Virus record (IMG/VR): IMGVR_UViG_3300033149_007257
Span: 1-42,136 of that record
Reading direction: 5' to 3' (one strand)
Source of the DNA: a virus
DNA: 42,136 nucleotides
The position numbers were made by a program, and so were the translations under genes. Positions 1 to 42,136 of the stretch are shown one piece after another; within the stretch, counting starts at the first letter, position 1, and every line of letters starts with the position of its first letter. Below the pieces are notes generated by a model. It made no database searches. It saw only the letters and a list, made by a program, of their open reading frames with translations, and was not told where the DNA came from.

Positions 1-114
1 GAGAGGTCAGAGATGATCTTCTCCCCAAGCTCAATCACCTCTGGCGAAAGCGTCAGGTCAGCCCTCCGATCCCTCCCCCTCTCCGCCCACACGAGCAGCA
101 CACGCGCAAGGAAA
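1..114. repeat. Terminal direct repeat, left copy (circular closure)
   Basis: These 114 bases are identical to 42023-42136. One reading frame runs unbroken through the junction, which shows that the contig is a closed circle or a terminally redundant phage genome rather than two copies of a biological repeat. The unique length is 42,022 bp. A physical 114-bp terminal repeat cannot be told from an assembly overlap by sequence alone. Confidence 0.95.
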
Positions 115-698
115 CCTCCACCTATGGCCGTAGCGGGGATTATGTCGCGGAGCCACACGACCGTGCTTCCGCCCAGGATGTTCACGCAGACCTTTCGGAG
201 AACCTCGTACTCGTGCGCGCGTGTGAGGTATGCATGATACTCAGGACTTTTGTACAAGGGCGTCAAAACCGTGAGGAGATCATCCATCATCGCGCCCTTG
301 CTTGCGAGGCCAGCGAACTCTTGTGCCGTGACATAGACACTCGCGTCCAGATAGTCAAGACCATCACTTGTTTTCCTTTGACTGAGCTTGGACAGGTAGC
401 CCATAAGGGAGCTCCCTGTAAGACGTCCAGGAAAAAACACGGGAGCGTTGGGACACTTTTCCAAGAACGCGATGCCGATGTCTATGGCGGTGTCCTTTTT
501 TACCTTTCCGCTCGCGCCGATGAGGAAAATATACTCGTTCGGGTAGAGCAGATAATATCCCCTATTCACCCAACACTTCCGTCCAAGCATCCCAAGCACG
601 CAGCTCGTGGCGACCCACTTGTGAAAAAGCTCAGGACTCTCTTGGATTTTCGTGTACTCAAGCCATGCGCGGATGAGGCCGTCTCCGAGTTGTCTCAT
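1..698 (-). CDS. DUF3987-like phage replicative helicase/primase ATPase, N-terminal part (cut by contig end)
   Basis: This is the first 232 residues of a protein whose remainder lies at 41515-42022; joined through the 114-bp redundancy it is 401 aa. ATG 698 is the only possible start because a TAG codon directly precedes it. The layout matches DUF3987-type phage/plasmid ATPases: a hydrophobic strand and P-loop-like GASGKVKKDT (61-70), a Walker B-like strand ending VYVTAQEF (E127), a polar NILGGSTVVWLRDIIP sensor segment (173-188), and GGGFLARVLLVW (193-204) with a candidate arginine finger at R199. The P-loop departs from GxxxxGK[ST], although I recall variant loops in this family. It probably unwinds or primes DNA with the neighbouring polymerase. 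It overlaps the upstream 60-aa gene by 41 nt and has a weak Shine-Dalgarno, suggesting translational coupling. Confidence 0.75.
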   Translation of the reverse strand, partial: MRQLGDGLIRAWLEYTKIQESPELFHKWVATSCVLGMLGRKCWVNRGYYLLYPNEYIFLIGASGKVKKDTAIDIGIAFLEKCPNAPVFFPGRLTGSSLMGYLSKLSQRKTSDGLDYLDASVYVTAQEFAGLASKGAMMDDLLTVLTPLYKSPEYHAYLTRAHEYEVLRKVCVNILGGSTVVWLRDIIPATAIGGGFLARVLLVWAERGRDRRADLTLSPEVIELGEKIISDL

Positions 699-840
699 CT
701 ATCTGATGCTCTTTCCCAAAGTATGGATGTTTTATCAAGTGTCGCATCTCCCGCTTTGACACAGGAATGCACCCGAAAGGTGGGGCTTTCTTGATCCTCT
801 CGACCAGATCGGCAATCTCATCCTCAGTTAGGTCTTTCAT
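658..840 (-). CDS. Hypothetical 60-aa protein between polymerase and helicase
   Basis: A small acidic-then-basic protein. Its ATG (840-838) shares a base with the polymerase stop codon (TGATG), so it is translated by coupling. It begins MKDLTEDEIADLVERIKK, a predicted amphipathic helix, and ends in an Arg-rich tail (TRRRPHPR) that overlaps the start of the helicase gene. No family is recognised. Its position between polymerase and helicase suggests a replisome accessory role, which is inference only. The longer version of this frame, reaching up to 1236, is a shadow of the polymerase. Confidence 0.6.
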   Translation of the reverse strand: MKDLTEDEIADLVERIKKAPPFGCIPVSKREMRHLIKHPYFGKEHQIDETTRRRPHPRMA

Positions 841-3206
841 CACAGCTCCTCCTCTTCTTCCACATCCACCAGCTCTCCCCAGTTTGTTCCTTTTTTGATC
901 TCCACAGGGACTACCATGTCCCCAAGCACCTTGATCTCCATAGCACGCTTTATAAGCGTCCTGACCTCCCCCTCTTGATCGGGGGAGCACTGCACCAAGA
1001 TTGCATCGTGGTTTTGCAGTAGAATCTCTGCGCCCTCTGGGAGCGAAGCATAGAGGGAGATGATCCCGAGGTTTATGAGATCCGCCGTGCCGCTTTGCGG
1101 ACGGTAGTCTATCGCCTTTCGGATCGTGGCCGCACCACGGGTCCCCCGGAGCGGTCCGAAGAACATCCTCTTCCGCCCGAAGGGTGAGTCGATACTCCTC
1201 GTTCGACGAAGCTCCTCCTTGACCTCTGCGTGCCATGCTTTTATGCGAACCCAGTGCGCATAGTATGAGTCAAGGAGGGCCTTCGCTTCATTTGTGTCCT
1301 GTGGGATGTAAACGTCTGGAGGAGTCACCCCCCGAAGGGCCAGCTTTTCCCCCCTGAGGACTGTCTTCTGGCGCATCGTGATGAGAAAGGACCTTGCTCC
1401 AACACCATAGTTCGCTGCGTGGCCAAGATGCTTTGCAGCCTGGCGAAGGGCAGGTGGGACGTTGTCGTAGGACACCCCCGGAAACACGCTGGTTGCGTTG
1501 ACACGGTGGATGTCTTTTCCCTCATTGAAGGCTGCTTGCATGTGTCGTTCTTTCGAGAGCCATGCAACGAAACGTGCCTCGACCTGTCTGAGGTCTGCGT
1601 AGAGGAAGATTTTTCCCTCATCTGCGATGAACTGGCGGCGCTCAGGGACGGGGACGTTCTGGAGGTCCATCCCAGTGTTCCTCCAGGTTTTGGTCGAGCT
1701 CCACCTCCCTGTCACTGTTCCCCCAACGTTCCAGGAGCATCGGATGCGATTGTCGTCGTCAAGAGCACCTTTGTAGTACGTCCCCAGGAGCTTTCGGAGA
1801 TAGCGAATGAGGACAATCAGGCGTGTTTCTGGGATGTCATGCTTTCGCGCGAGCGTTTCGAGGGCGTCCTCGTTCGTGGTCGGACGGCGCGTTTTGCGAT
1901 GGAGGATCGGAGGGATGCCCCTCTTCTCGTATAGGAAGTTGATCATCTGCGTCGGGCTGTTGGTGTTGATCTCCTCGCCCGCGAGCTCATTGAGCGTGCG
2001 TTGCATGACGAGAAGCTTCTCCTCAAGCTTTCGAGTCTCGTTTGCTCTCCAGCCGAGGTCGCACTTGATCCCGCGCTCTTGCATGTGGATCGCTGGGCCA
2101 AGAACGGGGTGGAGGACACGGAAGTATAGCTTGTCTGTCCCGAACGCACGAAGTTGTCTGTCGAGACGCATCGCGACGCGATAGGCTGCAAGACAGTCGA
2201 GGGCGTTGTATAGACAATATTCCACGCTTCCCTGGTGTTTGAGGTCATAGTAGTATGGGATGTCTGTGTAGATGCTCGTGAGCGTCTCCAGCCCCCTCGG
2301 GATTTCGGGGAAGAGGGCCGTGTGGGCGATCATCGTGTCCATCCAAAAGTTCTCGACCACGATCCCGATGCGATTCAGGATAGGAATGTCAAACACGGCG
2401 TTCTGGACGATCTTTCTCGATTTATTTGCACAGAGCGCAGCGATGGCGTCCCAGATTGCAATTTCCTCGGCAAGTTCATACCTGGGGAGCCCAAGGGTCT
2501 TCTCGTTGGCAACGACGAACGAGATGCTCACAGCGTAGTCGGGAGATGGTGCAAAGCCGAAGTGCGTGATTGCGGGGGAGTGGAGTCTTGTCTCTATGTC
2601 AAGTGCAATATACGGAGCATGGATCGCATGTTCAATCTCCTGGATTGCGTCCTCTGGGGTCACGGGGACGACGATGTTGTCCCAATTGAAGGGTGGGGTG
2701 TAGACGGGGGTCTTTGATTCAACTGCAACGCGCTTCATGTCGAGGATGCAAAGGGGAGACCAGTTCCACTTACGTCGGACGGCGGCAGGATGGACAATTG
2801 GGATCGCCTTCCCGAGGTCCGTGGGGATGATGCTCCCACGCCAGTCTGTGATCCCCTGCTTTCCTGCGACCGCACGAAGAGCCTCCTCCCCAAGGAGCAC
2901 GATGACGTTCGATTCAATTGAGCGGAGCGTTTCCTTGACGCGCTCCCGTCCGGCAAGAAGCTCAGCCGTGGGCTGCTTGTCCTTGTAAAAGCAATCCTCG
3001 AACTTCCCCCGTGGCTTTCGCTGGATTACGTTGTCTATGTAACACTGGTCCCTCATGATCCCTGCTGCTTGAAGCCACCTGTCGAGGAGTCTCCCTGACG
3101 TTCCCACGAAGGGTTTTCCTTGTATAAGTTCCTCGGTGCCTGGGGCCTCTCCTATAATTGCAATCGGTGCGTCCTGCGGTCCGGTTCCCGGAACAATTTT
3201 TGTCAT
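840..3206 (-). CDS. Fusion of uracil-DNA glycosylase, 3'-5' exonuclease and family A DNA polymerase
   Basis: A 788-aa replicative polymerase. Residues 1-160 match family 4-type UDG: GEAPG (19-23), GKPFVG (30-35) and the HPAA motif (139-142). The cysteine pair that normally precedes motif 1 and helps bind 4Fe-4S is missing. Residues 197-350 are a proofreading exonuclease with intact DIET (D203, E205), FD273 and YNALD (Y333, D337). Residues 365-788 are the PolA palm and fingers: TGRW (499-502), motif A YADLRQVEAR (D538), motif B R588/K592/Y600, and motif C HDA (733-735) in place of the usual HDE. The position equivalent to E. coli F762 is H596, which is unusual. Start ATG 3206 follows GGAGAGGAGGAG. 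This is the probable main replicase. The UDG part may remove or sense uracil ahead of synthesis (inference). Confidence 0.93.
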   Translation of the reverse strand: MTKIVPGTGPQDAPIAIIGEAPGTEELIQGKPFVGTSGRLLDRWLQAAGIMRDQCYIDNVIQRKPRGKFEDCFYKDKQPTAELLAGRERVKETLRSIESNVIVLLGEEALRAVAGKQGITDWRGSIIPTDLGKAIPIVHPAAVRRKWNWSPLCILDMKRVAVESKTPVYTPPFNWDNIVVPVTPEDAIQEIEHAIHAPYIALDIETRLHSPAITHFGFAPSPDYAVSISFVVANEKTLGLPRYELAEEIAIWDAIAALCANKSRKIVQNAVFDIPILNRIGIVVENFWMDTMIAHTALFPEIPRGLETLTSIYTDIPYYYDLKHQGSVEYCLYNALDCLAAYRVAMRLDRQLRAFGTDKLYFRVLHPVLGPAIHMQERGIKCDLGWRANETRKLEEKLLVMQRTLNELAGEEINTNSPTQMINFLYEKRGIPPILHRKTRRPTTNEDALETLARKHDIPETRLIVLIRYLRKLLGTYYKGALDDDNRIRCSWNVGGTVTGRWSSTKTWRNTGMDLQNVPVPERRQFIADEGKIFLYADLRQVEARFVAWLSKERHMQAAFNEGKDIHRVNATSVFPGVSYDNVPPALRQAAKHLGHAANYGVGARSFLITMRQKTVLRGEKLALRGVTPPDVYIPQDTNEAKALLDSYYAHWVRIKAWHAEVKEELRRTRSIDSPFGRKRMFFGPLRGTRGAATIRKAIDYRPQSGTADLINLGIISLYASLPEGAEILLQNHDAILVQCSPDQEGEVRTLIKRAMEIKVLGDMVVPVEIKKGTNWGELVDVEEEEEL

Positions 3207-3426
3207 GACTGTGACTCCTCCTCTCCATGAGAACGCTGAGCTCCCGCGCCGCGAACGTCGGGATTTCGCGGAAGCCTTTACAAATGGGACACGGCAGAAG
3301 CAATCTGCGACTCACGACTCCCGTCCCGTTGCACGCGGGACACGGGACGTCGCCCAGGTGGACACTGTAAAACGTTGGAAGGTCCAGCATCAGGAGCGAC
3401 CGGAGGTACTTCATCCTGTGTGACAT
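2962..3426 (-). CDS. Small CxxC zinc-finger protein overlapping the polymerase start
   Basis: ATG 3426 follows GTGGAGGCATGT (GGAGG, 5-nt spacing), just after the methyltransferase stop. The N-terminal 60 residues look genuine. Two knuckles, CPACNGTG (C29/C32) and CPICKG (C46/C49), resemble half of a DnaJ-type CxxCxGxG zinc finger. No stop occurs in this frame until 2962, so the product would be 154 aa and overlap the polymerase by 245 nt. After about residue 68 the sequence is Arg/Ser-rich and looks like a polymerase shadow. Either the long overlap is real or a sequence error hides an earlier stop. Only the zinc-knuckle part is well supported. Confidence 0.55.
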   Translation of the reverse strand: MSHRMKYLRSLLMLDLPTFYSVHLGDVPCPACNGTGVVSRRLLLPCPICKGFREIPTFAARELSVLMERRSHSHDKNCSGNRTAGRTDCNYRRGPRHRGTYTRKTLRGNVRETPRQVASSSRDHEGPVLHRQRNPAKATGEVRGLLLQGQAAHG

Positions 3427-3457
3427 ACATGCCTCCACGATGCTGGCGTCCAGAAAG

Positions 3458-4777
3458 TCAAGCACCTTCTGTTTCCGCCCCTTCCTCCTCCGCCGCGTGA
3501 ATCCAAACGAGGGCGTCGGTGTAGTAGTCCTCTCGGATCTCACACGCCACAATCTCCCGTCCACAAGCATGTGCGGCAATCACGCTCGTCCCGCTTCCCA
3601 TCATGGGATCAAGGATGACCTCCTGTGGAAGCGTATAGACCTCTATAATCTCCCGAATGAGCTCTACTGGCTTCGTGGTCGGGTGCCGTCGACCCGCTCC
3701 ACTTGCACGCTCGTGGCGGAACATTGTCCCATGAAAGCTCGTGAGCGCACGTTCGCCCTTCATGAGATCCATAAAGACCTCGTGCTCCGGTGAAAGCCAC
3801 TTATTGTGCGGACGACCTGGGATCTTCTTGTCCCAAATCCCGGGGACGTTTGCGGGGGTGAAGCCGATGTGACGAGCAATGTCGAGCAAGAAGCTATAAT
3901 GTTGCTCACCACAAAACATCACCATATGACGGTCTCTACGCAGGAGACGATAGCACTCCACAAGGAGCCTCTCGATCTGTTCAAGCGCACTCGCTTCTTC
4001 GTCTGTAAACACGTCCGACGTTCTGTCCCCCACGACGGGCTTGTGGTAGTCCCCGTGCGTAAACATCTCGCTCTGGTCAATCCCAATTCCCCATGGAGGG
4101 TCCGCAACGACGAAGTCAAAGCTCTCGTCCGCCAGTTGCTTGGCAAGGACGAAAAAGTCCTTATTGTAGACCCCGTCGAGCTCCCCACGTTCCTTTTTTA
4201 GTTGGTCCGCAAGAAGAATACTGGCCGCCCTTCGGCGGAGTCGTGAGAGCTTTCGGAACGCACGGTTCTTGTTCTTCTCCTTCGCGAGGAGAGGAAGATG
4301 AAGGAGAGCTTCCGCAAGCTGGATGTCCTGCGAGAGCGGACCGACGCTTTGTCCAAGACTCTCCGCAGTGTCACGCAGTCCCCAGCCTTCCTTCTTCTTC
4401 CCGAGGTCTGTTCGTGCGCCCTGTTTTGACTTCCCGTGGAGTGCTTGCTTGAGGAGGTGGAGCTCCCTTTTTGCTTTCACCTCTTCTGTCCACTCCAGGT
4501 CCTTTCGGTGAAGGTTTTCCTCAAGCTCAATCTCAAGACGCTGGAACTCGTCGAGGTCCGAGCGCTTTGTGGCCTCAATCGTTTCCCATCCGAGCTCTTT
4601 CGCCGCGCGGAGACGTCGCTCACCAGCGACAAGAGCCGCTTTTCCGTCGGCTGTTATCTCCACGACGATCGGCTCAATGAGCCCGACGCGCTGCATGCTT
4701 TCACGAAGACCTTGTAGATCTCCAAAATCCTGGCGAAAGCGGTCTCCGATGGTGATGTCACTGATCTTCAGTTGCAT
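3458..4777 (-). CDS. ParB-like domain fused to DNA adenine/cytosine-N4 methyltransferase
   Basis: A 439-aa protein. Residues 1-110 form a ParB/sulfiredoxin-like fold with the GERRLRAAKELGW box (52-64) and ENLHRKDLEW (88-97). An alpha-helical HTH-like segment follows (about 134-158). Residues 205-439 form an amino-methyltransferase with catalytic DPPW (226-229, motif IV) placed before the S-adenosylmethionine motif DPMMGSGTS (390-398, motif I), which is the beta-class order. DPPW favours N6-adenine. No restriction endonuclease lies nearby, so it is an orphan enzyme, probably for protecting or marking phage DNA. Such ParB-methyltransferase fusions are known in phages. ATG 4777 follows AGGAGAGGGAAC. 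The gene is preceded by a structured spacer (4818-4873). Confidence 0.9.
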   Translation of the reverse strand: MQLKISDITIGDRFRQDFGDLQGLRESMQRVGLIEPIVVEITADGKAALVAGERRLRAAKELGWETIEATKRSDLDEFQRLEIELEENLHRKDLEWTEEVKAKRELHLLKQALHGKSKQGARTDLGKKKEGWGLRDTAESLGQSVGPLSQDIQLAEALLHLPLLAKEKNKNRAFRKLSRLRRRAASILLADQLKKERGELDGVYNKDFFVLAKQLADESFDFVVADPPWGIGIDQSEMFTHGDYHKPVVGDRTSDVFTDEEASALEQIERLLVECYRLLRRDRHMVMFCGEQHYSFLLDIARHIGFTPANVPGIWDKKIPGRPHNKWLSPEHEVFMDLMKGERALTSFHGTMFRHERASGAGRRHPTTKPVELIREIIEVYTLPQEVILDPMMGSGTSVIAAHACGREIVACEIREDYYTDALVWIHAAEEEGAETEGA

Positions 4778-4817
4778 GTTCCCTCTCCTGACATCGTTCT
4801 AAACACAAACAAAGTGG

Positions 4818-4873
4818 CAAGTGGTGAGAGCTCCCCCGCCGGAGGACAAAACGGGGTGCATCTCAACCACTTG
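4818..4873 (-). promoter_or_regulatory. Intra-operon stem-loop upstream of the methyltransferase gene
   Basis: In the minus-strand RNA, CAAGTGGTTGAGA (4873-4861) pairs with TCTCACCACTTG (4829-4818), with one bulged base. A second helix, CCCCG/CGGGG, lies inside and a loop contains GTCCTCC. That CCTCC could mimic anti-Shine-Dalgarno sequence and pair with the AGGAG of the next gene. There is no T-run, so a plain terminator is unlikely. The 117-bp gap between the lipoprotein and methyltransferase genes is otherwise empty. Confidence 0.5.
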
Positions 4874-4894
4874 CCTTTGGACATGGCCCCTTTC

Positions 4895-5050
4895 CTATTT
4901 CTCTATGCTCTGGATCTCTCCCTTTTCGAGCTCAACCTCCCCCGTGCCATAGGGCGTGCTCGCCTTGCCCTTTAGTCCTACGACTGAGCAGCCGACGAGA
5001 GCCAGCGCCATTGTCACCAGCACCACCACAACCAGCTTATGCACTCTCAT
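4895..5050 (-). CDS. Small phage lipoprotein
   Basis: A 51-aa protein with a textbook lipoprotein signal: a basic start (MRVHK), hydrophobic LVVVVLVTMALALVGC and lipobox cysteine C21 followed by Ser. Signal peptidase II cleavage would leave a 31-residue lipid-anchored tail. The start at 5050 is chosen because AAAGGAGAGAAGG sits directly upstream; the longer frame to 5077 has no site. It overlaps the upstream gene by 14 nt. Candidate roles are superinfection exclusion or an Rz1-like spanin subunit. The tail is not proline-rich and the gene is in the early operon, so exclusion or envelope modification fits better (inference). Confidence 0.8.
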   Translation of the reverse strand: MRVHKLVVVVLVTMALALVGCSVVGLKGKASTPYGTGEVELEKGEIQSIEK

Positions 5051-5423
5051 CCTTCTCTCCTTTACACTCCCATCCAACGATGACCTCCGTCTCCTCCGTG
5101 ACCTCCTTGAACTCGGTGGGGATGCGCTTTGTCACCATCCGACGTTCAGTGATTGCTCTGCACATCGGCGGGGCCTCGTGGACAGCGTAGAGATTGACCT
5201 TAATGCCGTTCCACTCGGTCTCGTACTCCCACCAGTTCAGGCCCTTGTTCCAGGTCCTCTTCCAGATGAGCCCAGGGAAAAAGCTTTTGATCAGAGCCAC
5301 TTCCTCCTGTGTGTGTGGCTGGAACGAAACCCTCCCAAGAATGTCTGTGTCAAAGTAAACATCGTCTGGCATCTGCAACAAAACCGGCAATGCTTTTTTT
5401 AGCGTCTCTCCCGTGCGAGCCAT
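5037..5423 (-). CDS. Hypothetical 128-aa protein
   Basis: An aromatic-rich soluble protein (FFPGLIWKRTWNKGLNWWEYE near the middle, written here only in part: LNWWEYETEW). No family was recognised. ATG 5423 follows CGGAGGGCTGCACG, a good ribosome site. It lies downstream of a hairpin (5452-5473) and overlaps the lipoprotein start by 14 nt, so the two are probably co-translated. It has no signal peptide or membrane segment. Confidence 0.75.
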   Translation of the reverse strand: MARTGETLKKALPVLLQMPDDVYFDTDILGRVSFQPHTQEEVALIKSFFPGLIWKRTWNKGLNWWEYETEWNGIKVNLYAVHEAPPMCRAITERRMVTKRIPTEFKEVTEETEVIVGWECKGEKDESA

Positions 5424-5451
5424 CGTGCAGCCCTCCGTAAAAGTTCAAAGT

Positions 5452-5473
5452 GCGCTGAGTGACTGCTCAGCGC
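5452..5473 (-). terminator. Stem-loop after the phosphoesterase gene (weak terminator or processing site)
   Basis: Perfect 8-bp arms GCGCTGAG and CTCAGCGC enclose a 6-nt loop. In the minus-strand RNA they are followed by ACTTTGAACTTTT. The T-tract is broken, so this would be a weak or partial intrinsic terminator between 5486 and the gene starting at 5423. Confidence 0.5.
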
Positions 5474-5485
5474 TTCCCCGTTTCC

Positions 5486-6277
5486 TCAGAGCGCTTTCTT
5501 GTTCATTCTCTCTCCTCCAATAAAAAGAACATCTTGCCGTCCATTTGTCCACGTGCCTGCGTTTGCGACGCGGATCACCCGCCCGTAGATGCGTGCGACC
5601 GTCCACAGCATCCGCTTGTGCGTGTGCCCAAAGATAGCCCTCGTGCAGCCCATCGCGTATGCATCTCGTGCAACGAGCGGCACGTAGCGCTCGTTCCCAC
5701 CATGCCGTCCCGTGCGCGTGAGCCAGCACCAGGCGGCTGATGCCCAGCGGTCCACGTCACGGTGCACATAGCGCTCAAGGTAGCCCACAACGCGGGTAAA
5801 AATCCTGGCCAACCTGGGCGCGTTTGCGACTACGGGGTCGTGGATGTGCCCGTGTTCAATGAGCGTCCGCTCGCCCCCGAGCTCACCGCTCCAATAGGGC
5901 ACCCCCCGGAGACCGTATAGCTTCGTGCCGATCATTGCCTTGTCGTGGTTGCCGATGACGTAAATGTCTGCACGTTCCATGAGCGTCCTCAGCGCCGCCC
6001 CGTGCGCCCGCTTGATCGCCCACAGGGGCGCTTGCCAGAGCTCCAGGAGGTCGCCTGCGATGATGAGTGTGGTGTCGCTCGACAGAGCCTCAACAAACTG
6101 GATCAGCTCCACGTCTGCCCGCCCGTTCGACGGGCCGAAGTCATCTGCCTTGCTGCCGTCGCCGAGGTGCAGATCGCTGAGGACGACTGAGCGACATGCA
6201 CTGTCTACAGGTGACCGGCCCCTCCGTGGGAAAGCATTGCCCAGCCCACCCGCAGAGCGATTCTCCCCAGTACCCAT
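5486..6277 (-). CDS. Calcineurin-like metallophosphoesterase (LpxH-like)
   Basis: A 263-aa enzyme with all signature motifs of binuclear metallophosphoesterases: SDLHLGDG (D35, H37), AGDLLELW (D76), GNHDK (N110, H111), EHGHIHD (141-147) and GHTHKR (H218, H220). GDLLELW and the overall order resemble UDP-2,3-diacylglucosamine pyrophosphatase. Many phages carry such enzymes as phosphatases or nucleases of unknown substrate. ATG 6277 follows AAAGGAG; the longer frame to 6328 begins with TTG without a site. It could act on nucleotides, cyclic nucleotides or lipid A precursors, which the sequence does not settle. Confidence 0.88.
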   Translation of the reverse strand: MGTGENRSAGGLGNAFPRRGRSPVDSACRSVVLSDLHLGDGSKADDFGPSNGRADVELIQFVEALSSDTTLIIAGDLLELWQAPLWAIKRAHGAALRTLMERADIYVIGNHDKAMIGTKLYGLRGVPYWSGELGGERTLIEHGHIHDPVVANAPRLARIFTRVVGYLERYVHRDVDRWASAAWCWLTRTGRHGGNERYVPLVARDAYAMGCTRAIFGHTHKRMLWTVARIYGRVIRVANAGTWTNGRQDVLFIGGERMNKKAL

Positions 6278-6337
6278 ATTCAGTCTTCTCCTTTCGGGTA
6301 AGGATGTGAGTTCTTCTTGCCTGTCCAATTCTGCCTT

Positions 6338-6862
6338 TCACTTCCTCATCTCGACATAATCGGGCAGGAGAGGGATGTAGTTCTCAACCGCGAGGGGATC
6401 CACTGTTACAGCATACCTTGCAGCTTTGTGTCTCCAAGCCCTGGGGCTGATTCGCCAGTTAACAACGCCAGGGACGACCGCGTAGCCGTATCGCCCCGTC
6501 CATCGGGGATCGCTGGCTATTTCGTGCAGCAGGAATCTTTTCCCGTAAGAGAGCCTTCCGTTTACTGGGATCACACGCCGTGCTTCACAACCCTCTGCGC
6601 ACGAGATTTCCGGCTCTCGCCCCTGCGAGGTCGCTTCCGGCTCCTCGTAAAGATCGGCCACGTCAAAGTGTCCAGGCTTCTCTTTCTTAAGCTTTGCCCG
6701 TTCCTCCTCGCGGGCGCGACGGTCAGCGTCGTTGAGGAGCCTACATACCTGCTCTGCCTTTGATCTGCTGAAGTTGTAGATTGTGAGAACAACCTTGTTG
6801 CCTCGGCTGATATCCCACACATCAAGGAAGGGCTCGTCCAGGGTGTATGGTCCCTTGTTCAT
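6338..6862 (-). CDS. Hypothetical 174-aa protein
   Basis: A soluble, charged protein. It has a KAEQVCRLLNDADRRAREEERAK-type helical stretch (coiled-coil-like, only part quoted) near residues 34-58, two cysteines (SCAEGCEARR) about residue 87, and a Trp/Arg-rich C-terminal half. No family is recognised. ATG 6862 overlaps the upstream stop as ATGA, indicating tight coupling. Confidence 0.75.
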   Translation of the reverse strand: MNKGPYTLDEPFLDVWDISRGNKVVLTIYNFSRSKAEQVCRLLNDADRRAREEERAKLKKEKPGHFDVADLYEEPEATSQGREPEISCAEGCEARRVIPVNGRLSYGKRFLLHEIASDPRWTGRYGYAVVPGVVNWRISPRAWRHKAARYAVTVDPLAVENYIPLLPDYVEMRK

Positions 6863-7065
6863 TTCCCCGCCTCCGTTCGCGCGATGACGATCAGCTCGAC
6901 ATCGTTGAGCTCATCGCCTGGTGCGTTCGCATCTCGTACGATCGGCGTCACTGACAGAACCTCAACGACGTCCTCCTCGTTGAGCTTCCGCTGGAGCTCT
7001 CGCTCCGGCGACTCCCAGGTTCCGTCACCCCGATGCGTCCATTGCACCTTGATCACTTTTAGCAT
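6859..7065 (-). CDS. Hypothetical 68-aa protein
   Basis: A small acidic protein with predicted beta strands (MLKVIKVQWTHRGDG; DVELIVIARTE). It has no known domain. ATG 7065 is preceded by CGGAGGAGGCGCACG on the minus strand, a strong ribosome site. Its stop overlaps the next start by four bases. Confidence 0.75.
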   Translation of the reverse strand: MLKVIKVQWTHRGDGTWESPERELQRKLNEEDVVEVLSVTPIVRDANAPGDELNDVELIVIARTEAGK

Positions 7066-7091
7066 CGTGCGCCTCCTCCGTTTTCGCCGTT

Positions 7092-7292
7092 TTACTTGTC
7101 CAGCAAAACTGCTGTGAACTGCCCAATAGCCTCAGAGATTGCCAAACCTCGTGTTAGCACCTCACCCTGATATGCTCGCAGACAATGGAGAGCCCATTTC
7201 TCCGCGGCCACATCAAGCGGCTCCCGAAATCCGTCCGGCTCCTTTTCGGATGCAATCGCTTCCTTCTTGACCGCTTTTGCCAGTTCGTCCAT
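7092..7292 (-). CDS. Hypothetical 66-aa helical protein
   Basis: A 66-aa, mostly helical protein beginning MDELAKAVKKEAI. ATG 7292 is chosen over GTG 7298 because GAGGAGGTGTGAGA ends seven bases upstream. No family is recognised. It is directly downstream of the structured spacer at 7314-7388, which may control its expression. Confidence 0.7.
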   Translation of the reverse strand: MDELAKAVKKEAIASEKEPDGFREPLDVAAEKWALHCLRAYQGEVLTRGLAISEAIGQFTAVLLDK

Positions 7293-7294
7293 TC

Positions 7295-7399
7295 TCACAC
7301 CTCCTCTAAAAGTCGCCCCGCTGGCCGGTGGGTAAGGCCGACGACTGCCATCGAACAGCCCAGGGGATCTGCAACCTGCAGCGGGGCGTTGTGGAGCAT
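7295..7399 (-). CDS. Possible 34-aa micro-ORF inside a structured spacer
   Basis: ATG 7399 lies three bases after the upstream stop, with GAGGGACTTTGAGG before it. The frame reads MLHNAPLQVADPLGC and ends EEV at TGA 7295, three bases before the next ATG. The spacing suits translation, but the same DNA forms a strong 10-bp inverted repeat, so the segment may be RNA rather than protein. Confidence 0.35.
   Translation of the reverse strand: MLHNAPLQVADPLGCSMAVVGLTHRPAGRLLEEV
7314..7388 (-). ncRNA. Candidate multibranched RNA element in the operon
   Basis: CGCCCCGCTG (7388-7379 in RNA order) pairs perfectly with CAGCGGGGCG (7323-7314). Between them smaller helices can form: CAGG/CCTG around 7365-7378, and GGCC/GGCC around 7323-7338. 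The 3' arm is followed by ACTTTTAGAGGAGG, so the closing helix ends next to the ribosome site of gene 7092-7292. It could be a translational switch, an attenuator or a coincidence of coding (see the 34-aa micro-ORF). Confidence 0.4.
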
Positions 7400-7401
7400 C
7401 C

Positions 7402-7887
7402 TCAAAGTCCCTCGTTCACTGAGCCACGGTAGCGGACGATCCGACGGACGTCGTTTGTCTTCTCCCCTTCGTACATTCGCTCCCGCACGATGGCTGTTCC
7501 CAGCTTGCCGATCAGGTCGCTTTTGCGGATCGGTGCACCCTTGACATACCCTGGCACGAGGGCTTTCAGGGTGCTCAGCAGGAACCCCGACCACGGACCA
7601 CTTTGCGCCGCGCGGAAGGGGACGAGCCTCCTGTGTTCAAAACCTGGCATTTCCACAATCTCCAGGTGGAACACCGTCATTGGGTACGCGGCCTCCCCGT
7701 TCGGTTTGACTGGGTGCTCAGCGTCCGTGCCCCTCGGCCAGACGTTGAAGTCCACGTCCACAACCTTCACGGGGTACTCTCCCGCTGGCACGGGCTCAAA
7801 GTCCGTTGCCTCCTCGAAGTCGGGCTTCAGGACAAGCTCCTCATCCTCCACAACCTCATCCGCTAACTCCTCAAACTCGTTAGGCAT
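7402..7887 (-). CDS. DUF669-like protein, probable ssDNA-binding/recombination partner
   Basis: A 161-aa protein with an acidic N-terminus (EELADEVVEDEELVL). It then has the pattern of phage DUF669-type proteins: PAGEYPVKVVDVDF, FHLEIVEMPGFEHRRLVPF and IGKLGTAIVRERMYEG, consistent with an OB-like beta fold. Such proteins usually sit next to Sak4-like ATPases, and one is encoded two genes upstream here. ATG 7887 is chosen because GCTGGGAGG precedes it by seven bases. The likely role is binding single-stranded DNA during recombination-dependent replication, by family and context. Confidence 0.55.
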   Translation of the reverse strand: MPNEFEELADEVVEDEELVLKPDFEEATDFEPVPAGEYPVKVVDVDFNVWPRGTDAEHPVKPNGEAAYPMTVFHLEIVEMPGFEHRRLVPFRAAQSGPWSGFLLSTLKALVPGYVKGAPIRKSDLIGKLGTAIVRERMYEGEKTNDVRRIVRYRGSVNEGL

Positions 7888-7904
7888 TGTACATCCTCCC
7901 AGCA

Positions 7905-8258
7905 CTAAAGTAAAGAAATACTCTCCACAACGTCACCCTCTTGCATCTCCTGCTCTACCACCTCCTTCCACTTAAGCCTGTTGAAGAATGTAACGCCAAC
8001 CACCGCCCCTCTCGGAATGGTGATTGAGCACGCTATCCCGTCGTCGGAAAGCGCACGTGTGGGCGCGAGAAGGACCGCCCGTTCAGTCACCTCCCGAACC
8101 CACCCGATCGTGATGACCGGACGTAGTCTCACGACAGCCTTTTCTGTCCATCCTGCGGCGAACGTTCCCACGTTCCACCGCACAGCGCATAGGCGACCAA
8201 CATTCCCCTTCTCCATGCGGGGCGCGTGCGTGAGGATGGACTCTGTGACCCCAATCAT
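7905..8258 (-). CDS. Hypothetical 117-aa protein in the recombination cluster
   Basis: A beta-rich soluble protein (VRLRPVITIGWVREVTE; CSITIPRGAVVGVTFF). It has no recognised domain. ATG 8258 overlaps the Sak4-like gene stop as ATGA, and its stop TAG is adjacent to the next gene. Being placed between the ATPase and the DUF669-like protein suggests a function in the same DNA-processing unit (inference). Confidence 0.7.
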   Translation of the reverse strand: MIGVTESILTHAPRMEKGNVGRLCAVRWNVGTFAAGWTEKAVVRLRPVITIGWVREVTERAVLLAPTRALSDDGIACSITIPRGAVVGVTFFNRLKWKEVVEQEMQEGDVVESISLL

Positions 8259-9001
8259 GTTTTCTCACCTCCCTTCCACGCCTCCATGCGCATGTCGTTC
8301 GGGAGCACAGGAGGCAAACCAGGATGAATCGTCTTCCCGAGCGTGAAAAGCCCACGAGAACGCGTGAGGACAAGGTAGCGCGGGGCTCCCTCATCGTCCG
8401 GCGACCCGATGACCGTTCGGAAGACGTTCCCAAAATATGTGGGCATGATCGGACGGATCGCCTGTCCATAGGAATACGGCGTGTAGAACATCTTCCCCGT
8501 GAGCTCGTCCTTCCCGAGCTCCTCGTGCGCGGTCATGAGAAAAAGCCTACACGGAATCCCAACGAGGGCGGGAAGCACCTCCAGCCACTTTGCGTTCAGG
8601 ACCCCATACTCCGGCTGCGTGATCGGGAGGCCAAGACGTGAGGCGTTCGCGTGCATTTGACGGTTAGCTATGTCGCAGAGCTTGCTCCAGGAGTCCAGCA
8701 CGACAACGTCCCATTCCTCTGCGTAGAGCTTATTCACGCGTCTCACGAGTTTTCGGTATGCCATCGGGCGCGTGGTCGAGGAAACGTGCTCGTCTCTCGC
8801 GTGCATGTCGAGCGCCTCGAGGATCGGAGAGTCTGGGTATTCCTCTATCGTCCAGCCCTTCCGTCTTTCCTCTGGGAGATGCTTCGCCTTGCACTCGAGA
8901 TCCAGCATGAGCTTCTTCCCGTCGCGTCCAGGGGCAGTGGACGCAAACCACGTCTTTCCGCTTCCGCTTGCTCCGATGACGAGAATTGTCTCCTCAGCCA
9001 T
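8255..9001 (-). CDS. Sak4-like RecA-fold ATPase (single-strand annealing)
   Basis: A 248-aa protein with a P-loop GASGSGKT (10-17) and a Walker B strand DVVVLD (98-103, D103), consistent with the Sak4/phage nucleotide-binding AAA group. These proteins are RecA-core ATPases that assist strand annealing and work with an SSB-like partner. Upstream AAAAAGGAGGACGAGCACA gives a strong start at 9001. Neighbours are a Cas4-like nuclease and a DUF669-like protein, the usual company of this family. Confidence 0.82.
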   Translation of the reverse strand: MAEETILVIGASGSGKTWFASTAPGRDGKKLMLDLECKAKHLPEERRKGWTIEEYPDSPILEALDMHARDEHVSSTTRPMAYRKLVRRVNKLYAEEWDVVVLDSWSKLCDIANRQMHANASRLGLPITQPEYGVLNAKWLEVLPALVGIPCRLFLMTAHEELGKDELTGKMFYTPYSYGQAIRPIMPTYFGNVFRTVIGSPDDEGAPRYLVLTRSRGLFTLGKTIHPGLPPVLPNDMRMEAWKGGEKT

Positions 9002-9197
9002 TGTGCTCGTCCTCCTTTTTGCAATGGTCTCTCACCCAAAGCTCCAACCTCACGAGCCGGTTGTTGAGCTCACCCGTGTAGACATTCATGCCCTCCTGAC
9101 GCTTTTCCAGAACGTTCAGTCGCCGACGATTCCGAAGAAGCAAGACGAGAAGAGGAACAGCCACTGCCGACGTTGCTGCGACGTTGATCACAATCAT
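8994..9197 (-). CDS. Small membrane-anchored coiled-coil protein
   Basis: 67 aa. An N-terminal transmembrane helix (VAATSAVAVPLLVLLL) is followed by a basic stop-transfer RNRRR and an amphipathic helix (LEKRQEGMNV, NNRLVRLELWV) likely to form a coiled coil. The topology suggests N-out/C-in. It overlaps both neighbours by a few bases. It may tether DNA-processing proteins to the membrane or act as a small lysis or exclusion protein. No family is recognised. Confidence 0.7.
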   Translation of the reverse strand: MIVINVAATSAVAVPLLVLLLRNRRRLNVLEKRQEGMNVYTGELNNRLVRLELWVRDHCKKEDEHNG

Positions 9198-10078
9198 ACG
9201 CTCTTGTCCTCCTTTCCCTCAAGCTCGAAGGGCTCCCAGGCTTTGCGCTCGTAGAGGGTCTCCACGAGACTGGCTGGTGTGCCCGAAATACACAGCGGAC
9301 GATACTCGCAACCGCTATATGAGTGGCAATGGAGAGGGTTTTGTGGGAAGACCTTTTGTGGAGACTCTGCACGCGCGAGGCGATCCTTCCAGGAGCGCAC
9401 GGCGGAACGGACGGTGAGCTTCCACTCCTCAACATCTGCCTCCGTGCGTGACGTAAAATCTCGAAGGAACCTGACTTTTGGGTTCTCCGCCGTGTTGATG
9501 CCGTCGAGCAGGCACGCAGAGCACCTGTGACCAGACGTTTGATAAACACTCCAAACGTATCCCGTGATCGTCGTGTGCGGATGCCAGCCCTTCAGCCACC
9601 GTGCACCGAGGCCAGAGGCTGTCTTTGTCTCCATCACATAAACCTCTCCGTCCTCCCACTGGATGATCCTGTCAAAGCGCCCCCCGTAGACAAAATCATC
9701 AAACGGGACCGCAAAGCCGACTTCGCTTTCGAGGACCTCAAAGGGCTCCCTCTCGTAGGTCGTGGCGTAGTCCATCATGACACGCATTCCGAGTGCCCTC
9801 GACCTGCGGTCCCCCTCGTCCTCCTCAAGGTTCCCAAACGTCATGAGGGCTGCCTTGAGGGCGTCTTTTGTTTTCCCTCCCTTGTACCACGTGTGGACCG
9901 CGTCGTGCATAGCCGCGCCGAACCTCAGTGCAATTGCGGGCTTGCGGGGGACGATTCCGTAGCCGAACCTCAAGAGTGCTTTGCGTGGACAGCCCATCAC
10001 CACGCTCAGCCAATGCCCATCCACCACACGGGGCATCGTGAGATTTGGTGATTCTCGCTCGTAGAGGCTATCTTTCAT
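9194..10078 (-). CDS. Cas4/RecB-like PD-(D/E)XK nuclease with probable 4Fe-4S cluster
   Basis: 294 aa. The nuclease core is visible as H58 (MHDAVH), D136 (GGRFDR) and E150-x-K152 (METKT). One N-terminal cysteine, C30 (MGCPRK), and three C-terminal ones, C251, C257 and C263 (CHSYSGCEYRPLC), match the four-cysteine 4Fe-4S arrangement of Cas4 and AddB. It probably works as the phage exonuclease generating single-stranded ends for the Sak4-like ATPase. No cas1, cas2 or CRISPR array is present, so a CRISPR role is not indicated. ATG 10078 follows GAGGAGGACATGAAGA. Confidence 0.87.
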   Translation of the reverse strand: MKDSLYERESPNLTMPRVVDGHWLSVVMGCPRKALLRFGYGIVPRKPAIALRFGAAMHDAVHTWYKGGKTKDALKAALMTFGNLEEDEGDRRSRALGMRVMMDYATTYEREPFEVLESEVGFAVPFDDFVYGGRFDRIIQWEDGEVYVMETKTASGLGARWLKGWHPHTTITGYVWSVYQTSGHRCSACLLDGINTAENPKVRFLRDFTSRTEADVEEWKLTVRSAVRSWKDRLARAESPQKVFPQNPLHCHSYSGCEYRPLCISGTPASLVETLYERKAWEPFELEGKEDKSV

Positions 10079-10475
10079 TCTTCATGTCCTCCTCTAAGAG
10101 TTCCTTGAGGAGCTCTGGATGCTCCTGGAGCATGACACGAAGCTCCTCTTCAGGTGAGCGTTCCTTCGGGTGGGGTCCACGGTGCGGTGCCGGGCGGCTT
10201 CGTCGCGGAGGGCGCGTGAGGGCTCTGTCCTCACGGAGCATTTGGATGAGCTCCTCCTTTGTGGGGACGGGTTCCTCTATGAAGCTTTTCTTTCGGTGAA
10301 CACGCTGCCAGGGATCAGGGAGCCACGAGACGTGTTCCACGTCCTCCTCTTTCTCTATCCCACACATCCCCTTTACAATGGGAGGCTCGACGAACGTCAG
10401 GCCGACCTCGCCGTTCATCCTCCAATTCACCCGTGCTTTCTCGTCGGTTCCCTTGACCGCGACTATCTCGATCAT
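10068..10475 (-). CDS. Hypothetical 135-aa protein
   Basis: The N-terminal half is beta-rich (MIEIVAVKGTDEKARVNW). The middle is Pro/Arg-rich and likely disordered (PPRRSRPAPHRGPHP). The C-terminus is an acidic helix (EELRVMLQEHPELLKELLEE). No family is recognised. ATG 10475 follows GAGGTTGTAAGAGA. Its stop overlaps the nuclease start by 11 nt. Confidence 0.75.
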   Translation of the reverse strand: MIEIVAVKGTDEKARVNWRMNGEVGLTFVEPPIVKGMCGIEKEEDVEHVSWLPDPWQRVHRKKSFIEEPVPTKEELIQMLREDRALTRPPRRSRPAPHRGPHPKERSPEEELRVMLQEHPELLKELLEEDMKNER

Positions 10476-10479
10476 TCTC

Positions 10480-10647
10480 TTACAACCTCAGCATCGCGAA
10501 AACATACCAGAAGTCTACCCACAGGACTGCGACGAGCGCCGCGAGGTCGTCCTCGCCAAGAGCCATAGACACCAGGAAGAGGAAAACTGGCTGTGCGAGG
10601 AGTGCCATCCACGTGCGCGTGTGCTGTTGGTCCAGGTTTATTCTCAT
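10480..10647 (-). CDS. Two-helix small membrane protein
   Basis: 55 aa, starting MRINLDQQHTRTW. It has two predicted transmembrane segments, MALLAQPVFLFLVSMAL and LAALVAVLWVDFWYVFAML, joined by GEDD, with both ends inside. Its ATG overlaps the stop of the preceding 43-aa membrane protein (ATGA). The long frame reaching to 11295 is a shadow; only this end codes. The size and hairpin topology fit a class II holin or holin-regulator, but the early-operon location makes that uncertain. Confidence 0.65.
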   Translation of the reverse strand: MRINLDQQHTRTWMALLAQPVFLFLVSMALGEDDLAALVAVLWVDFWYVFAMLRL

Positions 10648-10775
10648 TGCCCTGACGTCCATGCAAGGAAAAGTGCCCAGAAGATCGCTATTGCCCACCC
10701 AATAATTGTGTGGATGCGATCCACTCCCTCCGCGCGTTCGTATGCACGTCTGTAGTCTTTGCTCCACTTGTTCAT
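10644..10775 (-). CDS. 43-aa single-helix membrane protein
   Basis: A short gene with a charged N-terminus (MNKWSKDYRRAYERAEGV) followed by one transmembrane helix (IIGWAIAIFWALFLAW) and a short tail. ATG 10775 is preceded by a GA-repeat (AGAGAGAGAGAG) serving as a weak ribosome site. It shares four bases with the two-helix membrane gene downstream, so the pair is probably translated together and may form one complex. No family is recognised. Confidence 0.65.
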   Translation of the reverse strand: MNKWSKDYRRAYERAEGVDRIHTIIGWAIAIFWALFLAWTSGQ

Positions 10776-10797
10776 CTCTCTCTCTCTCTAAGAAAAC

Positions 10798-10814
10798 GTG
10801 GGTTGCACGTGGAC
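10798..10814. repeat. 17-bp inverted repeat, downstream copy
   Basis: GTGGGTTGCACGTGGAC here is the exact reverse complement of 11253-11269. The two copies bracket the 130-aa gene 10830-11222 with none of the neighbouring genes included. In RNA they could form a 17-bp helix closing the whole cistron. Confidence 0.85.
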
Positions 10815-10829
10815 AAACGTCCATTGCCC

Positions 10830-11222
10830 TTACAGGAGCCCTGCCGCGGCCAGGACCTCGTTCACGGCATCCTGACCAAGCTCCTCCTTGATCTTCTCCA
10901 GGCGCGCACGGACGGACTTCTTCGCCCGTTCCACCTTGCGTGCGGCCTTCTCTTCCTCCGTCAGCGGTTCCCCCGCCTTGTGGAACCCGCTCGCTCCTTT
11001 CGCCTTCGCTGCAGCAGCGAGCTTCATCCCATTCAGGGCGGCGTTCAGCTCGAACTCGTCCGCGAGGTGGAGCGTATAGCCCCCGTTCTTCGCGGCCTTG
11101 AAGTTCACGGGGAAGCTGACGTCTACCTGATGTGGCTGTCCATCCGTGGACTCTCTCGTCCCGATGGTCACCACGCACTTGTAAACACCGTCCACGACCC
11201 TGTTGACGTGCTTTAGCTCCAT
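10830..11222 (-). CDS. Hypothetical 130-aa protein, paralogue of gene 14650-15036
   Basis: It starts MELKHVNRVVDGVYKC, with ATG 11222 after GAAAGGAGGCGTGCA. The N-terminal half is beta-rich; the C-terminal half is a Lys/Glu-rich helix (EEEKAARKVERAKKS). It aligns over its length with the 128-aa gene at 14650-15036: KHxxRxxDGxY near the start, then (S/T)xDGxxH and a FPVNF/FKFSI strand, and PLTEEEK/ATPEEK in the C-terminal helix. The function is unknown; a nucleic-acid-binding role is possible from size and basic helices. It stands alone inside a 17-bp inverted repeat, which is unusual in this densely packed operon. Confidence 0.8.
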   Translation of the reverse strand: MELKHVNRVVDGVYKCVVTIGTRESTDGQPHQVDVSFPVNFKAAKNGGYTLHLADEFELNAALNGMKLAAAAKAKGASGFHKAGEPLTEEEKAARKVERAKKSVRARLEKIKEELGQDAVNEVLAAAGLL

Positions 11223-11252
11223 TGCACGCCTCCTTTCTTTTCGTGAGATGGT

Positions 11253-11269
11253 GTCCACGTGCAACCCAC
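11253..11269. repeat. 17-bp inverted repeat, upstream copy
   Basis: GTCCACGTGCAACCCAC lies in the leader of gene 10830-11222, about 30 bases before its start codon and outside its ribosome site. It pairs perfectly with 10798-10814. A (GAGAGC)3 run lies immediately upstream on the minus strand (about 11275-11292). Confidence 0.85.
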
Positions 11270-11291
11270 AGGTAAGCTCTCGCTCTCGCTC

Positions 11292-11486
11292 TCAACGGAT
11301 CACGTTCAGGGAAATGCGAAGGTCCGTCCCGGGCACAGCCACGAACCCGTGCGTCGTCGCCAGAACCTGCGACTTCCCACTTTTTGAGACACGCGTCGGT
11401 GCGTTCGTCGACAGGCGGATGAGCACTTCTCGCTTGTCCTCACTCACCTGCACGGCCACGTTCTCGCCTACGTTTCGCCAGTCCAT
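11292..11486 (-). CDS. Hypothetical 64-aa beta-rich protein
   Basis: A small protein with alternating strands (VAVQVSEDKREVLIRL; SQVLATTHGFVAVPG; LRISLNVIR). ATG 11486 follows GAAAGGAGAGGAAA. No family is recognised. It could be a small regulatory or inhibitor protein; nothing in the sequence decides this. Confidence 0.75.
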   Translation of the reverse strand: MDWRNVGENVAVQVSEDKREVLIRLSTNAPTRVSKSGKSQVLATTHGFVAVPGTDLRISLNVIR

Positions 11487-11505
11487 TTTCCTCTCCTTTC
11501 CTCAG

Positions 11506-11781
11506 TCACACAGGAAACATACGCAGGAGCGCGCGAAGTTCTTTTGTCACAAGCTCCCCAGTCGCTGTGCGCTCACGAGACGCTGCAACTATCTGCATGA
11601 GCCGCACCACGTCCGGTGTGCAACCCTCCTGGCACAGCAGGAGCTTCGCTCCTCGAGCGACAGCATCAATCCGCGGGCTGTGGATGAGAGTCCCAACCCG
11701 TTGAAGCTCCAGAGCCGCGGACGCAACCCAAGCCTCGTGTGTATAGCTTCCGTCCCGTTCAATCTTCTCTACTGTGCCCAT
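11506..11781 (-). CDS. Hypothetical 91-aa helical protein
   Basis: It starts MGTVEKIERDGSYTHE at ATG 11781, chosen because CAGAGGAGGAGGACG precedes it. The remainder is mainly helical (VARGAKLLLCQEG; DVVRLMQIVAASRER). No family is recognised. It overlaps the zinc-ribbon gene upstream by 23 nt. Confidence 0.75.
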   Translation of the reverse strand: MGTVEKIERDGSYTHEAWVASAALELQRVGTLIHSPRIDAVARGAKLLLCQEGCTPDVVRLMQIVAASRERTATGELVTKELRALLRMFPV

Positions 11782-11977
11782 CGTCCTCCTCCTCTGTTGA
11801 AATGAGCCTTTGTCCACGACCTACGCCCAAGCCGATGCCGTAGACCTTGTAGCACTCTTCGCAGAGGAATGCCCAAGGTCCAAGCCTCGTCTTTGCATCG
11901 TAAACGCACTTCCTTTTCCCACACACGTCGCACATCGGCAGGGGACCGACGAACCTGGCCTCTGTTCCGTTTTTCAT
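11759..11977 (-). CDS. Small zinc-ribbon protein
   Basis: 72 aa with two CxxC knuckles, C16/C19 (MCDVCGKRK) and C39/C42 (LCEECYKVYG), typical of a zinc ribbon, and a short acidic tail. ATG 11977 overlaps the upstream stop (ATGA) and has AAGGA upstream. Small zinc ribbons in early phage operons often bind nucleic acid or host transcription proteins; that role is inference here. Confidence 0.75.
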   Translation of the reverse strand: MKNGTEARFVGPLPMCDVCGKRKCVYDAKTRLGPWAFLCEECYKVYGIGLGVGRGQRLISTEEEDDGHSRED

Positions 11978-12360
11978 TGCACGATCCTTCCATTCAAAAA
12001 GTCAACCCTGACGGGACCTACACAGTCGAAGTTGTCGAACTCGTCTGCCACCAGGAACGTGTGCTCTTTAGGCTTCTTGACAAACCTCGAGAGCATCTTC
12101 AACGTCCATCTCAGGTCCCGCCATGTATGCGTGCTTCTGCCGTGACCGAACTCTATGCGCACGCCGTCTTGGGAAAAGGTCGTGTTCTCGGAAAGATACC
12201 ACCATGCGCACCGGAGGTTGGGGTCGAGGCGCACGTCCCCGCAGTTCTCCTTGTTCACCTCCTTCTCAGCCTCCTCGCACAGCTCCTGGAGACCCTTTGC
12301 GTCAATCTCGTCGGGAGCGAAGTCCACAGTGTACTTGTGCAGCTCTACACAGTTACTCAT
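11974..12360 (-). CDS. Hypothetical 128-aa protein
   Basis: It begins MSNCVELHKYTVDF at ATG 12360, with GAAGGAGGACGAGAGG as ribosome site; the extension to 12453 is a shadow of the upstream gene. It contains an acidic helix (LQELCEEAEKEVNKEN) and several tryptophans. No domain is recognised. It overlaps the 55-aa gene upstream by eight bases. Confidence 0.75.
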   Translation of the reverse strand: MSNCVELHKYTVDFAPDEIDAKGLQELCEEAEKEVNKENCGDVRLDPNLRCAWWYLSENTTFSQDGVRIEFGHGRSTHTWRDLRWTLKMLSRFVKKPKEHTFLVADEFDNFDCVGPVRVDFLNGRIVQ

Positions 12361-12520
12361 CCTCTCGTCCTCCTTCTTTCTCCAGCGACGCCTCAAGCGC
12401 TCGGATCGTCGCCCGAAGCTCCTGCTGTCGCTCGTCGTCCTCGGGAATGCCACCCAGCGCCCGATATCCGTACTCGTTCTGCAACAAGCGTACTTTGCGG
12501 AACAGCTCTTCCCTGTTCAC
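12353..12520 (-). CDS. Hypothetical 55-aa protein with GTG start
   Basis: GTG 12520 is preceded by GCGAGGAGGACGTCAGA, a strong site. The product starts MNREELFRKVRLLQNEYG and is almost entirely charged helix (RQQELRATIRALEASLEKE), so it is probably a coiled coil. Its start overlaps the preceding stop as GTGA and its stop overlaps the next ATG. Codon spacing and overlaps on both sides support a real gene. Confidence 0.65.
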   Translation of the reverse strand: MNREELFRKVRLLQNEYGYRALGGIPEDDERQQELRATIRALEASLEKEGGREDE

Positions 12521-12921
12521 TCTGACGTCCTCCTCGCAAGCGCCACATACGCCTGCGCAACACCCTGGAGCACCTGGTCCGCGCCTGGAGAGTCCAGTCC
12601 CCTCAACAAAAGTGCCGCCCCAGAGGTGCTCTCCTCATAGGCGACCCTGTTTTCAACATCTGGACGACTTATCCACCACAACATGGCATCCTGCGCCTCG
12701 GACGATGGGATGTCCTTGCAAATCGTCCTCCACGCAACAGCCATGTCGAGACAATGCTCGAGCTGCGACAAGAGCACTTGCCGAGCACGATGTTCCGAGA
12801 CCTTTACCCTTCCGTGTCTCATCCTCCTGTCCTCCTCAAGCTCAAGACGACAGAAATCGCAAAGCTCCGGCCCTGATGCCGTCATCTCACCGCAACGTGG
12901 GCACGTGTGTTTGCCCCTCAT
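12517..12921 (-). CDS. Zinc-ribbon protein, 134 aa
   Basis: An N-terminal zinc ribbon, C7/C10 (CPRCGE) and C21/C24 (CDFC), precedes a helical region rich in Leu and Ala (VLLSQLEHCLDMAVAWR, QVLQGVAQAYVALARR). ATG 12921 follows GTGAGGAGGACG. No exact family is recognised. The zinc ribbon suggests nucleic-acid or protein binding. It overlaps the first gene of the operon by 35 nt. Confidence 0.75.
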   Translation of the reverse strand: MRGKHTCPRCGEMTASGPELCDFCRLELEEDRRMRHGRVKVSEHRARQVLLSQLEHCLDMAVAWRTICKDIPSSEAQDAMLWWISRPDVENRVAYEESTSGAALLLRGLDSPGADQVLQGVAQAYVALARRTSE

Positions 12922-13225
12922 CGTCCTCCTCACATTGTTCTAAACCCAAACGATGTCCTTTCAGTGCCTCCTTGACGATCTTGCTCCAGCACTGCAAGAA
13001 CTGTCCTCCTGACGTGAACATCGTGACCATCCCTGCGAGCCTTTGTCCATCCTCGTCCACGAGCATGTCCGCAGACCCAAGGACGATCTCTCCCACCCTG
13101 ATCGCAATGGGGAGACGTCCCTGGAACCACACCTCCGCCCGTCCGCGCTGAGAGGTCAGGACGCTTCTCGTCCGCCCTGCTCCCCACCGCGAAAAGTCAA
13201 CCTGCGTCCCGTCGCTCCCGCTCAT
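12887..13225 (-). CDS. First gene of the leftward operon, hypothetical 112 aa
   Basis: ATG 13225 follows GTGACAGGAGGACAGGAGG, a double ribosome site. The product is beta-rich early (AEVWFQGRLPIAIRVGEIVL; DMLVDEDGQRLAGMV) and ends in an acidic tail. No family is recognised. As the first cistron after the promoter and the attenuator-like leader it is probably the earliest-made phage protein. Confidence 0.75.
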   Translation of the reverse strand: MSGSDGTQVDFSRWGAGRTRSVLTSQRGRAEVWFQGRLPIAIRVGEIVLGSADMLVDEDGQRLAGMVTMFTSGGQFLQCWSKIVKEALKGHRLGLEQCEEDDEGQTHVPTLR

Positions 13226-13240
13226 CCTCCTGTCCTCCTG

Positions 13241-13312
13241 TCACGAAAAAATGGACGACAAGCGAGTGGGAACCACTGCGACGGCAATGGAGGTTTTTCG
13301 CCTGTCGTCCAT
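13241..13312 (-). CDS. Possible 23-aa leader peptide
   Basis: An ATG at 13312 opens a 23-codon frame (starting MDDRRKTSIAVAVV) that ends at TGA 13241, 15 bases before the first operon gene. It spans the hairpin arms and T-run of the leader, the arrangement seen in translation-controlled attenuators. The ribosome site is weak (AAGAGC), so coding is uncertain. Confidence 0.3.
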   Translation of the reverse strand: MDDRRKTSIAVAVVPTRLSSIFS

Positions 13313-13340
13313 GAGGTTGCTCTTGGTGCAGTGGTTCCCA
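13246..13340 (-). promoter_or_regulatory. Attenuator-like leader with interleaved inverted repeats
   Basis: In RNA order: TGGGAACCACTGC (13340-13328), ATGGACGACAGGCGA (13312-13298), then the perfect 13-nt complement of the first (13279-13267), then a 15-nt complement of the second with one mismatch (13265-13251) followed by UUUUU. The second pair ending in the U-run resembles an intrinsic terminator. The first pair interleaves with it, so the two helices form a pseudoknot or compete as terminator and antiterminator. It lies wholly within the transcribed leader. Confidence 0.65.
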
Positions 13341-13354
13341 TTGTTCTACCTGAC

Positions 13355-13383
13355 ATTATAACGCGCGACGGGGAAATTGTCAA
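13355..13383 (-). promoter_or_regulatory. Perfect sigma70 promoter of the leftward operon
   Basis: On the minus strand TTGACA (13383-13378), a 17-bp spacer and TATAAT (13360-13355) match the bacterial housekeeping consensus exactly. Transcription should begin near 13347, giving a leader of about 120 nt before ATG 13225. Such strength fits an immediate-early promoter served by host RNA polymerase. Confidence 0.88.
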
Positions 13384-13606
13384 GCGAATTGGCGTAACTT
13401 GGAGGGGCTTGTTGTAAGTTATTGGTGAATAAGGCTTTAGGGCAAGGGGGAAAAACTTAGGGCAAGGGCCGGAATGCGCGTTAAGGGCGTTTCGGCGCTG
13501 TTGGCCTAACTCCTTGCGGAATAAGGCTTTAGGAAAAGCGTTGTGCAAATGCAACATTGCCCTAAGTCTTTGCGGAATAAGGCTTTACGTGTTGCAACAA
13601 GCGCCC

Positions 13607-13635
13607 TTTATTGCGAAAACTTGACAACCTGTCAA
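13607..13635 (-). promoter_or_regulatory. Possible second leftward promoter inside the iteron array
   Basis: On the minus strand TTGACA (13635-13630), a 17-bp spacer and AATAAA (13612-13607) form a moderate promoter between iterons 3 and 4. TTGACA is also part of a TTGACA/TGTCAA inverted repeat. The -10 box is weak. Confidence 0.3.
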
Positions 13636-13930
13636 ATTATCATGCCTTTTTGCCTTCTCCTAACTCCTTGCTGTGCAATACGATAGGACGACGATAATTC
13701 TTATGCCATTGGCATTTTCCCTAACTCCTTTGCCCGCAAGGACTTACGCCAATGTCCGGTATCCCAAAACAGACTTCAACACCCGCCCTTGCCCTAAACC
13801 CTTACACTGCAAACACTTAGGACGGCATTTCAACGACCCCAGTTTGCGCTTTTGCCCTAACCCCTTATTCTGCAAACACTTAGGACGACAGCCCGAGAGT
13901 GCTGCAAAAGGGCGCGTCCATGTCCTATAC

Positions 13931-13975
13931 GACATATAGTATGCATATATATATTTAAGTCTATATATAGTATAG
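13931..13975. other. AT-rich block, candidate DNA-unwinding element
   Basis: About 45 bases made of ATATA runs and CTATATATAG-type near-palindromes, standing out in an otherwise GC-balanced genome. Seven iterons lie to its left and two to its right, the layout of an iteron-type replication origin. Function is inferred from composition and context. Confidence 0.6.
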
Positions 13976-13976
13976 T

Positions 13977-13993
13977 CCTGCCAAAGTGGCAGG
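13977..13993. promoter_or_regulatory. Operator-like palindrome, copy 1
   Basis: CCTGCCAAAGTGGCAGG is a perfect 7-bp palindrome around AAG, directly beside the AT-rich block. Its 15-bp core recurs inverted at 14354-14368, so it looks like a protein-binding site rather than a terminator (no T-run). Confidence 0.55.
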
Positions 13994-14276
13994 AGAATTA
14001 AGGTGATTGTGCTGCATTTTTCAACGACCTGTTGAAGTGTCGAGATTCCACAACACTATGTCGGGGGGGAGCTGATCTTCATGTCGAAGAAATTGGCATA
14101 AGTGTTTGCAGTGTAAGGAGTTAGGGCAGAATGGGGGCGCTTCACGATGTTGAACTCAAAAAGGGCATTCCCTAAGTCGTTGCATAGAAAGGCTTTAGGA
14201 AAAGCCTACCATTCCGGTAGGGTTTCAAAAATCGTTGAAATTGTTTCAGCGTCGAGAGGCTTTCCGTGCACACGTT

Positions 14277-14296
14277 CACTCCCAAATTGGGGAGTG
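14277..14296. promoter_or_regulatory. Hairpin-forming inverted repeat
   Basis: CACTCCC and GGGAGTG arms (7 bp) enclose AAATTG. On the plus strand it is followed by GGTGTTTTGG, giving at best a weak terminator for transcripts leaving the iteron region. Confidence 0.35.
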
Positions 14297-14353
14297 GGTG
14301 TTTTGGAGGACAAGGGGCGGATCTGCAGCAGACGGGCCTCTCCCTCGCAAAAG

Positions 14354-14368
14354 TGCCACTTTGGCAGG
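14354..14368. promoter_or_regulatory. Operator-like palindrome, copy 2
   Basis: TGCCACTTTGGCAGG is the reverse complement of 13977-13991. The two copies, 360 bp apart, flank the last two iterons. Confidence 0.5.
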
Positions 14369-14425
14369 AGGGTGGACTACATCGTTCTGAACGAGAACGA
14401 AGTGAGACCGCTTTTTGGATCTGGA

Positions 14426-14447
14426 CGTGTTGAGAAATCTCAACACG
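14426..14447. promoter_or_regulatory. 22-bp perfect palindrome, probable operator
   Basis: CGTGTTGAGA is followed by AA and then its exact reverse complement TCTCAACACG. The 10-bp arms with a 2-bp centre are typical of a dimeric repressor site. No promoter box is obvious beside it and no T-run follows. Confidence 0.5.
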
Positions 14448-14558
14448 CGAGCAGTGCGCTCAAAATGAAACACGGCGGTCGGTGGATTTTGCCTGTGCGT
14501 CGTGCCCTGCGCGTGCGTGCGCTGTGCGTCGTGGATGCTCTCGCACATGCTCCAAAAG

Positions 14559-14585
14559 AAAAACCCTATCGCACAAGCGATAGGG
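14559..14585 (-). terminator. Intrinsic terminator of gene 14650-15036
   Basis: On the minus strand CCCTATCGC, loop TTGT, GCGATAGGG and TTTTT form a canonical rho-independent terminator 65 bp downstream of the gene stop. Confidence 0.9.
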
Positions 14586-14613
14586 CCTTGAATATGCGTC
14601 AAGGGCGCAGGTT

Positions 14614-14645
14614 AACGTCAAGGGAACGTCAAGGGAACGTCAACG
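14614..14645. repeat. Short tandem repeat AACGTCAAGGG
   Basis: Two perfect 11-bp units (14614-14624, 14625-14635) and a partial third lie between the terminator and the stop codon of gene 14650-15036. A related GCGTCAAGGG precedes them. The role is unknown. Confidence 0.7.
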
Positions 14646-14649
14646 TCCG

Positions 14650-15036
14650 TCAATCGTCAGGAATTGCCTCCTTTAGCTGTGCCTTCAGAACCTCGATTGG
14701 GATGCCCGTATCCGCTGAAAGCTTCTCGAGCCTCTTCAGCGTCTGCTCGGCGGCCTTTGCGATCTTCTCTTCCGGCGTCGCAGCATAACGTTTGTCGTAT
14801 CCGCACGTCATGCGCGTTTTCCGGTTCTCAAGAAGCGAACGTCCGTTGACGAAGGAGTTTGCTTCTTCGTCGCTACGGGTTCGGAATATCCATTCTCCAT
14901 CCCTGTGCTCAACGTCAATCGAAAACTTGAATGGGATGTCGTGTGATATTCCGTCGACCGATTGGTCCCTACTGATGTGCGTCGCGCCATGGTAGACGTT
15001 TCCGTCGATTCGTTCAAGGTGCTTATACTTTGCCAT
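14650..15036 (-). CDS. Hypothetical 128-aa protein, stand-alone paralogue of gene 10830-11222
   Basis: It starts MAKYKHLERIDGNVYHG; ATG 15036 follows ACGGAGAACGGTTCC. It has a beta-rich N-terminal half and a charged C-terminal helix (TPEEKIAKAAEQTLKRLEKL). It shares the KHxxRxxDGxY start, the xxDGxxHxxxxF strand and the PEEK helix with the 130-aa operon gene, so the two are diverged duplicates. It is the only gene in the control region, with its own candidate promoter (15209-15236) and strong terminator (14559-14585). That suggests separate timing and possibly a regulator of, or binder to, the origin region (inference). Confidence 0.8.
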   Translation of the reverse strand: MAKYKHLERIDGNVYHGATHISRDQSVDGISHDIPFKFSIDVEHRDGEWIFRTRSDEEANSFVNGRSLLENRKTRMTCGYDKRYAATPEEKIAKAAEQTLKRLEKLSADTGIPIEVLKAQLKEAIPDD

Positions 15037-15142
15037 GGAACCGTTCTCCGTTCTTTGCGCGCCCTTGATCGCATATTCAATTGTCAATGAGCATGAACAT
15101 CATCCCTACATATAGCAATTCCCATGCCAAGCCACAAAACGC

Positions 15143-15161
15143 AACGACAGCGCCTGTCGTT
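15143..15161. promoter_or_regulatory. Inverted repeat in the leader of gene 14650-15036
   Basis: AACGACAG and CTGTCGTT (perfect 8-bp arms, CGC centre). It lies about 110 bp upstream of ATG 15036, downstream of the candidate promoter, so it may be an operator or a leader hairpin. Confidence 0.5.
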
Positions 15162-15182
15162 GAACCTGCCGTGTCCTGCTCT

Positions 15183-15194
15183 GTTACATGTAAC
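15183..15194. promoter_or_regulatory. Palindrome GTTACATGTAAC
   Basis: A perfect 12-bp palindrome just downstream of the candidate leftward -10 box (15209-15214), with a related GGTTACAC at 15203-15210. Its place over the likely transcription start suggests a repressor site. Confidence 0.45.
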
Positions 15195-15208
15195 GCGCTG
15201 AGGGTTAC

Positions 15209-15236
15209 ACTATACAAACGTCCCCTCATCGCGCAA
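15209..15236 (-). promoter_or_regulatory. Candidate promoter of gene 14650-15036
   Basis: On the minus strand TTGCGC (15236-15231), a 16-bp spacer and TATAGT (15214-15209). The -10 box matches five of six positions, the -35 box three of six. Confidence 0.4.
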
Positions 15237-15398
15237 CGTCCGCAAAAAACCCCCACCGTGCGACGGGCGGCGGCCAAAGGACCACCACTAAACCTCCCCA
15301 CTTTTTGAGACCCAGGGAGAGTGAACGACAGAGGGATGAGCGTCGGAGGGAATAGCAAAGGACGACAGAGGGAATGGGAAGAGTGGAGGGTGAGATCA

Positions 15399-15956
15399 AT
15401 GTTGCGTTTTTGGGGTGAGCGATGTATAATGAAGGGTGAAATGGGAAAAGAGCTATTGCCAAAACATCTGTTGCTGGCGTACAGGATCGCGCTCGGGGAT
15501 AGTACGGAAAGTGTCGCGGAAGAGCTTGGGATGGAGCTGCGCGTGGTGGAGACGATCCTGGAGAGTCCTATGATGAAGGAGGAGGTGGATCGGATTCGCC
15601 TGAAGCTCGCGGCGCGCATCAGCGAAGCGATGAACGGGGACGAGGTTGAGCGCCTTCTACAAGGGAGCGCCCCATTGGCTGTCCGAAAGCTGATAGAGCA
15701 GATGCTACAAAACGCGGATCGGAGAACGAGCGCAGCGGCAGCGAAAGACATTCTCAAGCTCGCGGGATATGAAAAGCCGAAGGAGATCGACGTGTCGCAT
15801 GAGTTCCATCTGCCGGACGCGCAAGCAGAATTGCTAAGTCAAACGCTCATGATGATGCGGAGGCGTCGAGAGGAAGCTGGTGACTTAGTGGAGGCCGAAG
15901 TTGTAGATGTCAGAGCTCTCCCAGCAAGAAGTGAAGGAAATGCGAAAGCTGGCTAA
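15399..15956 (+). CDS. terS: Terminase small subunit
   Basis: 185 aa from ATG 15399 (GGAGGGTGAGATCA upstream). Alternative starts at 15429 and 15441 are also plausible, and the open frame extends to 15321. An HTH-like segment (ALGDSTESVAEELGMELRVV) is followed by a helical, basic region and a short acidic tail, typical of small terminases that recognise the packaging site. It lies directly before and overlapping the large subunit by 50 nt, which supports the call. A possible promoter (15402-15430) overlaps the front of the gene and would favour the start at 15441. Confidence 0.72.
   Translation: MLRFWGERCIMKGEMGKELLPKHLLLAYRIALGDSTESVAEELGMELRVVETILESPMMKEEVDRIRLKLAARISEAMNGDEVERLLQGSAPLAVRKLIEQMLQNADRRTSAAAAKDILKLAGYEKPKEIDVSHEFHLPDAQAELLSQTLMMMRRRREEAGDLVEAEVVDVRALPARSEGNAKAG
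15402..15430 (+). promoter_or_regulatory. Candidate rightward (late) promoter
   Basis: TTGCGT (15402-15407), a 17-bp spacer and a perfect TATAAT (15425-15430). Initiation near 15437 would give an almost leaderless start at ATG 15441 of the terminase small subunit. It is the best candidate found for the virion gene operon. Confidence 0.4.
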
Positions 15957-17442
15957 GGAAAGTCTCTTTTTCCTCGCCAGGGGGGTGCTTGGGTTTGACC
16001 AGGTCACGGATCATTTCCACATGGATGTGTGCAGCTTCCTGGAGAGCGATCACAAGAGGAAGCTCTTGTGCCTGCCGAGGGGGTTCCTTAAAACAACGCT
16101 GGGCTCCAAGGCACGCCCGATACAGGTGTCCTTGCAAAACCCAGGTGTTGCACAGTTGATCGTATGTCAACAACATGACAATGCGCGGAAGATTCTCGGA
16201 GACATTCGGGAGCTCTGGGAGAGGAACATGTTGTTGAGGGAGCTATTCCCCGAGCTGGTCCCGAAGACGGATAGGAAGTGGAACTCTGACGAGGCATGCC
16301 TTGCGAGACCACGGGGCACGTTTAGTCAACAGGAGAGCACGTACGAAAGCGCAGGGATCGGAACGCAGCTTCAAAGTAGGCACTATGACAAGATCTACGC
16401 TGACGACCTCATCGTCGCAAAGAAGGATCAAGTGACAGGGACGTGGATGCAGCCGTCGGAAGAAGACATCCAAAAGGCAATCGGGTGGCATCAAATGACC
16501 TGGGGCTTGTTGAGGAATGTGAAGACCTCAGAGTACATGCAGATCATGACCCGCTGGTGCCCAAATGATCTATATGACTATCTCACGAAGAACGAGCCGA
16601 GGACGTGGAAGGTCATGCTACGTGGGGCGCTGGACAGTTCGGGGGAGCCGCTGTTCCCAGAAAAGTACTCAAAGGAGGTGTTGGAAAACATCCTGGCGAG
16701 TCAGGGGATGTATAAGTACTCTACGCAATATCTCTCGTCTCCTGTGGACGACTCAAGCCTCATTTTCAAAGACCTGTATGGAGTCTATATGAAAGACGAG
16801 ATGCCTGCGCTTTCGTCCTTTAAGCTCATTGGTGCGGCATGTGATCCTGCCATCGGACAGAAACGGACAAACCATCCCAGCGCGATTGCCGTGGGAGGTT
16901 TAATGGAGGATGGTCGGCGCTATGTGCTTGACATGTTCTCTGGGCGCGTGACGCCAAGCGAGCTTGTCGCAAAGATCATTCAGCTTTGGCGGAAGTGGAG
17001 GTTCAAGCGCTTTGTGGTTGAGGTTGTCGCCTACCAGGAAGCCCTTAAGTATGCGCTCGAGGAGGTCTTCCACAAGGAGGGCGGGACACTCTTTCGCATC
17101 GTCCCAGTACGCCCAGGGACAAATCAAAGCAAGAGCGCGCGTATTGAGGGAATGCAGCCGTCGTTCAAGGCTGGTTGGTGGTACGTCCGAAATGACCTCC
17201 GAGAGCTCCGAGAGGAGCTTGACCAATATCCCTTTTCGACCTTTAGAGATTCACTTGATGCTCTCGCGTGGTTGCAGACACTTTTCCCTCCGAGCAAAGG
17301 GTGGCACGAACAAAAGGAAAAGCAAAAGACCGTCGTGAACAACGCACGGATCACGTACGAGGAAATAATGAAGTCCTTTGAGACGACAAGAGAAGGTTCT
17401 CTTGCGAAGTTCTACGATGTTCAACTTGCGGGGAGACGATGA
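15907..17442 (+). CDS. terL: Terminase large subunit
   Basis: 511 aa. ATPase domain: Walker A LPRGFLKTT (56-64, K62), Walker B KIYADDLI (162-169). Nuclease domain: acidic residues D313 (CDPAIG), E372 (VVEVVAYQEA) and D451 (RDSLDALAW), the RNase H-like arrangement of terminase nucleases. It cuts and pumps the DNA concatemer into proheads through the portal. The start at 15907 has GGAGG at a long distance; ATG 15940 with GAAGGAA is an alternative. Its stop overlaps the next start (ATGATG). Confidence 0.95.
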   Translation: MSELSQQEVKEMRKLAKESLFFLARGVLGFDQVTDHFHMDVCSFLESDHKRKLLCLPRGFLKTTLGSKARPIQVSLQNPGVAQLIVCQQHDNARKILGDIRELWERNMLLRELFPELVPKTDRKWNSDEACLARPRGTFSQQESTYESAGIGTQLQSRHYDKIYADDLIVAKKDQVTGTWMQPSEEDIQKAIGWHQMTWGLLRNVKTSEYMQIMTRWCPNDLYDYLTKNEPRTWKVMLRGALDSSGEPLFPEKYSKEVLENILASQGMYKYSTQYLSSPVDDSSLIFKDLYGVYMKDEMPALSSFKLIGAACDPAIGQKRTNHPSAIAVGGLMEDGRRYVLDMFSGRVTPSELVAKIIQLWRKWRFKRFVVEVVAYQEALKYALEEVFHKEGGTLFRIVPVRPGTNQSKSARIEGMQPSFKAGWWYVRNDLRELREELDQYPFSTFRDSLDALAWLQTLFPPSKGWHEQKEKQKTVVNNARITYEEIMKSFETTREGSLAKFYDVQLAGRR

Positions 17443-17771
17443 TGCCACTCGGAGATAGAACAGGACCAACGGGCCAGGGTCCAATGACGGGTCGAGGACT
17501 TGGCTATCCAGTCACGGGACGTCCAGGTTACCAGGTTGCCGGACGGGGTCGGGTGGCCCCGCCTGGAGTCACAAGGAGAAGCACGATGCCAGCGGGGTTT
17601 GAAAGCTGTGTGGCGAGCGGGGGTCGTGTGCAACGTGTGAGCGGACCGAACAAGGCACACGGGCTGAAACGTGGGGAGTACGTGAACTATTGTTTTCTGC
17701 GTGGGAAAGCCTATCGTGGAGAGGTAAAGACCATGAAGGGCTCCGCGGGAAATGCGCTGAGGAAAGGATAA
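17442..17771 (+). CDS. Small protein with DUF5320-like N-terminus
   Basis: 109 aa. The beginning MPLGDRTGPTGQGPMTGRG closely resembles the N-terminal signature of DUF5320 proteins of anaerobic bacteria and archaea. The C-terminal part is unrelated (SCVASGGRVQRVSGPNKAHG; NYCFLRGKAYRGE) and basic. The function is unknown. Lying between terminase and portal, it may be a minor virion or packaging factor. Its final codons ALRKG encode the ribosome site AGGAAAGG of the next gene, a pattern repeated there. Confidence 0.7.
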   Translation: MPLGDRTGPTGQGPMTGRGLGYPVTGRPGYQVAGRGRVAPPGVTRRSTMPAGFESCVASGGRVQRVSGPNKAHGLKRGEYVNYCFLRGKAYRGEVKTMKGSAGNALRKG

Positions 17772-18008
17772 ATGGCAGGGCGGACGCGGAAGTGGATCCA
17801 GAAGGCAGTTCCAGAGTCGCACGAGGGGAGATTTGCGGCCTGGTGCAAGGCACATGGCTTTGGTGGCGTGTCGCAAGCTTGTGTGAACGCCGCAGCGCGG
17901 GCTGGAGGGCACGCAGCACGGATGGCCCTGTTTGCGTGTAACATGCCAAATAGCCCGTATCACTATCCGAAACATAGTAACTCTGGAAGCGCGCTCAGGA
18001 AAGGCTAA
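17772..18008 (+). CDS. Hypothetical 78-aa basic protein before portal
   Basis: Starts MAGRTRKWIQKAV at ATG 17772, immediately after the previous stop, with AGGAAAGG upstream. The central GRFAAWCKAHGFGGVSQ segment resembles short phage proteins usually found near terminase and portal genes (helix, Gly-turn, VSQ/VQ), but this is a weak likeness. It ends GSALRKG, again supplying the next gene's ribosome site. Confidence 0.65.
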   Translation: MAGRTRKWIQKAVPESHEGRFAAWCKAHGFGGVSQACVNAAARAGGHAARMALFACNMPNSPYHYPKHSNSGSALRKG

Positions 18009-18009
18009 A

Positions 18010-19695
18010 GTGGCAGAAAAAACGCGAAAGTCTGAGGAGGAGCGAATGGAGGACGTCCAGGCCCTCCTTAGGTCCGACATCAAGTGGCGAGAGTACTGGT
18101 CAGAGTACAAAAGCTGGCAAACGTACGAGGACTACTATCGCGGGCACTTTCAGGGTTCGGGACTTGTTCCCGTGAACGTCTACTTCCCGAACGTTCGCTC
18201 AACCGTTCCACAGGTTTACTATCGAAACCCGAAGTTTTATGTGAGCGAAGAGGTCGTTGGTGGGGAACTTCGTGCGAAGATTCTTCAAACGATCCTCAAC
18301 TGGCTCGTGAAGCGCCTTCGGTACAAGCAAGAGGTTAAGTTGACCGCTCAGGATTGCTGGCTATTTGGGACGGGATTCCTCGTGCACGGCTATGACACGA
18401 AACATGGCGTTGCACCTGGTCCGTTGGGCAGCGGAGTGGTGACGAAAAAAGGTCGAAGACTCGACTGGGACACGCAGGTCATCAAGGGGACTCCGTGGAC
18501 GATGCGAACGCATCCTGCGGATGTTGTACTTGGGTGGGGGACGACGAGGCAGCGAGCAATTCGCCGGTACACGACACGCGTCCTGCGTCCGGTGGACGAC
18601 GTGAAAGAGGACGATTCCTACTCTGCGTCCGCCCGAAAGGAAGTGCAGCCCAGCAATGTCAGCCTTGGGCTAAGTGAGGAACGCACAGGTGGAGGGGAGA
18701 GCGCGCCGGATGACATGGTGTATGTCTACTCGATGCACGACTTTCAGGAACGGAAGGTCATGATTTTCACGTCGGGGAGCAAGAAGTTCCTCTACGAGGG
18801 ACCAGACGAACTTGCGAATGCACTTGACGCCCCCGCCATAACGGTCCTCGCATGGAACCCGAACAGCCGGTCCTTGTGGGGTGTGCCGGAGTCAAAGCAG
18901 ATTGAAGCGTTCCAGCTTGAGGCGAACACGTCCAGCACCCTCGCCGCAAAAAGCCGACGGATCAACATCCCGAAGTTCTTCTATGACCGGACAGTAATCA
19001 GTGAAGAGGAAATGGAAAAGTGGCTCAGCGAGGACGTCGGGGCAGGGATCGGTATAGATGGAGATCCGAGAGACGTCATCCTTCCAATCGAGGCACGTCC
19101 GAGCATGACGCTCGCGGGGGATATTGAGGTCCTGCAACATCAAGTGAGGGGCGTCATTGGGATGAGCGAGTCGCGTGGAGGTTCCTACAGCGCTCCGGCC
19201 AAGCGAGTCACGAGCCGAGAGGTATCCGCGACAGAGTACGGGACGGACATTCGTGTTGCTGACAAGCGGGACGCGGTCTCGGACATGTTGATCGACACTG
19301 CGGAAAAGTGGGCAGATATGATCTTCAATTATTGGACAGAATACCGTATCATCCGAACACCCGACGCGGCGATCCCGTACAACTGGGTCCTGTTCAAGGG
19401 GAGCGAGTTGCGTAGTGTGTACTCGTACACCATCAACCCAGAGGATGCACAGCCGCAGACGGAAACGTCCAGGAAGCTTGAAGCGCAGATTCTTGCACCA
19501 GCACTCATCAAGGCCTCACAAGCCGTTCCTGGACTTGACGTGCGGGAGCTTTTACGTGAGATCCTCTCCAGGTTCCCGGGGTGGGACGTGAGCAAGATTC
19601 TTCCTCCATCAGAACAAGAGGCTCGCCAATATGGGTCGGTTGGTCTATTAAGACCGGATGGTTCGATTGTCCCTTACCAAGGAGCGCGGGGGTGA
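18010..19695 (+). CDS. Portal protein
   Basis: 561 aa from GTG 18010 (VAEKTRKSEEE), preceded by AGGAAAGGCTAAA; ATG 18046 is possible. Early QVYYRNPKFYVSEE and LTAQDCWLFGTGFLVHGYD are typical of portal proteins. A glycine-rich SRGGSYSAPAKRVTSREV segment in the second half is in the usual clip/stem region. Twelve copies would form the head vertex through which DNA enters and to which the tail attaches. Position after terminase and before scaffold supports the call. Confidence 0.88.
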   Translation: MAEKTRKSEEERMEDVQALLRSDIKWREYWSEYKSWQTYEDYYRGHFQGSGLVPVNVYFPNVRSTVPQVYYRNPKFYVSEEVVGGELRAKILQTILNWLVKRLRYKQEVKLTAQDCWLFGTGFLVHGYDTKHGVAPGPLGSGVVTKKGRRLDWDTQVIKGTPWTMRTHPADVVLGWGTTRQRAIRRYTTRVLRPVDDVKEDDSYSASARKEVQPSNVSLGLSEERTGGGESAPDDMVYVYSMHDFQERKVMIFTSGSKKFLYEGPDELANALDAPAITVLAWNPNSRSLWGVPESKQIEAFQLEANTSSTLAAKSRRINIPKFFYDRTVISEEEMEKWLSEDVGAGIGIDGDPRDVILPIEARPSMTLAGDIEVLQHQVRGVIGMSESRGGSYSAPAKRVTSREVSATEYGTDIRVADKRDAVSDMLIDTAEKWADMIFNYWTEYRIIRTPDAAIPYNWVLFKGSELRSVYSYTINPEDAQPQTETSRKLEAQILAPALIKASQAVPGLDVRELLREILSRFPGWDVSKILPPSEQEARQYGSVGLLRPDGSIVPYQGARG

Positions 19696-19970
19696 AAAAA
19701 GGGAAGCTTCGAGAGGTTTTGGCTGCACGAAGGGCACCAGGAGCTTCGGTGTTCCACCCAACAGTTTTTCATGATCTTGGGCCGAGACCGATTTTGATTG
19801 AAAGTGAAGCTCAACTGAAGCGCATTTGCGAGGAACGAGGACTATACAGCGTCCATCTTGAGAACAAAGGGACCAAGATCTCTCCTCGGAACCCACGACG
19901 TCGTGTCGTGCGGTACGACAAGAAGTCCGGCAAAGTAGTGGAGGTCAAACGCAATGGAAGACGTAGTTGA
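19692..19970 (+). CDS. Hypothetical 92-aa protein after portal
   Basis: GTG 19692 overlaps the portal stop (GTGA) and follows AAGGAGCGCGGG. The central motif FHDLGPRPILIESEAQLKRI is like short proteins frequently encoded beside portal genes (beta turn, then Arg/helix). The C-terminus is basic. Function unknown; probable head morphogenesis accessory. Confidence 0.68.
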   Translation: MKKGKLREVLAARRAPGASVFHPTVFHDLGPRPILIESEAQLKRICEERGLYSVHLENKGTKISPRNPRRRVVRYDKKSGKVVEVKRNGRRS

Positions 19971-20364
19971 AGGCGTAAACGCGGATGCGCTGCTCAAGGG
20001 GAGACGGCAACCCGGTCCTCCTCCGAAGGCAGTTATTGACGGACCTAACGCACCCGCTGGGGAGCGTTACACGAAGGCCGAGCAGATGTCGGCGCTTGGG
20101 ACAAAAAAGGAAAACCCAAAGATCCGAATGACGGTCCGTGTGACCAGGTCTGACGTCCTTTCTGCACAGTTTGATGACGAGGAGGACGAGGAAGAAGACC
20201 GCACACATTCCCTGGAGGTTACGCTTCCGCCTCCAGGGGACCGGCGGCCCGAGGTGGTGTTCTCGGGGGAGCTTTGGACGGGACGAGAGGTCATGACCGT
20301 CATGAGGGAGCTACGCCGGTGTTTTCGTCGATACCAAATTGGCGTCAGGGAACTTTGTTCGTAA
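19954..20364 (+). CDS. Hypothetical 136-aa protein before scaffold
   Basis: ATG 19954 follows GGAGGTCAAACGC and overlaps the previous gene by 17 nt. It has a Pro/Gly-rich N-terminus, a very acidic run (FDDEEDEEEDRTHS, about 72-85) and a C-terminal basic helix (VMRELRRCFRRYQIG). No family is recognised. An acidic centre before a scaffold gene suggests a head assembly role, as inference. Confidence 0.7.
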   Translation: MEDVVEGVNADALLKGRRQPGPPPKAVIDGPNAPAGERYTKAEQMSALGTKKENPKIRMTVRVTRSDVLSAQFDDEEDEEEDRTHSLEVTLPPPGDRRPEVVFSGELWTGREVMTVMRELRRCFRRYQIGVRELCS

Positions 20365-20391
20365 CGCAAACAATGTGAAGGAGCGGCGACC

Positions 20392-21117
20392 GTGACAGAA
20401 GAAACAAGCAATGTAGATATCAGTCCAGAGGGCGAAGTTGTCCTTCCCCCGAAGGACGAGGGCAGCAAGGTGCCTATGGTGGAGCAGTCCAAACTTGAGG
20501 AACTGCAAGCGCAACTCGAGACGGTCCAAACGGAAAGTAGTGAGACCATCAAAGGACTCCAGTCGCAGCTAAAACAACTGCAAAGTCGGTTGGATGCGGC
20601 GCAAGACCAGTTGCTCGAAGTAGCTGCAGGAAAGAAGATTGAAGGTGAAGAGGAAAAAGAGCTTGTTCCTGGCGGAACGGAAACGTTCGACGAGAACGAG
20701 CTTTCCCAGGAGGGAAGGTATGTCCTCTCCGTCGTGCAGAAGGAGATCCAGAAAACGCGGGATCAGATGACCGAGCTCGCGCAGAGTGCACGTGGAGAGG
20801 TCGACCAAGCTATCACCGCTCGGCAGGCCGTGGCGGATCTCCGGCGAGAGGTCGGAGACGAAACCTTTGAGCTTGTCCGGCCGACGGCTGTCCTCATTGC
20901 TGACGCGAATCCAGAGCTTTCCGTTCGGGAAGCCTGGGACCAAGCAATGGAACGCTTCAAGCCATATCTTGAGGCAGCCAAGGCACAGAAGGAGGCTGAG
21001 GAAAAGCGAAAAGAGGAAGCCGCAAGAGCAGCGAAGCCTGGTGGGCTTGGTGGTGAAGAAGAACCTCGAACAGCCAGAGAAGCCTTTGATCGTGCAGCGG
21101 ATGAGCTTGGCTTGTGA
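20392..21117 (+). CDS. Scaffolding protein
   Basis: 241 aa from GTG 20392 (GAAGGAGCGGCGACC). Long Gln/Leu coiled coil (KLEELQAQLETVQTE; LQSQLKQLQSRLDAAQD), Glu-rich middle, and a charged C-terminus (KEAEEKRKEEAARAAK), the composition of scaffold proteins that shape the prohead and are removed. It precedes the major capsid gene by 13 bp. No protease domain is visible. Confidence 0.82.
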   Translation: MTEETSNVDISPEGEVVLPPKDEGSKVPMVEQSKLEELQAQLETVQTESSETIKGLQSQLKQLQSRLDAAQDQLLEVAAGKKIEGEEEKELVPGGTETFDENELSQEGRYVLSVVQKEIQKTRDQMTELAQSARGEVDQAITARQAVADLRREVGDETFELVRPTAVLIADANPELSVREAWDQAMERFKPYLEAAKAQKEAEEKRKEEAARAAKPGGLGGEEEPRTAREAFDRAADELGL

Positions 21118-21130
21118 AAGGTAAAAGACA

Positions 21131-22102
21131 ATGGCTTACGCTAACTTGACAGAAGCACAGGACAGCCTTGTCACAAGTACCTGGCCTTACATGAAGAAGG
21201 AGCTCATTGACGCCATCTTCTTGAAGAAGTATCCCTTCTTTTGGTGGCTCTCACAAAAGGGACGGATCGTTTACATCTCTTCTGGCCGTGACATCCGCTT
21301 TCCGTTAGAGGTGGACGTCAACCCGACCGTGACGGAAATCGGGAAGACCGGAGAGGTGAGCCTTGAGGACACTGATCCGTTCACGACCGTCATCTACCCG
21401 TGGGCCACGATGGCGGGGAACATCACCGGGTACCGTGATGATGATGCTGTGAACCGTGGCCGAGAGGCCATATTCAACCTGCTTACTGGGAAACGTAAAA
21501 ACCTGGAAAAGTCTATGCGGAAGAAGTTTGAGTCTGTGCTCTTCCGCGCAGAGGACAGCCGTCCTCCAGGTGGGTTTAACTCGCTCCTTGATCTGGTTGA
21601 TGATGCTCCTACGGACAGCAAGACCGTGGGCAACTATGACCAGAAGGACTACCCGTGGTGGCAAAACCAGCATCGGGCGTCTCAGGGTGCTGGAGCCCAG
21701 TGGCTCCGGAAGGACATGCAGTTGCTCTATGGCGACCTCGAAGATGTGGAGTCCGAACCGGACATTATACTCTGTCACAGGGACGCCTACGAGACGTACG
21801 AGGACGATCTCCTGGAGATGACGATGATCGTGAACAAGGCACTCGCGGACGCCTCGTTCAAGCATCTCATCTACAAGGGAACTCCGCTCCTGAAGAGCCC
21901 CAGTTGTCCAAGCGGCAGCCTCTGGATGCTCAACGCGGACTATATCTACCTTGTCATCCACCGAAACTACAATTTCGAGATGACAAAGTGGAAGGAGTAC
22001 ATCAACCAGCCGTTCAACCGTGTCGCACAGGTCGTCGTGAAGGGCCAGTTCATCTGCACCCACCGTGGGGCGCAGGGACAGCTTCACGGCATCACATACT
22101 AA
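21131..22102 (+). CDS. Major capsid protein
   Basis: 323 aa. It follows scaffold, with AAAGGTAAAAGACA upstream. The sequence has the mix of a HK97-fold coat protein: a helix with FLKKYPFFWWLSQKG, strand-rich core (GNITGYRDDDAVNRGRE), and a late DADFK-like SFKHLIYKGTPLLKS and YINQPFNRVAQVVVKGQ segment. No delta-domain protease site is obvious. It should be the most abundant virion protein. Confidence 0.88.
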   Translation: MAYANLTEAQDSLVTSTWPYMKKELIDAIFLKKYPFFWWLSQKGRIVYISSGRDIRFPLEVDVNPTVTEIGKTGEVSLEDTDPFTTVIYPWATMAGNITGYRDDDAVNRGREAIFNLLTGKRKNLEKSMRKKFESVLFRAEDSRPPGGFNSLLDLVDDAPTDSKTVGNYDQKDYPWWQNQHRASQGAGAQWLRKDMQLLYGDLEDVESEPDIILCHRDAYETYEDDLLEMTMIVNKALADASFKHLIYKGTPLLKSPSCPSGSLWMLNADYIYLVIHRNYNFEMTKWKEYINQPFNRVAQVVVKGQFICTHRGAQGQLHGITY

Positions 22103-22150
22103 CGCCACGTCGGGTGGCTACATTCCCGTCGAGGGGAGGAGAGAAGATAA

Positions 22151-22915
22151 ATGACTCGACCAATGAACGTAAGTAAGGTGATCACGCCGATTCCCCCAGG
22201 TGGGTATTGGCCTGATCTGTTGACGTTGAACTACGACGCCGCGTCCGTGCCTGCGAGTCCTGGATTTCGGATTGCAGACAACCTCGGGCGCGTGTTTCGT
22301 CTCGTTGAGACGAGCGAGGCCGTGGCTGTGGGGAATATGCTGACGAACCTGGTGACAGAGGTTGCTGTTGCCGCGACGAAGTTCGACGCGGACCCAGTCG
22401 GGGCGACGGAGCTCAAGCTCGACGTCACCATCACCGCGAACGCATACAATGGCGGCTTCCTGGAGATCACGGAGGGCACTGGCGCGGGGTACCTGTATCC
22501 TATTGTCTCCAACACGGCGGGGACGGCAGGCAGCTCAGACGCGACCATCGTGATCGAAAGTGGCCTTGTTGTTGCGCTCAGTGCAACCGACACCGTCGGT
22601 ATCATTCGGAACAGCATGTTCAGAAACGTGTCGCAACACAACGCTGCCAACCCGTGTGTTGAGGCCCCCGTTGGGCGTGCGATGGCCGCAAGCACGACGG
22701 CCAAGCCGTATATCTGGGCGCAGACGTGGGGTCCATGTCTCTTGAAGGCTGGCACTGGCGCTGCTGGCGCTGGAGACTCCATTGGTCTGGCAGAGGACGA
22801 CGACGGGTCAATCGAGACGCTCGTGACGACCGAAGACCCCGCGTTCGTCGGAAACAGCGTCGCGGCGATTGCAGATGGAGCATGGGGACTCTGCAACCTG
22901 ATGCTTTTCCCCTGA
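22151..22915 (+). CDS. Capsid-associated/decoration-like protein
   Basis: 254 aa. Small-residue-rich beta protein (LKLDVTITANAYNGGFLEI; GYLYPIVSNTAGTAG; DATIVIESGLVVALS), a pattern of head decoration proteins encoded just after the coat gene. ATG 22151 follows GGGGAGGAGAGAAGATAA. Function by position and composition only. Confidence 0.65.
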   Translation: MTRPMNVSKVITPIPPGGYWPDLLTLNYDAASVPASPGFRIADNLGRVFRLVETSEAVAVGNMLTNLVTEVAVAATKFDADPVGATELKLDVTITANAYNGGFLEITEGTGAGYLYPIVSNTAGTAGSSDATIVIESGLVVALSATDTVGIIRNSMFRNVSQHNAANPCVEAPVGRAMAASTTAKPYIWAQTWGPCLLKAGTGAAGAGDSIGLAEDDDGSIETLVTTEDPAFVGNSVAAIADGAWGLCNLMLFP

Positions 22916-22929
22916 CAAACGCTGTGGGA

Positions 22930-22955
22930 GGGGGGATGGCATGGTGCTGTCCCCC
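22930..22955 (+). terminator. GC-rich stem-loop after the decoration-like gene
   Basis: GGGGG (22931-22935) pairs with CCCCC (22951-22955), and GGCA (22938-22941) with TGCT (22945-22948), in the 73-bp gap before the next gene. There is no T-run, so it is a possible pause, processing site or partial terminator rather than a full stop. Confidence 0.35.
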
Positions 22956-22988
22956 GAACCCCACGTTTCACATGTGAGGAGATGACCA

Positions 22989-23453
22989 ATGGCTTTGACG
23001 ATAGCGTATGATCTTGTTTCTCCGAGCCGCGTTGGAATGCGTGGAGGTCTTGGCCTGCTTTCTGGGACGATCGCATTTGACTCTGCGTACCCGACCGGCG
23101 GCGAGGAACTTGATCTCACTGACTATTTTGATGACCTTTACCTCGTTCTCTTTGAGAACAAGTCTGGTCTGATCTTCGAGTACGACTACGACAACAAGAA
23201 AGTGCTGGCGTACTACCCGAAAGCAGCGACGACAAGCACCGTGACGATCGCTGGAACTGGGGGGACAGCGGACGCAGACAACACGCTCATAAAAACGGGA
23301 GCAACTACAATCGCGGTGGCGGGAACAGGAACGGCCTGTACAGCGCCAATTTCCGGCCAGGGCGCAGCAGCAGCGGACGAGGTCGGGAACGGGGCGGACC
23401 TCTCGGCCATTACAGGCGTACGCTTTCTTGCCATCGGTGCCGTCCCAATGTAA
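22989..23453 (+). CDS. Hypothetical virion protein, 154 aa
   Basis: Beta-rich and Gly/Ala/Thr-rich (TSTVTIAGTGGTADADN; AAAADEVGNGADLSAI), with aromatic EYDYDNKKVLAYYP in the middle. ATG 22989 follows TGAGGAG. No family is named, but the composition and location after coat genes are those of a capsid or tail structural protein. Confidence 0.7.
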   Translation: MALTIAYDLVSPSRVGMRGGLGLLSGTIAFDSAYPTGGEELDLTDYFDDLYLVLFENKSGLIFEYDYDNKKVLAYYPKAATTSTVTIAGTGGTADADNTLIKTGATTIAVAGTGTACTAPISGQGAAAADEVGNGADLSAITGVRFLAIGAVPM

Positions 23454-23468
23454 AAAGGAGCCACAGGA

Positions 23469-23765
23469 ATGATACCACAGTCCACATTCGCAAAGAAGTT
23501 CACGTCGAGCGGGACCGTGCATGATGGCTCTGCGCACGTTAGTGGTTTAATCGTGCGACACGGGACAGCCACCCAGTCGAGCGCTGTGTTGAAGGACGGG
23601 GGTTCGGGTGGGACAGAAAAAGTCGGGATCTCTCACGAGGCTGTGACGGCTGCCGGTGACCTGACAGAGGTTTTGACATTCCCCTTCCCCATTTACTTCA
23701 GCACGGATGTTTACCTTGCACTCACAGGAACAGGAACGGTTGCTTATGTTCTATACAGCTCATAA
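23469..23765 (+). CDS. Hypothetical virion protein, 98 aa
   Basis: Starts MIPQSTFAKKFTSSG after AAAAAGGAGCCACAGGA. Mostly beta strands (VHDGSAHVSGLIVRHG; VYLALTGTGTVAYVLYSS), in the style of small head or tail decoration proteins. It overlaps the holin-like gene by 20 nt. Confidence 0.7.
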   Translation: MIPQSTFAKKFTSSGTVHDGSAHVSGLIVRHGTATQSSAVLKDGGSGGTEKVGISHEAVTAAGDLTEVLTFPFPIYFSTDVYLALTGTGTVAYVLYSS

Positions 23766-23919
23766 GGAGACAATCGGCATTCTCGGTCAGTGGCTTGGGT
23801 TCGTGTCTGTGACCGGATGCAGCATCTTGGAGATCGTCGTTGGAGGGGACTGGTTCCTCGTGGGAGCCACCATCGGCGCGCTCGTGTGGGGCACGGCCAC
23901 CAAGATCAGAGGAAGATGA
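23746..23919 (+). CDS. Holin-like two-helix membrane protein
   Basis: 57 aa from ATG 23746. Two predicted transmembrane helices, IGILGQWLGFVSVTGCSIL and WFLVGATIGALVWGTAT, connected by a short VVGGD turn, with a basic C-terminal KIRGR. This is the layout of class II holins, and the late operon is the expected place. No endolysin gene is adjacent, which weakens the case. It overlaps the next gene by four bases. Confidence 0.6.
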   Translation: MFYTAHKETIGILGQWLGFVSVTGCSILEIVVGGDWFLVGATIGALVWGTATKIRGR

Positions 23920-24884
23920 TGTCGGACGATTCTGGACAGAACGCGAGCCTTCAAATGATCGTCAATGCGATCTTTGAGCTCGCCAGACAGACGAGCAGTG
24001 CCATTTCCCTTGCACCGCACGCCTCCCAGCATGCCAGTGGCCTCGGGGATGAGTTTGATGGGGACAACGCGGACATCGACTGGGATCCCTCAAACTACAC
24101 CCCCGATGCCACTCCAGCGGAGGCCAGTGGCGTGGACAGCCTCACGGCGCACCTGAAGGGCATAGACACCGTGCTCGGGAGCGTTGTGTCTGGTCCAGGA
24201 GCAAACACTGACGGATTTATTCCACAGTGGGATGGAGATAATTCGCTGCTCCTCAAGAGTGGACTTTCGTTCGCTACTACAGTTGGAGATCCAGGGTCCG
24301 ATACAACGCTCGTGTCCGAGCAGGGCATCAGAGAGGCTTTAGACGCTGGTGCTCATGGGACAACTGCCGATTGGAAGGACCACGCAGATGTAAACGCGGC
24401 GATCAGTGACAGTGATGCCCAAGGGGATATTATTCACAGGGACGCCACGGAATGGAATCGCCTTGCGAAGGGGACTGATGGGCAGTGTCTCAAGAGCGGG
24501 GCCTCGGACGTCTCGTGGGAGGATGACATCGCGCCGCTCGAGATTATTATTGACGGCGGCGGAAGTGCTATCACAACCGGGGAAAAGGGACATATCGAGG
24601 TCCCCTACGATTGCACGATCCAGCGTGTTACGCTCTTGGCCGACCAAAGTGGCTCGATTGTGGTTGACATATGGAAAGGTACGTACGCAGACTTTCCACC
24701 GACGGACGTCGACAGCATCACGGCCAGCGCCCCGCCCACGATATCTTCGGCACAGAAATCGCAAGACTCAACGTTGAGCGGGTGGACAACGAGCGTCGCT
24801 GCTGGGGACATTCTTGCGTTCAATGTGGATTCGGCAAGCACGATTACCCGAGTGACGTTGTCTCTTAAGGTGAAGAAGACGTGA
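23916..24884 (+). CDS. Phage fibre/whisker-like structural protein
   Basis: 322 aa from ATG 23916 (AGAGGAAG upstream); the longer frame to 23790 is a shadow. N-terminal helix (LQMIVNAIFELARQTSSA), then SQHASGLGDEFDGDNADID, then repeat-like GFIPQWDGDNSLLLKSG. The C-terminal ~120 residues (GEKGHIEVPYDCTI; LLADQSGSIVVDIWKGTYA; AGDILAFNVDSASTITRV) match a domain I know from many phage tail and decoration proteins. Probably surface-exposed. Confidence 0.72.
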   Translation: MMSDDSGQNASLQMIVNAIFELARQTSSAISLAPHASQHASGLGDEFDGDNADIDWDPSNYTPDATPAEASGVDSLTAHLKGIDTVLGSVVSGPGANTDGFIPQWDGDNSLLLKSGLSFATTVGDPGSDTTLVSEQGIREALDAGAHGTTADWKDHADVNAAISDSDAQGDIIHRDATEWNRLAKGTDGQCLKSGASDVSWEDDIAPLEIIIDGGGSAITTGEKGHIEVPYDCTIQRVTLLADQSGSIVVDIWKGTYADFPPTDVDSITASAPPTISSAQKSQDSTLSGWTTSVAAGDILAFNVDSASTITRVTLSLKVKKT

Positions 24885-24920
24885 CATGACGACATCAGTT
24901 AAGTAAACACTGGAGGAAGC

Positions 24921-25217
24921 ATGGCAATCAATTGGGATGTCAAGATACAGGTCGTTGACCTTGCGCGGAAAGAGGTGTCCGTAACGGCAGTGCGAACGGA
25001 TGACAGCGTAACACCGCCAGATGTGCGGAGTTATCGTATTACATCGCTGTTGGTAGACACCGCTGCCAGGTCATTGGCCGAAATCAGGCAGAACGTTGTG
25101 AACATGATCTGGGATAAGCACCAGGCGGCACTTGCCACAGAGCAGAAAGCCGCAACATTGCTATCGGGCTGGGAAAAGGCTCTTGTAACTGACTTGAACG
25201 CAAAGGAGGGAATCTGA
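24921..25217 (+). CDS. Hypothetical 98-aa virion operon protein
   Basis: ATG 24921 follows ACTGGAGGAAGC. N-terminal half beta (VKIQVVDLARKEVSVTAV), C-terminal half helix (LAEIRQNVVNMIWDKHQAA). No family is recognised. Its stop overlaps the next ATG (TGATG). Confidence 0.72.
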   Translation: MAINWDVKIQVVDLARKEVSVTAVRTDDSVTPPDVRSYRITSLLVDTAARSLAEIRQNVVNMIWDKHQAALATEQKAATLLSGWEKALVTDLNAKEGI

Positions 25218-25648
25218 TGCCAGATACGGGTTTCAATCATGGAGCAAATACACACCTGACGTACAACTCAGGCACCGACATTGACGATATTGCCATTGCG
25301 GACAATGGCACCCTTACAAGCGACGCCGTTGATCTGGACAATAAACAGGGACGTGTCTATGCGCTCAAAACCATAGAAGACAACACTGGCGCTACTGACG
25401 GGAACGTCACAGTCTATGTGCTTAGTTCCGATTTTGATCCCGACTCTGAGGGCTATGAAAGCGCGGTTGACGATACTCCATACGTTGCTGCGGTGATTGA
25501 CCAGGCGCAGAACAAGACACACCGTAGGGCATTCTCCGTGCTTGGTTCGCAATTCCCGAAGCACAAGATTCACGTTCTTAACGAGGCGGGGCAGGAGATC
25601 GCACTGACGGTGAACTATGTTGACATCACGATCCCCGCAGCGAGCTAA
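25217..25648 (+). CDS. Hypothetical virion protein, 143 aa
   Basis: Asp/Thr/Val-rich beta protein (IDDIAIADNGTLTSDAVDLD; GNVTVYVLSSDFDPDSEG) ending in a Val/Ile strand. It starts by TGATG coupling. The composition is that of a phage structural beta-sandwich protein; no precise family is claimed. Confidence 0.7.
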   Translation: MPDTGFNHGANTHLTYNSGTDIDDIAIADNGTLTSDAVDLDNKQGRVYALKTIEDNTGATDGNVTVYVLSSDFDPDSEGYESAVDDTPYVAAVIDQAQNKTHRRAFSVLGSQFPKHKIHVLNEAGQEIALTVNYVDITIPAAS

Positions 25649-25650
25649 TC

Positions 25651-26439
25651 ATGGCGAGAATCAAACCAGCACGATGGCTGCCAGGCCGCAACGAGGAGGG
25701 CGTCGCAGGCGAATTGTGGCGAGGGTGCGTCGGCTATTGGCCGATGTGGGAAGGCGCTGGAAGCAAAGCGTTTGACTTCAGCCATTACAATAATGATGGC
25801 ACGTTGACAAACATGGATCCGCCGACGGATTGGGTCAAAACCGAAAAGGGCTTCGCGCTCAGCTTTGATGGCACTGATGACTATGTAAGGGTGGAGGATC
25901 AGAGTTCACTGAACTTCGGCACAGCCGACTTCAGCTTTGGGGCGCTGTTCTACTCCAGGGCCGATTCCGCCCATCTCGGCATATTAAACAAGCGTTCGGG
26001 CGGTAACGGCTGGCGCATCGATGCTTCCGACAACGACAGTCTTTACGCCTACATTTTCGGATCGTCATCTGCGGGGAGCGTAGTTATATCCAATGGTGCC
26101 CCTGAGCGGTGGGTATGTGCACTCGTCGTCGCGCAAGCCGGTGTCGTAGCGATCTGGCTCAATGGGGCAAGGTGGCCGACTACTGATACTTATGCTGGCA
26201 CTGTTGATAACAGCGAGTACCTCGAGATCGGCAGACTGGATCACAACAACGATTACGCGTTTCTGGGCACAATAGCCTGGTGCGGGGTCTGGAATCGAGC
26301 ATTACAGGATGCTGAGGCCATGCGCATTAGCATGAATCCATTCTGCATGATCGAGCCGCCAGCGTGGCATTGGGGATTCTCTGCGGGCGCGGCGGCTGCT
26401 GGTGGCAACACCAGAACCTCGTTTGTAATTGCTACATAA
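25651..26439 (+). CDS. LamG/concanavalin-like domain virion protein
   Basis: 262 aa. It carries the signature of LamG-type jelly-roll domains: GYWPMWEGAGSKAFDFS, GTLTNM, ALSFDGTDDYVRVED, DFSFGALFYSR, WLNGARW and a final IGRLDHNNDYAFLGTIAW/VWNRAL. This fold binds sugars or peptides and is common in phage adhesion or decoration proteins. No ribosome site is visible, so it probably depends on coupling from the preceding gene. A role in host attachment is inferred. Confidence 0.82.
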   Translation: MARIKPARWLPGRNEEGVAGELWRGCVGYWPMWEGAGSKAFDFSHYNNDGTLTNMDPPTDWVKTEKGFALSFDGTDDYVRVEDQSSLNFGTADFSFGALFYSRADSAHLGILNKRSGGNGWRIDASDNDSLYAYIFGSSSAGSVVISNGAPERWVCALVVAQAGVVAIWLNGARWPTTDTYAGTVDNSEYLEIGRLDHNNDYAFLGTIAWCGVWNRALQDAEAMRISMNPFCMIEPPAWHWGFSAGAAAAGGNTRTSFVIAT

Positions 26440-26458
26440 CTTTGAAAGGAGCAGTATA

Positions 26459-26965
26459 ATGCACGGACCAAGACTGAGGAGCGTATGGCGCTTTCGGTAT
26501 CTGGGACGTTTCAATGGTTATTGTCGTCCGCTAAAGGCGATGCAAGAGGGACTCCCGAACATCTGGCACGATGAGGGAGAGGAGTTCGCGATCAAGGTGC
26601 TTTTCAATGAGACTCTCAGCGTCCCCGCGAACTACTACATCGGCCTTGACAATCGGGGTTCGCTTGCAGAGGACGACACGCTGCCACCCACTGGTGAGCC
26701 CACCGGAACGGGCTATGCGCGTCAAGCTGTCGCCAGCGACGATACTGACTTCACCGCATCCCAGGTCGCAGGAAACTGGCAAACGAAAACAAAGGAGGTC
26801 ACGTTCACCGCCGGTGCGGGCGGATGGACGCAGGTGAGCAATATGTTCATCTGCACAACGAGCGATGACACTGGAAAGCTGCTGTGCTCTGTTCCAATGA
26901 GCGCAAGTTACACTCTGGCCGATGGTGAGAGCCTAAAGGTCGACATGACCATCACCTGCAAGTAA
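26459..26965 (+). CDS. Hypothetical virion protein, 168 aa
   Basis: Start ATG 26459 is chosen because TTTGAAAGGAGCAGTATA precedes it. Basic N-terminus (MHGPRLRSVWRFRYLG), then a beta-sandwich style body (FAIKVLFNETLSVPANYYIG; KEVTFTAGAGGWTQVSNMF; LADGESLKVDMTITCK). The pattern resembles short phage tail or receptor-region proteins. No family is claimed. Confidence 0.7.
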   Translation: MHGPRLRSVWRFRYLGRFNGYCRPLKAMQEGLPNIWHDEGEEFAIKVLFNETLSVPANYYIGLDNRGSLAEDDTLPPTGEPTGTGYARQAVASDDTDFTASQVAGNWQTKTKEVTFTAGAGGWTQVSNMFICTTSDDTGKLLCSVPMSASYTLADGESLKVDMTITCK

Positions 26966-26966
26966 A

Positions 26967-28928
26967 ATGGGGAAGACATACTACCCAAATGACGATGCGT
27001 GCACGCTTTGGAAGTGCTATGGCTCCATGAGTGCTCCCCCGTCCACGCGTGAAGCTGCTTCGCGCATCGAGCTGACCGGCGACGAGCGCGATTGGGTTTC
27101 TGCAGACGACGAGCAGGTCAGTCACATTTACGACACTGGCGACGTTGCTTCGGTCGCGCATCAGGTGGAAATCGACGTGTCCGGACAAGACGCCAATGTC
27201 CTCGACCTGAGACTCCGCGGATACGGCCTGCTTCAAAAGTACCAAGACCCGAACTGGCTTTTCGTGGAGAACGACTGGAAGCTTTATATCTGGAACTATG
27301 TGACCGAGGAGTACGACTATCTCACTGGGCACTCTGGTGGAACCCCGGCTTACTTGGACAAGCGGATAAGCACCGGAGCCTCTGACTATGTCAGCGACGC
27401 GAACATCATCACGGTCCTTGTTCAACCTCCAATCCACGTCGGCCCTCCGGTGCACCGTTCGCATAGCTACCTGTACTATTTTGCGATGTCCGTGGACATA
27501 TATGTGGAAGAGGGAGCCTGTGTGTTTGAGTTCTCTGGGACCTCCAGCGCGGGCACTGGGCAGACGTGGGAGGAGCACGGGGCCTCAGACGTCGTGCTCG
27601 AGTTCTTCGACAAGGCGACAGAGACATACGACGGGTTTCACGAGCATGTCGTCGACCCAGACTATTCTTGGTGGGGGTACGAAGGTGTAGACACTGGGGA
27701 CCCAAACTTCGCGCTCAGTGATGTTGTGCTGGCACAGAGGAAAGACTCCGCTGCCATCCGCAGAAGTGGTCGAGCAACTCGACTGTTCATGGACTTCTTT
27801 GTTCCGATGCGCTATCCGTGGGCTCGGGTCTCCGAGATCGCTGTGGACGTGAATGCACAAGTGCTCCAAGGGCCGTCGCCGATTGACGTGACAGTCAGTG
27901 CACGCACGACCGCGCCCTCAGAGAACTTCGACGTCATTGGAATGAAACGCCTTCCACCAGGTTACCCTGAGGTCACTGAGTGTGTTTTCACGTCCCTGGC
28001 GATGTGTCCGTCCAATCCTGACTATCCTGGCTATTGCTTCTTTGGTGATGGAGCAAGTGAGGCTAACTTTGATCATGGAACGATCGCCGGAAGCTACGAT
28101 ACTCCGTTTATGTGGATTCGTGTAGAGGCAGCGTCAAGGCAAGAACATCGGATGCTTCAAGGGACATATTACATATACTTCGATGGTCTTGGTGGTGACC
28201 TAACGTTCGCCAACGGCTGGAACGCGGTTTCGTTGTACTCAGCCTACCAGTCTCCAGCATTCTGGATATGGCAAAGTGCAACGGGTGGATACGTGAAGCT
28301 GAGCCCGCTCGGCCTGCACGGGGGAAAGGTCGGGTGGGCGGTTGCTGTGTGGAAGGGATCGTTCTGCGACATGGTCTTCAAAAAGGGTGGTGGGTGGAGC
28401 TATCCAGAGGGCGATTATGCGTTCGACGCCAGGAACTCGGACGGCGAAGGTTGCGGAGATTCGGACACACGTAAGATCTGCCAGCGAGCCACGTGTGTCG
28501 TTAGTGCTGGAGAGGACGGGGTTCCTATGCACCGTGCCCTTTCCCCAGACCTGTCCGAGATTCCACCAGGGGAGCCGTTCCCTGCACTCCTGGCCGTTGC
28601 GTACCTCGCGGTTCGGGTGAAGCTGCATAGCTTCCTGGAGCACCCGCTGGACGTGTTCGAGGTTGTGGGAACGTGCAGGGAGCTCCCCTCGAACGTGCAT
28701 GGCGACGTGACAGTTGAGATGACAGGCACTGGCTTCGACCACATGGCAGGTGTCTGGACGGAGCACGGAGCGCCAGAGTTGGTGTTTGAGGGAGCAGAGG
28801 AGGAGTGGGAAACGACGCTCGAAAGTGGCGTGGGTGAGGTCAGTTTTGGTGCAGTGGTGACAGACACAAAACACGCTGGACTTACACTTCCACCTTTATG
28901 GGATCAAGTTCTGAGGGAGGCGCTGTAA
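26967..28928 (+). CDS. Large hypothetical virion protein, 653 aa
   Basis: Starts MGKTYYPNDDACTLWK one base after the preceding stop. Rich in aromatic and acidic residues, with many Trp/Tyr-containing strands (LYIWNYVTEEYDYL; TYYIYFDGLGGDLTFANGW). Two jelly-roll-like stretches near 170-210 and 570-640 each contain an EEHG/TEHGA(S/P)(D/E)LVFE motif (GQTWEEHGASDVVLEF and GVWTEHGAPELVFEG), so the protein appears to hold an internal duplication. Probably a tail-side or surface protein; no enzyme motif was found. Confidence 0.72.
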   Translation: MGKTYYPNDDACTLWKCYGSMSAPPSTREAASRIELTGDERDWVSADDEQVSHIYDTGDVASVAHQVEIDVSGQDANVLDLRLRGYGLLQKYQDPNWLFVENDWKLYIWNYVTEEYDYLTGHSGGTPAYLDKRISTGASDYVSDANIITVLVQPPIHVGPPVHRSHSYLYYFAMSVDIYVEEGACVFEFSGTSSAGTGQTWEEHGASDVVLEFFDKATETYDGFHEHVVDPDYSWWGYEGVDTGDPNFALSDVVLAQRKDSAAIRRSGRATRLFMDFFVPMRYPWARVSEIAVDVNAQVLQGPSPIDVTVSARTTAPSENFDVIGMKRLPPGYPEVTECVFTSLAMCPSNPDYPGYCFFGDGASEANFDHGTIAGSYDTPFMWIRVEAASRQEHRMLQGTYYIYFDGLGGDLTFANGWNAVSLYSAYQSPAFWIWQSATGGYVKLSPLGLHGGKVGWAVAVWKGSFCDMVFKKGGGWSYPEGDYAFDARNSDGEGCGDSDTRKICQRATCVVSAGEDGVPMHRALSPDLSEIPPGEPFPALLAVAYLAVRVKLHSFLEHPLDVFEVVGTCRELPSNVHGDVTVEMTGTGFDHMAGVWTEHGAPELVFEGAEEEWETTLESGVGEVSFGAVVTDTKHAGLTLPPLWDQVLREAL

Positions 28929-28929
28929 A

Positions 28930-29499
28930 ATGGCAATTTACGGGGAAGCGTTGACGCTCCACTATGTGGCGTGGGACACAAACTTGAACGCTGGGAAAAC
29001 GGGCGACGCTGATAATCATACAATCTACCTCGTCCGTGATGGAACTGCCGTCGCTGCGACAGGAACTCCGACGGAGGTGGATGCGACAAATGCCCCTGGA
29101 CTATACTCGCTTCCTGTCTCCGCGGCCGAGATGCAGGTGAACTGTATGACTCTCGCAGGAAAGAGCAGCACGTCCAACGTCGAGATCATTCCTGTGACGG
29201 TCCTCACAGAACGTGGAAAACTGGATGCGATTGCGAAGATGCTGACGAACATCAGTCAAGGCGTCGGAACGGAGACATATATCTACGAGGTCACGGACAA
29301 GTCGACTGGAGAGCCCATTGCAGATTGTTATGTCTTTGTCTATACGAGCGCCGACCGCGACCAGCGTCTTGCGACTGCAAAGACCAACAGCTCAGGCAAG
29401 GCCACGTTCTTCCTTGATCCAGGCATTTACTACGCCTGGCGACAGCATCCTCTCTACACCTTTGAAGACCCTGATACCCTTACAGTGGAGGCATCATAA
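28930..29499 (+). CDS. Virion protein with transthyretin/prealbumin-like C-terminus
   Basis: 189 aa; GGAGG precedes ATG 28930. N-terminal TLHYVAWDTNLNAGKTGDA is seen in several phage tail proteins. The C-terminal EVTDKSTGEPIADCYVFVYTS, then RLATAKTNSSGKATFFLDPG, matches carboxypeptidase-regulatory/transthyretin-like Ig folds. Probably a tail or fibre accessory. Its stop and the next start share a base (TAATG). Confidence 0.72.
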   Translation: MAIYGEALTLHYVAWDTNLNAGKTGDADNHTIYLVRDGTAVAATGTPTEVDATNAPGLYSLPVSAAEMQVNCMTLAGKSSTSNVEIIPVTVLTERGKLDAIAKMLTNISQGVGTETYIYEVTDKSTGEPIADCYVFVYTSADRDQRLATAKTNSSGKATFFLDPGIYYAWRQHPLYTFEDPDTLTVEAS

Positions 29500-30266
29500 T
29501 GAGCACCGGCGTAGGCATATCGGCTCCCAGCCCGTTTGGTGCTGGCGGAATGTCGTTCGACGAGCTCAGGACAATGTGCAAAGACTTCCTTGGGATCTCA
29601 GGGACGAGCAAGGACTCTATGCTCCTTGGGCTTTTCAACTTCGCCCAGGACGAGATCGCACGGGTGCACCAGTGGAAGTGTCTCATGCGAGTGTCTCGTG
29701 GAAGAATGGAAAGTGGAAACGCGATCTATCCTTGGCCTGCGCGGATACAGAAAATCTTCGGCGTGTGGGGAGGCGAAGGGAGCGAGGGATGGCCAATTTG
29801 GGCCATGCCCTCGGCGGAGGCACTAAAGAAGTATGACATTCAGGGACAGGGCTCCGGCAAGCCGACGCGATACGTGAATCTCGGAAACGACCTGCTCTTC
29901 ATCCCGACGCCAGGGAGCGATTACAGTTATCTCCTTTACTTTGCACAATGGCCCACGCACTTTACGGAGAGCAGCAAGCTGACTCAGTCGTCCGACCTCG
30001 CGCACATGGATGACCTTCTTGTCCACTGGGCTGCCATGCTTGCTGCTCTCCAGATGGGGATGCTTGACGACTACAACGTCTTCCGAACAGCAATCTTCTA
30101 CGAACATCCACTCGGGCGTGGAATGTACCGTCGTGGGCTCCTGCGACAGGCGATTGCCCTCGACGAGAGTGCACCCGACCAGCGCTTCATTAAGCGACAG
30201 TACGATCCACGCGGTGAAGTGCTGACCGGAAGCTACCTCGCGAATCCATATAAGGGGATTGACTGA
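29499..30266 (+). CDS. Head-tail adaptor protein
   Basis: 255 aa; GTGGAGG precedes ATG 29499. Helical start (SFDELRTMCKDFLG; LLGLFNFAQDEIARVHQWK), then a mid-domain (GKPTRYVNLGNDLLFIPTPG; YLLYFAQWPTHF) and C-terminal helices: the pattern of gp4/gp6-type adaptors that sit below the portal in podoviruses. The next-but-one gene is a nozzle-like protein, which supports this. No close relative is named. Confidence 0.7.
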   Translation: MSTGVGISAPSPFGAGGMSFDELRTMCKDFLGISGTSKDSMLLGLFNFAQDEIARVHQWKCLMRVSRGRMESGNAIYPWPARIQKIFGVWGGEGSEGWPIWAMPSAEALKKYDIQGQGSGKPTRYVNLGNDLLFIPTPGSDYSYLLYFAQWPTHFTESSKLTQSSDLAHMDDLLVHWAAMLAALQMGMLDDYNVFRTAIFYEHPLGRGMYRRGLLRQAIALDESAPDQRFIKRQYDPRGEVLTGSYLANPYKGID

Positions 30267-31273
30267 TGACGTGGGACTATGACTGGAACGAAAATGCTCC
30301 TGCCGTGGGCGATCCAGCGTATGAGGCTCACATCCACCAGCAGGAGGACAAAAAAGCAACACGGGAACGGATAAACGTCGAGCACAATGCCCCGACCGGA
30401 ACGAACGCTGATACTTGGACACACAGAGAAAACACTGCAAAGATTGGTCAAGGGATAGCAGCCGCCCGCCCCGCTGCGTCAGCCGCAAACAAGGGGCACG
30501 TTTACTTTGCCACGGACACTGGACGTCTGTCCCTTGACACTGGTGGGACCTGGACCGATGTTCTTCCTGCGTATCACACTGATGGGACTGTGAACGTCAC
30601 GAATGGCGATGCTACCGTGACCGGTGTTGGGACGAACTGGAGCGTCCTTGGGCTTGGGGAGAACACAGGGGATATCTTCTGGCTGGACGGAGCTTCTCGT
30701 TACTACCGGATCTCCAGCATCACGGACGCAGGAGAGCTCGAACTTTCCGTCCCGTATGAGGAAGGCACAGCGAGTGGACAGAACTACTACATCGGGCGGG
30801 TCTCCTCTGGCCAGCAGTTCCTTCCGCGCGCAGGTGGAGTTGCATTTGACGTCGTGCTCTGGAACGCTGTACTTGGCACTGCACTACACGCAAACGACAA
30901 GAAGATCACAAACCTCGCGGCGGCTACCGAAGCCGGAGACGCGCTGCGATGGGAACAGCGCCCTCCGACATTTGCTATTGGGAGCTACACTGGAAACGCG
31001 ACGGACGATCGGGAAATTGGCATCGGTATCGACCTTTCCTCTGGCACCTGGATGGTGTTTATCTATACACAGTCCGGGGCAGAGTCTATGGGCATCCGAA
31101 TCAAGACAAGTGAGGACGGCGAGGAGTCGTTTGGGATAGGTGCAAACGCTGTCAGCTACACAACGGGGCGGATAAAATCTGGGTCCGCGAACGGTTTTGT
31201 CATTGGCAGTGATGACACGATCAACAAGAATGGGGTTGTGTACGTTTACTTTGTGATAAAGCTCACGACCTAA
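30266..31273 (+). CDS. Tail fibre-like protein
   Basis: 335 aa, TGATG-coupled. N-terminal acidic NENAPAVGDPAYEAHIHQQ, then ANKGHVYFATDTGRLSLDTGG and DGTVNVTNGDATVTGVGTNW, a module typical of phage tail fibres. Then strands and the NDKKITNLAAATEAGDALRW trimer-like fibre motif. The C-terminus is a beta domain. Probably part of host recognition. Confidence 0.75.
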   Translation: MTWDYDWNENAPAVGDPAYEAHIHQQEDKKATRERINVEHNAPTGTNADTWTHRENTAKIGQGIAAARPAASAANKGHVYFATDTGRLSLDTGGTWTDVLPAYHTDGTVNVTNGDATVTGVGTNWSVLGLGENTGDIFWLDGASRYYRISSITDAGELELSVPYEEGTASGQNYYIGRVSSGQQFLPRAGGVAFDVVLWNAVLGTALHANDKKITNLAAATEAGDALRWEQRPPTFAIGSYTGNATDDREIGIGIDLSSGTWMVFIYTQSGAESMGIRIKTSEDGEESFGIGANAVSYTTGRIKSGSANGFVIGSDDTINKNGVVYVYFVIKLTT

Positions 31274-31277
31274 CACT

Positions 31278-32894
31278 ATGCCTATTCAGCCAACAAGTAC
31301 GAGACGTCTTCTTGGCCCGCAGGTGATCGACCTCGGGAACTTCGTGGGTGGAGTGAGCTATGAGCTGCCGAAACGACTTGCTGATCCACGTTTCGTGCGC
31401 GACAGCCAGGGCGTCCGAATGCGCGAAGCTGTCATTCGTCCTGCGCACGGACAAACGCTCATCAGCCAGATTCTCGACGGGAAGGTTCAGCTTGTCGAGC
31501 AGATTTTACAATATAGTGGGGTCCCGCAACGCGTTGTCCTGACGACAACAAAGGCGTACAGACGTATCTGGTCTGACGACTCGTGGGGATGGGAGGTTCT
31601 TGCTGATGGACTGTCCGGCAGTTTGGATCGTCCCGCCACAAGCTGCTTCGCGCAGAACACCTGGATCGTCACGAATGGCGTTGATCCTGTGTTGAAGTAT
31701 AATGGAACAACAATGTCGAACCTGCTTGGGGGAAATGGCTACCAGGCGAGCGAGACCGCCACGCATAGAGCTCGCGTTGTGACGCACTTCACAAACTGTC
31801 TTTTCCTCCTTGATACCATTGAGGACGGTCAAAGCATCCCTCAGCGCGTTCGTTGGAGCGACATTGGGGAGCTTGAAACGTGGAGCTCTGACTCCTTCGA
31901 GGACCTTGTGGACACTCCTGGAGGAATCGTTGGAGCCGAGCTGTTGGGAAATAGTCTTGTGATCTACAAGACAGACGCCATCATCCAGGCCCGACCTATA
32001 GGAGCGCAAAATCGCTATGCGTTCACCACACAAAGCGTCGGCGTCGGGCTCGTCGCGCGCAGAAGCCTCATCCGAATGGGGAATGTTCACGTCTTCCTCG
32101 GTCGTTCTCCTGTCACAGGCTTCAACATCTACATGAACGACGGGTCTGCGATCGTGCCTATAGGTGATCCAATAAAGCCAATGCTCGAGGCCGAGCTCAC
32201 GAAGGAGTACGAGCACAGGAGCTGGTCACTCTGGAACCCACAGGAGGAGGTCGTGATGTTCTTCCTTCCAACCGGCGGATCGGAATACCCAAATCGAGTT
32301 TGGGTCTACGAGCGCTCTGGTGGCACGCGATGGTGGAAGGACGCACTTAGTGCAACGGGCGGGGGGGTTGTGCTTCGTGGAGGGGACTATGTCTCGTACG
32401 GAGACCTCAAGGGCTCCTATGCAGACCAGGATTGGGTCTACGGGCAATCTGATCTTGGTGTTGAGGGTCAGGTCATATGGCTTGGAGGGTATGGGGAGGC
32501 TCTGCTTGAGGGAGAGACAGAACCGAGAGTCACCGGCTGGATTCTGGAGGTCGATCGAACAAGTCATGTCGACATGTCAAACATGCCGATGCATCAGGTG
32601 CTTGTGAGCAAGGCGTTTTCATATAGAGATCTTAACGCCCCAGCACAGACGCACGTCAGATGTCTTGGGATTGAGCTTGTGATGCGAGGAAAGCTTGAGG
32701 TTTACTACTCCCTCGACGAGGGCACGTCCTGGACGTTTGTTGAACAGGTCCGCTCTGACTCGTGGGATCGTGTGCACGTTGACTTCGACGTTGGGGGAGA
32801 GAGTGTGATGGTAAAGCTCCAGAGCGCGGACGCCGGACCGCGTTTCTGGCTGGAGCAGTGGTTCATTAAGCTGCGCTCGAGAGGCACACGATGA
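31278..32894 (+). CDS. Tail nozzle / DNA-stabilisation protein, beta-propeller type
   Basis: 538 aa. Begins with the IDLGNFVGGVSYELPKRLADP style of P22 gp10-like and T7 gp12-like tail hub proteins. Then many short blades with RIWSDDSWGWEVLADG, RVRWSDIGELETWSSD (a frequent hub motif) and ARRSLIRMGNVHVFLGRSP. The end is a jelly-roll-like strand set. It would close the short tail below the adaptor. Its stop overlaps the next start by four bases. Confidence 0.82.
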   Translation: MPIQPTSTRRLLGPQVIDLGNFVGGVSYELPKRLADPRFVRDSQGVRMREAVIRPAHGQTLISQILDGKVQLVEQILQYSGVPQRVVLTTTKAYRRIWSDDSWGWEVLADGLSGSLDRPATSCFAQNTWIVTNGVDPVLKYNGTTMSNLLGGNGYQASETATHRARVVTHFTNCLFLLDTIEDGQSIPQRVRWSDIGELETWSSDSFEDLVDTPGGIVGAELLGNSLVIYKTDAIIQARPIGAQNRYAFTTQSVGVGLVARRSLIRMGNVHVFLGRSPVTGFNIYMNDGSAIVPIGDPIKPMLEAELTKEYEHRSWSLWNPQEEVVMFFLPTGGSEYPNRVWVYERSGGTRWWKDALSATGGGVVLRGGDYVSYGDLKGSYADQDWVYGQSDLGVEGQVIWLGGYGEALLEGETEPRVTGWILEVDRTSHVDMSNMPMHQVLVSKAFSYRDLNAPAQTHVRCLGIELVMRGKLEVYYSLDEGTSWTFVEQVRSDSWDRVHVDFDVGGESVMVKLQSADAGPRFWLEQWFIKLRSRGTR

Positions 32895-33310
32895 TCCAAA
32901 TAGAACGGGTGCATTGCGCGAAAAGGGTTGCACAAGTGGCCGCCATGATCGATGCGGCACCGAGGACGGAAGTGCCTTTTTGTGGCGCAGATTTTGCTCG
33001 GTGGAGCGTCCTAAACCTCGACAGCTCACGTGTTCTCGTTGCTATCGGACTGGTCGACAGCGTGCCAGCAGGCTTTTTCATTGCTTTCGGCCCTTGGGAG
33101 CTCGAGAAGGATGTCTGGGTTTTCTGGGCATATATTGTCCCAAAATATCGTGCAACGCTGCTCGTGCAAAAGGGCATCGGGTTCCTGAAAGCGTGGGCGA
33201 GATCTTTCGGCCCACGGACGGAGATCAAGTTTGAGACCAACAGGCCGAGGGCTTGTCGTAGACTTTTCCAGATTTCCAGCGTTAGATCGAAAGTCACAGT
33301 GGAGGTATAA
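32891..33310 (+). CDS. GNAT-like acetyltransferase fold protein
   Basis: 139 aa. Strand-turn VLVAIGLVDSVPAGFFIAFG, then VFWAYIVPKYRATLLVQKG with a helix, then IKFETNRPRACRRLF, the order of GNAT beta4-alpha3-beta5. The classical acetyl-CoA loop Q/RxxGxG/A is replaced by KYRATLLVQKG, so activity is doubtful. Similar GNAT-like proteins occur near internal virion genes in podoviruses. Function unknown. Confidence 0.55.
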   Translation: MIQIERVHCAKRVAQVAAMIDAAPRTEVPFCGADFARWSVLNLDSSRVLVAIGLVDSVPAGFFIAFGPWELEKDVWVFWAYIVPKYRATLLVQKGIGFLKAWARSFGPRTEIKFETNRPRACRRLFQISSVRSKVTVEV

Positions 33311-33312
33311 CT

Positions 33313-34197
33313 ATGGGTGGCGGTGGAAATGGTGGCGCACAGGCTATATCGACGTTAACTCCGGCACAGTTGCGTCTTGCACAGCCGCTTTCGAGGTTTT
33401 TGCGCTCACAGATAGGAAAAGGGCTTCCCACGTACCCAGGGGAACTGTATGCTCCGCCCAGTGAAGCGACACAGAGTCTATTGGAGGGAGTCCTCGGCGC
33501 GGGGGCAAACGTACTTGCGCCAACTATGGTAGGGCAGATCTCTCCGGTCGCGAGCGCGCTTCGGAGTGCGCTGAGCGGGGTGCCAACGGCCGGATGGTCT
33601 CCGGCAGAGACAGAGAGTTACATCGCGAAGGCACTTCGGGCACCTGCTGAGCGGACGTGGAGTGAAGAAGTGCTCCCCGAGATCAAGTCAGCGTACCGTG
33701 GTCCAGGAACATACTGGGGAGGAGCCCGCGCGAAAGCCGTCTCGCGTGCGCGGGAGGCTTTTGAGGAGGGGCTTGCTGCACGTGAGGAAGAAGCCCGTCG
33801 GTATGGGAAGGTCCAGAACATCGCACTGGCAGAGGCTGCTCGGCAGCGGCAAGCCGGAGCGGTACCAACTGCAGCAGCGCTTCTTGGACAGGGAGCTGCT
33901 GCCGGGGAGGCTCTCCGTGCATATGAGCAGGCAAGGATTGACACAGCCTACAGGGAATGGGTCCGCACGCTTCCAGGACTGAATCCTGCGATCCAGCAGA
34001 TTCTTGCGTTCCTCGGGACACCGATGATGGGAGTTGCGGTTTCGCCTGAGGGAGGAGCTTCTCTCGGCGGGATGGTGGGTGCGGGGCTGGGTGGAGCAGC
34101 GTCTGGAGCCGCGATTGGGACCGCTCTCGGAGGGCCTGTTATTGGTACAGCAATTGGTGCGGGAGCTGGACTTCTTGCGGGGGGCCTTGGATCGTAA
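33313..34197 (+). CDS. Internal/ejection protein with glycine-zipper C-terminus
   Basis: 294 aa; GTGGAGG precedes ATG 33313. The middle is helical and Ala/Glu/Arg-rich (REAFEEGLAAREEEARRYG; RQRQAGAVPTAAALLGQG). The last ~45 residues are a glycine zipper (GAGLGGAASGAAIGTALGG; GTAIGAGAGLLAGGLG) able to insert in membranes. This matches podovirus ejection proteins that form a trans-envelope conduit. It precedes two larger internal proteins. Confidence 0.75.
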   Translation: MGGGGNGGAQAISTLTPAQLRLAQPLSRFLRSQIGKGLPTYPGELYAPPSEATQSLLEGVLGAGANVLAPTMVGQISPVASALRSALSGVPTAGWSPAETESYIAKALRAPAERTWSEEVLPEIKSAYRGPGTYWGGARAKAVSRAREAFEEGLAAREEEARRYGKVQNIALAEAARQRQAGAVPTAAALLGQGAAAGEALRAYEQARIDTAYREWVRTLPGLNPAIQQILAFLGTPMMGVAVSPEGGASLGGMVGAGLGGAASGAAIGTALGGPVIGTAIGAGAGLLAGGLGS

Positions 34198-34227
34198 CAT
34201 TGTTTTAATCTAAAACGAGGTCAGAAG

Positions 34228-35478
34228 ATGCCAGGACAAATTGTCGTGCTACCGAGGCCGGAGAACCGTGGAGCACGGGAGTTTCTTCAGGGGGCGCAAG
34301 TTGGGACATCCGCTGCGCGTGCTCTGCTTGGGTTCAAGGAGCTTCAACAGAGGGAAAAGGAACAATCGTCCCTCGAGGACTATCGCCAGAAGCTCCTGGA
34401 TCTCCAGTGGAGCGCGCAGACGCTGAACCAGCTCAACACGGTTTTAACTGCGCTCCCAAAAGACCTTAAGCCACAGGTCTTGGTAAGGTTCGCCGCGACA
34501 GGACCAGGAAAGAAACTACTGGGTGACATGGCAGACGCGCTTCAGGTCGCGCAGAGCTCCACCGCCACCGCGAAGAGGCTCCAGGAGCTCCAGAGCAAAA
34601 TAATAGAAACGAAGTACCAGTACCTCCAAGAGCACCCAGATGAAGTCGCCCGTAGCGAGCTTGGACTCCCGTCTGCTGCAGAAGAGGCTTTAACAAGGGA
34701 ACGAGGAGCCCTCCTCGAGGCGACCAGGAAGCACATGGGTGAACCCCCCAAACAGGCACCTGAGGTCGAACGGGAAGCAAAACTGCGGAACGATCTCCTG
34801 AAAGGTCTCATAGAGGGAACACTTGACGAACGGCAAATGGAAGTTGCACGGGCGCTCTTTAAGCTTCCGGCGGACGAGACCGCAGCGAGACTACAGTCCA
34901 GGTACGATTTCTTGACAGAGCACGGTTTCCCTGAACCTACGGCTGCCATGATGGCACTTGGGTTCCCACCATCGACCAAGAAGGCCGAGGACTTTGGAGA
35001 CCGGATCCGCGACGCACGGGCGCTCGGTGTGGTTGATCCAGAAGGCTCACCCAGCGCAAATCTTGCTGGCCTTGCTATGGTAGACTCCCTCGGGGCTCGT
35101 ACCAAACAGATCACAGATGGGCTAAGGCGTGCTCGGGAGGACCCAACAAGCAAAGAGGCAAACATGTGGCGAAGGGTTGAGATGCGCGCTGCGAGAAACC
35201 CTGTGGTGCAAAAGCAGAAGCGCTTGGGGATGGACTGGCTCGCGAGGGACATACGCTTTAACGACCTGACGGAGCTTGAGCAGCAGCAGTGGCGTGTGAG
35301 CGAGTTCGCCAAGATGTTAGGGAAGGGTGGTGGAGCCAGAACGAAGCCTCCGGTTGCGTATCGTCCTGCTACCGACGAAGAAATCAACGAGGCCCTCGAC
35401 GCGTTCCCAGAAGGGGCGTCAGATAAGGATATAGAAGGCTGGCTCAACAGGAACAAGGGAGCTACGGCTTATGAGTAG
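34228..35478 (+). CDS. Internal virion protein, 416 aa
   Basis: GAGG precedes ATG 34228. Almost entirely helical and charged (KELQQREKEQSSLEDYRQK; LQVAQSSTATAKRLQELQS), typical of coiled-coil ejection proteins. No catalytic motif is visible. It overlaps the 1606-aa gene by eight bases. The gap 34198-34227 holds only a short AT palindrome (GTTTTA/TAAAAC). Confidence 0.7.
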   Translation: MPGQIVVLPRPENRGAREFLQGAQVGTSAARALLGFKELQQREKEQSSLEDYRQKLLDLQWSAQTLNQLNTVLTALPKDLKPQVLVRFAATGPGKKLLGDMADALQVAQSSTATAKRLQELQSKIIETKYQYLQEHPDEVARSELGLPSAAEEALTRERGALLEATRKHMGEPPKQAPEVEREAKLRNDLLKGLIEGTLDERQMEVARALFKLPADETAARLQSRYDFLTEHGFPEPTAAMMALGFPPSTKKAEDFGDRIRDARALGVVDPEGSPSANLAGLAMVDSLGARTKQITDGLRRAREDPTSKEANMWRRVEMRAARNPVVQKQKRLGMDWLARDIRFNDLTELEQQQWRVSEFAKMLGKGGGARTKPPVAYRPATDEEINEALDAFPEGASDKDIEGWLNRNKGATAYE

Positions 35479-38400
35479 CACGCTCATAGACAGAGTCCAG
35501 GCGGCACGGAGAGCGAGAGCAGGTCAGGAAACACCGACCGCTGGGCGCTTGGAGAGGGTTCGAAGAGAACGCCAGGCGTACAGGGAGACGCTCTTCAACC
35601 TAATGCCCAAGCCGTGGGGGACGCCGACGCAAAACCCAGACGGCTGGACCACATGGCTGCACGCGAAGAAGCTGGCTCGCGGACTGGACGTTGGAGAGCA
35701 AACTGTCTATGAACGGACCGCTCGTCGTGCGGCGGCCCAGAACAAGTCAAAGTTGAGTCAACTCGTGGATGACATTACCTTCCGTGCCAATCGTGTGGCG
35801 AACGCCTATACCCTCGGAGCACTGGACCGACTCGTCCCAGGATTGACGGACTACGTGCAGAGGTATCGAGAAGAAACTCCTGGATTTAGTGAGTCTGAGC
35901 TTGATCGGGTCGGTGAGGTCCTGGCCACCTGGTCGGCGGAGACACTCGGGATAGTAACTGCGTTCGAGGCGATCAGCAAGGTGTCTCCTCTGGCGAGAAC
36001 TGTGCTCGCGAGACTTCCAGGACGAGCTCGTGCTACCAAGGCTCTCACAAGGCTGCCTGGTGCACAGACACCGAGCGTCCTCTTCGAGGCGCTCCGCCGA
36101 ACGCATCCGACGGTCGCAAGGGTCTTAGCCCAGGCAGCAAGAGAGGTTCCACGGAGCGTCGCGGTCGGGACCGGAGTGACCGCTTTTCGAGGATGGACTC
36201 ACGGTATTCCACTTTTTCAGAATCTGGCACGCTACCCTCAGGCTGCCGCTTGGTGGGGCGGGCTCGGAGCGATCTTCGCAGGAGTGTCTGCGTACTCCCG
36301 CATCAAGGCGATCAGGGCGGACAAGCGGCTTGCCGAGGACGCTGCCACGATTGCGAGACACTACCGTAACTATACGAAGGGCAAGGGGAACTGGAGAGCA
36401 ACGCTCCGCGCGTACGAAAGATTCATAAAGGACATGGAAGCGTCAGGGCATCCTGTGGATATGACGTTGAAGCTGAAAGTCAGAGCGGTCAGAAAAGCCG
36501 TCAGGGGCCACAGTAAAGCGGCCAGGTTGTATCGGCAAGAGCTGGACCGTAATGCACGAAGCTGGGCACCGTCGGAGGTCAAGGTTGTCCCGCAGGAAGC
36601 ACTTCCGCCAGGAGGGAAAGTGTCGACTGGAACAAAGGCTCCTCCTCCCCCACCCCCGCCTCCTCCTCCAGCAGAGCCCCCCGCTGCACCTCCGGTCACC
36701 TCCGCCGTTGCTGCGCGTCCCACGGAGAGTCTGGGGGAGGTCCACCCCATCTCTATGGAGCACGTTACGCCAGGAATGCTGAACGCAGCCAGAAACCGTC
36801 CGACGGGGAAACTCACGCTCAAGACAGAGGGTGGTGATATAATGCTCGTGCATGGGGGAGCGTTCTTGACCGTAGCCCGAGAGCGCGGGGAGAAGCAGAT
36901 CAAGGGGACACTGGACGGAGAGCCCGTGTTCGTCGACACAGACACGCTGGAGGTCACGAGAAGAAAGACGGTAAAAGCAGGCCCTATAATCCGCCGGATC
37001 GCCAAGGAAATGGGGATCGACATCAACGAGGTCGGGGAGGGAAGTGGAATCGGTGGAGCCATCACACGAAAAGACCTTGAAGCCTTTAGAGAGAAAGGAG
37101 CCCCGTCAGAGGACGTCGCCCACACGCAGCTTGAACTTATGCCTAGGCAGGTTCGGCCCCTTATCCGTGAGGCGCTGGACCAGCAGGCAGCCGTGGAGAG
37201 GTTGGGGATGACCGACGTTGTCTGGCACCCAGACGCCTCCCAGGCACGACCATTGTGGAACTGGCTGAAACGGAACCAGGACAAGGAACTCGCGTTCGGC
37301 AAGGTTGAGGCTTCCGGGAGTGGTTGGGAGTACAATTCACCTGTGGGTAGCCTTGTGTTATGGTCGCCAGTATCCTTAGGGGAACCCTGGCTTGCATCAT
37401 ACAGACCAAAGAAAGGAGTCGTAGATGAGGACACCAGCGGAAGACTTCGTCCGCGCGTGCAAGAGGGCGGAGGAGTACTGCCGTCGGCAGTTTGGTTTAG
37501 AGCTGAATCACAACAGCGCGCTCGCGCAGGTGCTGGTGAGACACTTCCTATCAGCCTCCGCTTCCCAGGGTGGGAAAGCTTCCCGACATGGAAAGCGAAA
37601 AAAGTAGCCGACATGTTAAGTACAACAAGGTTCCCTCCTGTGCTCCATCCGCTTGTGTACGAGGGTAGGGTGAAGTTTAGGTACGTGGACCCAGACGAGA
37701 TAGATGACCCAATTCTTCGCGCGACGCTCTCGGGGTACCAAGCTTGGTACCAGCCGCCCCCAAGAGGCGGGGGCGGGGAGGAGTATATTGCTGTCCCCAG
37801 TCATACAGTATTTAGTAGCGATAGTGCAATACACGAGCTCACACACGCAGCTGAGTGGCATGGGATGATTCCAAAGGAAGTGACAGATTACACGCTGGAG
37901 ATTGCTGAGAGAAAAGGAGCGGAGCTCGTAGAGAAGATAGCACAAACCTATCCCGAGAGCGTGGTCCAACATGCTATTACCAAAGTTCATCATGCGCTGC
38001 CACACGAGCAGATGACCGAGCTGATAAACCTCCTCAATCTGGATCGAAGATTCTTCAAGCCCATCGCGAGCCTGGTCTCAGCCAGCCGGGTCGAGGCACA
38101 GCTTTACATAGGACAGTACTTGAGACGTCTGTACAAAATACCGCTCCCTCCGTGGCACGCCGAATCGCTGGAGTCAGAGATATTGGCGTACACCGCAGAG
38201 AGTGACCCAGACGTCCTTCGTATAGAAGGAACAACACGGGTCCCGCCAATACCGTACCGTATCTATGCACGTGCAAAGGAAAAGCCTCCAGAGGATGTCC
38301 TCAAAGGACTTCCTCCCATGCACTTCCGAGAGCCCTCAGTTCCCATGAAGCTTGCCTCAAAGGAATACACTCTCCGTCTGATGGGAGTGGAGCCTCTCCT

Positions 38401-40291
38401 GAAGGACACCGTCGAGGCATACAAGAGGATGTCCCTCGAACTCCGTGACATCGACCGATGGCTCAGGAAGATAACAAAAAAGATAGAAAAGCAGGCTGGC
38501 ACCACTATAAGACAAAAGCTCAGGGCCGTCGTGAAGGGCGTCCCGACACCTGCAATAGCTCGGATGAGGAACCTGCTGGACGAGAACGCCAACGCGCCAG
38601 CGTACTTGAAGGGCGAAGATCTGAAGAACTTCCAGGACCTCCGCGCCTTTACACAACTGATGCTCCGTCGCGTGAACGAGGTCCGAGCAGTCATGAACAT
38701 TAAGCCGATAGAGGACATTGGCGAGTACGTTCCGCACTTCTTTGACGCGCTGACGGAGAGCATCCTCCGTAGAGGAGACATTGAGGGAATCCGGTACCAT
38801 GATATTTCCGAGAACCTCCGCTACTGGCTTTCACGCAAGACCTATGCCGCATTGTCTGAGCACATGTGGAACCCGACAGAAAAGACGAGAAAGCTCGTGC
38901 GAGAGGACGTGAAGAGACACTTCTCAAAGGACCTCCCGTCGCTCCTGCGGACGATGGCGCGATTTGACCTGCGGGAGATCTATCTAACGGAGCCGATGGC
39001 AGTTTTGCGGGCGAGGCTAAGTGCGCTCGGGGACGCTATTCCGGCCAGCGTGAGGAGGGAGATCGACAAGTTCCTGCGATATGACATCCGAAACTACATG
39101 ACTGAGCTGGACCAGTACCTAAATGCAACGCTTCGGCCCGCAGCAGATGTCATGAACCTCATCCTCACGCCCTTCGGGAGACATATCGCGAATCCCATCC
39201 GCACGATGAGCGTCCTTGCACGTCGTAGCGTCGTCGGAGGAACTCTGATCGCCAGACCAAAGATCGTAATTAGGAACCTCCTGCAACGGATGCTCATCAT
39301 GGATCTCTATCCGCTGCACATAGCTGCTATGGCACAGGTACTCCGTCCTCCTCCAGAGGTGAGAAAGCTTATTAAAGAGACGACGTTCTACCAAATCTCG
39401 AGACGCGGAGGATTTGAAGACATCAGCGGGATACTCCTTTCTCCGGAGCGCCTGGGTATGCTCCCCTACCAAATAAGCCACGCGGGGCTGGACTTCCTGA
39501 GCAACGTGAACGTGTCCATGACCGCAGGGGAACTCTACGCGGAGATGATGCTAAAGTGGCAAGACACCGAGGCCGGAAGAAAGGCTATTGAGGCTCTGGT
39601 CGAGGGAAAGGGGATCATGGGGAGGGCTTGGCACACGGCGTACAGGCTTTTCAGGAGACCCCTCCCAACAAGAGAAAGCCTCAGGTGGACCGAGCAGGAC
39701 CTCGTGGACGAAGCTGTTGATGCTGGATTGCTAACGCAGTGGTTGTACTCCTCGACCGGCCTGCCTGGACTTTGGAGAGGACAAGCTGCCAGGATGGCGT
39801 TGTCCCTACAGAGCTGGTGGTTTAACTACATGTTCATGCACCTTAGAGAGTGTGCACACAGGATGGCGTTCGGGACCACAAGTCGCGGAAAGATTCTCAG
39901 ACCGCAGGATCGCATAAACGCGCTCAAGGGGATGTTGATGATGCTCGCAGTGCTAAACGCGGTTGCAGAGGTGACAGGACTTGGCTATCAGAGATTCTTC
40001 CTCCCTCCGGGGTCGGCCCCACAATACCTTTCTCCAACACCGAGACTTCTTCTCAACGTTTATAGATTCCTTACAGCGACGACCCCGAAGGCAAGGAGAT
40101 CTGCCTGGGGTGGGATCAAGACGTCCGCAAAAGCACACATTCCGTTCTGGCTTGCTGTGAAGGAGATCAACGAACTCGGCAAGGGCGAGATCACCGTCAG
40201 GGAGTGGCTGTTCTACCTGTTGAATCCAGAGACACTGGAGCAGGCACAGGAAAGGAGAAAGGTTCGTTTCAACGTGCCACTTGGACCATAA
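35471..40291 (+). CDS. Giant internal/ejection protein with PSBD-like domain and zincin motif
   Basis: 1606 aa. Residues ~1-370 are helical and basic. A Pro-rich linker (PPPPPPPPPP, ~391-400) follows. Residues ~501-545 (VKAGPIIRRIAKEMGIDINE, then GSGIGGAITRKDLEAF) match a peripheral-subunit-binding domain like those of 2-oxoacid dehydrogenase E2 chains. H788-E-L-T-H792 in SAIHELTHAAEWHG is an HExxH zinc peptidase motif. The C-terminal ~800 residues are mostly helical (ASRVEAQLYIGQYLRRLYK; RRSVVGGTLIARPKIVIRN), as in large polyvalent ejection proteins. It probably enters the cell with the DNA. A region at ~652-712 overlaps a nested ORF and looks out of character. Confidence 0.82.
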   Translation: MSSTLIDRVQAARRARAGQETPTAGRLERVRRERQAYRETLFNLMPKPWGTPTQNPDGWTTWLHAKKLARGLDVGEQTVYERTARRAAAQNKSKLSQLVDDITFRANRVANAYTLGALDRLVPGLTDYVQRYREETPGFSESELDRVGEVLATWSAETLGIVTAFEAISKVSPLARTVLARLPGRARATKALTRLPGAQTPSVLFEALRRTHPTVARVLAQAAREVPRSVAVGTGVTAFRGWTHGIPLFQNLARYPQAAAWWGGLGAIFAGVSAYSRIKAIRADKRLAEDAATIARHYRNYTKGKGNWRATLRAYERFIKDMEASGHPVDMTLKLKVRAVRKAVRGHSKAARLYRQELDRNARSWAPSEVKVVPQEALPPGGKVSTGTKAPPPPPPPPPPAEPPAAPPVTSAVAARPTESLGEVHPISMEHVTPGMLNAARNRPTGKLTLKTEGGDIMLVHGGAFLTVARERGEKQIKGTLDGEPVFVDTDTLEVTRRKTVKAGPIIRRIAKEMGIDINEVGEGSGIGGAITRKDLEAFREKGAPSEDVAHTQLELMPRQVRPLIREALDQQAAVERLGMTDVVWHPDASQARPLWNWLKRNQDKELAFGKVEASGSGWEYNSPVGSLVLWSPVSLGEPWLASYRPKKGVVDEDTSGRLRPRVQEGGGVLPSAVWFRAESQQRARAGAGETLPISLRFPGWESFPTWKAKKVADMLSTTRFPPVLHPLVYEGRVKFRYVDPDEIDDPILRATLSGYQAWYQPPPRGGGGEEYIAVPSHTVFSSDSAIHELTHAAEWHGMIPKEVTDYTLEIAERKGAELVEKIAQTYPESVVQHAITKVHHALPHEQMTELINLLNLDRRFFKPIASLVSASRVEAQLYIGQYLRRLYKIPLPPWHAESLESEILAYTAESDPDVLRIEGTTRVPPIPYRIYARAKEKPPEDVLKGLPPMHFREPSVPMKLASKEYTLRLMGVEPLLKDTVEAYKRMSLELRDIDRWLRKITKKIEKQAGTTIRQKLRAVVKGVPTPAIARMRNLLDENANAPAYLKGEDLKNFQDLRAFTQLMLRRVNEVRAVMNIKPIEDIGEYVPHFFDALTESILRRGDIEGIRYHDISENLRYWLSRKTYAALSEHMWNPTEKTRKLVREDVKRHFSKDLPSLLRTMARFDLREIYLTEPMAVLRARLSALGDAIPASVRREIDKFLRYDIRNYMTELDQYLNATLRPAADVMNLILTPFGRHIANPIRTMSVLARRSVVGGTLIARPKIVIRNLLQRMLIMDLYPLHIAAMAQVLRPPPEVRKLIKETTFYQISRRGGFEDISGILLSPERLGMLPYQISHAGLDFLSNVNVSMTAGELYAEMMLKWQDTEAGRKAIEALVEGKGIMGRAWHTAYRLFRRPLPTRESLRWTEQDLVDEAVDAGLLTQWLYSSTGLPGLWRGQAARMALSLQSWWFNYMFMHLRECAHRMAFGTTSRGKILRPQDRINALKGMLMMLAVLNAVAEVTGLGYQRFFLPPGSAPQYLSPTPRLLLNVYRFLTATTPKARRSAWGGIKTSAKAHIPFWLAVKEINELGKGEITVREWLFYLLNPETLEQAQERRKVRFNVPLGP
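37425..37607 (+). CDS. Nested 60-aa ORF inside the giant gene
   Basis: In another frame, ATG 37425 follows AGAAAGGAGTCGTAG, one of the better ribosome sites in the arm. The product (MRTPAEDFVRACKRAEEY; LAQVLVRHFLSAS) is a plausible helix with a basic tail. The main frame over the same bases lacks a clear domain. It could be a real overprinted gene or the remains of a separate gene that has been fused. Confidence 0.4.
   Translation: MRTPAEDFVRACKRAEEYCRRQFGLELNHNSALAQVLVRHFLSASASQGGKASRHGKRKK
37734..37776. repeat. Two adjacent strong hairpins inside the giant gene
   Basis: GGTACCAAGCTTGGTACC (37734-37751) is a perfect 18-bp palindrome. It is followed by CCGCCCCC and GGGGGCGG (37754-37761 and 37769-37776), perfect 8-bp arms around AAGAGGC. 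They fall between the nested ORF and the HELTH motif, in a QPPPRGGGGEE linker. Confidence 0.75.
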
Positions 40292-40306
40292 GAAGGGAGT
40301 CCTGCG

Positions 40307-41518
40307 ATGAGGATATTGTTCGTGAGCAAGAGCGCATCCCTCCTGCCGGTGGCCTGGAGGGTGCAGGAGGAGGGGCACAAAGTTCACTGCGTGCTGCCTG
40401 GTGGCTTTGGCGAGGGTGAGGGCTTTGTGCCGGTAGAGTACGTCCCGAACGCCGAGGAGTTGACACACGTAGGTGTTCTTGAGGCAATAGAGGACGTCGG
40501 CTATGACTTCGCCGTTTGTGATGGTCTCGGTTTAGGAACGACAAGGGAGCTTTTGCACAAGCGCTCACCAACGCTCGGTCCTGTTCCTTTGACAGACAGG
40601 GCACAGACGGACACCTCATTTGCGGAGAGGATGTTTCGCCTTGCTGGCATCCCAACGCCACCGGCAAGAACGTTCAGGGGAAACAAGGATGGAGCCATCC
40701 GCTACGCGCGGGAGTGCAACTGCCCAATGATCATGCGAACGCCGCACGGCACGTGGGCTCCGACGAAGGATGCACACGAAGCAATAAGCTATGTGTCCAT
40801 CATGCTCGCACCAGAGATCACTCTGCAAACGCGTCCTCCAGGCATCGAGGTCGTGCATGGTGGCTGGTTCGACGGGCACTCATTCGCGACCCCTCTCGTG
40901 ACGTCCTTCTGGTGGCACACGTTGATGCCAGGAGACCTTGGACCGTGTTCTGTTGAACCTACGGGGACGTCTGGATGGCTTCACTGGGACATTCCCCTTT
41001 TGCATAAGGAAAGCCTCGCAAAGCTCGTCCCGATCCTGCGGAAGGCTGACTTTAGAGGGGGGATCGCACTCCGGCTTGTTCTCCAAAAGGAGGACCTCTT
41101 CGCGCTGGAGCTTATGACAGACATCACGACATTCTACCCGTTCCTTGATGGATACAAGAAGGTTGCAGACCTGCTCTACAACGTTGCGCACGGGCGCGCC
41201 GCGTGGAAGCCGAGGAATAGGATGTACGGCAGCGCAGCGCTCTACACATCCCACGCCGGAGTTCCAATAGGAGGACTTGTCGACGGGAACGTTCGGCATC
41301 TGTGGCTCCAGAACGCGCGGAAGGTGGACGGCATTCCCTATGCAATCGGCGGACGGATAGGCTATGTCACTGCGTGGGGCACGGACGCCGGGGAGGCCAG
41401 AAGACGGGTGAACCGCACGATGCAGACGATCAAGATTCTCGACGTGGGCTACAGGAACGACATCGGAAGGACGACCTCGCGCTGGCGAGACCAGCTTGCG
41501 GCCTGGCACTGGTTTTAG
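40307..41518 (+). CDS. PurD-like ATP-grasp protein
   Basis: 403 aa; AGAAGGGAG precedes ATG 40307. MRILFVSKSASLLPVAWRV is a Rossmann-like start, as in phosphoribosylamine-glycine ligase. AGIPTPPARTF (before the ATP-grasp lid) and HGGWFDGHSFATPLVTSFWW then MPGDLGPCSVEPTG parallel the PurD 'GDxGPxTGGMG' loop. The GGM is replaced by EPTG. It ligates an amine to a carboxylate at the cost of ATP; the substrate is unknown (purine supply, peptide tagging or DNA/protein modification). The stop codon overlaps that of the convergent helicase gene. Confidence 0.78.
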   Translation: MRILFVSKSASLLPVAWRVQEEGHKVHCVLPGGFGEGEGFVPVEYVPNAEELTHVGVLEAIEDVGYDFAVCDGLGLGTTRELLHKRSPTLGPVPLTDRAQTDTSFAERMFRLAGIPTPPARTFRGNKDGAIRYARECNCPMIMRTPHGTWAPTKDAHEAISYVSIMLAPEITLQTRPPGIEVVHGGWFDGHSFATPLVTSFWWHTLMPGDLGPCSVEPTGTSGWLHWDIPLLHKESLAKLVPILRKADFRGGIALRLVLQKEDLFALELMTDITTFYPFLDGYKKVADLLYNVAHGRAAWKPRNRMYGSAALYTSHAGVPIGGLVDGNVRHLWLQNARKVDGIPYAIGGRIGYVTAWGTDAGEARRRVNRTMQTIKILDVGYRNDIGRTTSRWRDQLAAWHWF

Positions 41519-42136
41519 GTCTCGTCCACGTACTCTCCATACTCTTCCATGTGATCCCTTGCTGTGTAGACGGTCCCACCAGTGGGCGTGTGGTCGACCT
41601 TTATGTAGGCACGACGAAGAGTCGAGATCGCATCGTCTATGTCACGAGCACTTGCAAATCGCGCAGCGTAGCGGGTCAACTTGCTCCGCGTGCAGGGGCT
41701 GTGTCGACGGATGATATTAAGGATTCTTCTATACTGAAGTGAAAGATCGCTCGCTTCGACCACGCCCAGGACCTTCCGCATTCCCCGTTCGATTCCCTCG
41801 AGCATTTCCTTTGCTCGTCGCATATGGGGCTCCGTGATCACAAGGTCATCCCCCGACATCGCGCTAAGAGCCATAGCGATCTTGTAGCTGTGATCCAGCT
41901 TCCGCTCGTAGTATGGACCAAGCGGATCGTCACCTTTATAGTCAAGCTCCTCGTACCATGACGCTCCGAATTGCTTTGCCTCGTCTGTCACAAGGAACTC
42001 TCCTGCGAGCATCCCGATGGCCGAGAGGTCAGAGATGATCTTCTCCCCAAGCTCAATCACCTCTGGCGAAAGCGTCAGGTCAGCCCTCCGATCCCTCCCC
42101 CTCTCCGCCCACACGAGCAGCACACGCGCAAGGAAA
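41515..42136 (-). CDS. DUF3987-like phage replicative helicase/primase ATPase, C-terminal part (cut by contig end)
   Basis: C-terminal part of the 401-aa protein that begins at 698, continuing through the circular junction. Includes the arginine-finger region (ARVLLVWAERGRDRRADL) and a helical C-terminal domain (HSYKIAMALSAMSGDDLVI; RRILNIIRRHSPCTRSKL) with a winged-helix-like end (DIDDAISTLRRAYIKVDHT) seen after the ATPase in DUF3987-type proteins. TAA (41517-41515) shares two bases with the TAG of the ATP-grasp gene. Confidence 0.75.
   Translation of the reverse strand, partial: FLARVLLVWAERGRDRRADLTLSPEVIELGEKIISDLSAIGMLAGEFLVTDEAKQFGASWYEELDYKGDDPLGPYYERKLDHSYKIAMALSAMSGDDLVITEPHMRRAKEMLEGIERGMRKVLGVVEASDLSLQYRRILNIIRRHSPCTRSKLTRYAARFASARDIDDAISTLRRAYIKVDHTPTGGTVYTARDHMEEYGEYVDET
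42023..42136. repeat. Terminal direct repeat, right copy
   Basis: Identical to bases 1-114; see that entry. Together they let the helicase reading frame close in register, as expected for a circular map. Confidence 0.95.

Follow-up and report, generated by a model that had tools for sequence, protein, structure and literature searches.

A probable phage replicase with a predicted uracil-DNA glycosylase domain belongs to a clade of family A DNA polymerases with histidine at position 762

Fusions of a uracil-DNA glycosylase (UDG) to a family A DNA polymerase (PolA) are already known from SPO1 gp31, PaBG gp205 and the phiLo polymerase 9QHS, and PHROG 17 and GenBank phage records contain many further examples. 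A full-text search of open papers found none that mentions this fusion for SPO1 or T5. The window analyzed here, a 42,136-base virus contig with terminase and major head genes, encodes a protein of this kind (Table 1). Bacillus phage SPO1 gp31 combines, like the window protein, a UDG-like domain, an exonuclease and a polymerase, and its motif C reads HDS, but it carries Phe at position 762 (E. coli PolA numbering) and its UDG motif 1 is altered to QENPF. SPO1 differs further from the window in encoding a dUMP hydroxymethylase and a dUTPase-family gene. Gp205 of Pseudomonas phage PaBG, one of the Lupandier jumbo phages, is a published fusion with the same order of UDG, exonuclease and polymerase (PMC7412058), whereas it has F762, a length of 1032 aa and a UDG with neither the GE of motif 1 nor the HP of motif 2. 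The phiLo family A polymerase, whose structure is solved (PDB 9QHS), holds in its chain a UDG fold that matched the window UDG with a Z of 15.9, although the chain has 1142 residues and the UDG identity is 24%. All three domains and His762 are shared with the window protein by the polymerases of Microcystis phage Mel-JY34 (XAI96477.1) and Manatee Spring ctMlz233 (UOF77826.1). Both have a ParB/methyltransferase-type gene upstream, as in the window, and Mel-JY34 also has a DUF3987-type gene downstream. They differ from the window protein in overall sequence (~30% identity), in motif C (HDS versus HDA), and in having Asn where it has Lys at the position of N89 in Thermus thermophilus (Tth) UDGa; their records carry no functional description. 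By analogy only, a UDG is also held at a replicative polymerase in the vaccinia D4/A20/E9 holoenzyme, where D4 is a family 1 UDG and the components are separate subunits with a family B polymerase.

Residue 762 serves as a marker tying viral PolA to replication speed, fidelity and lifestyle. Viral PolA groups with F, Y or L at this position were described by Nasko et al. 2018, in whose text a search found mention of neither His762 nor a glycosylase, and Keown et al. 2022 (PMC9069017) restricted their set to sequences carrying one of F, L and Y. A sequence-only reading of the window had connected this residue with lifestyle. The connection is published for F, Y and L, but it is not extendable to His, since the 2022 survey kept those three residues only. 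A diverse His762 clade would escape such a filter, and a large environmental phage family would be missed. Judging from the open papers searched, which are not proof of absence, a His762 clade does not appear to have been described.

The polymerase gene lies on the minus strand, an orientation that the sequence-only reading had not given. Profile searches placed UDG (PF03167) at aa 6–147 (E 2.3e-24), DNA_pol_A_exo1 (PF01612) at aa 182–351 (E 1.6e-7) and DNA_pol_A (PF00476) at aa 391–778 (E 3.8e-58), while PHROG 17, a phage DNA polymerase family, spanned aa 10–787. In cellular Pol I, a 5' nuclease sits N-terminal of the exonuclease, and this spot is taken here by the UDG. A full-length AlphaFold2 model built from 50 aligned sequences had a mean pLDDT of 93.8 and a pTM of 0.90, and its exonuclease–polymerase part (aa 172–780) matched Klenow with Z 35.8 and rmsd 4.2 over 561 residues. 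The UDG part was modeled and compared separately, since the list from the full-length comparison was filled by polymerase folds. Folded alone, it reached a pLDDT of 97.4 and matched Tth family 4 UDGa (1UI0) with Z 23.2 and rmsd 2.0 over 162 residues; 1VK2, 4ZBX and UdgX entries tied with 1UI0 within 1 Z unit as the best UDG folds. The structure prediction and profile search that the earlier reading had proposed for the UDG half both returned a UDG, and its claim of a UDG domain ahead of a proofreading PolA was borne out.

Table 1. Features of the polymerase locus and its surroundings, with positions in the window.
Feature	Position	Strand	Basis
Primase gene (phrog_14296), cut by contig end, downstream neighbour	2..698	−	E 6.2e-28
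60-aa ORF, ATG overlapping polymerase stop codon	658..840	−	ORF
UDG, 3'-5' exonuclease, family A DNA polymerase	840..3206	−	ORF, 788 aa, ATG start
Family A polymerase domain, aa 391-778	873..2036	−	PF00476; Klenow fold match
Motif C HDA (H733-D734-A735)	1002..1010	−	Alignment
Motif B RQAAKHLGHAANY (R588, K592, H596, N599, Y600)	1407..1445	−	Alignment
H596 codon (CAC), E. coli F762 equivalent	1419..1421	−	Alignment
3'-5' exonuclease domain, aa 175-351	2154..2684	−	PF01612
UDG domain, aa 1-170, predicted family 4 fold without Fe-S cysteines	2697..3206	−	PF03167; 1UI0 match
UDG motif 2 H139-P140 (H139 = Tth UDGa H155)	2787..2792	−	Alignment
K68 at Tth UDGa N89 position (motif 3)	3003..3005	−	Alignment
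UDG motif 1 GEAPG, aa 19-23 (E20 = Tth UDGa E41)	3138..3152	−	Alignment
ParB-domain/DNA methyltransferase gene, upstream neighbour	3458..4777	−	PF02195 + PF01555
Sak4-like ssDNA annealing ATPase, replication module	8255..9001	−	phrog_124, E 1.3e-17
PD-(D/E)XK exonuclease, replication module	9194..10078	−	PF12705, phrog_1218

Alignment with E. coli PolA showed that the family A test residues D705, K758, Y766 and D882 are all present in the window protein (D538, K592, Y600 and D734), with H596, N599 and A735 at the positions of F762, I765 and E883. In the exonuclease, the acidic residues D203, E205, D273 and D337 align with their E. coli counterparts and Y333 is also kept; among 88 aligned fusions, D203, E205, Y333 and D337 were present in all and D273 in 87. 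The predicted motifs and the exonuclease domain place the enzyme in the proofreading Klenow-type family A. The His proposed at position 762 was confirmed, and the F, Y or L of the published Phe762, Tyr762 and Leu762 classes is absent from the window protein, these residues being a survey criterion and no requirement for family A membership. Motif C was also correctly read as HDA. Its description as unusual did not hold and was discarded, as Ser or Ala occupies the last position in 83/88 relatives and HD(S/A) is therefore the norm among them. At position 762 of T7 polymerase, a change of Tyr to Phe halves activity and a change to Leu nearly abolishes it (PMC13228545). In other family A enzymes the residue at this position contacts the nucleotide about to be incorporated; its replacement by His here would probably tune nucleotide selection. 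Two IMG/VR loci, L130 (2780–6100) and L131 (2780–6121), carry an intein-like insert of >300 aa within motif B, which splits the motif between His762-Ala and Thr-Asn765. The placement of such an insert suggests that the His/Asn motif B is a conserved active site.

A query with the single protein found no match among viral contigs; a query with an alignment did. The alignment-based scan of IMG/VR returned at least 506 related stretches, the best 80 of which were retained. His occupied position 762 in 81 of the 88 aligned fusions (with Asn at 765 in 73), and a second IMG/VR scan with the polymerase core alone, without selection for a UDG, gave His762 in 80/80, although both scans started from His762 queries and retained the nearest matches, so that the counts do not give the frequency of His762 among all phage polymerases. 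The two sets overlap by about a dozen contigs, and ~145 distinct IMG/VR contigs of the clade were sampled, with further matches beyond those kept. In the core-only set, a UDG was found in the same or a neighbouring ORF in at least 77/80. Two of the three remaining members are truncated by the contig end, and the third, L136 (2903–5077), is a His762 polymerase with an N-terminal stretch that holds no recognisable UDG (E 0.027). A phylogeny of the polymerase core, proposed in the sequence-only reading as a check, was built with columns 762 and 765 masked. In this tree, 45 His762 sequences grouped together to the exclusion of 17 F/Y762 polymerases, with an SH-aLRT of 99 and a single change (quick search, no bootstrap). 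The window protein falls within the clade as defined by His762 and Asn765 and by a fused or adjacent UDG without Fe-S cysteines. To judge by the aligned members, His762, HD(S/A) and Fe-S loss are clade-wide traits rather than oddities of one sequence. The replicase is split into a UDG–exonuclease gene and a polymerase gene in L132, L173, L177, L180–L183, L185, L186, Kuura (L007) and ctLwi270 (L006). The gaps range from 2 nt (L177) to ~640 nt, with room for small ORFs, and in L132 the ORFs overlap.

The UDG domain shares with Tth UDGa 1UI0 its fold and the pocket residues E41, E47, F54, N80 and H155, which correspond to E20, E26, F33, N59 and H139, but it differs in having lost the four Fe-S cysteines, in Lys for N89 and in its fusion to a polymerase. 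All four main pocket residues (E, F, N and H) were retained in 62/81 His762 fusions. The motif 3 Asn of family 4 UDG (N89) is missing from the window protein, in which an ungapped count along the sequence puts K68 at this position; Asn is found there in 55/81 His762 fusions. The roles of the Tth UDGa pocket residues have been measured, N89A costing ~7-fold and H155S >1000-fold (PMC5387724). The catalytic His is replaced by Ser in 8/88 aligned fusions, and the domain is still kept. The earlier observation that the N-terminal Cys pair is missing was upheld by the alignment and could be widened, as the other two Fe-S cysteines are also gone (0/4 in the window protein) and the full set was found in no His762 fusion. 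The N-terminal CxxC and a third Cys were present in 7/7 F/Y762 fusions aligned there, namely those with a recognisable UDG (ctfzr933, StAshley, Serbin, PMBT14, Almagne, vir526 and ctSAF950). Because the four cysteines are missing, the window domain, with its predicted excision activity, is best classed by fold and pocket as UDGa-like and not as a canonical UDGa. UdgX is also among its nearest folds (Z ~22) and sequences, as would be expected if the domain trapped uracil-DNA covalently in the manner of mycobacterial UdgX. Against this, the window loop RGKFEDCFYKDKQPTAE, aligned with the KRRIH loop that holds the covalently reacting His109, has no His and the Fe-S cysteines are gone; UdgX membership was discarded for lack of this His, and trapping of this kind seems very improbable.

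Selection on the UDG was estimated from dN/dS. In pairs of at least 93% aa identity the values were mostly ~0.01–0.06, near that of the polymerase. More divergent pairs, among them those of the group whose catalytic His has become Ser, often gave ~0.15–0.3 and in a few cases up to ~0.4, and many synonymous distances were saturated. The UDG is strongly constrained, and this constraint is apparently weaker where the pocket differs. These low values speak against the UDG being a leftover of an ancient fusion that selection no longer maintains, as does its retention in the core-only set even where the UDG–exonuclease and the polymerase are separate genes. L136 is the case that such a relic would explain, and we give this explanation almost no credence.

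Weak-to-moderate UDG profile matches (E 8.6e-5 to 1.3e-14) were also found in the N-termini of other phage PolAs, including L191 (T5-like), L193 (Vibrio phage D391), L187, L188 and L190, which come from T5-like, Vibrio, Gordonia, Mycobacterium and Streptomyces phages. This suggests that a decayed UDG may be widespread in phage PolA. Across the fusions compared, the fused UDG is found in three states, with Fe-S ligands present, without them but with the pocket mostly kept (the His762 clade), and degraded. This natural series makes the question of excision versus DNA binding directly testable. The split polymerase of ctLwi270 has Tyr762 and Fe-S cysteines, yet a ParB-type gene lies upstream as in the His762 clade, and it may stand as an intermediate between that clade and the fusions with F/Y762.

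The neighbours of the gene were compared across 160 loci, in which the polymerase positions, and with them the upstream and downstream calls, are approximate. A ParB-methyltransferase homologue was found in 126 loci (upstream in 124) and a primase homologue in 137 (downstream in 128), all on the polymerase strand. The ParB-methyltransferase, UDG-PolA and primase genes form a conserved gene cassette. An integrase was looked for in 50 contigs, the window among them and many of them possibly incomplete, and was not found; this absence suggests that the phages of the clade are virulent, a judgment made without recourse to residue 762. A search for a prophage home in bacterial and archaeal genomes matched six metagenome-assembled-genome contigs, none with a sign of integration. 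Nucleotide enzymes were screened with models for PF00692, MazG, ThyA and ThyX, other nucleotide hydrolases lying outside this screen. Trimeric dUTPase (PF00692) was not found in the 50 contigs including the window, many of them possibly incomplete; as a control, the same search placed six compared F/Y762 phages, and 0/4 named His762 phages, above the cut-off. The dUTPase of Serbin is annotated as another family, pfam08761, outside the clade-wide PF00692 search. ThyA was found in 0/46 His762 contigs and ThyX in 1/46, and the three F762 phages included in this search all have ThyA-like genes. A MazG gene turned up in one contig.

We lean towards reading the window protein as the replicase of a virulent tailed phage with a tethered, predicted UDG domain that scans for uracil and probably excises it. 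It would join a Klenow-type replicative polymerase and its proofreading exonuclease to a family 4-type UDG placed N-terminal to the exonuclease. The UDG would travel with the replisome, scan the template or the new DNA and excise uracil arising from misincorporated dUTP or deaminated cytosine. Uracil excision at the replisome would make sense because these phages appear to have neither their own trimeric dUTPase nor ThyA. The possible anti-uracil or DNA-quality function raised in the sequence-only reading is compatible with this absence in the sampled contigs, with the kept pocket and with strong purifying selection on the UDG. Some features would weigh against a catalytic reading. K68 at the N89 position is one, and uracil cut from a single-stranded template at the fork could leave harmful abasic sites. 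Since members that have lost the catalytic His keep the domain, a purely catalytic function is also disfavoured, and this points to a possible role beyond excision.

The main rival, which we consider plausible but less probable, is that the UDG fold serves the replicase in DNA binding or processivity, with catalysis secondary or dispensable, as for vaccinia D4 with A20. The domain outlasts loss of the pocket not only in the Ser-substituted fusions but also in SPO1 gp31, PaBG gp205 and the T5-like and Gordonia phage polymerases, the pTM of the full-length model may indicate a fixed packing of the module, and D4 in the polymerase holoenzyme offers a precedent (PMC3946371, PMC4450493). The four-residue pocket kept by 62 His762 members should go beyond the needs of DNA binding alone and argues the other way. 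Such a role would be compatible with catalysis and need not exclude it.

Returning to uracil excision by the replicase, a broader form of it is that motif B with His762/Asn765 and the UDG without Fe-S cysteines co-evolved as one uracil-exclusion replicase, whose own nucleotide selectivity and excision replace a phage dUTPase, forming a separate PolA class beside F, Y and L; we regard this as rather doubtful. Somewhat less probable still is that His762/Asn765 read or incorporate an unusual nucleotide while the UDG removes unmodified uracil analogues. Contact of residue 762 with the incoming nucleotide and its link to nucleotide use (PMC13228545) would be in keeping with this, and SPO1, a hydroxymethyluracil phage, also bears a UDG-like domain on its polymerase. 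The near absence of thymidylate synthase families in the screen above speaks against it, and among the window genes searched no base-modification pathway was recognised apart from the ParB-methyltransferase.

Other features of the window were noted. A 35-nt repeat whose ends resemble CCTAA...TTAGG is present in several copies at 13413–14205, together with a related 44-nt family, in a poorly coding stretch separating two divergent gene arms; this is possibly an origin or a regulator-binding region. A 1606-aa protein (35471–40291) matched E3_binding (PF02817) at aa 501–537 and no other family. The 403-aa protein encoded at 40307–41518 gave a sub-threshold match to the phosphoribosylglycinamide synthetase C domain and is possibly an ATP-grasp protein, which would be odd beside structural genes.

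Follow-up and report, generated by a model that had tools for sequence, protein, structure and literature searches.

What is the role of the structured leader that lies between the promoter and the first gene of the early operon of this virus, and could it act as a switch for the genes behind it? The window analysed was the complete virus record (42,136 bases), in which gene annotation of the Pfam/PHROGs type placed a replication operon on the minus strand and the terminase on the plus strand. The replication operon encodes a DNA polymerase A with a UDG-like domain, a ParB/methyltransferase fusion, a Sak4-like ATPase and a PD-(D/E)XK nuclease; the remaining plus-strand genes beyond the terminase were taken to be late genes, the labels 'early' and 'late' being assigned from presumed timing, as suggested by gene functions only. 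The uracil-DNA-glycosylase-like domain is found at the N-terminus of DNA polymerase A (840-3206, minus strand). The nearest named relative, the spring-water phage MW202554, is remote (32% identity in the terminase, 28-29% in the DNA polymerase). The terminase of MW202554.1 (locus L003, 32005-34542) is annotated as two CDS with an additional ORF between them; we take the tail of the first CDS, as recognised in the alignment, to resemble the start of an intein.

Gene 1, the first gene of the minus-strand early operon (12887-13225, 112 aa), matches no family in Pfam or PHROGs. It is preceded by the ribosome-binding site AGGAGGACAGGAGG (13226-13239, minus strand), for which an anti-Shine-Dalgarno (anti-SD) energy of -10.3 kcal/mol was calculated. 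A strong purine ribosome site, GGAGGACRA/GGAGGACAGGAGG, is common to the early genes (e.g. at 13239-13226, 12835-12823, 12373-12361 and 11792-11782), and that of gene 1 is found again as a 19-nt copy at 12836-12818. Apart from the early operon, there is a possible small minus-strand gene at 14650-15087, with no match in Pfam or PHROGs, at the 3′ side of which lies a clear intrinsic terminator (14589-14560, minus strand; 13-bp stem and T-run).

The promoter, the arms of the leader and the U-run can all be seen in the sequence itself, much as a first-pass annotation had described them. The early promoter (TTGACA-17-TATAAT, 13383-13355, minus strand) stands just before the arms and matches the consensus at 12 of 12 positions; a scan of both strands found it to be the sole sigma-70 consensus site in the window with zero mismatches (four sites had two or fewer). 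Transcription would be expected to start at about 13349-13347. The minus-strand transcript then carries, in this order, arm A (UGGGAACCACUGC, 13340-13328), close to the 5′-end, arm B (AUGGACGACAGGCGA, 13312-13298), arm A′ (GCAGUGGUUCCCA, 13279-13267) and arm B′ (UCGCUUGUCGUCCAU, 13265-13251), followed by UUUUUU. Two further segments are of relevance, namely the A-B spacer (13313-13327) and element C (CCAUUGCCGUC, 13280-13290). The two interleaved inverted repeats reported earlier, one a perfect 13 bp and the other 15 bp with a single mismatch, were thus recovered (A/A′, 13 nt, 100% as DNA; B/B′, 15 nt, 93% as DNA). When every pair was checked, the odd B/B′ pair proved to be G·U in the minus-strand RNA, as opposed to A·C on the plus strand, so that all 15 B:B′ positions can pair in the minus-strand transcript. 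A single base separates A′ from B′. The last arm does run into a U-run, as had been noted; it is located 3′ of the B:B′ stem (TTTTTT at 13250-13245, minus strand) and, with the base after it, would be the expected release point.

Nowhere else in the window do both stems of an interleaved pair reach 13 bp, and in 1098 first-order Markov-shuffled windows such a pair, with at least 13 bp in each stem, was counted only twice, both strands being scored and neither a T-run nor a promoter being required. The minus-strand leader folded with a z-score of -4.69, none of 200 shuffles being equally stable, while the plus strand reached -2.74 (3 of 200 shuffles). The arrangement of the leader is real and non-random.

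Constrained folding, performed with a program unable to predict pseudoknots, yielded two mutually exclusive nested structures. In the predicted read-through fold, the 13-bp A:A′ stem, of which arm A forms the 5′ strand, closes a junction of two hairpins, CCA-GAG/CUC-UGG and GAC-GGCGA/UUGCC-GUC; the A-B spacer and the first bases of B together make up a small hairpin, B being paired with this spacer and with C, and the two small hairpins together occupy parts of both B halves. In the predicted terminator fold, the 15-bp B:B′ stem (B the 5′ strand and B′ the 3′ strand) encloses an inner pairing of C with the 5′ half of A′ (CCAUUGC/GCAGUGG), and the U-run directly follows the outer stem. This terminator hairpin, in which a 7-by-7 internal loop sits on top of the 15-bp stem, is not compact. 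C, the partner of B in the read-through fold and of A′ in the terminator fold, is thus an element shared by both. With the 3′-end set at the U-run, the computed energies were -37.5 kcal/mol for the read-through fold and -40.5 kcal/mol for the terminator fold, and the gap between the two remained within 1.0-4.3 kcal/mol across 20 to 65°C. Four parameter sets disagreed as to the favoured fold (Turner 2004 and Langdon 2018, terminator; Andronescu 2007 and Turner 1999, read-through); as calculated, the energy difference between the two folds does not exceed the error of the method.

The spacers between the arms were then shuffled 1500 times each. For the B-A′ spacer (13297-13280), which holds C, 4.3% of the shuffles reached the energy of the read-through fold and 1.7% that of the terminator fold, while none reached both. 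For the A-B spacer, 4.0% matched the read-through fold and 61.9% the terminator fold; shuffling it therefore weakens the former and not the latter. These spacer shuffles, obtained from one sequence, provide the best evidence that the leader may be a two-state RNA on which selection has acted.

The order in which the arms are transcribed would also matter. At the five transcript lengths tested between 3′-ends 13270 and 13254, i.e. before B′ is complete, the fold containing A:A′ had a predicted probability of 0.97-0.99; once B′ was complete (3′-ends 13251-13245), the prediction flipped to the B:B′ fold, with a probability of 0.94-0.95. The computed barrier for direct refolding was high, ∼27 kcal/mol, a value that is an upper bound and takes no account of pseudoknots or pseudoknotted branch migration. 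With such a barrier, the fold formed first should persist. Since A:A′ can form before B′ exists, we infer that read-through would be the default, and that termination would need arm A to be occupied.

These predictions are best explained by the reading that the leader is a cis-acting transcription attenuator heading the phage early operon, to which we assign a probability of about 0.55. The leader sits between the promoter and the first gene, and its predicted folds are mutually exclusive, one being a hairpin followed by a U-run. In such an attenuator, the nascent RNA would first pair A with A′; as this stem and its two inner hairpins hide both halves of B, the polymerase would go on to transcribe the replication genes. 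If the first 20-25 bases were bound by a ligand, be it a protein, an antisense RNA or something else, arm A would be blocked from pairing, B:B′ and C:A′ would pair instead, and the 15-bp hairpin with its six U residues would form, ending transcription near 13245. The best candidate for the factor behind the flip would be a product of an early gene that turns off the operon encoding it.

Attenuators governed by a protein include that of rplJL as well as the trp/TRAP and pyr/PyrR systems. The leader analysed here would in its working be most like these. The Bacillus subtilis rplJL attenuator, as outlined in PMC4538822, has three structures (anti-antiterminator, antiterminator and terminator); the likeness to this outline lies in the exclusive leader structures upstream of an operon, one of them an intrinsic terminator, and in that a factor acting on the upstream structure would promote termination. 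The outline in PMC4538822 differs from the present case in that here two complete folds share five segments; moreover, the operon here is a phage early operon and not a host ribosomal one.

A rival reading is an RNA circuit that acts on itself, as in P4 CI or Gifsy-1 IsrK: a stable, terminated leader RNA of ∼100 nt would pair in trans with nascent or read-through copies, altering either termination or the translation of gene 1. The layout agrees well with that given for IsrK of Gifsy-1 in PMC4825925, where a strong phage promoter, a short terminated RNA, a differently folded read-through mRNA with a translationally closed start and a small ORF ahead of the first gene are described; the P4 SeqA/CI RNA is described there as having a similar layout. 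In keeping with such a circuit, the AUG of gene 1 had a mean unpaired probability of 0.01 in the read-through RNA, in which B′ is predicted to cover the start, compared to 0.67 in the terminator fold. This burial was not specific, however: when the leader was joined in silico to 16 other early starts, AUG accessibility was 0.05 or less in four of them (12921, 11781, 11486 and 6862), and for 5 of these 16 starts the preference for the read-through fold exceeded that seen with gene 1 itself. The idea of a specific translational lock on gene 1 was rejected on the outcome of this swap control. Binding of B′ to the ribosome site of gene 1 was equalled by 7.6% of 3000 shuffles. B′ bound 16 downstream early ribosome sites somewhat better than did shuffled versions of it (2.75% of 400 were as good), which would favour action in trans; a general anti-Shine-Dalgarno role of B′ on the early genes was discarded, the effect being mostly one of composition. 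B′ may still bury the start of gene 1 in the cell, as the folding model suggests, without any special matching. When the short RNA was co-folded with the read-through mRNA (pseudoknots disallowed), the start region stayed closed, so that action in trans, which together with a specific start-site lock defines IsrK and P4 CI, was not predicted by co-folding. The gene activated by IsrK encodes an anti-repressor and lies in a prophage (PMC4825925), whereas gene 1 here is the first of a replication operon and matched no family. Nor was there any Rfam match at the cut-offs. A self-acting circuit is regarded as unlikely. The first-pass annotation had further suggested that a free CCTCC near 13291 might mask ribosome sites; the motif exists (13293-13289, minus strand), and the masking found no backing, the motif being part of a loop in one of the folds and, in the second, pairing in part with A′.

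The leader might otherwise not switch at all and, as a static structure at the 5′-end or as a partial terminator of constitutive activity, simply set early expression or protect the 5′-end of the mRNA. The strong 5′-terminal fold and the U-run would suffice for this. Against this, a simple hairpin would have been enough for such a role, and the B-A′ spacer suits both folds in a way matched by none of its 1500 shuffles; a static element is regarded as unlikely.

The position of the leader immediately 3′ of the early promoter recalls that of HK022 putL, and would suit an antitermination element of the put kind, acting on the polymerase from the nascent RNA and shielding the long early operon from terminators. 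Both are structured RNAs with which an early phage transcript begins. According to PMC9378689, the put RNA is ∼70 nt long and consists of two stem-loops that suppress termination, whereas the present arms are interleaved and lead into a U-run, which is suited to termination; neither of the predicted folds has the put form. An element of this kind is improbable.

In a trp-type leader-peptide attenuator, alternative hairpins decide between read-through and termination, and here the position of a ribosome on a leader ORF would have to select the fold. Two ORFs traverse the arms. The first, of 23 codons (13312-13241, minus strand), was correctly reported as crossing the structure and ending 15 bases before the first gene, the ATG of which is at 13225; the second, of 39 codons (13222-13341, minus strand), has a stop that overlaps the start of gene 1 (ATGA). 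Their anti-SD energies were -2.1 and +0.2 kcal/mol, respectively, to be compared with -6.3 to -12.6 kcal/mol for 17 assumed early gene starts and a mean of -4.5 kcal/mol for 500 random positions. Since neither ORF has a Shine-Dalgarno sequence, a translated leader peptide is unlikely to exert control, and the 23-codon ORF is probably not translated. The start of the 39-codon ORF is only ∼6-8 nt from the 5′-end of the RNA, its product has no match in PHROGs, and neither translation contains a run of control codons (no residue occurs more than twice consecutively). The likeness to trp-type attenuators ends at the alternative hairpins, a translated leader peptide being unsupported here, and this explanation is very improbable.

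Upstream of the early promoter lies an array of imperfect dyad repeats (13413-14205) with a consensus like CCTAAnTCCTTn7AAGGnnTTAGG; it comprises two families, one with seven copies of 35 nt and the other with three of 44 nt, that share positions, and has the appearance of an origin or of an operator with multiple sites. That this array directly adjoins the leader is the reason to consider that the arms might work as DNA, as a protein-binding or replication site. By eye, the arms are unlike the repeats of the array, and the strand-specific G·U pair, the U-run and the spacing from the promoter all point to RNA, leaving a DNA site with little likelihood. The first-pass annotation had offered an attenuator or a pseudoknot switch; the attenuator half of that proposal is supported, there being two predicted near-equal exclusive folds, one ending in a U-run, directly behind the early promoter, while a ligand-sensing pseudoknot with A:A′ and B:B′ formed simultaneously, although the arms permit it on paper, can be practically set aside, since two nested folds sharing C explain the sequence without one and, with a single base between A′ and B′, its loops would have to span long helices.

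Relatives of the leader were sought in several collections, which may omit records very near the query. A blastn search with positions 11500-14500 found no match among phages; the leader alone gave one 22-base chance match (E 4) among phages and none among plasmids. In IMG/VR, gene 1 gave 10 pattern matches, none of which was confirmed; single queries with the exonuclease, the terminase and the DNA polymerase gave none each, and neither did the arm pattern. A comparison set of 62 loci was formed by 57 distant ones (taken with a two-sequence terminase alignment; best-segment identity 23-38%) and five GenBank phage regions. None of these distant loci contained an interleaved pair with both stems of at least 13 bp, and none had one running directly into a T-run; two single-sequence covariance models run over them returned nothing convincing (R1, best relative match E 3.2; R2, none). 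Many of the 62 loci are short and may not hold an early leader, and absence from them therefore says little. Rfam, which includes models for isrK and C4, gave no match at the gathering score in the whole window; within 13180-13370, at E values up to 5, only one chance-level match was seen (SpF19, on the other strand; E 3.4, 15.6 bits against a cut-off of 60). Searching host genomes with one arm pattern returned two stretches, with ∼1 estimated to be expected by chance. Both are intergenic TGGACGACATGGAC-like repeats, i.e. terminator-like inverted repeats (L065, 7680-7752; L066, 3556-3645), from metagenome bins (Sumerlaeota and Parachlamydiales); with weak model scores (up to 27 bits) and a number close to that due to chance, they were treated as unrelated. 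The open-access literature yielded no description of this leader, or of a phage early operon arranged in this way. The proposed attenuator would be of a kind already known, its design being unusually clear; this instance is new as far as the searches went.

Few early operons of lytic phages are known to be gated by leader RNA folding alone, although a strictly lytic life is not implied for this virus. If the terminated leader of ∼100 nt were itself the regulator, its exposed arm A pairing with A′ in the nascent transcript made next and tipping it towards termination, which we regard as quite unlikely, it would constitute an RNA-only timer for the self-inflicted shut-off of the early operon, in a phage related to neither P4 nor Gifsy-1. 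Should the attenuator reading be true, the leader would be a compact two-state switch with segments shared by both folds, which would allow the phage to turn down its replication operon once the first rounds of transcription were over; it would also offer a clean natural case for studies of co-transcriptional folding, because its fold energies are nearly equal and the predicted barrier between them is high.

Follow-up and report, generated by a model that had tools for sequence, protein, structure and literature searches.

Nine palindromes beside a putative early promoter belong to a widespread family of phage sites and are a probable operator array

What are nine 29-bp palindromes for when they stand together in the largest non-coding region of a 42-kb phage? 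The virus record that we call the window, meaning the whole stretch of DNA analysed, has 42,136 bases. Its first 114 bases recur as its last 114, and it was accordingly treated as a circle of 42,022 bp, with a primase gene spanning the junction. The leftward arm encodes a PD-(D/E)XK exonuclease, a Sak4-like ATPase, a ParB_N-methyltransferase fusion and a polA fused to a uracil-DNA-glycosylase (UDG) domain; the terminase and the major head protein are found in the rightward arm. Positions 13226–14649 hold, in our judgement, no convincing gene, and a search of the window for known RNA families and tRNAs returned none. A sequence-only reading had proposed that the palindromes form a candidate origin or a partition-like site, and we asked if either proposal fits what surrounds them.

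The repeats themselves are as that reading described them. All nine imperfect palindromes are present without gaps at 13413–14199 and nowhere else in the phage, and each fits the proposed conserved boxes around a 7-bp centre (CCTAAnnCCTT-N7-AAGGnnTTAGG) with 0–4 mismatches. At the level of ≤4 mismatches, 0.075 matches would be expected by chance in Markov sequence of the window's length, and the next best place in the window has 6 mismatches. The copies are unequal, the weakest being those at 13413 and 13659, the latter with 3 mismatches. The single inverted copy that had been noted is the one at 14097, its stretch being 93% complementary to 13790–13819. No other 45-mer of the window is as rich in A+T as the block amid the repeats, the runner-up reaching 69%. 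At the edge of this block (13976–13991) lies one copy of an exact 16-bp inverted repeat, TCCTGCCAAAGTGGCA, whose partner is ~360 bp away (14354–14369).

Table 1. Features in and around the non-coding region; bits are scores against the family matrix.
Feature	Position	Strand	Remarks
First ORF 3' of the putative early promoter	12887–13225	−	112 aa, without family match; rest of the leftward arm lies beyond
Putative early promoter	13355–13383	−	TTGACA-17-TATAAT, 12/12 consensus bases; reads into the leftward replication arm
Palindrome 1 (promoter-proximal; TGTAAGTTATTGGTGAATAAGGCTTTAGG)	13413–13441		4 mismatches; 22.9 bits; 29 bp from the −35 box
Palindrome 2	13505–13533		30.8 bits
Palindrome 3	13561–13589		30.7 bits
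Palindrome 4 (weakest)	13659–13687		15.9 bits
Palindrome 5 (best fit to the family matrix)	13720–13748		34.4 bits
Palindrome 6	13793–13821		27.1 bits
Palindrome 7	13856–13884		26.8 bits
AT-rich block	13932–13976		82% A+T, runs of ATATATATATT and TATATATA; similar blocks inside relatives' clusters
Palindrome 8 (opposite orientation to the others)	14097–14125		25.1 bits
Palindrome 9	14171–14199		29.7 bits

Absent from the earlier description is the putative promoter next to palindrome 1, the outermost copy, which is the only match in the window, on either strand, to a strict sigma70-type pattern. The leader of the putative early transcript contains two inverted repeats (13251–13340), one of which is a perfect 13-bp stem, TGGGAACCACTGC / GCAGTGGTTCCCA.

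Looking for the consensus in other phages, a check that the sequence-only reading had itself suggested, we found matches in at least 120 contig stretches of an IMG/VR scan, many of which carry numerous related palindromes, up to about 1 per kb. A family matrix trained on those 120 other viral contigs, with the window data left out, finds 858 sites as against 1 in shuffled sequence. This independent matrix scores the nine window copies at 15.9–34.4 bits and the rest of the window at −2.7 or below; since it finds all nine, the window repeats are one lineage of a larger, widespread family of phage sites. Family half-sites are near C[C/G]TAAGTCCTT, and the 7-bp centre is low in information. Among the matches listed, the sites stand mostly in pairs, at a spacing that is most often 53 bp (280 pairs), less commonly 42, 41 or 52 bp, and in whole records with listed matches nearly all sites fall within one block of roughly 4–14 kb per genome. 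The carriers range from small polA podovirus-like phages and 40–60-kb phages to contigs of up to 238 kb, with no detectable shared regulator. A spacing rule of integer helical turns between sites was also considered, and it fails in the 50- and 58-bp pair classes and in several of the window's eight gaps; recoding of genes in site-rich contigs was unsupported, judging from open-frame coverage. A small gene family (MAKFAIIENAKRQAR...) is found near palindromes in 25 loci, twice in L102 and also in L088, L121 and L124, and may travel with the palindrome element. The site family is apparently undescribed so far: the papers searched contained no description of it, sequence strings looked up in the literature led to nothing relevant except one primer in a paper on ICEclc, and no convincing counterpart came up when annotated phage and plasmid records were searched at the nucleotide level.

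Across the family, promoters stand at preferred positions relative to the sites. A sigma70-type promoter-like match lies within 140 bp on exactly one side in 151 of 260 unique 53-bp pair units; a similar tally gave 140 of 253, none with a promoter on both sides, at a random rate of 7% per side. Promoters at family sites point outward in 209 cases vs inward in 30, and in 204 of 464 units (about 44%) neither side has a promoter match. Measured from the second palindrome, the −35 box lies most often at 18, 28–29, 39 and 50 bp, and the distances are phased at 10.5 bp (n = 192, R = 0.57; the nominal p of 5e-28 is inflated by kinship). Since the 120 contigs are not independent, many of them having genes in common (87 fall in one connected group), we collapsed units differing at 20 or fewer of 58 positions. 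The 34 units left gave R = 0.55 (p = 3e-5), and promoters aimed into the sites gave R = 0.14. For replication we used the matches listed in a second viral scan, with units near the first set removed and the phase kept from the first set. The first test run, over all spacing classes, gave a mean cosine of 0.26 (59 units, p = 0.0025); a stricter all-class set of 14 units showed no phasing, and 19 inward promoters gave R = 0.35. For the 52/53-bp class, 22 new units gave a mean cosine of 0.66 with p = 6e-6, a value that calls for caution since the restriction to this class was chosen after the all-class result had been seen; 9 stricter units gave p = 0.02. Phasing was not clear in pairs spaced 50 bp, and TTGAC boxes without a −10 match showed some as well (R = 0.28). 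The sites thus lie at helically phased distances from sigma70-type promoters, as in an activator array, and do so more weakly when all spacing classes are taken together. The window agrees with the family, its 29 bp between palindrome 1 and the −35 box falling in the 28–29-bp peak.

The class of promoter is not uniform, since sigma54-like boxes also stand beside many sites. Allowing at most 1 mismatch, L005–L124 contain 54 such boxes and shuffled sequence contains 1. A family palindrome stands in the 200 bp upstream of the box in 20 cases and in the 200 bp downstream of it in 30. The window has a sigma54-like sequence of its own, TTGGCATGGGAATTGCT (15130–15114, minus strand, 1 mismatch), ~27 bp 5' of the listed start of gene 14650–15087, and an inverted repeat, CAACGACAGGCGCTGTCGTTG (15142–15162), lies just upstream of it.

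The fixed helical turns between family sites and early promoters most likely mean that the sites control early genes rather than (only) mark an origin. In the window, a dimeric protein probably binds the nine palindromes and acts through them on the early promoter, and hence on the leftward replication operon. One subunit of the predicted dimer would contact each half-site (about CCTAAGTCCTT), across the loosely constrained 7-bp centre. Protein bound at the promoter-nearest site, at its phased distance, would face RNA polymerase from a fixed side, and the further sites could add stability to the complex through cooperativity or wrapping. The promoter at 13383 would then be used early, and the net effect of binding may be activation and not repression; its sequence is so close to consensus, though, that it may need no activator.

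One finding that speaks against the operator reading is that no binder was recognised among the window proteins. Those with detectable homologues in cluster-bearing relatives are only polA, Sak4 and the exonuclease, i.e. replication and recombination proteins, and the ParB-methyltransferase. The last had been put forward as the binder, which is unlikely because the relatives L195 and L197 encode annotated ParB (and annotated polA) and lack the sites. Neither is there support for the other proposed binders, a pair of paralogous proteins (10830–11264 and 14650–15087), as no homologue of them was found in cluster-bearing relatives. The two share 28% identity and have no family match above the cut-off, and one of them adjoins the cluster. 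Among 20 cluster-bearing records, phage-encoded sigma54 activators, another candidate, are nearly absent (domain above cut-off only in G017), and a search for Fis-type HTH_8 domains in the same records found none. The binder is perhaps encoded by the host, a host protein being the simplest one to infer.

Single-sequence scans with the terminase, a paralogue or polA found no close relatives, and a polA alignment gave 80 relatives at 28–38% identity. Palindrome clusters are present at about ten relative loci, with spacings mostly of 62–65 and 74–75 bp; the relatives L195, L196 and L197 are without family sites. The distance from cluster to promoter is 19, 19, 50 and 50 bp in L234, L252, L242 and L261, of which the last three are apparently close kin of one another. 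At L212, L213, L217 and L227 a sigma54-like sequence begins 3–4 bp past the last palindrome, and it is an exact consensus in L212 and L213.

It is possible, and compatible with the operator reading, that an initiator binds the palindromes and the AT-rich block among them unwinds, in a region that perhaps also houses the early promoter; we regard this as a tentative reading. The cluster of the window does enclose the most AT-rich 45 bp and lies in the largest non-coding region, at the minimum of cumulative GC skew (13,894). Moreover, an ATATA block lies within the clusters of L261, L234, L227 and L212, with short repeats of opposite direction on its two flanks, and in three of four records (G021, G022 and G026) the sole 45-bp block of at least 91% A+T is inside the cluster. 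In those same three records, however, the GC skew turns near the gene-strand switch and away from the cluster, so that it does not follow the repeats regardless of gene direction; the AT block is therefore best taken as a companion of the cluster, and skew as no evidence for an origin. Skew also turns near the arm divergence in the site-less relatives L195 and L197. Other phages carry the same sites as dispersed promoter-upstream pairs, many per genome. As the earlier reading had stated, no initiator gene is recognised among the scanned genes, in which polA, primase, Sak4 and exonuclease are found, though a protein without assigned function might fill that role; a DnaA box is likewise absent from the cluster, the only exact TTATNCACA of the window lying at 24430. 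The spacing of 56–241 bp and the 29-bp dyads are unlike plasmid iterons, which are generally short and in tandem. In favour of the origin proposal stands the AT-rich block that recurs in clusters of polA relatives, together with the skew minimum in the window, and the use of the sites elsewhere, the skew of three relatives and the lack of a recognised initiator and of a DnaA box in the cluster count against it. As a separate observation, L261 (3050–3330) and L234 (2970–3260) carry CAAACTTCTACA repeats on one side of the AT block and their complement on the other, which makes a second candidate iteron set. A wider proposal, in which a conserved host protein recognises a single 29-bp operator family and so drives the early genes of varied phages, with the array doubling as a replication origin in the polA clade, is rather unlikely.

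The same sites could instead be repressor operators, at which bound protein silences the early promoter in a lysogeny-type control or an early shut-off. A promoter this close to consensus has more need of a repressor than of an activator, and helical phasing would be expected as well if a repressor touched RNA polymerase or closed a loop. Yet no site overlaps the promoter, the nearest ending 29 bp upstream of the −35 box, and neither a repressor nor an integrase was recognised among the genes scanned, so that we consider repression unlikely. It is much less probable still that the elements work as RNA, in promoter-plus-stem-loop cassettes whose palindromes end an upstream transcript. Family elements do adjoin promoters in many phages, as palindrome 1 of the window adjoins its putative early promoter, and there is dyad symmetry in the spacer between paired palindromes. 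The arms, however, covary positively, as those of a conserved hairpin would, at position 2 only. A first sample gave less complementarity at positions 6–8 than expected, evidence against a conserved RNA hairpin; a second gave values equal to expectation or slightly lower, the arm mismatch signal being largely not replicated there. The mean folding energy of the 29-mers is weak (−4.6 kcal/mol), and none of 7 terminator-like matches in 12800–16000 falls within a palindrome; covariation and terminator-like matches are indirect tests, and neither points to a stem-loop terminator. The central spacer, considered separately as a conserved hairpin, showed weak covariation only. Finally, that the ParB-methyltransferase binds the palindromes as a centromere or partition site, the other role first proposed, is hardly credible: one protein of the phage does combine ParB_N with a DNA methylase, but no parS-like 16-bp palindrome occurs even within 3 mismatches, Pfam gives only ParB_N and methylase domains in 3458–4777 with no ParB HTH DNA-binding domain, and L195 and L197 have annotated ParB without the sites.

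Matches to the palindrome are also found in bacterial genomes, about a quarter of them just 3' of tRNA genes. The symmetric form lies ~0–21 bp from tRNA gene 3' ends in several phyla (L126, L131, L138, L139, L148, L152, L159, L161, L167 and L171); integrase-like ORFs were seen by eye near the palindrome in L139 and L148. On a Verrucomicrobiae chromosome (L129, L187) a palindrome lies ~85 bp upstream of the start of a multicopy ORF that looks transposase-like by eye. We considered these matches as host operators and rejected the idea: they have no clear link to promoters, and some are near integrase-like or transposase-like ORFs. Lacking that link, the bacterial matches may be another thing.

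One site family thus recurs across several viral lineages. If one host protein reads the site, many environmental phages would share a dependence on it, and it would offer a lead to their hosts. The site could also flag early-gene blocks in viral contigs that have little other annotation.

How does the family compare with known systems? Integron attC sites are palindromic elements with an RYYYAAC / GTTRRRY core at their outer ends. Like them, the palindromes of other phages lie between small genes in a block; unlike them, most half-sites lack the AAC/GTT core (half-site position 6 is G in 62%, A in 26% and C in 12%), and no gene cassettes lie between the window sites. A second comparison is with the promoter early stem-loops (PeSLs) of T4-type phages (Arbiol et al. 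2010; Comeau et al. 2014; both as cited in PMC4503421). Both are palindromic intergenic elements beside early promoters, repeated across a block of phage genes. As far as the titles describe them, PeSLs are composite promoter-terminator motifs, whereas here the arms show little covariation and the promoter stands at helically phased distances; the window, moreover, has nine sites and one promoter.

In iteron and AT-rich origins, such as plasmid oriV and the layout of herpesvirus oriS, repeated binding sites surround an AT-rich block. The window repeats do so too, but in other phages the sites are promoter-upstream pairs, no initiator was found among the scanned genes, and the skew turns away from the cluster in three relatives. 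Arrays of upstream activator sites, such as those of CRP at class I promoters and of Fis at rRNA promoters, consist of dyad sites 5' of sigma70 promoters that keep to one helical face. To our knowledge, the 29-bp site, with its 11-bp half-sites and 7-bp centre, matches no known activator site. Unlike those arrays, it is shared by phages without a detectable common regulator, and its nine copies in the window reach 0.8 kb upstream around an AT-rich block. What the family has in common with activator arrays is the placing of its dyads, upstream of sigma70 promoters and at distances that keep the face of the helix.
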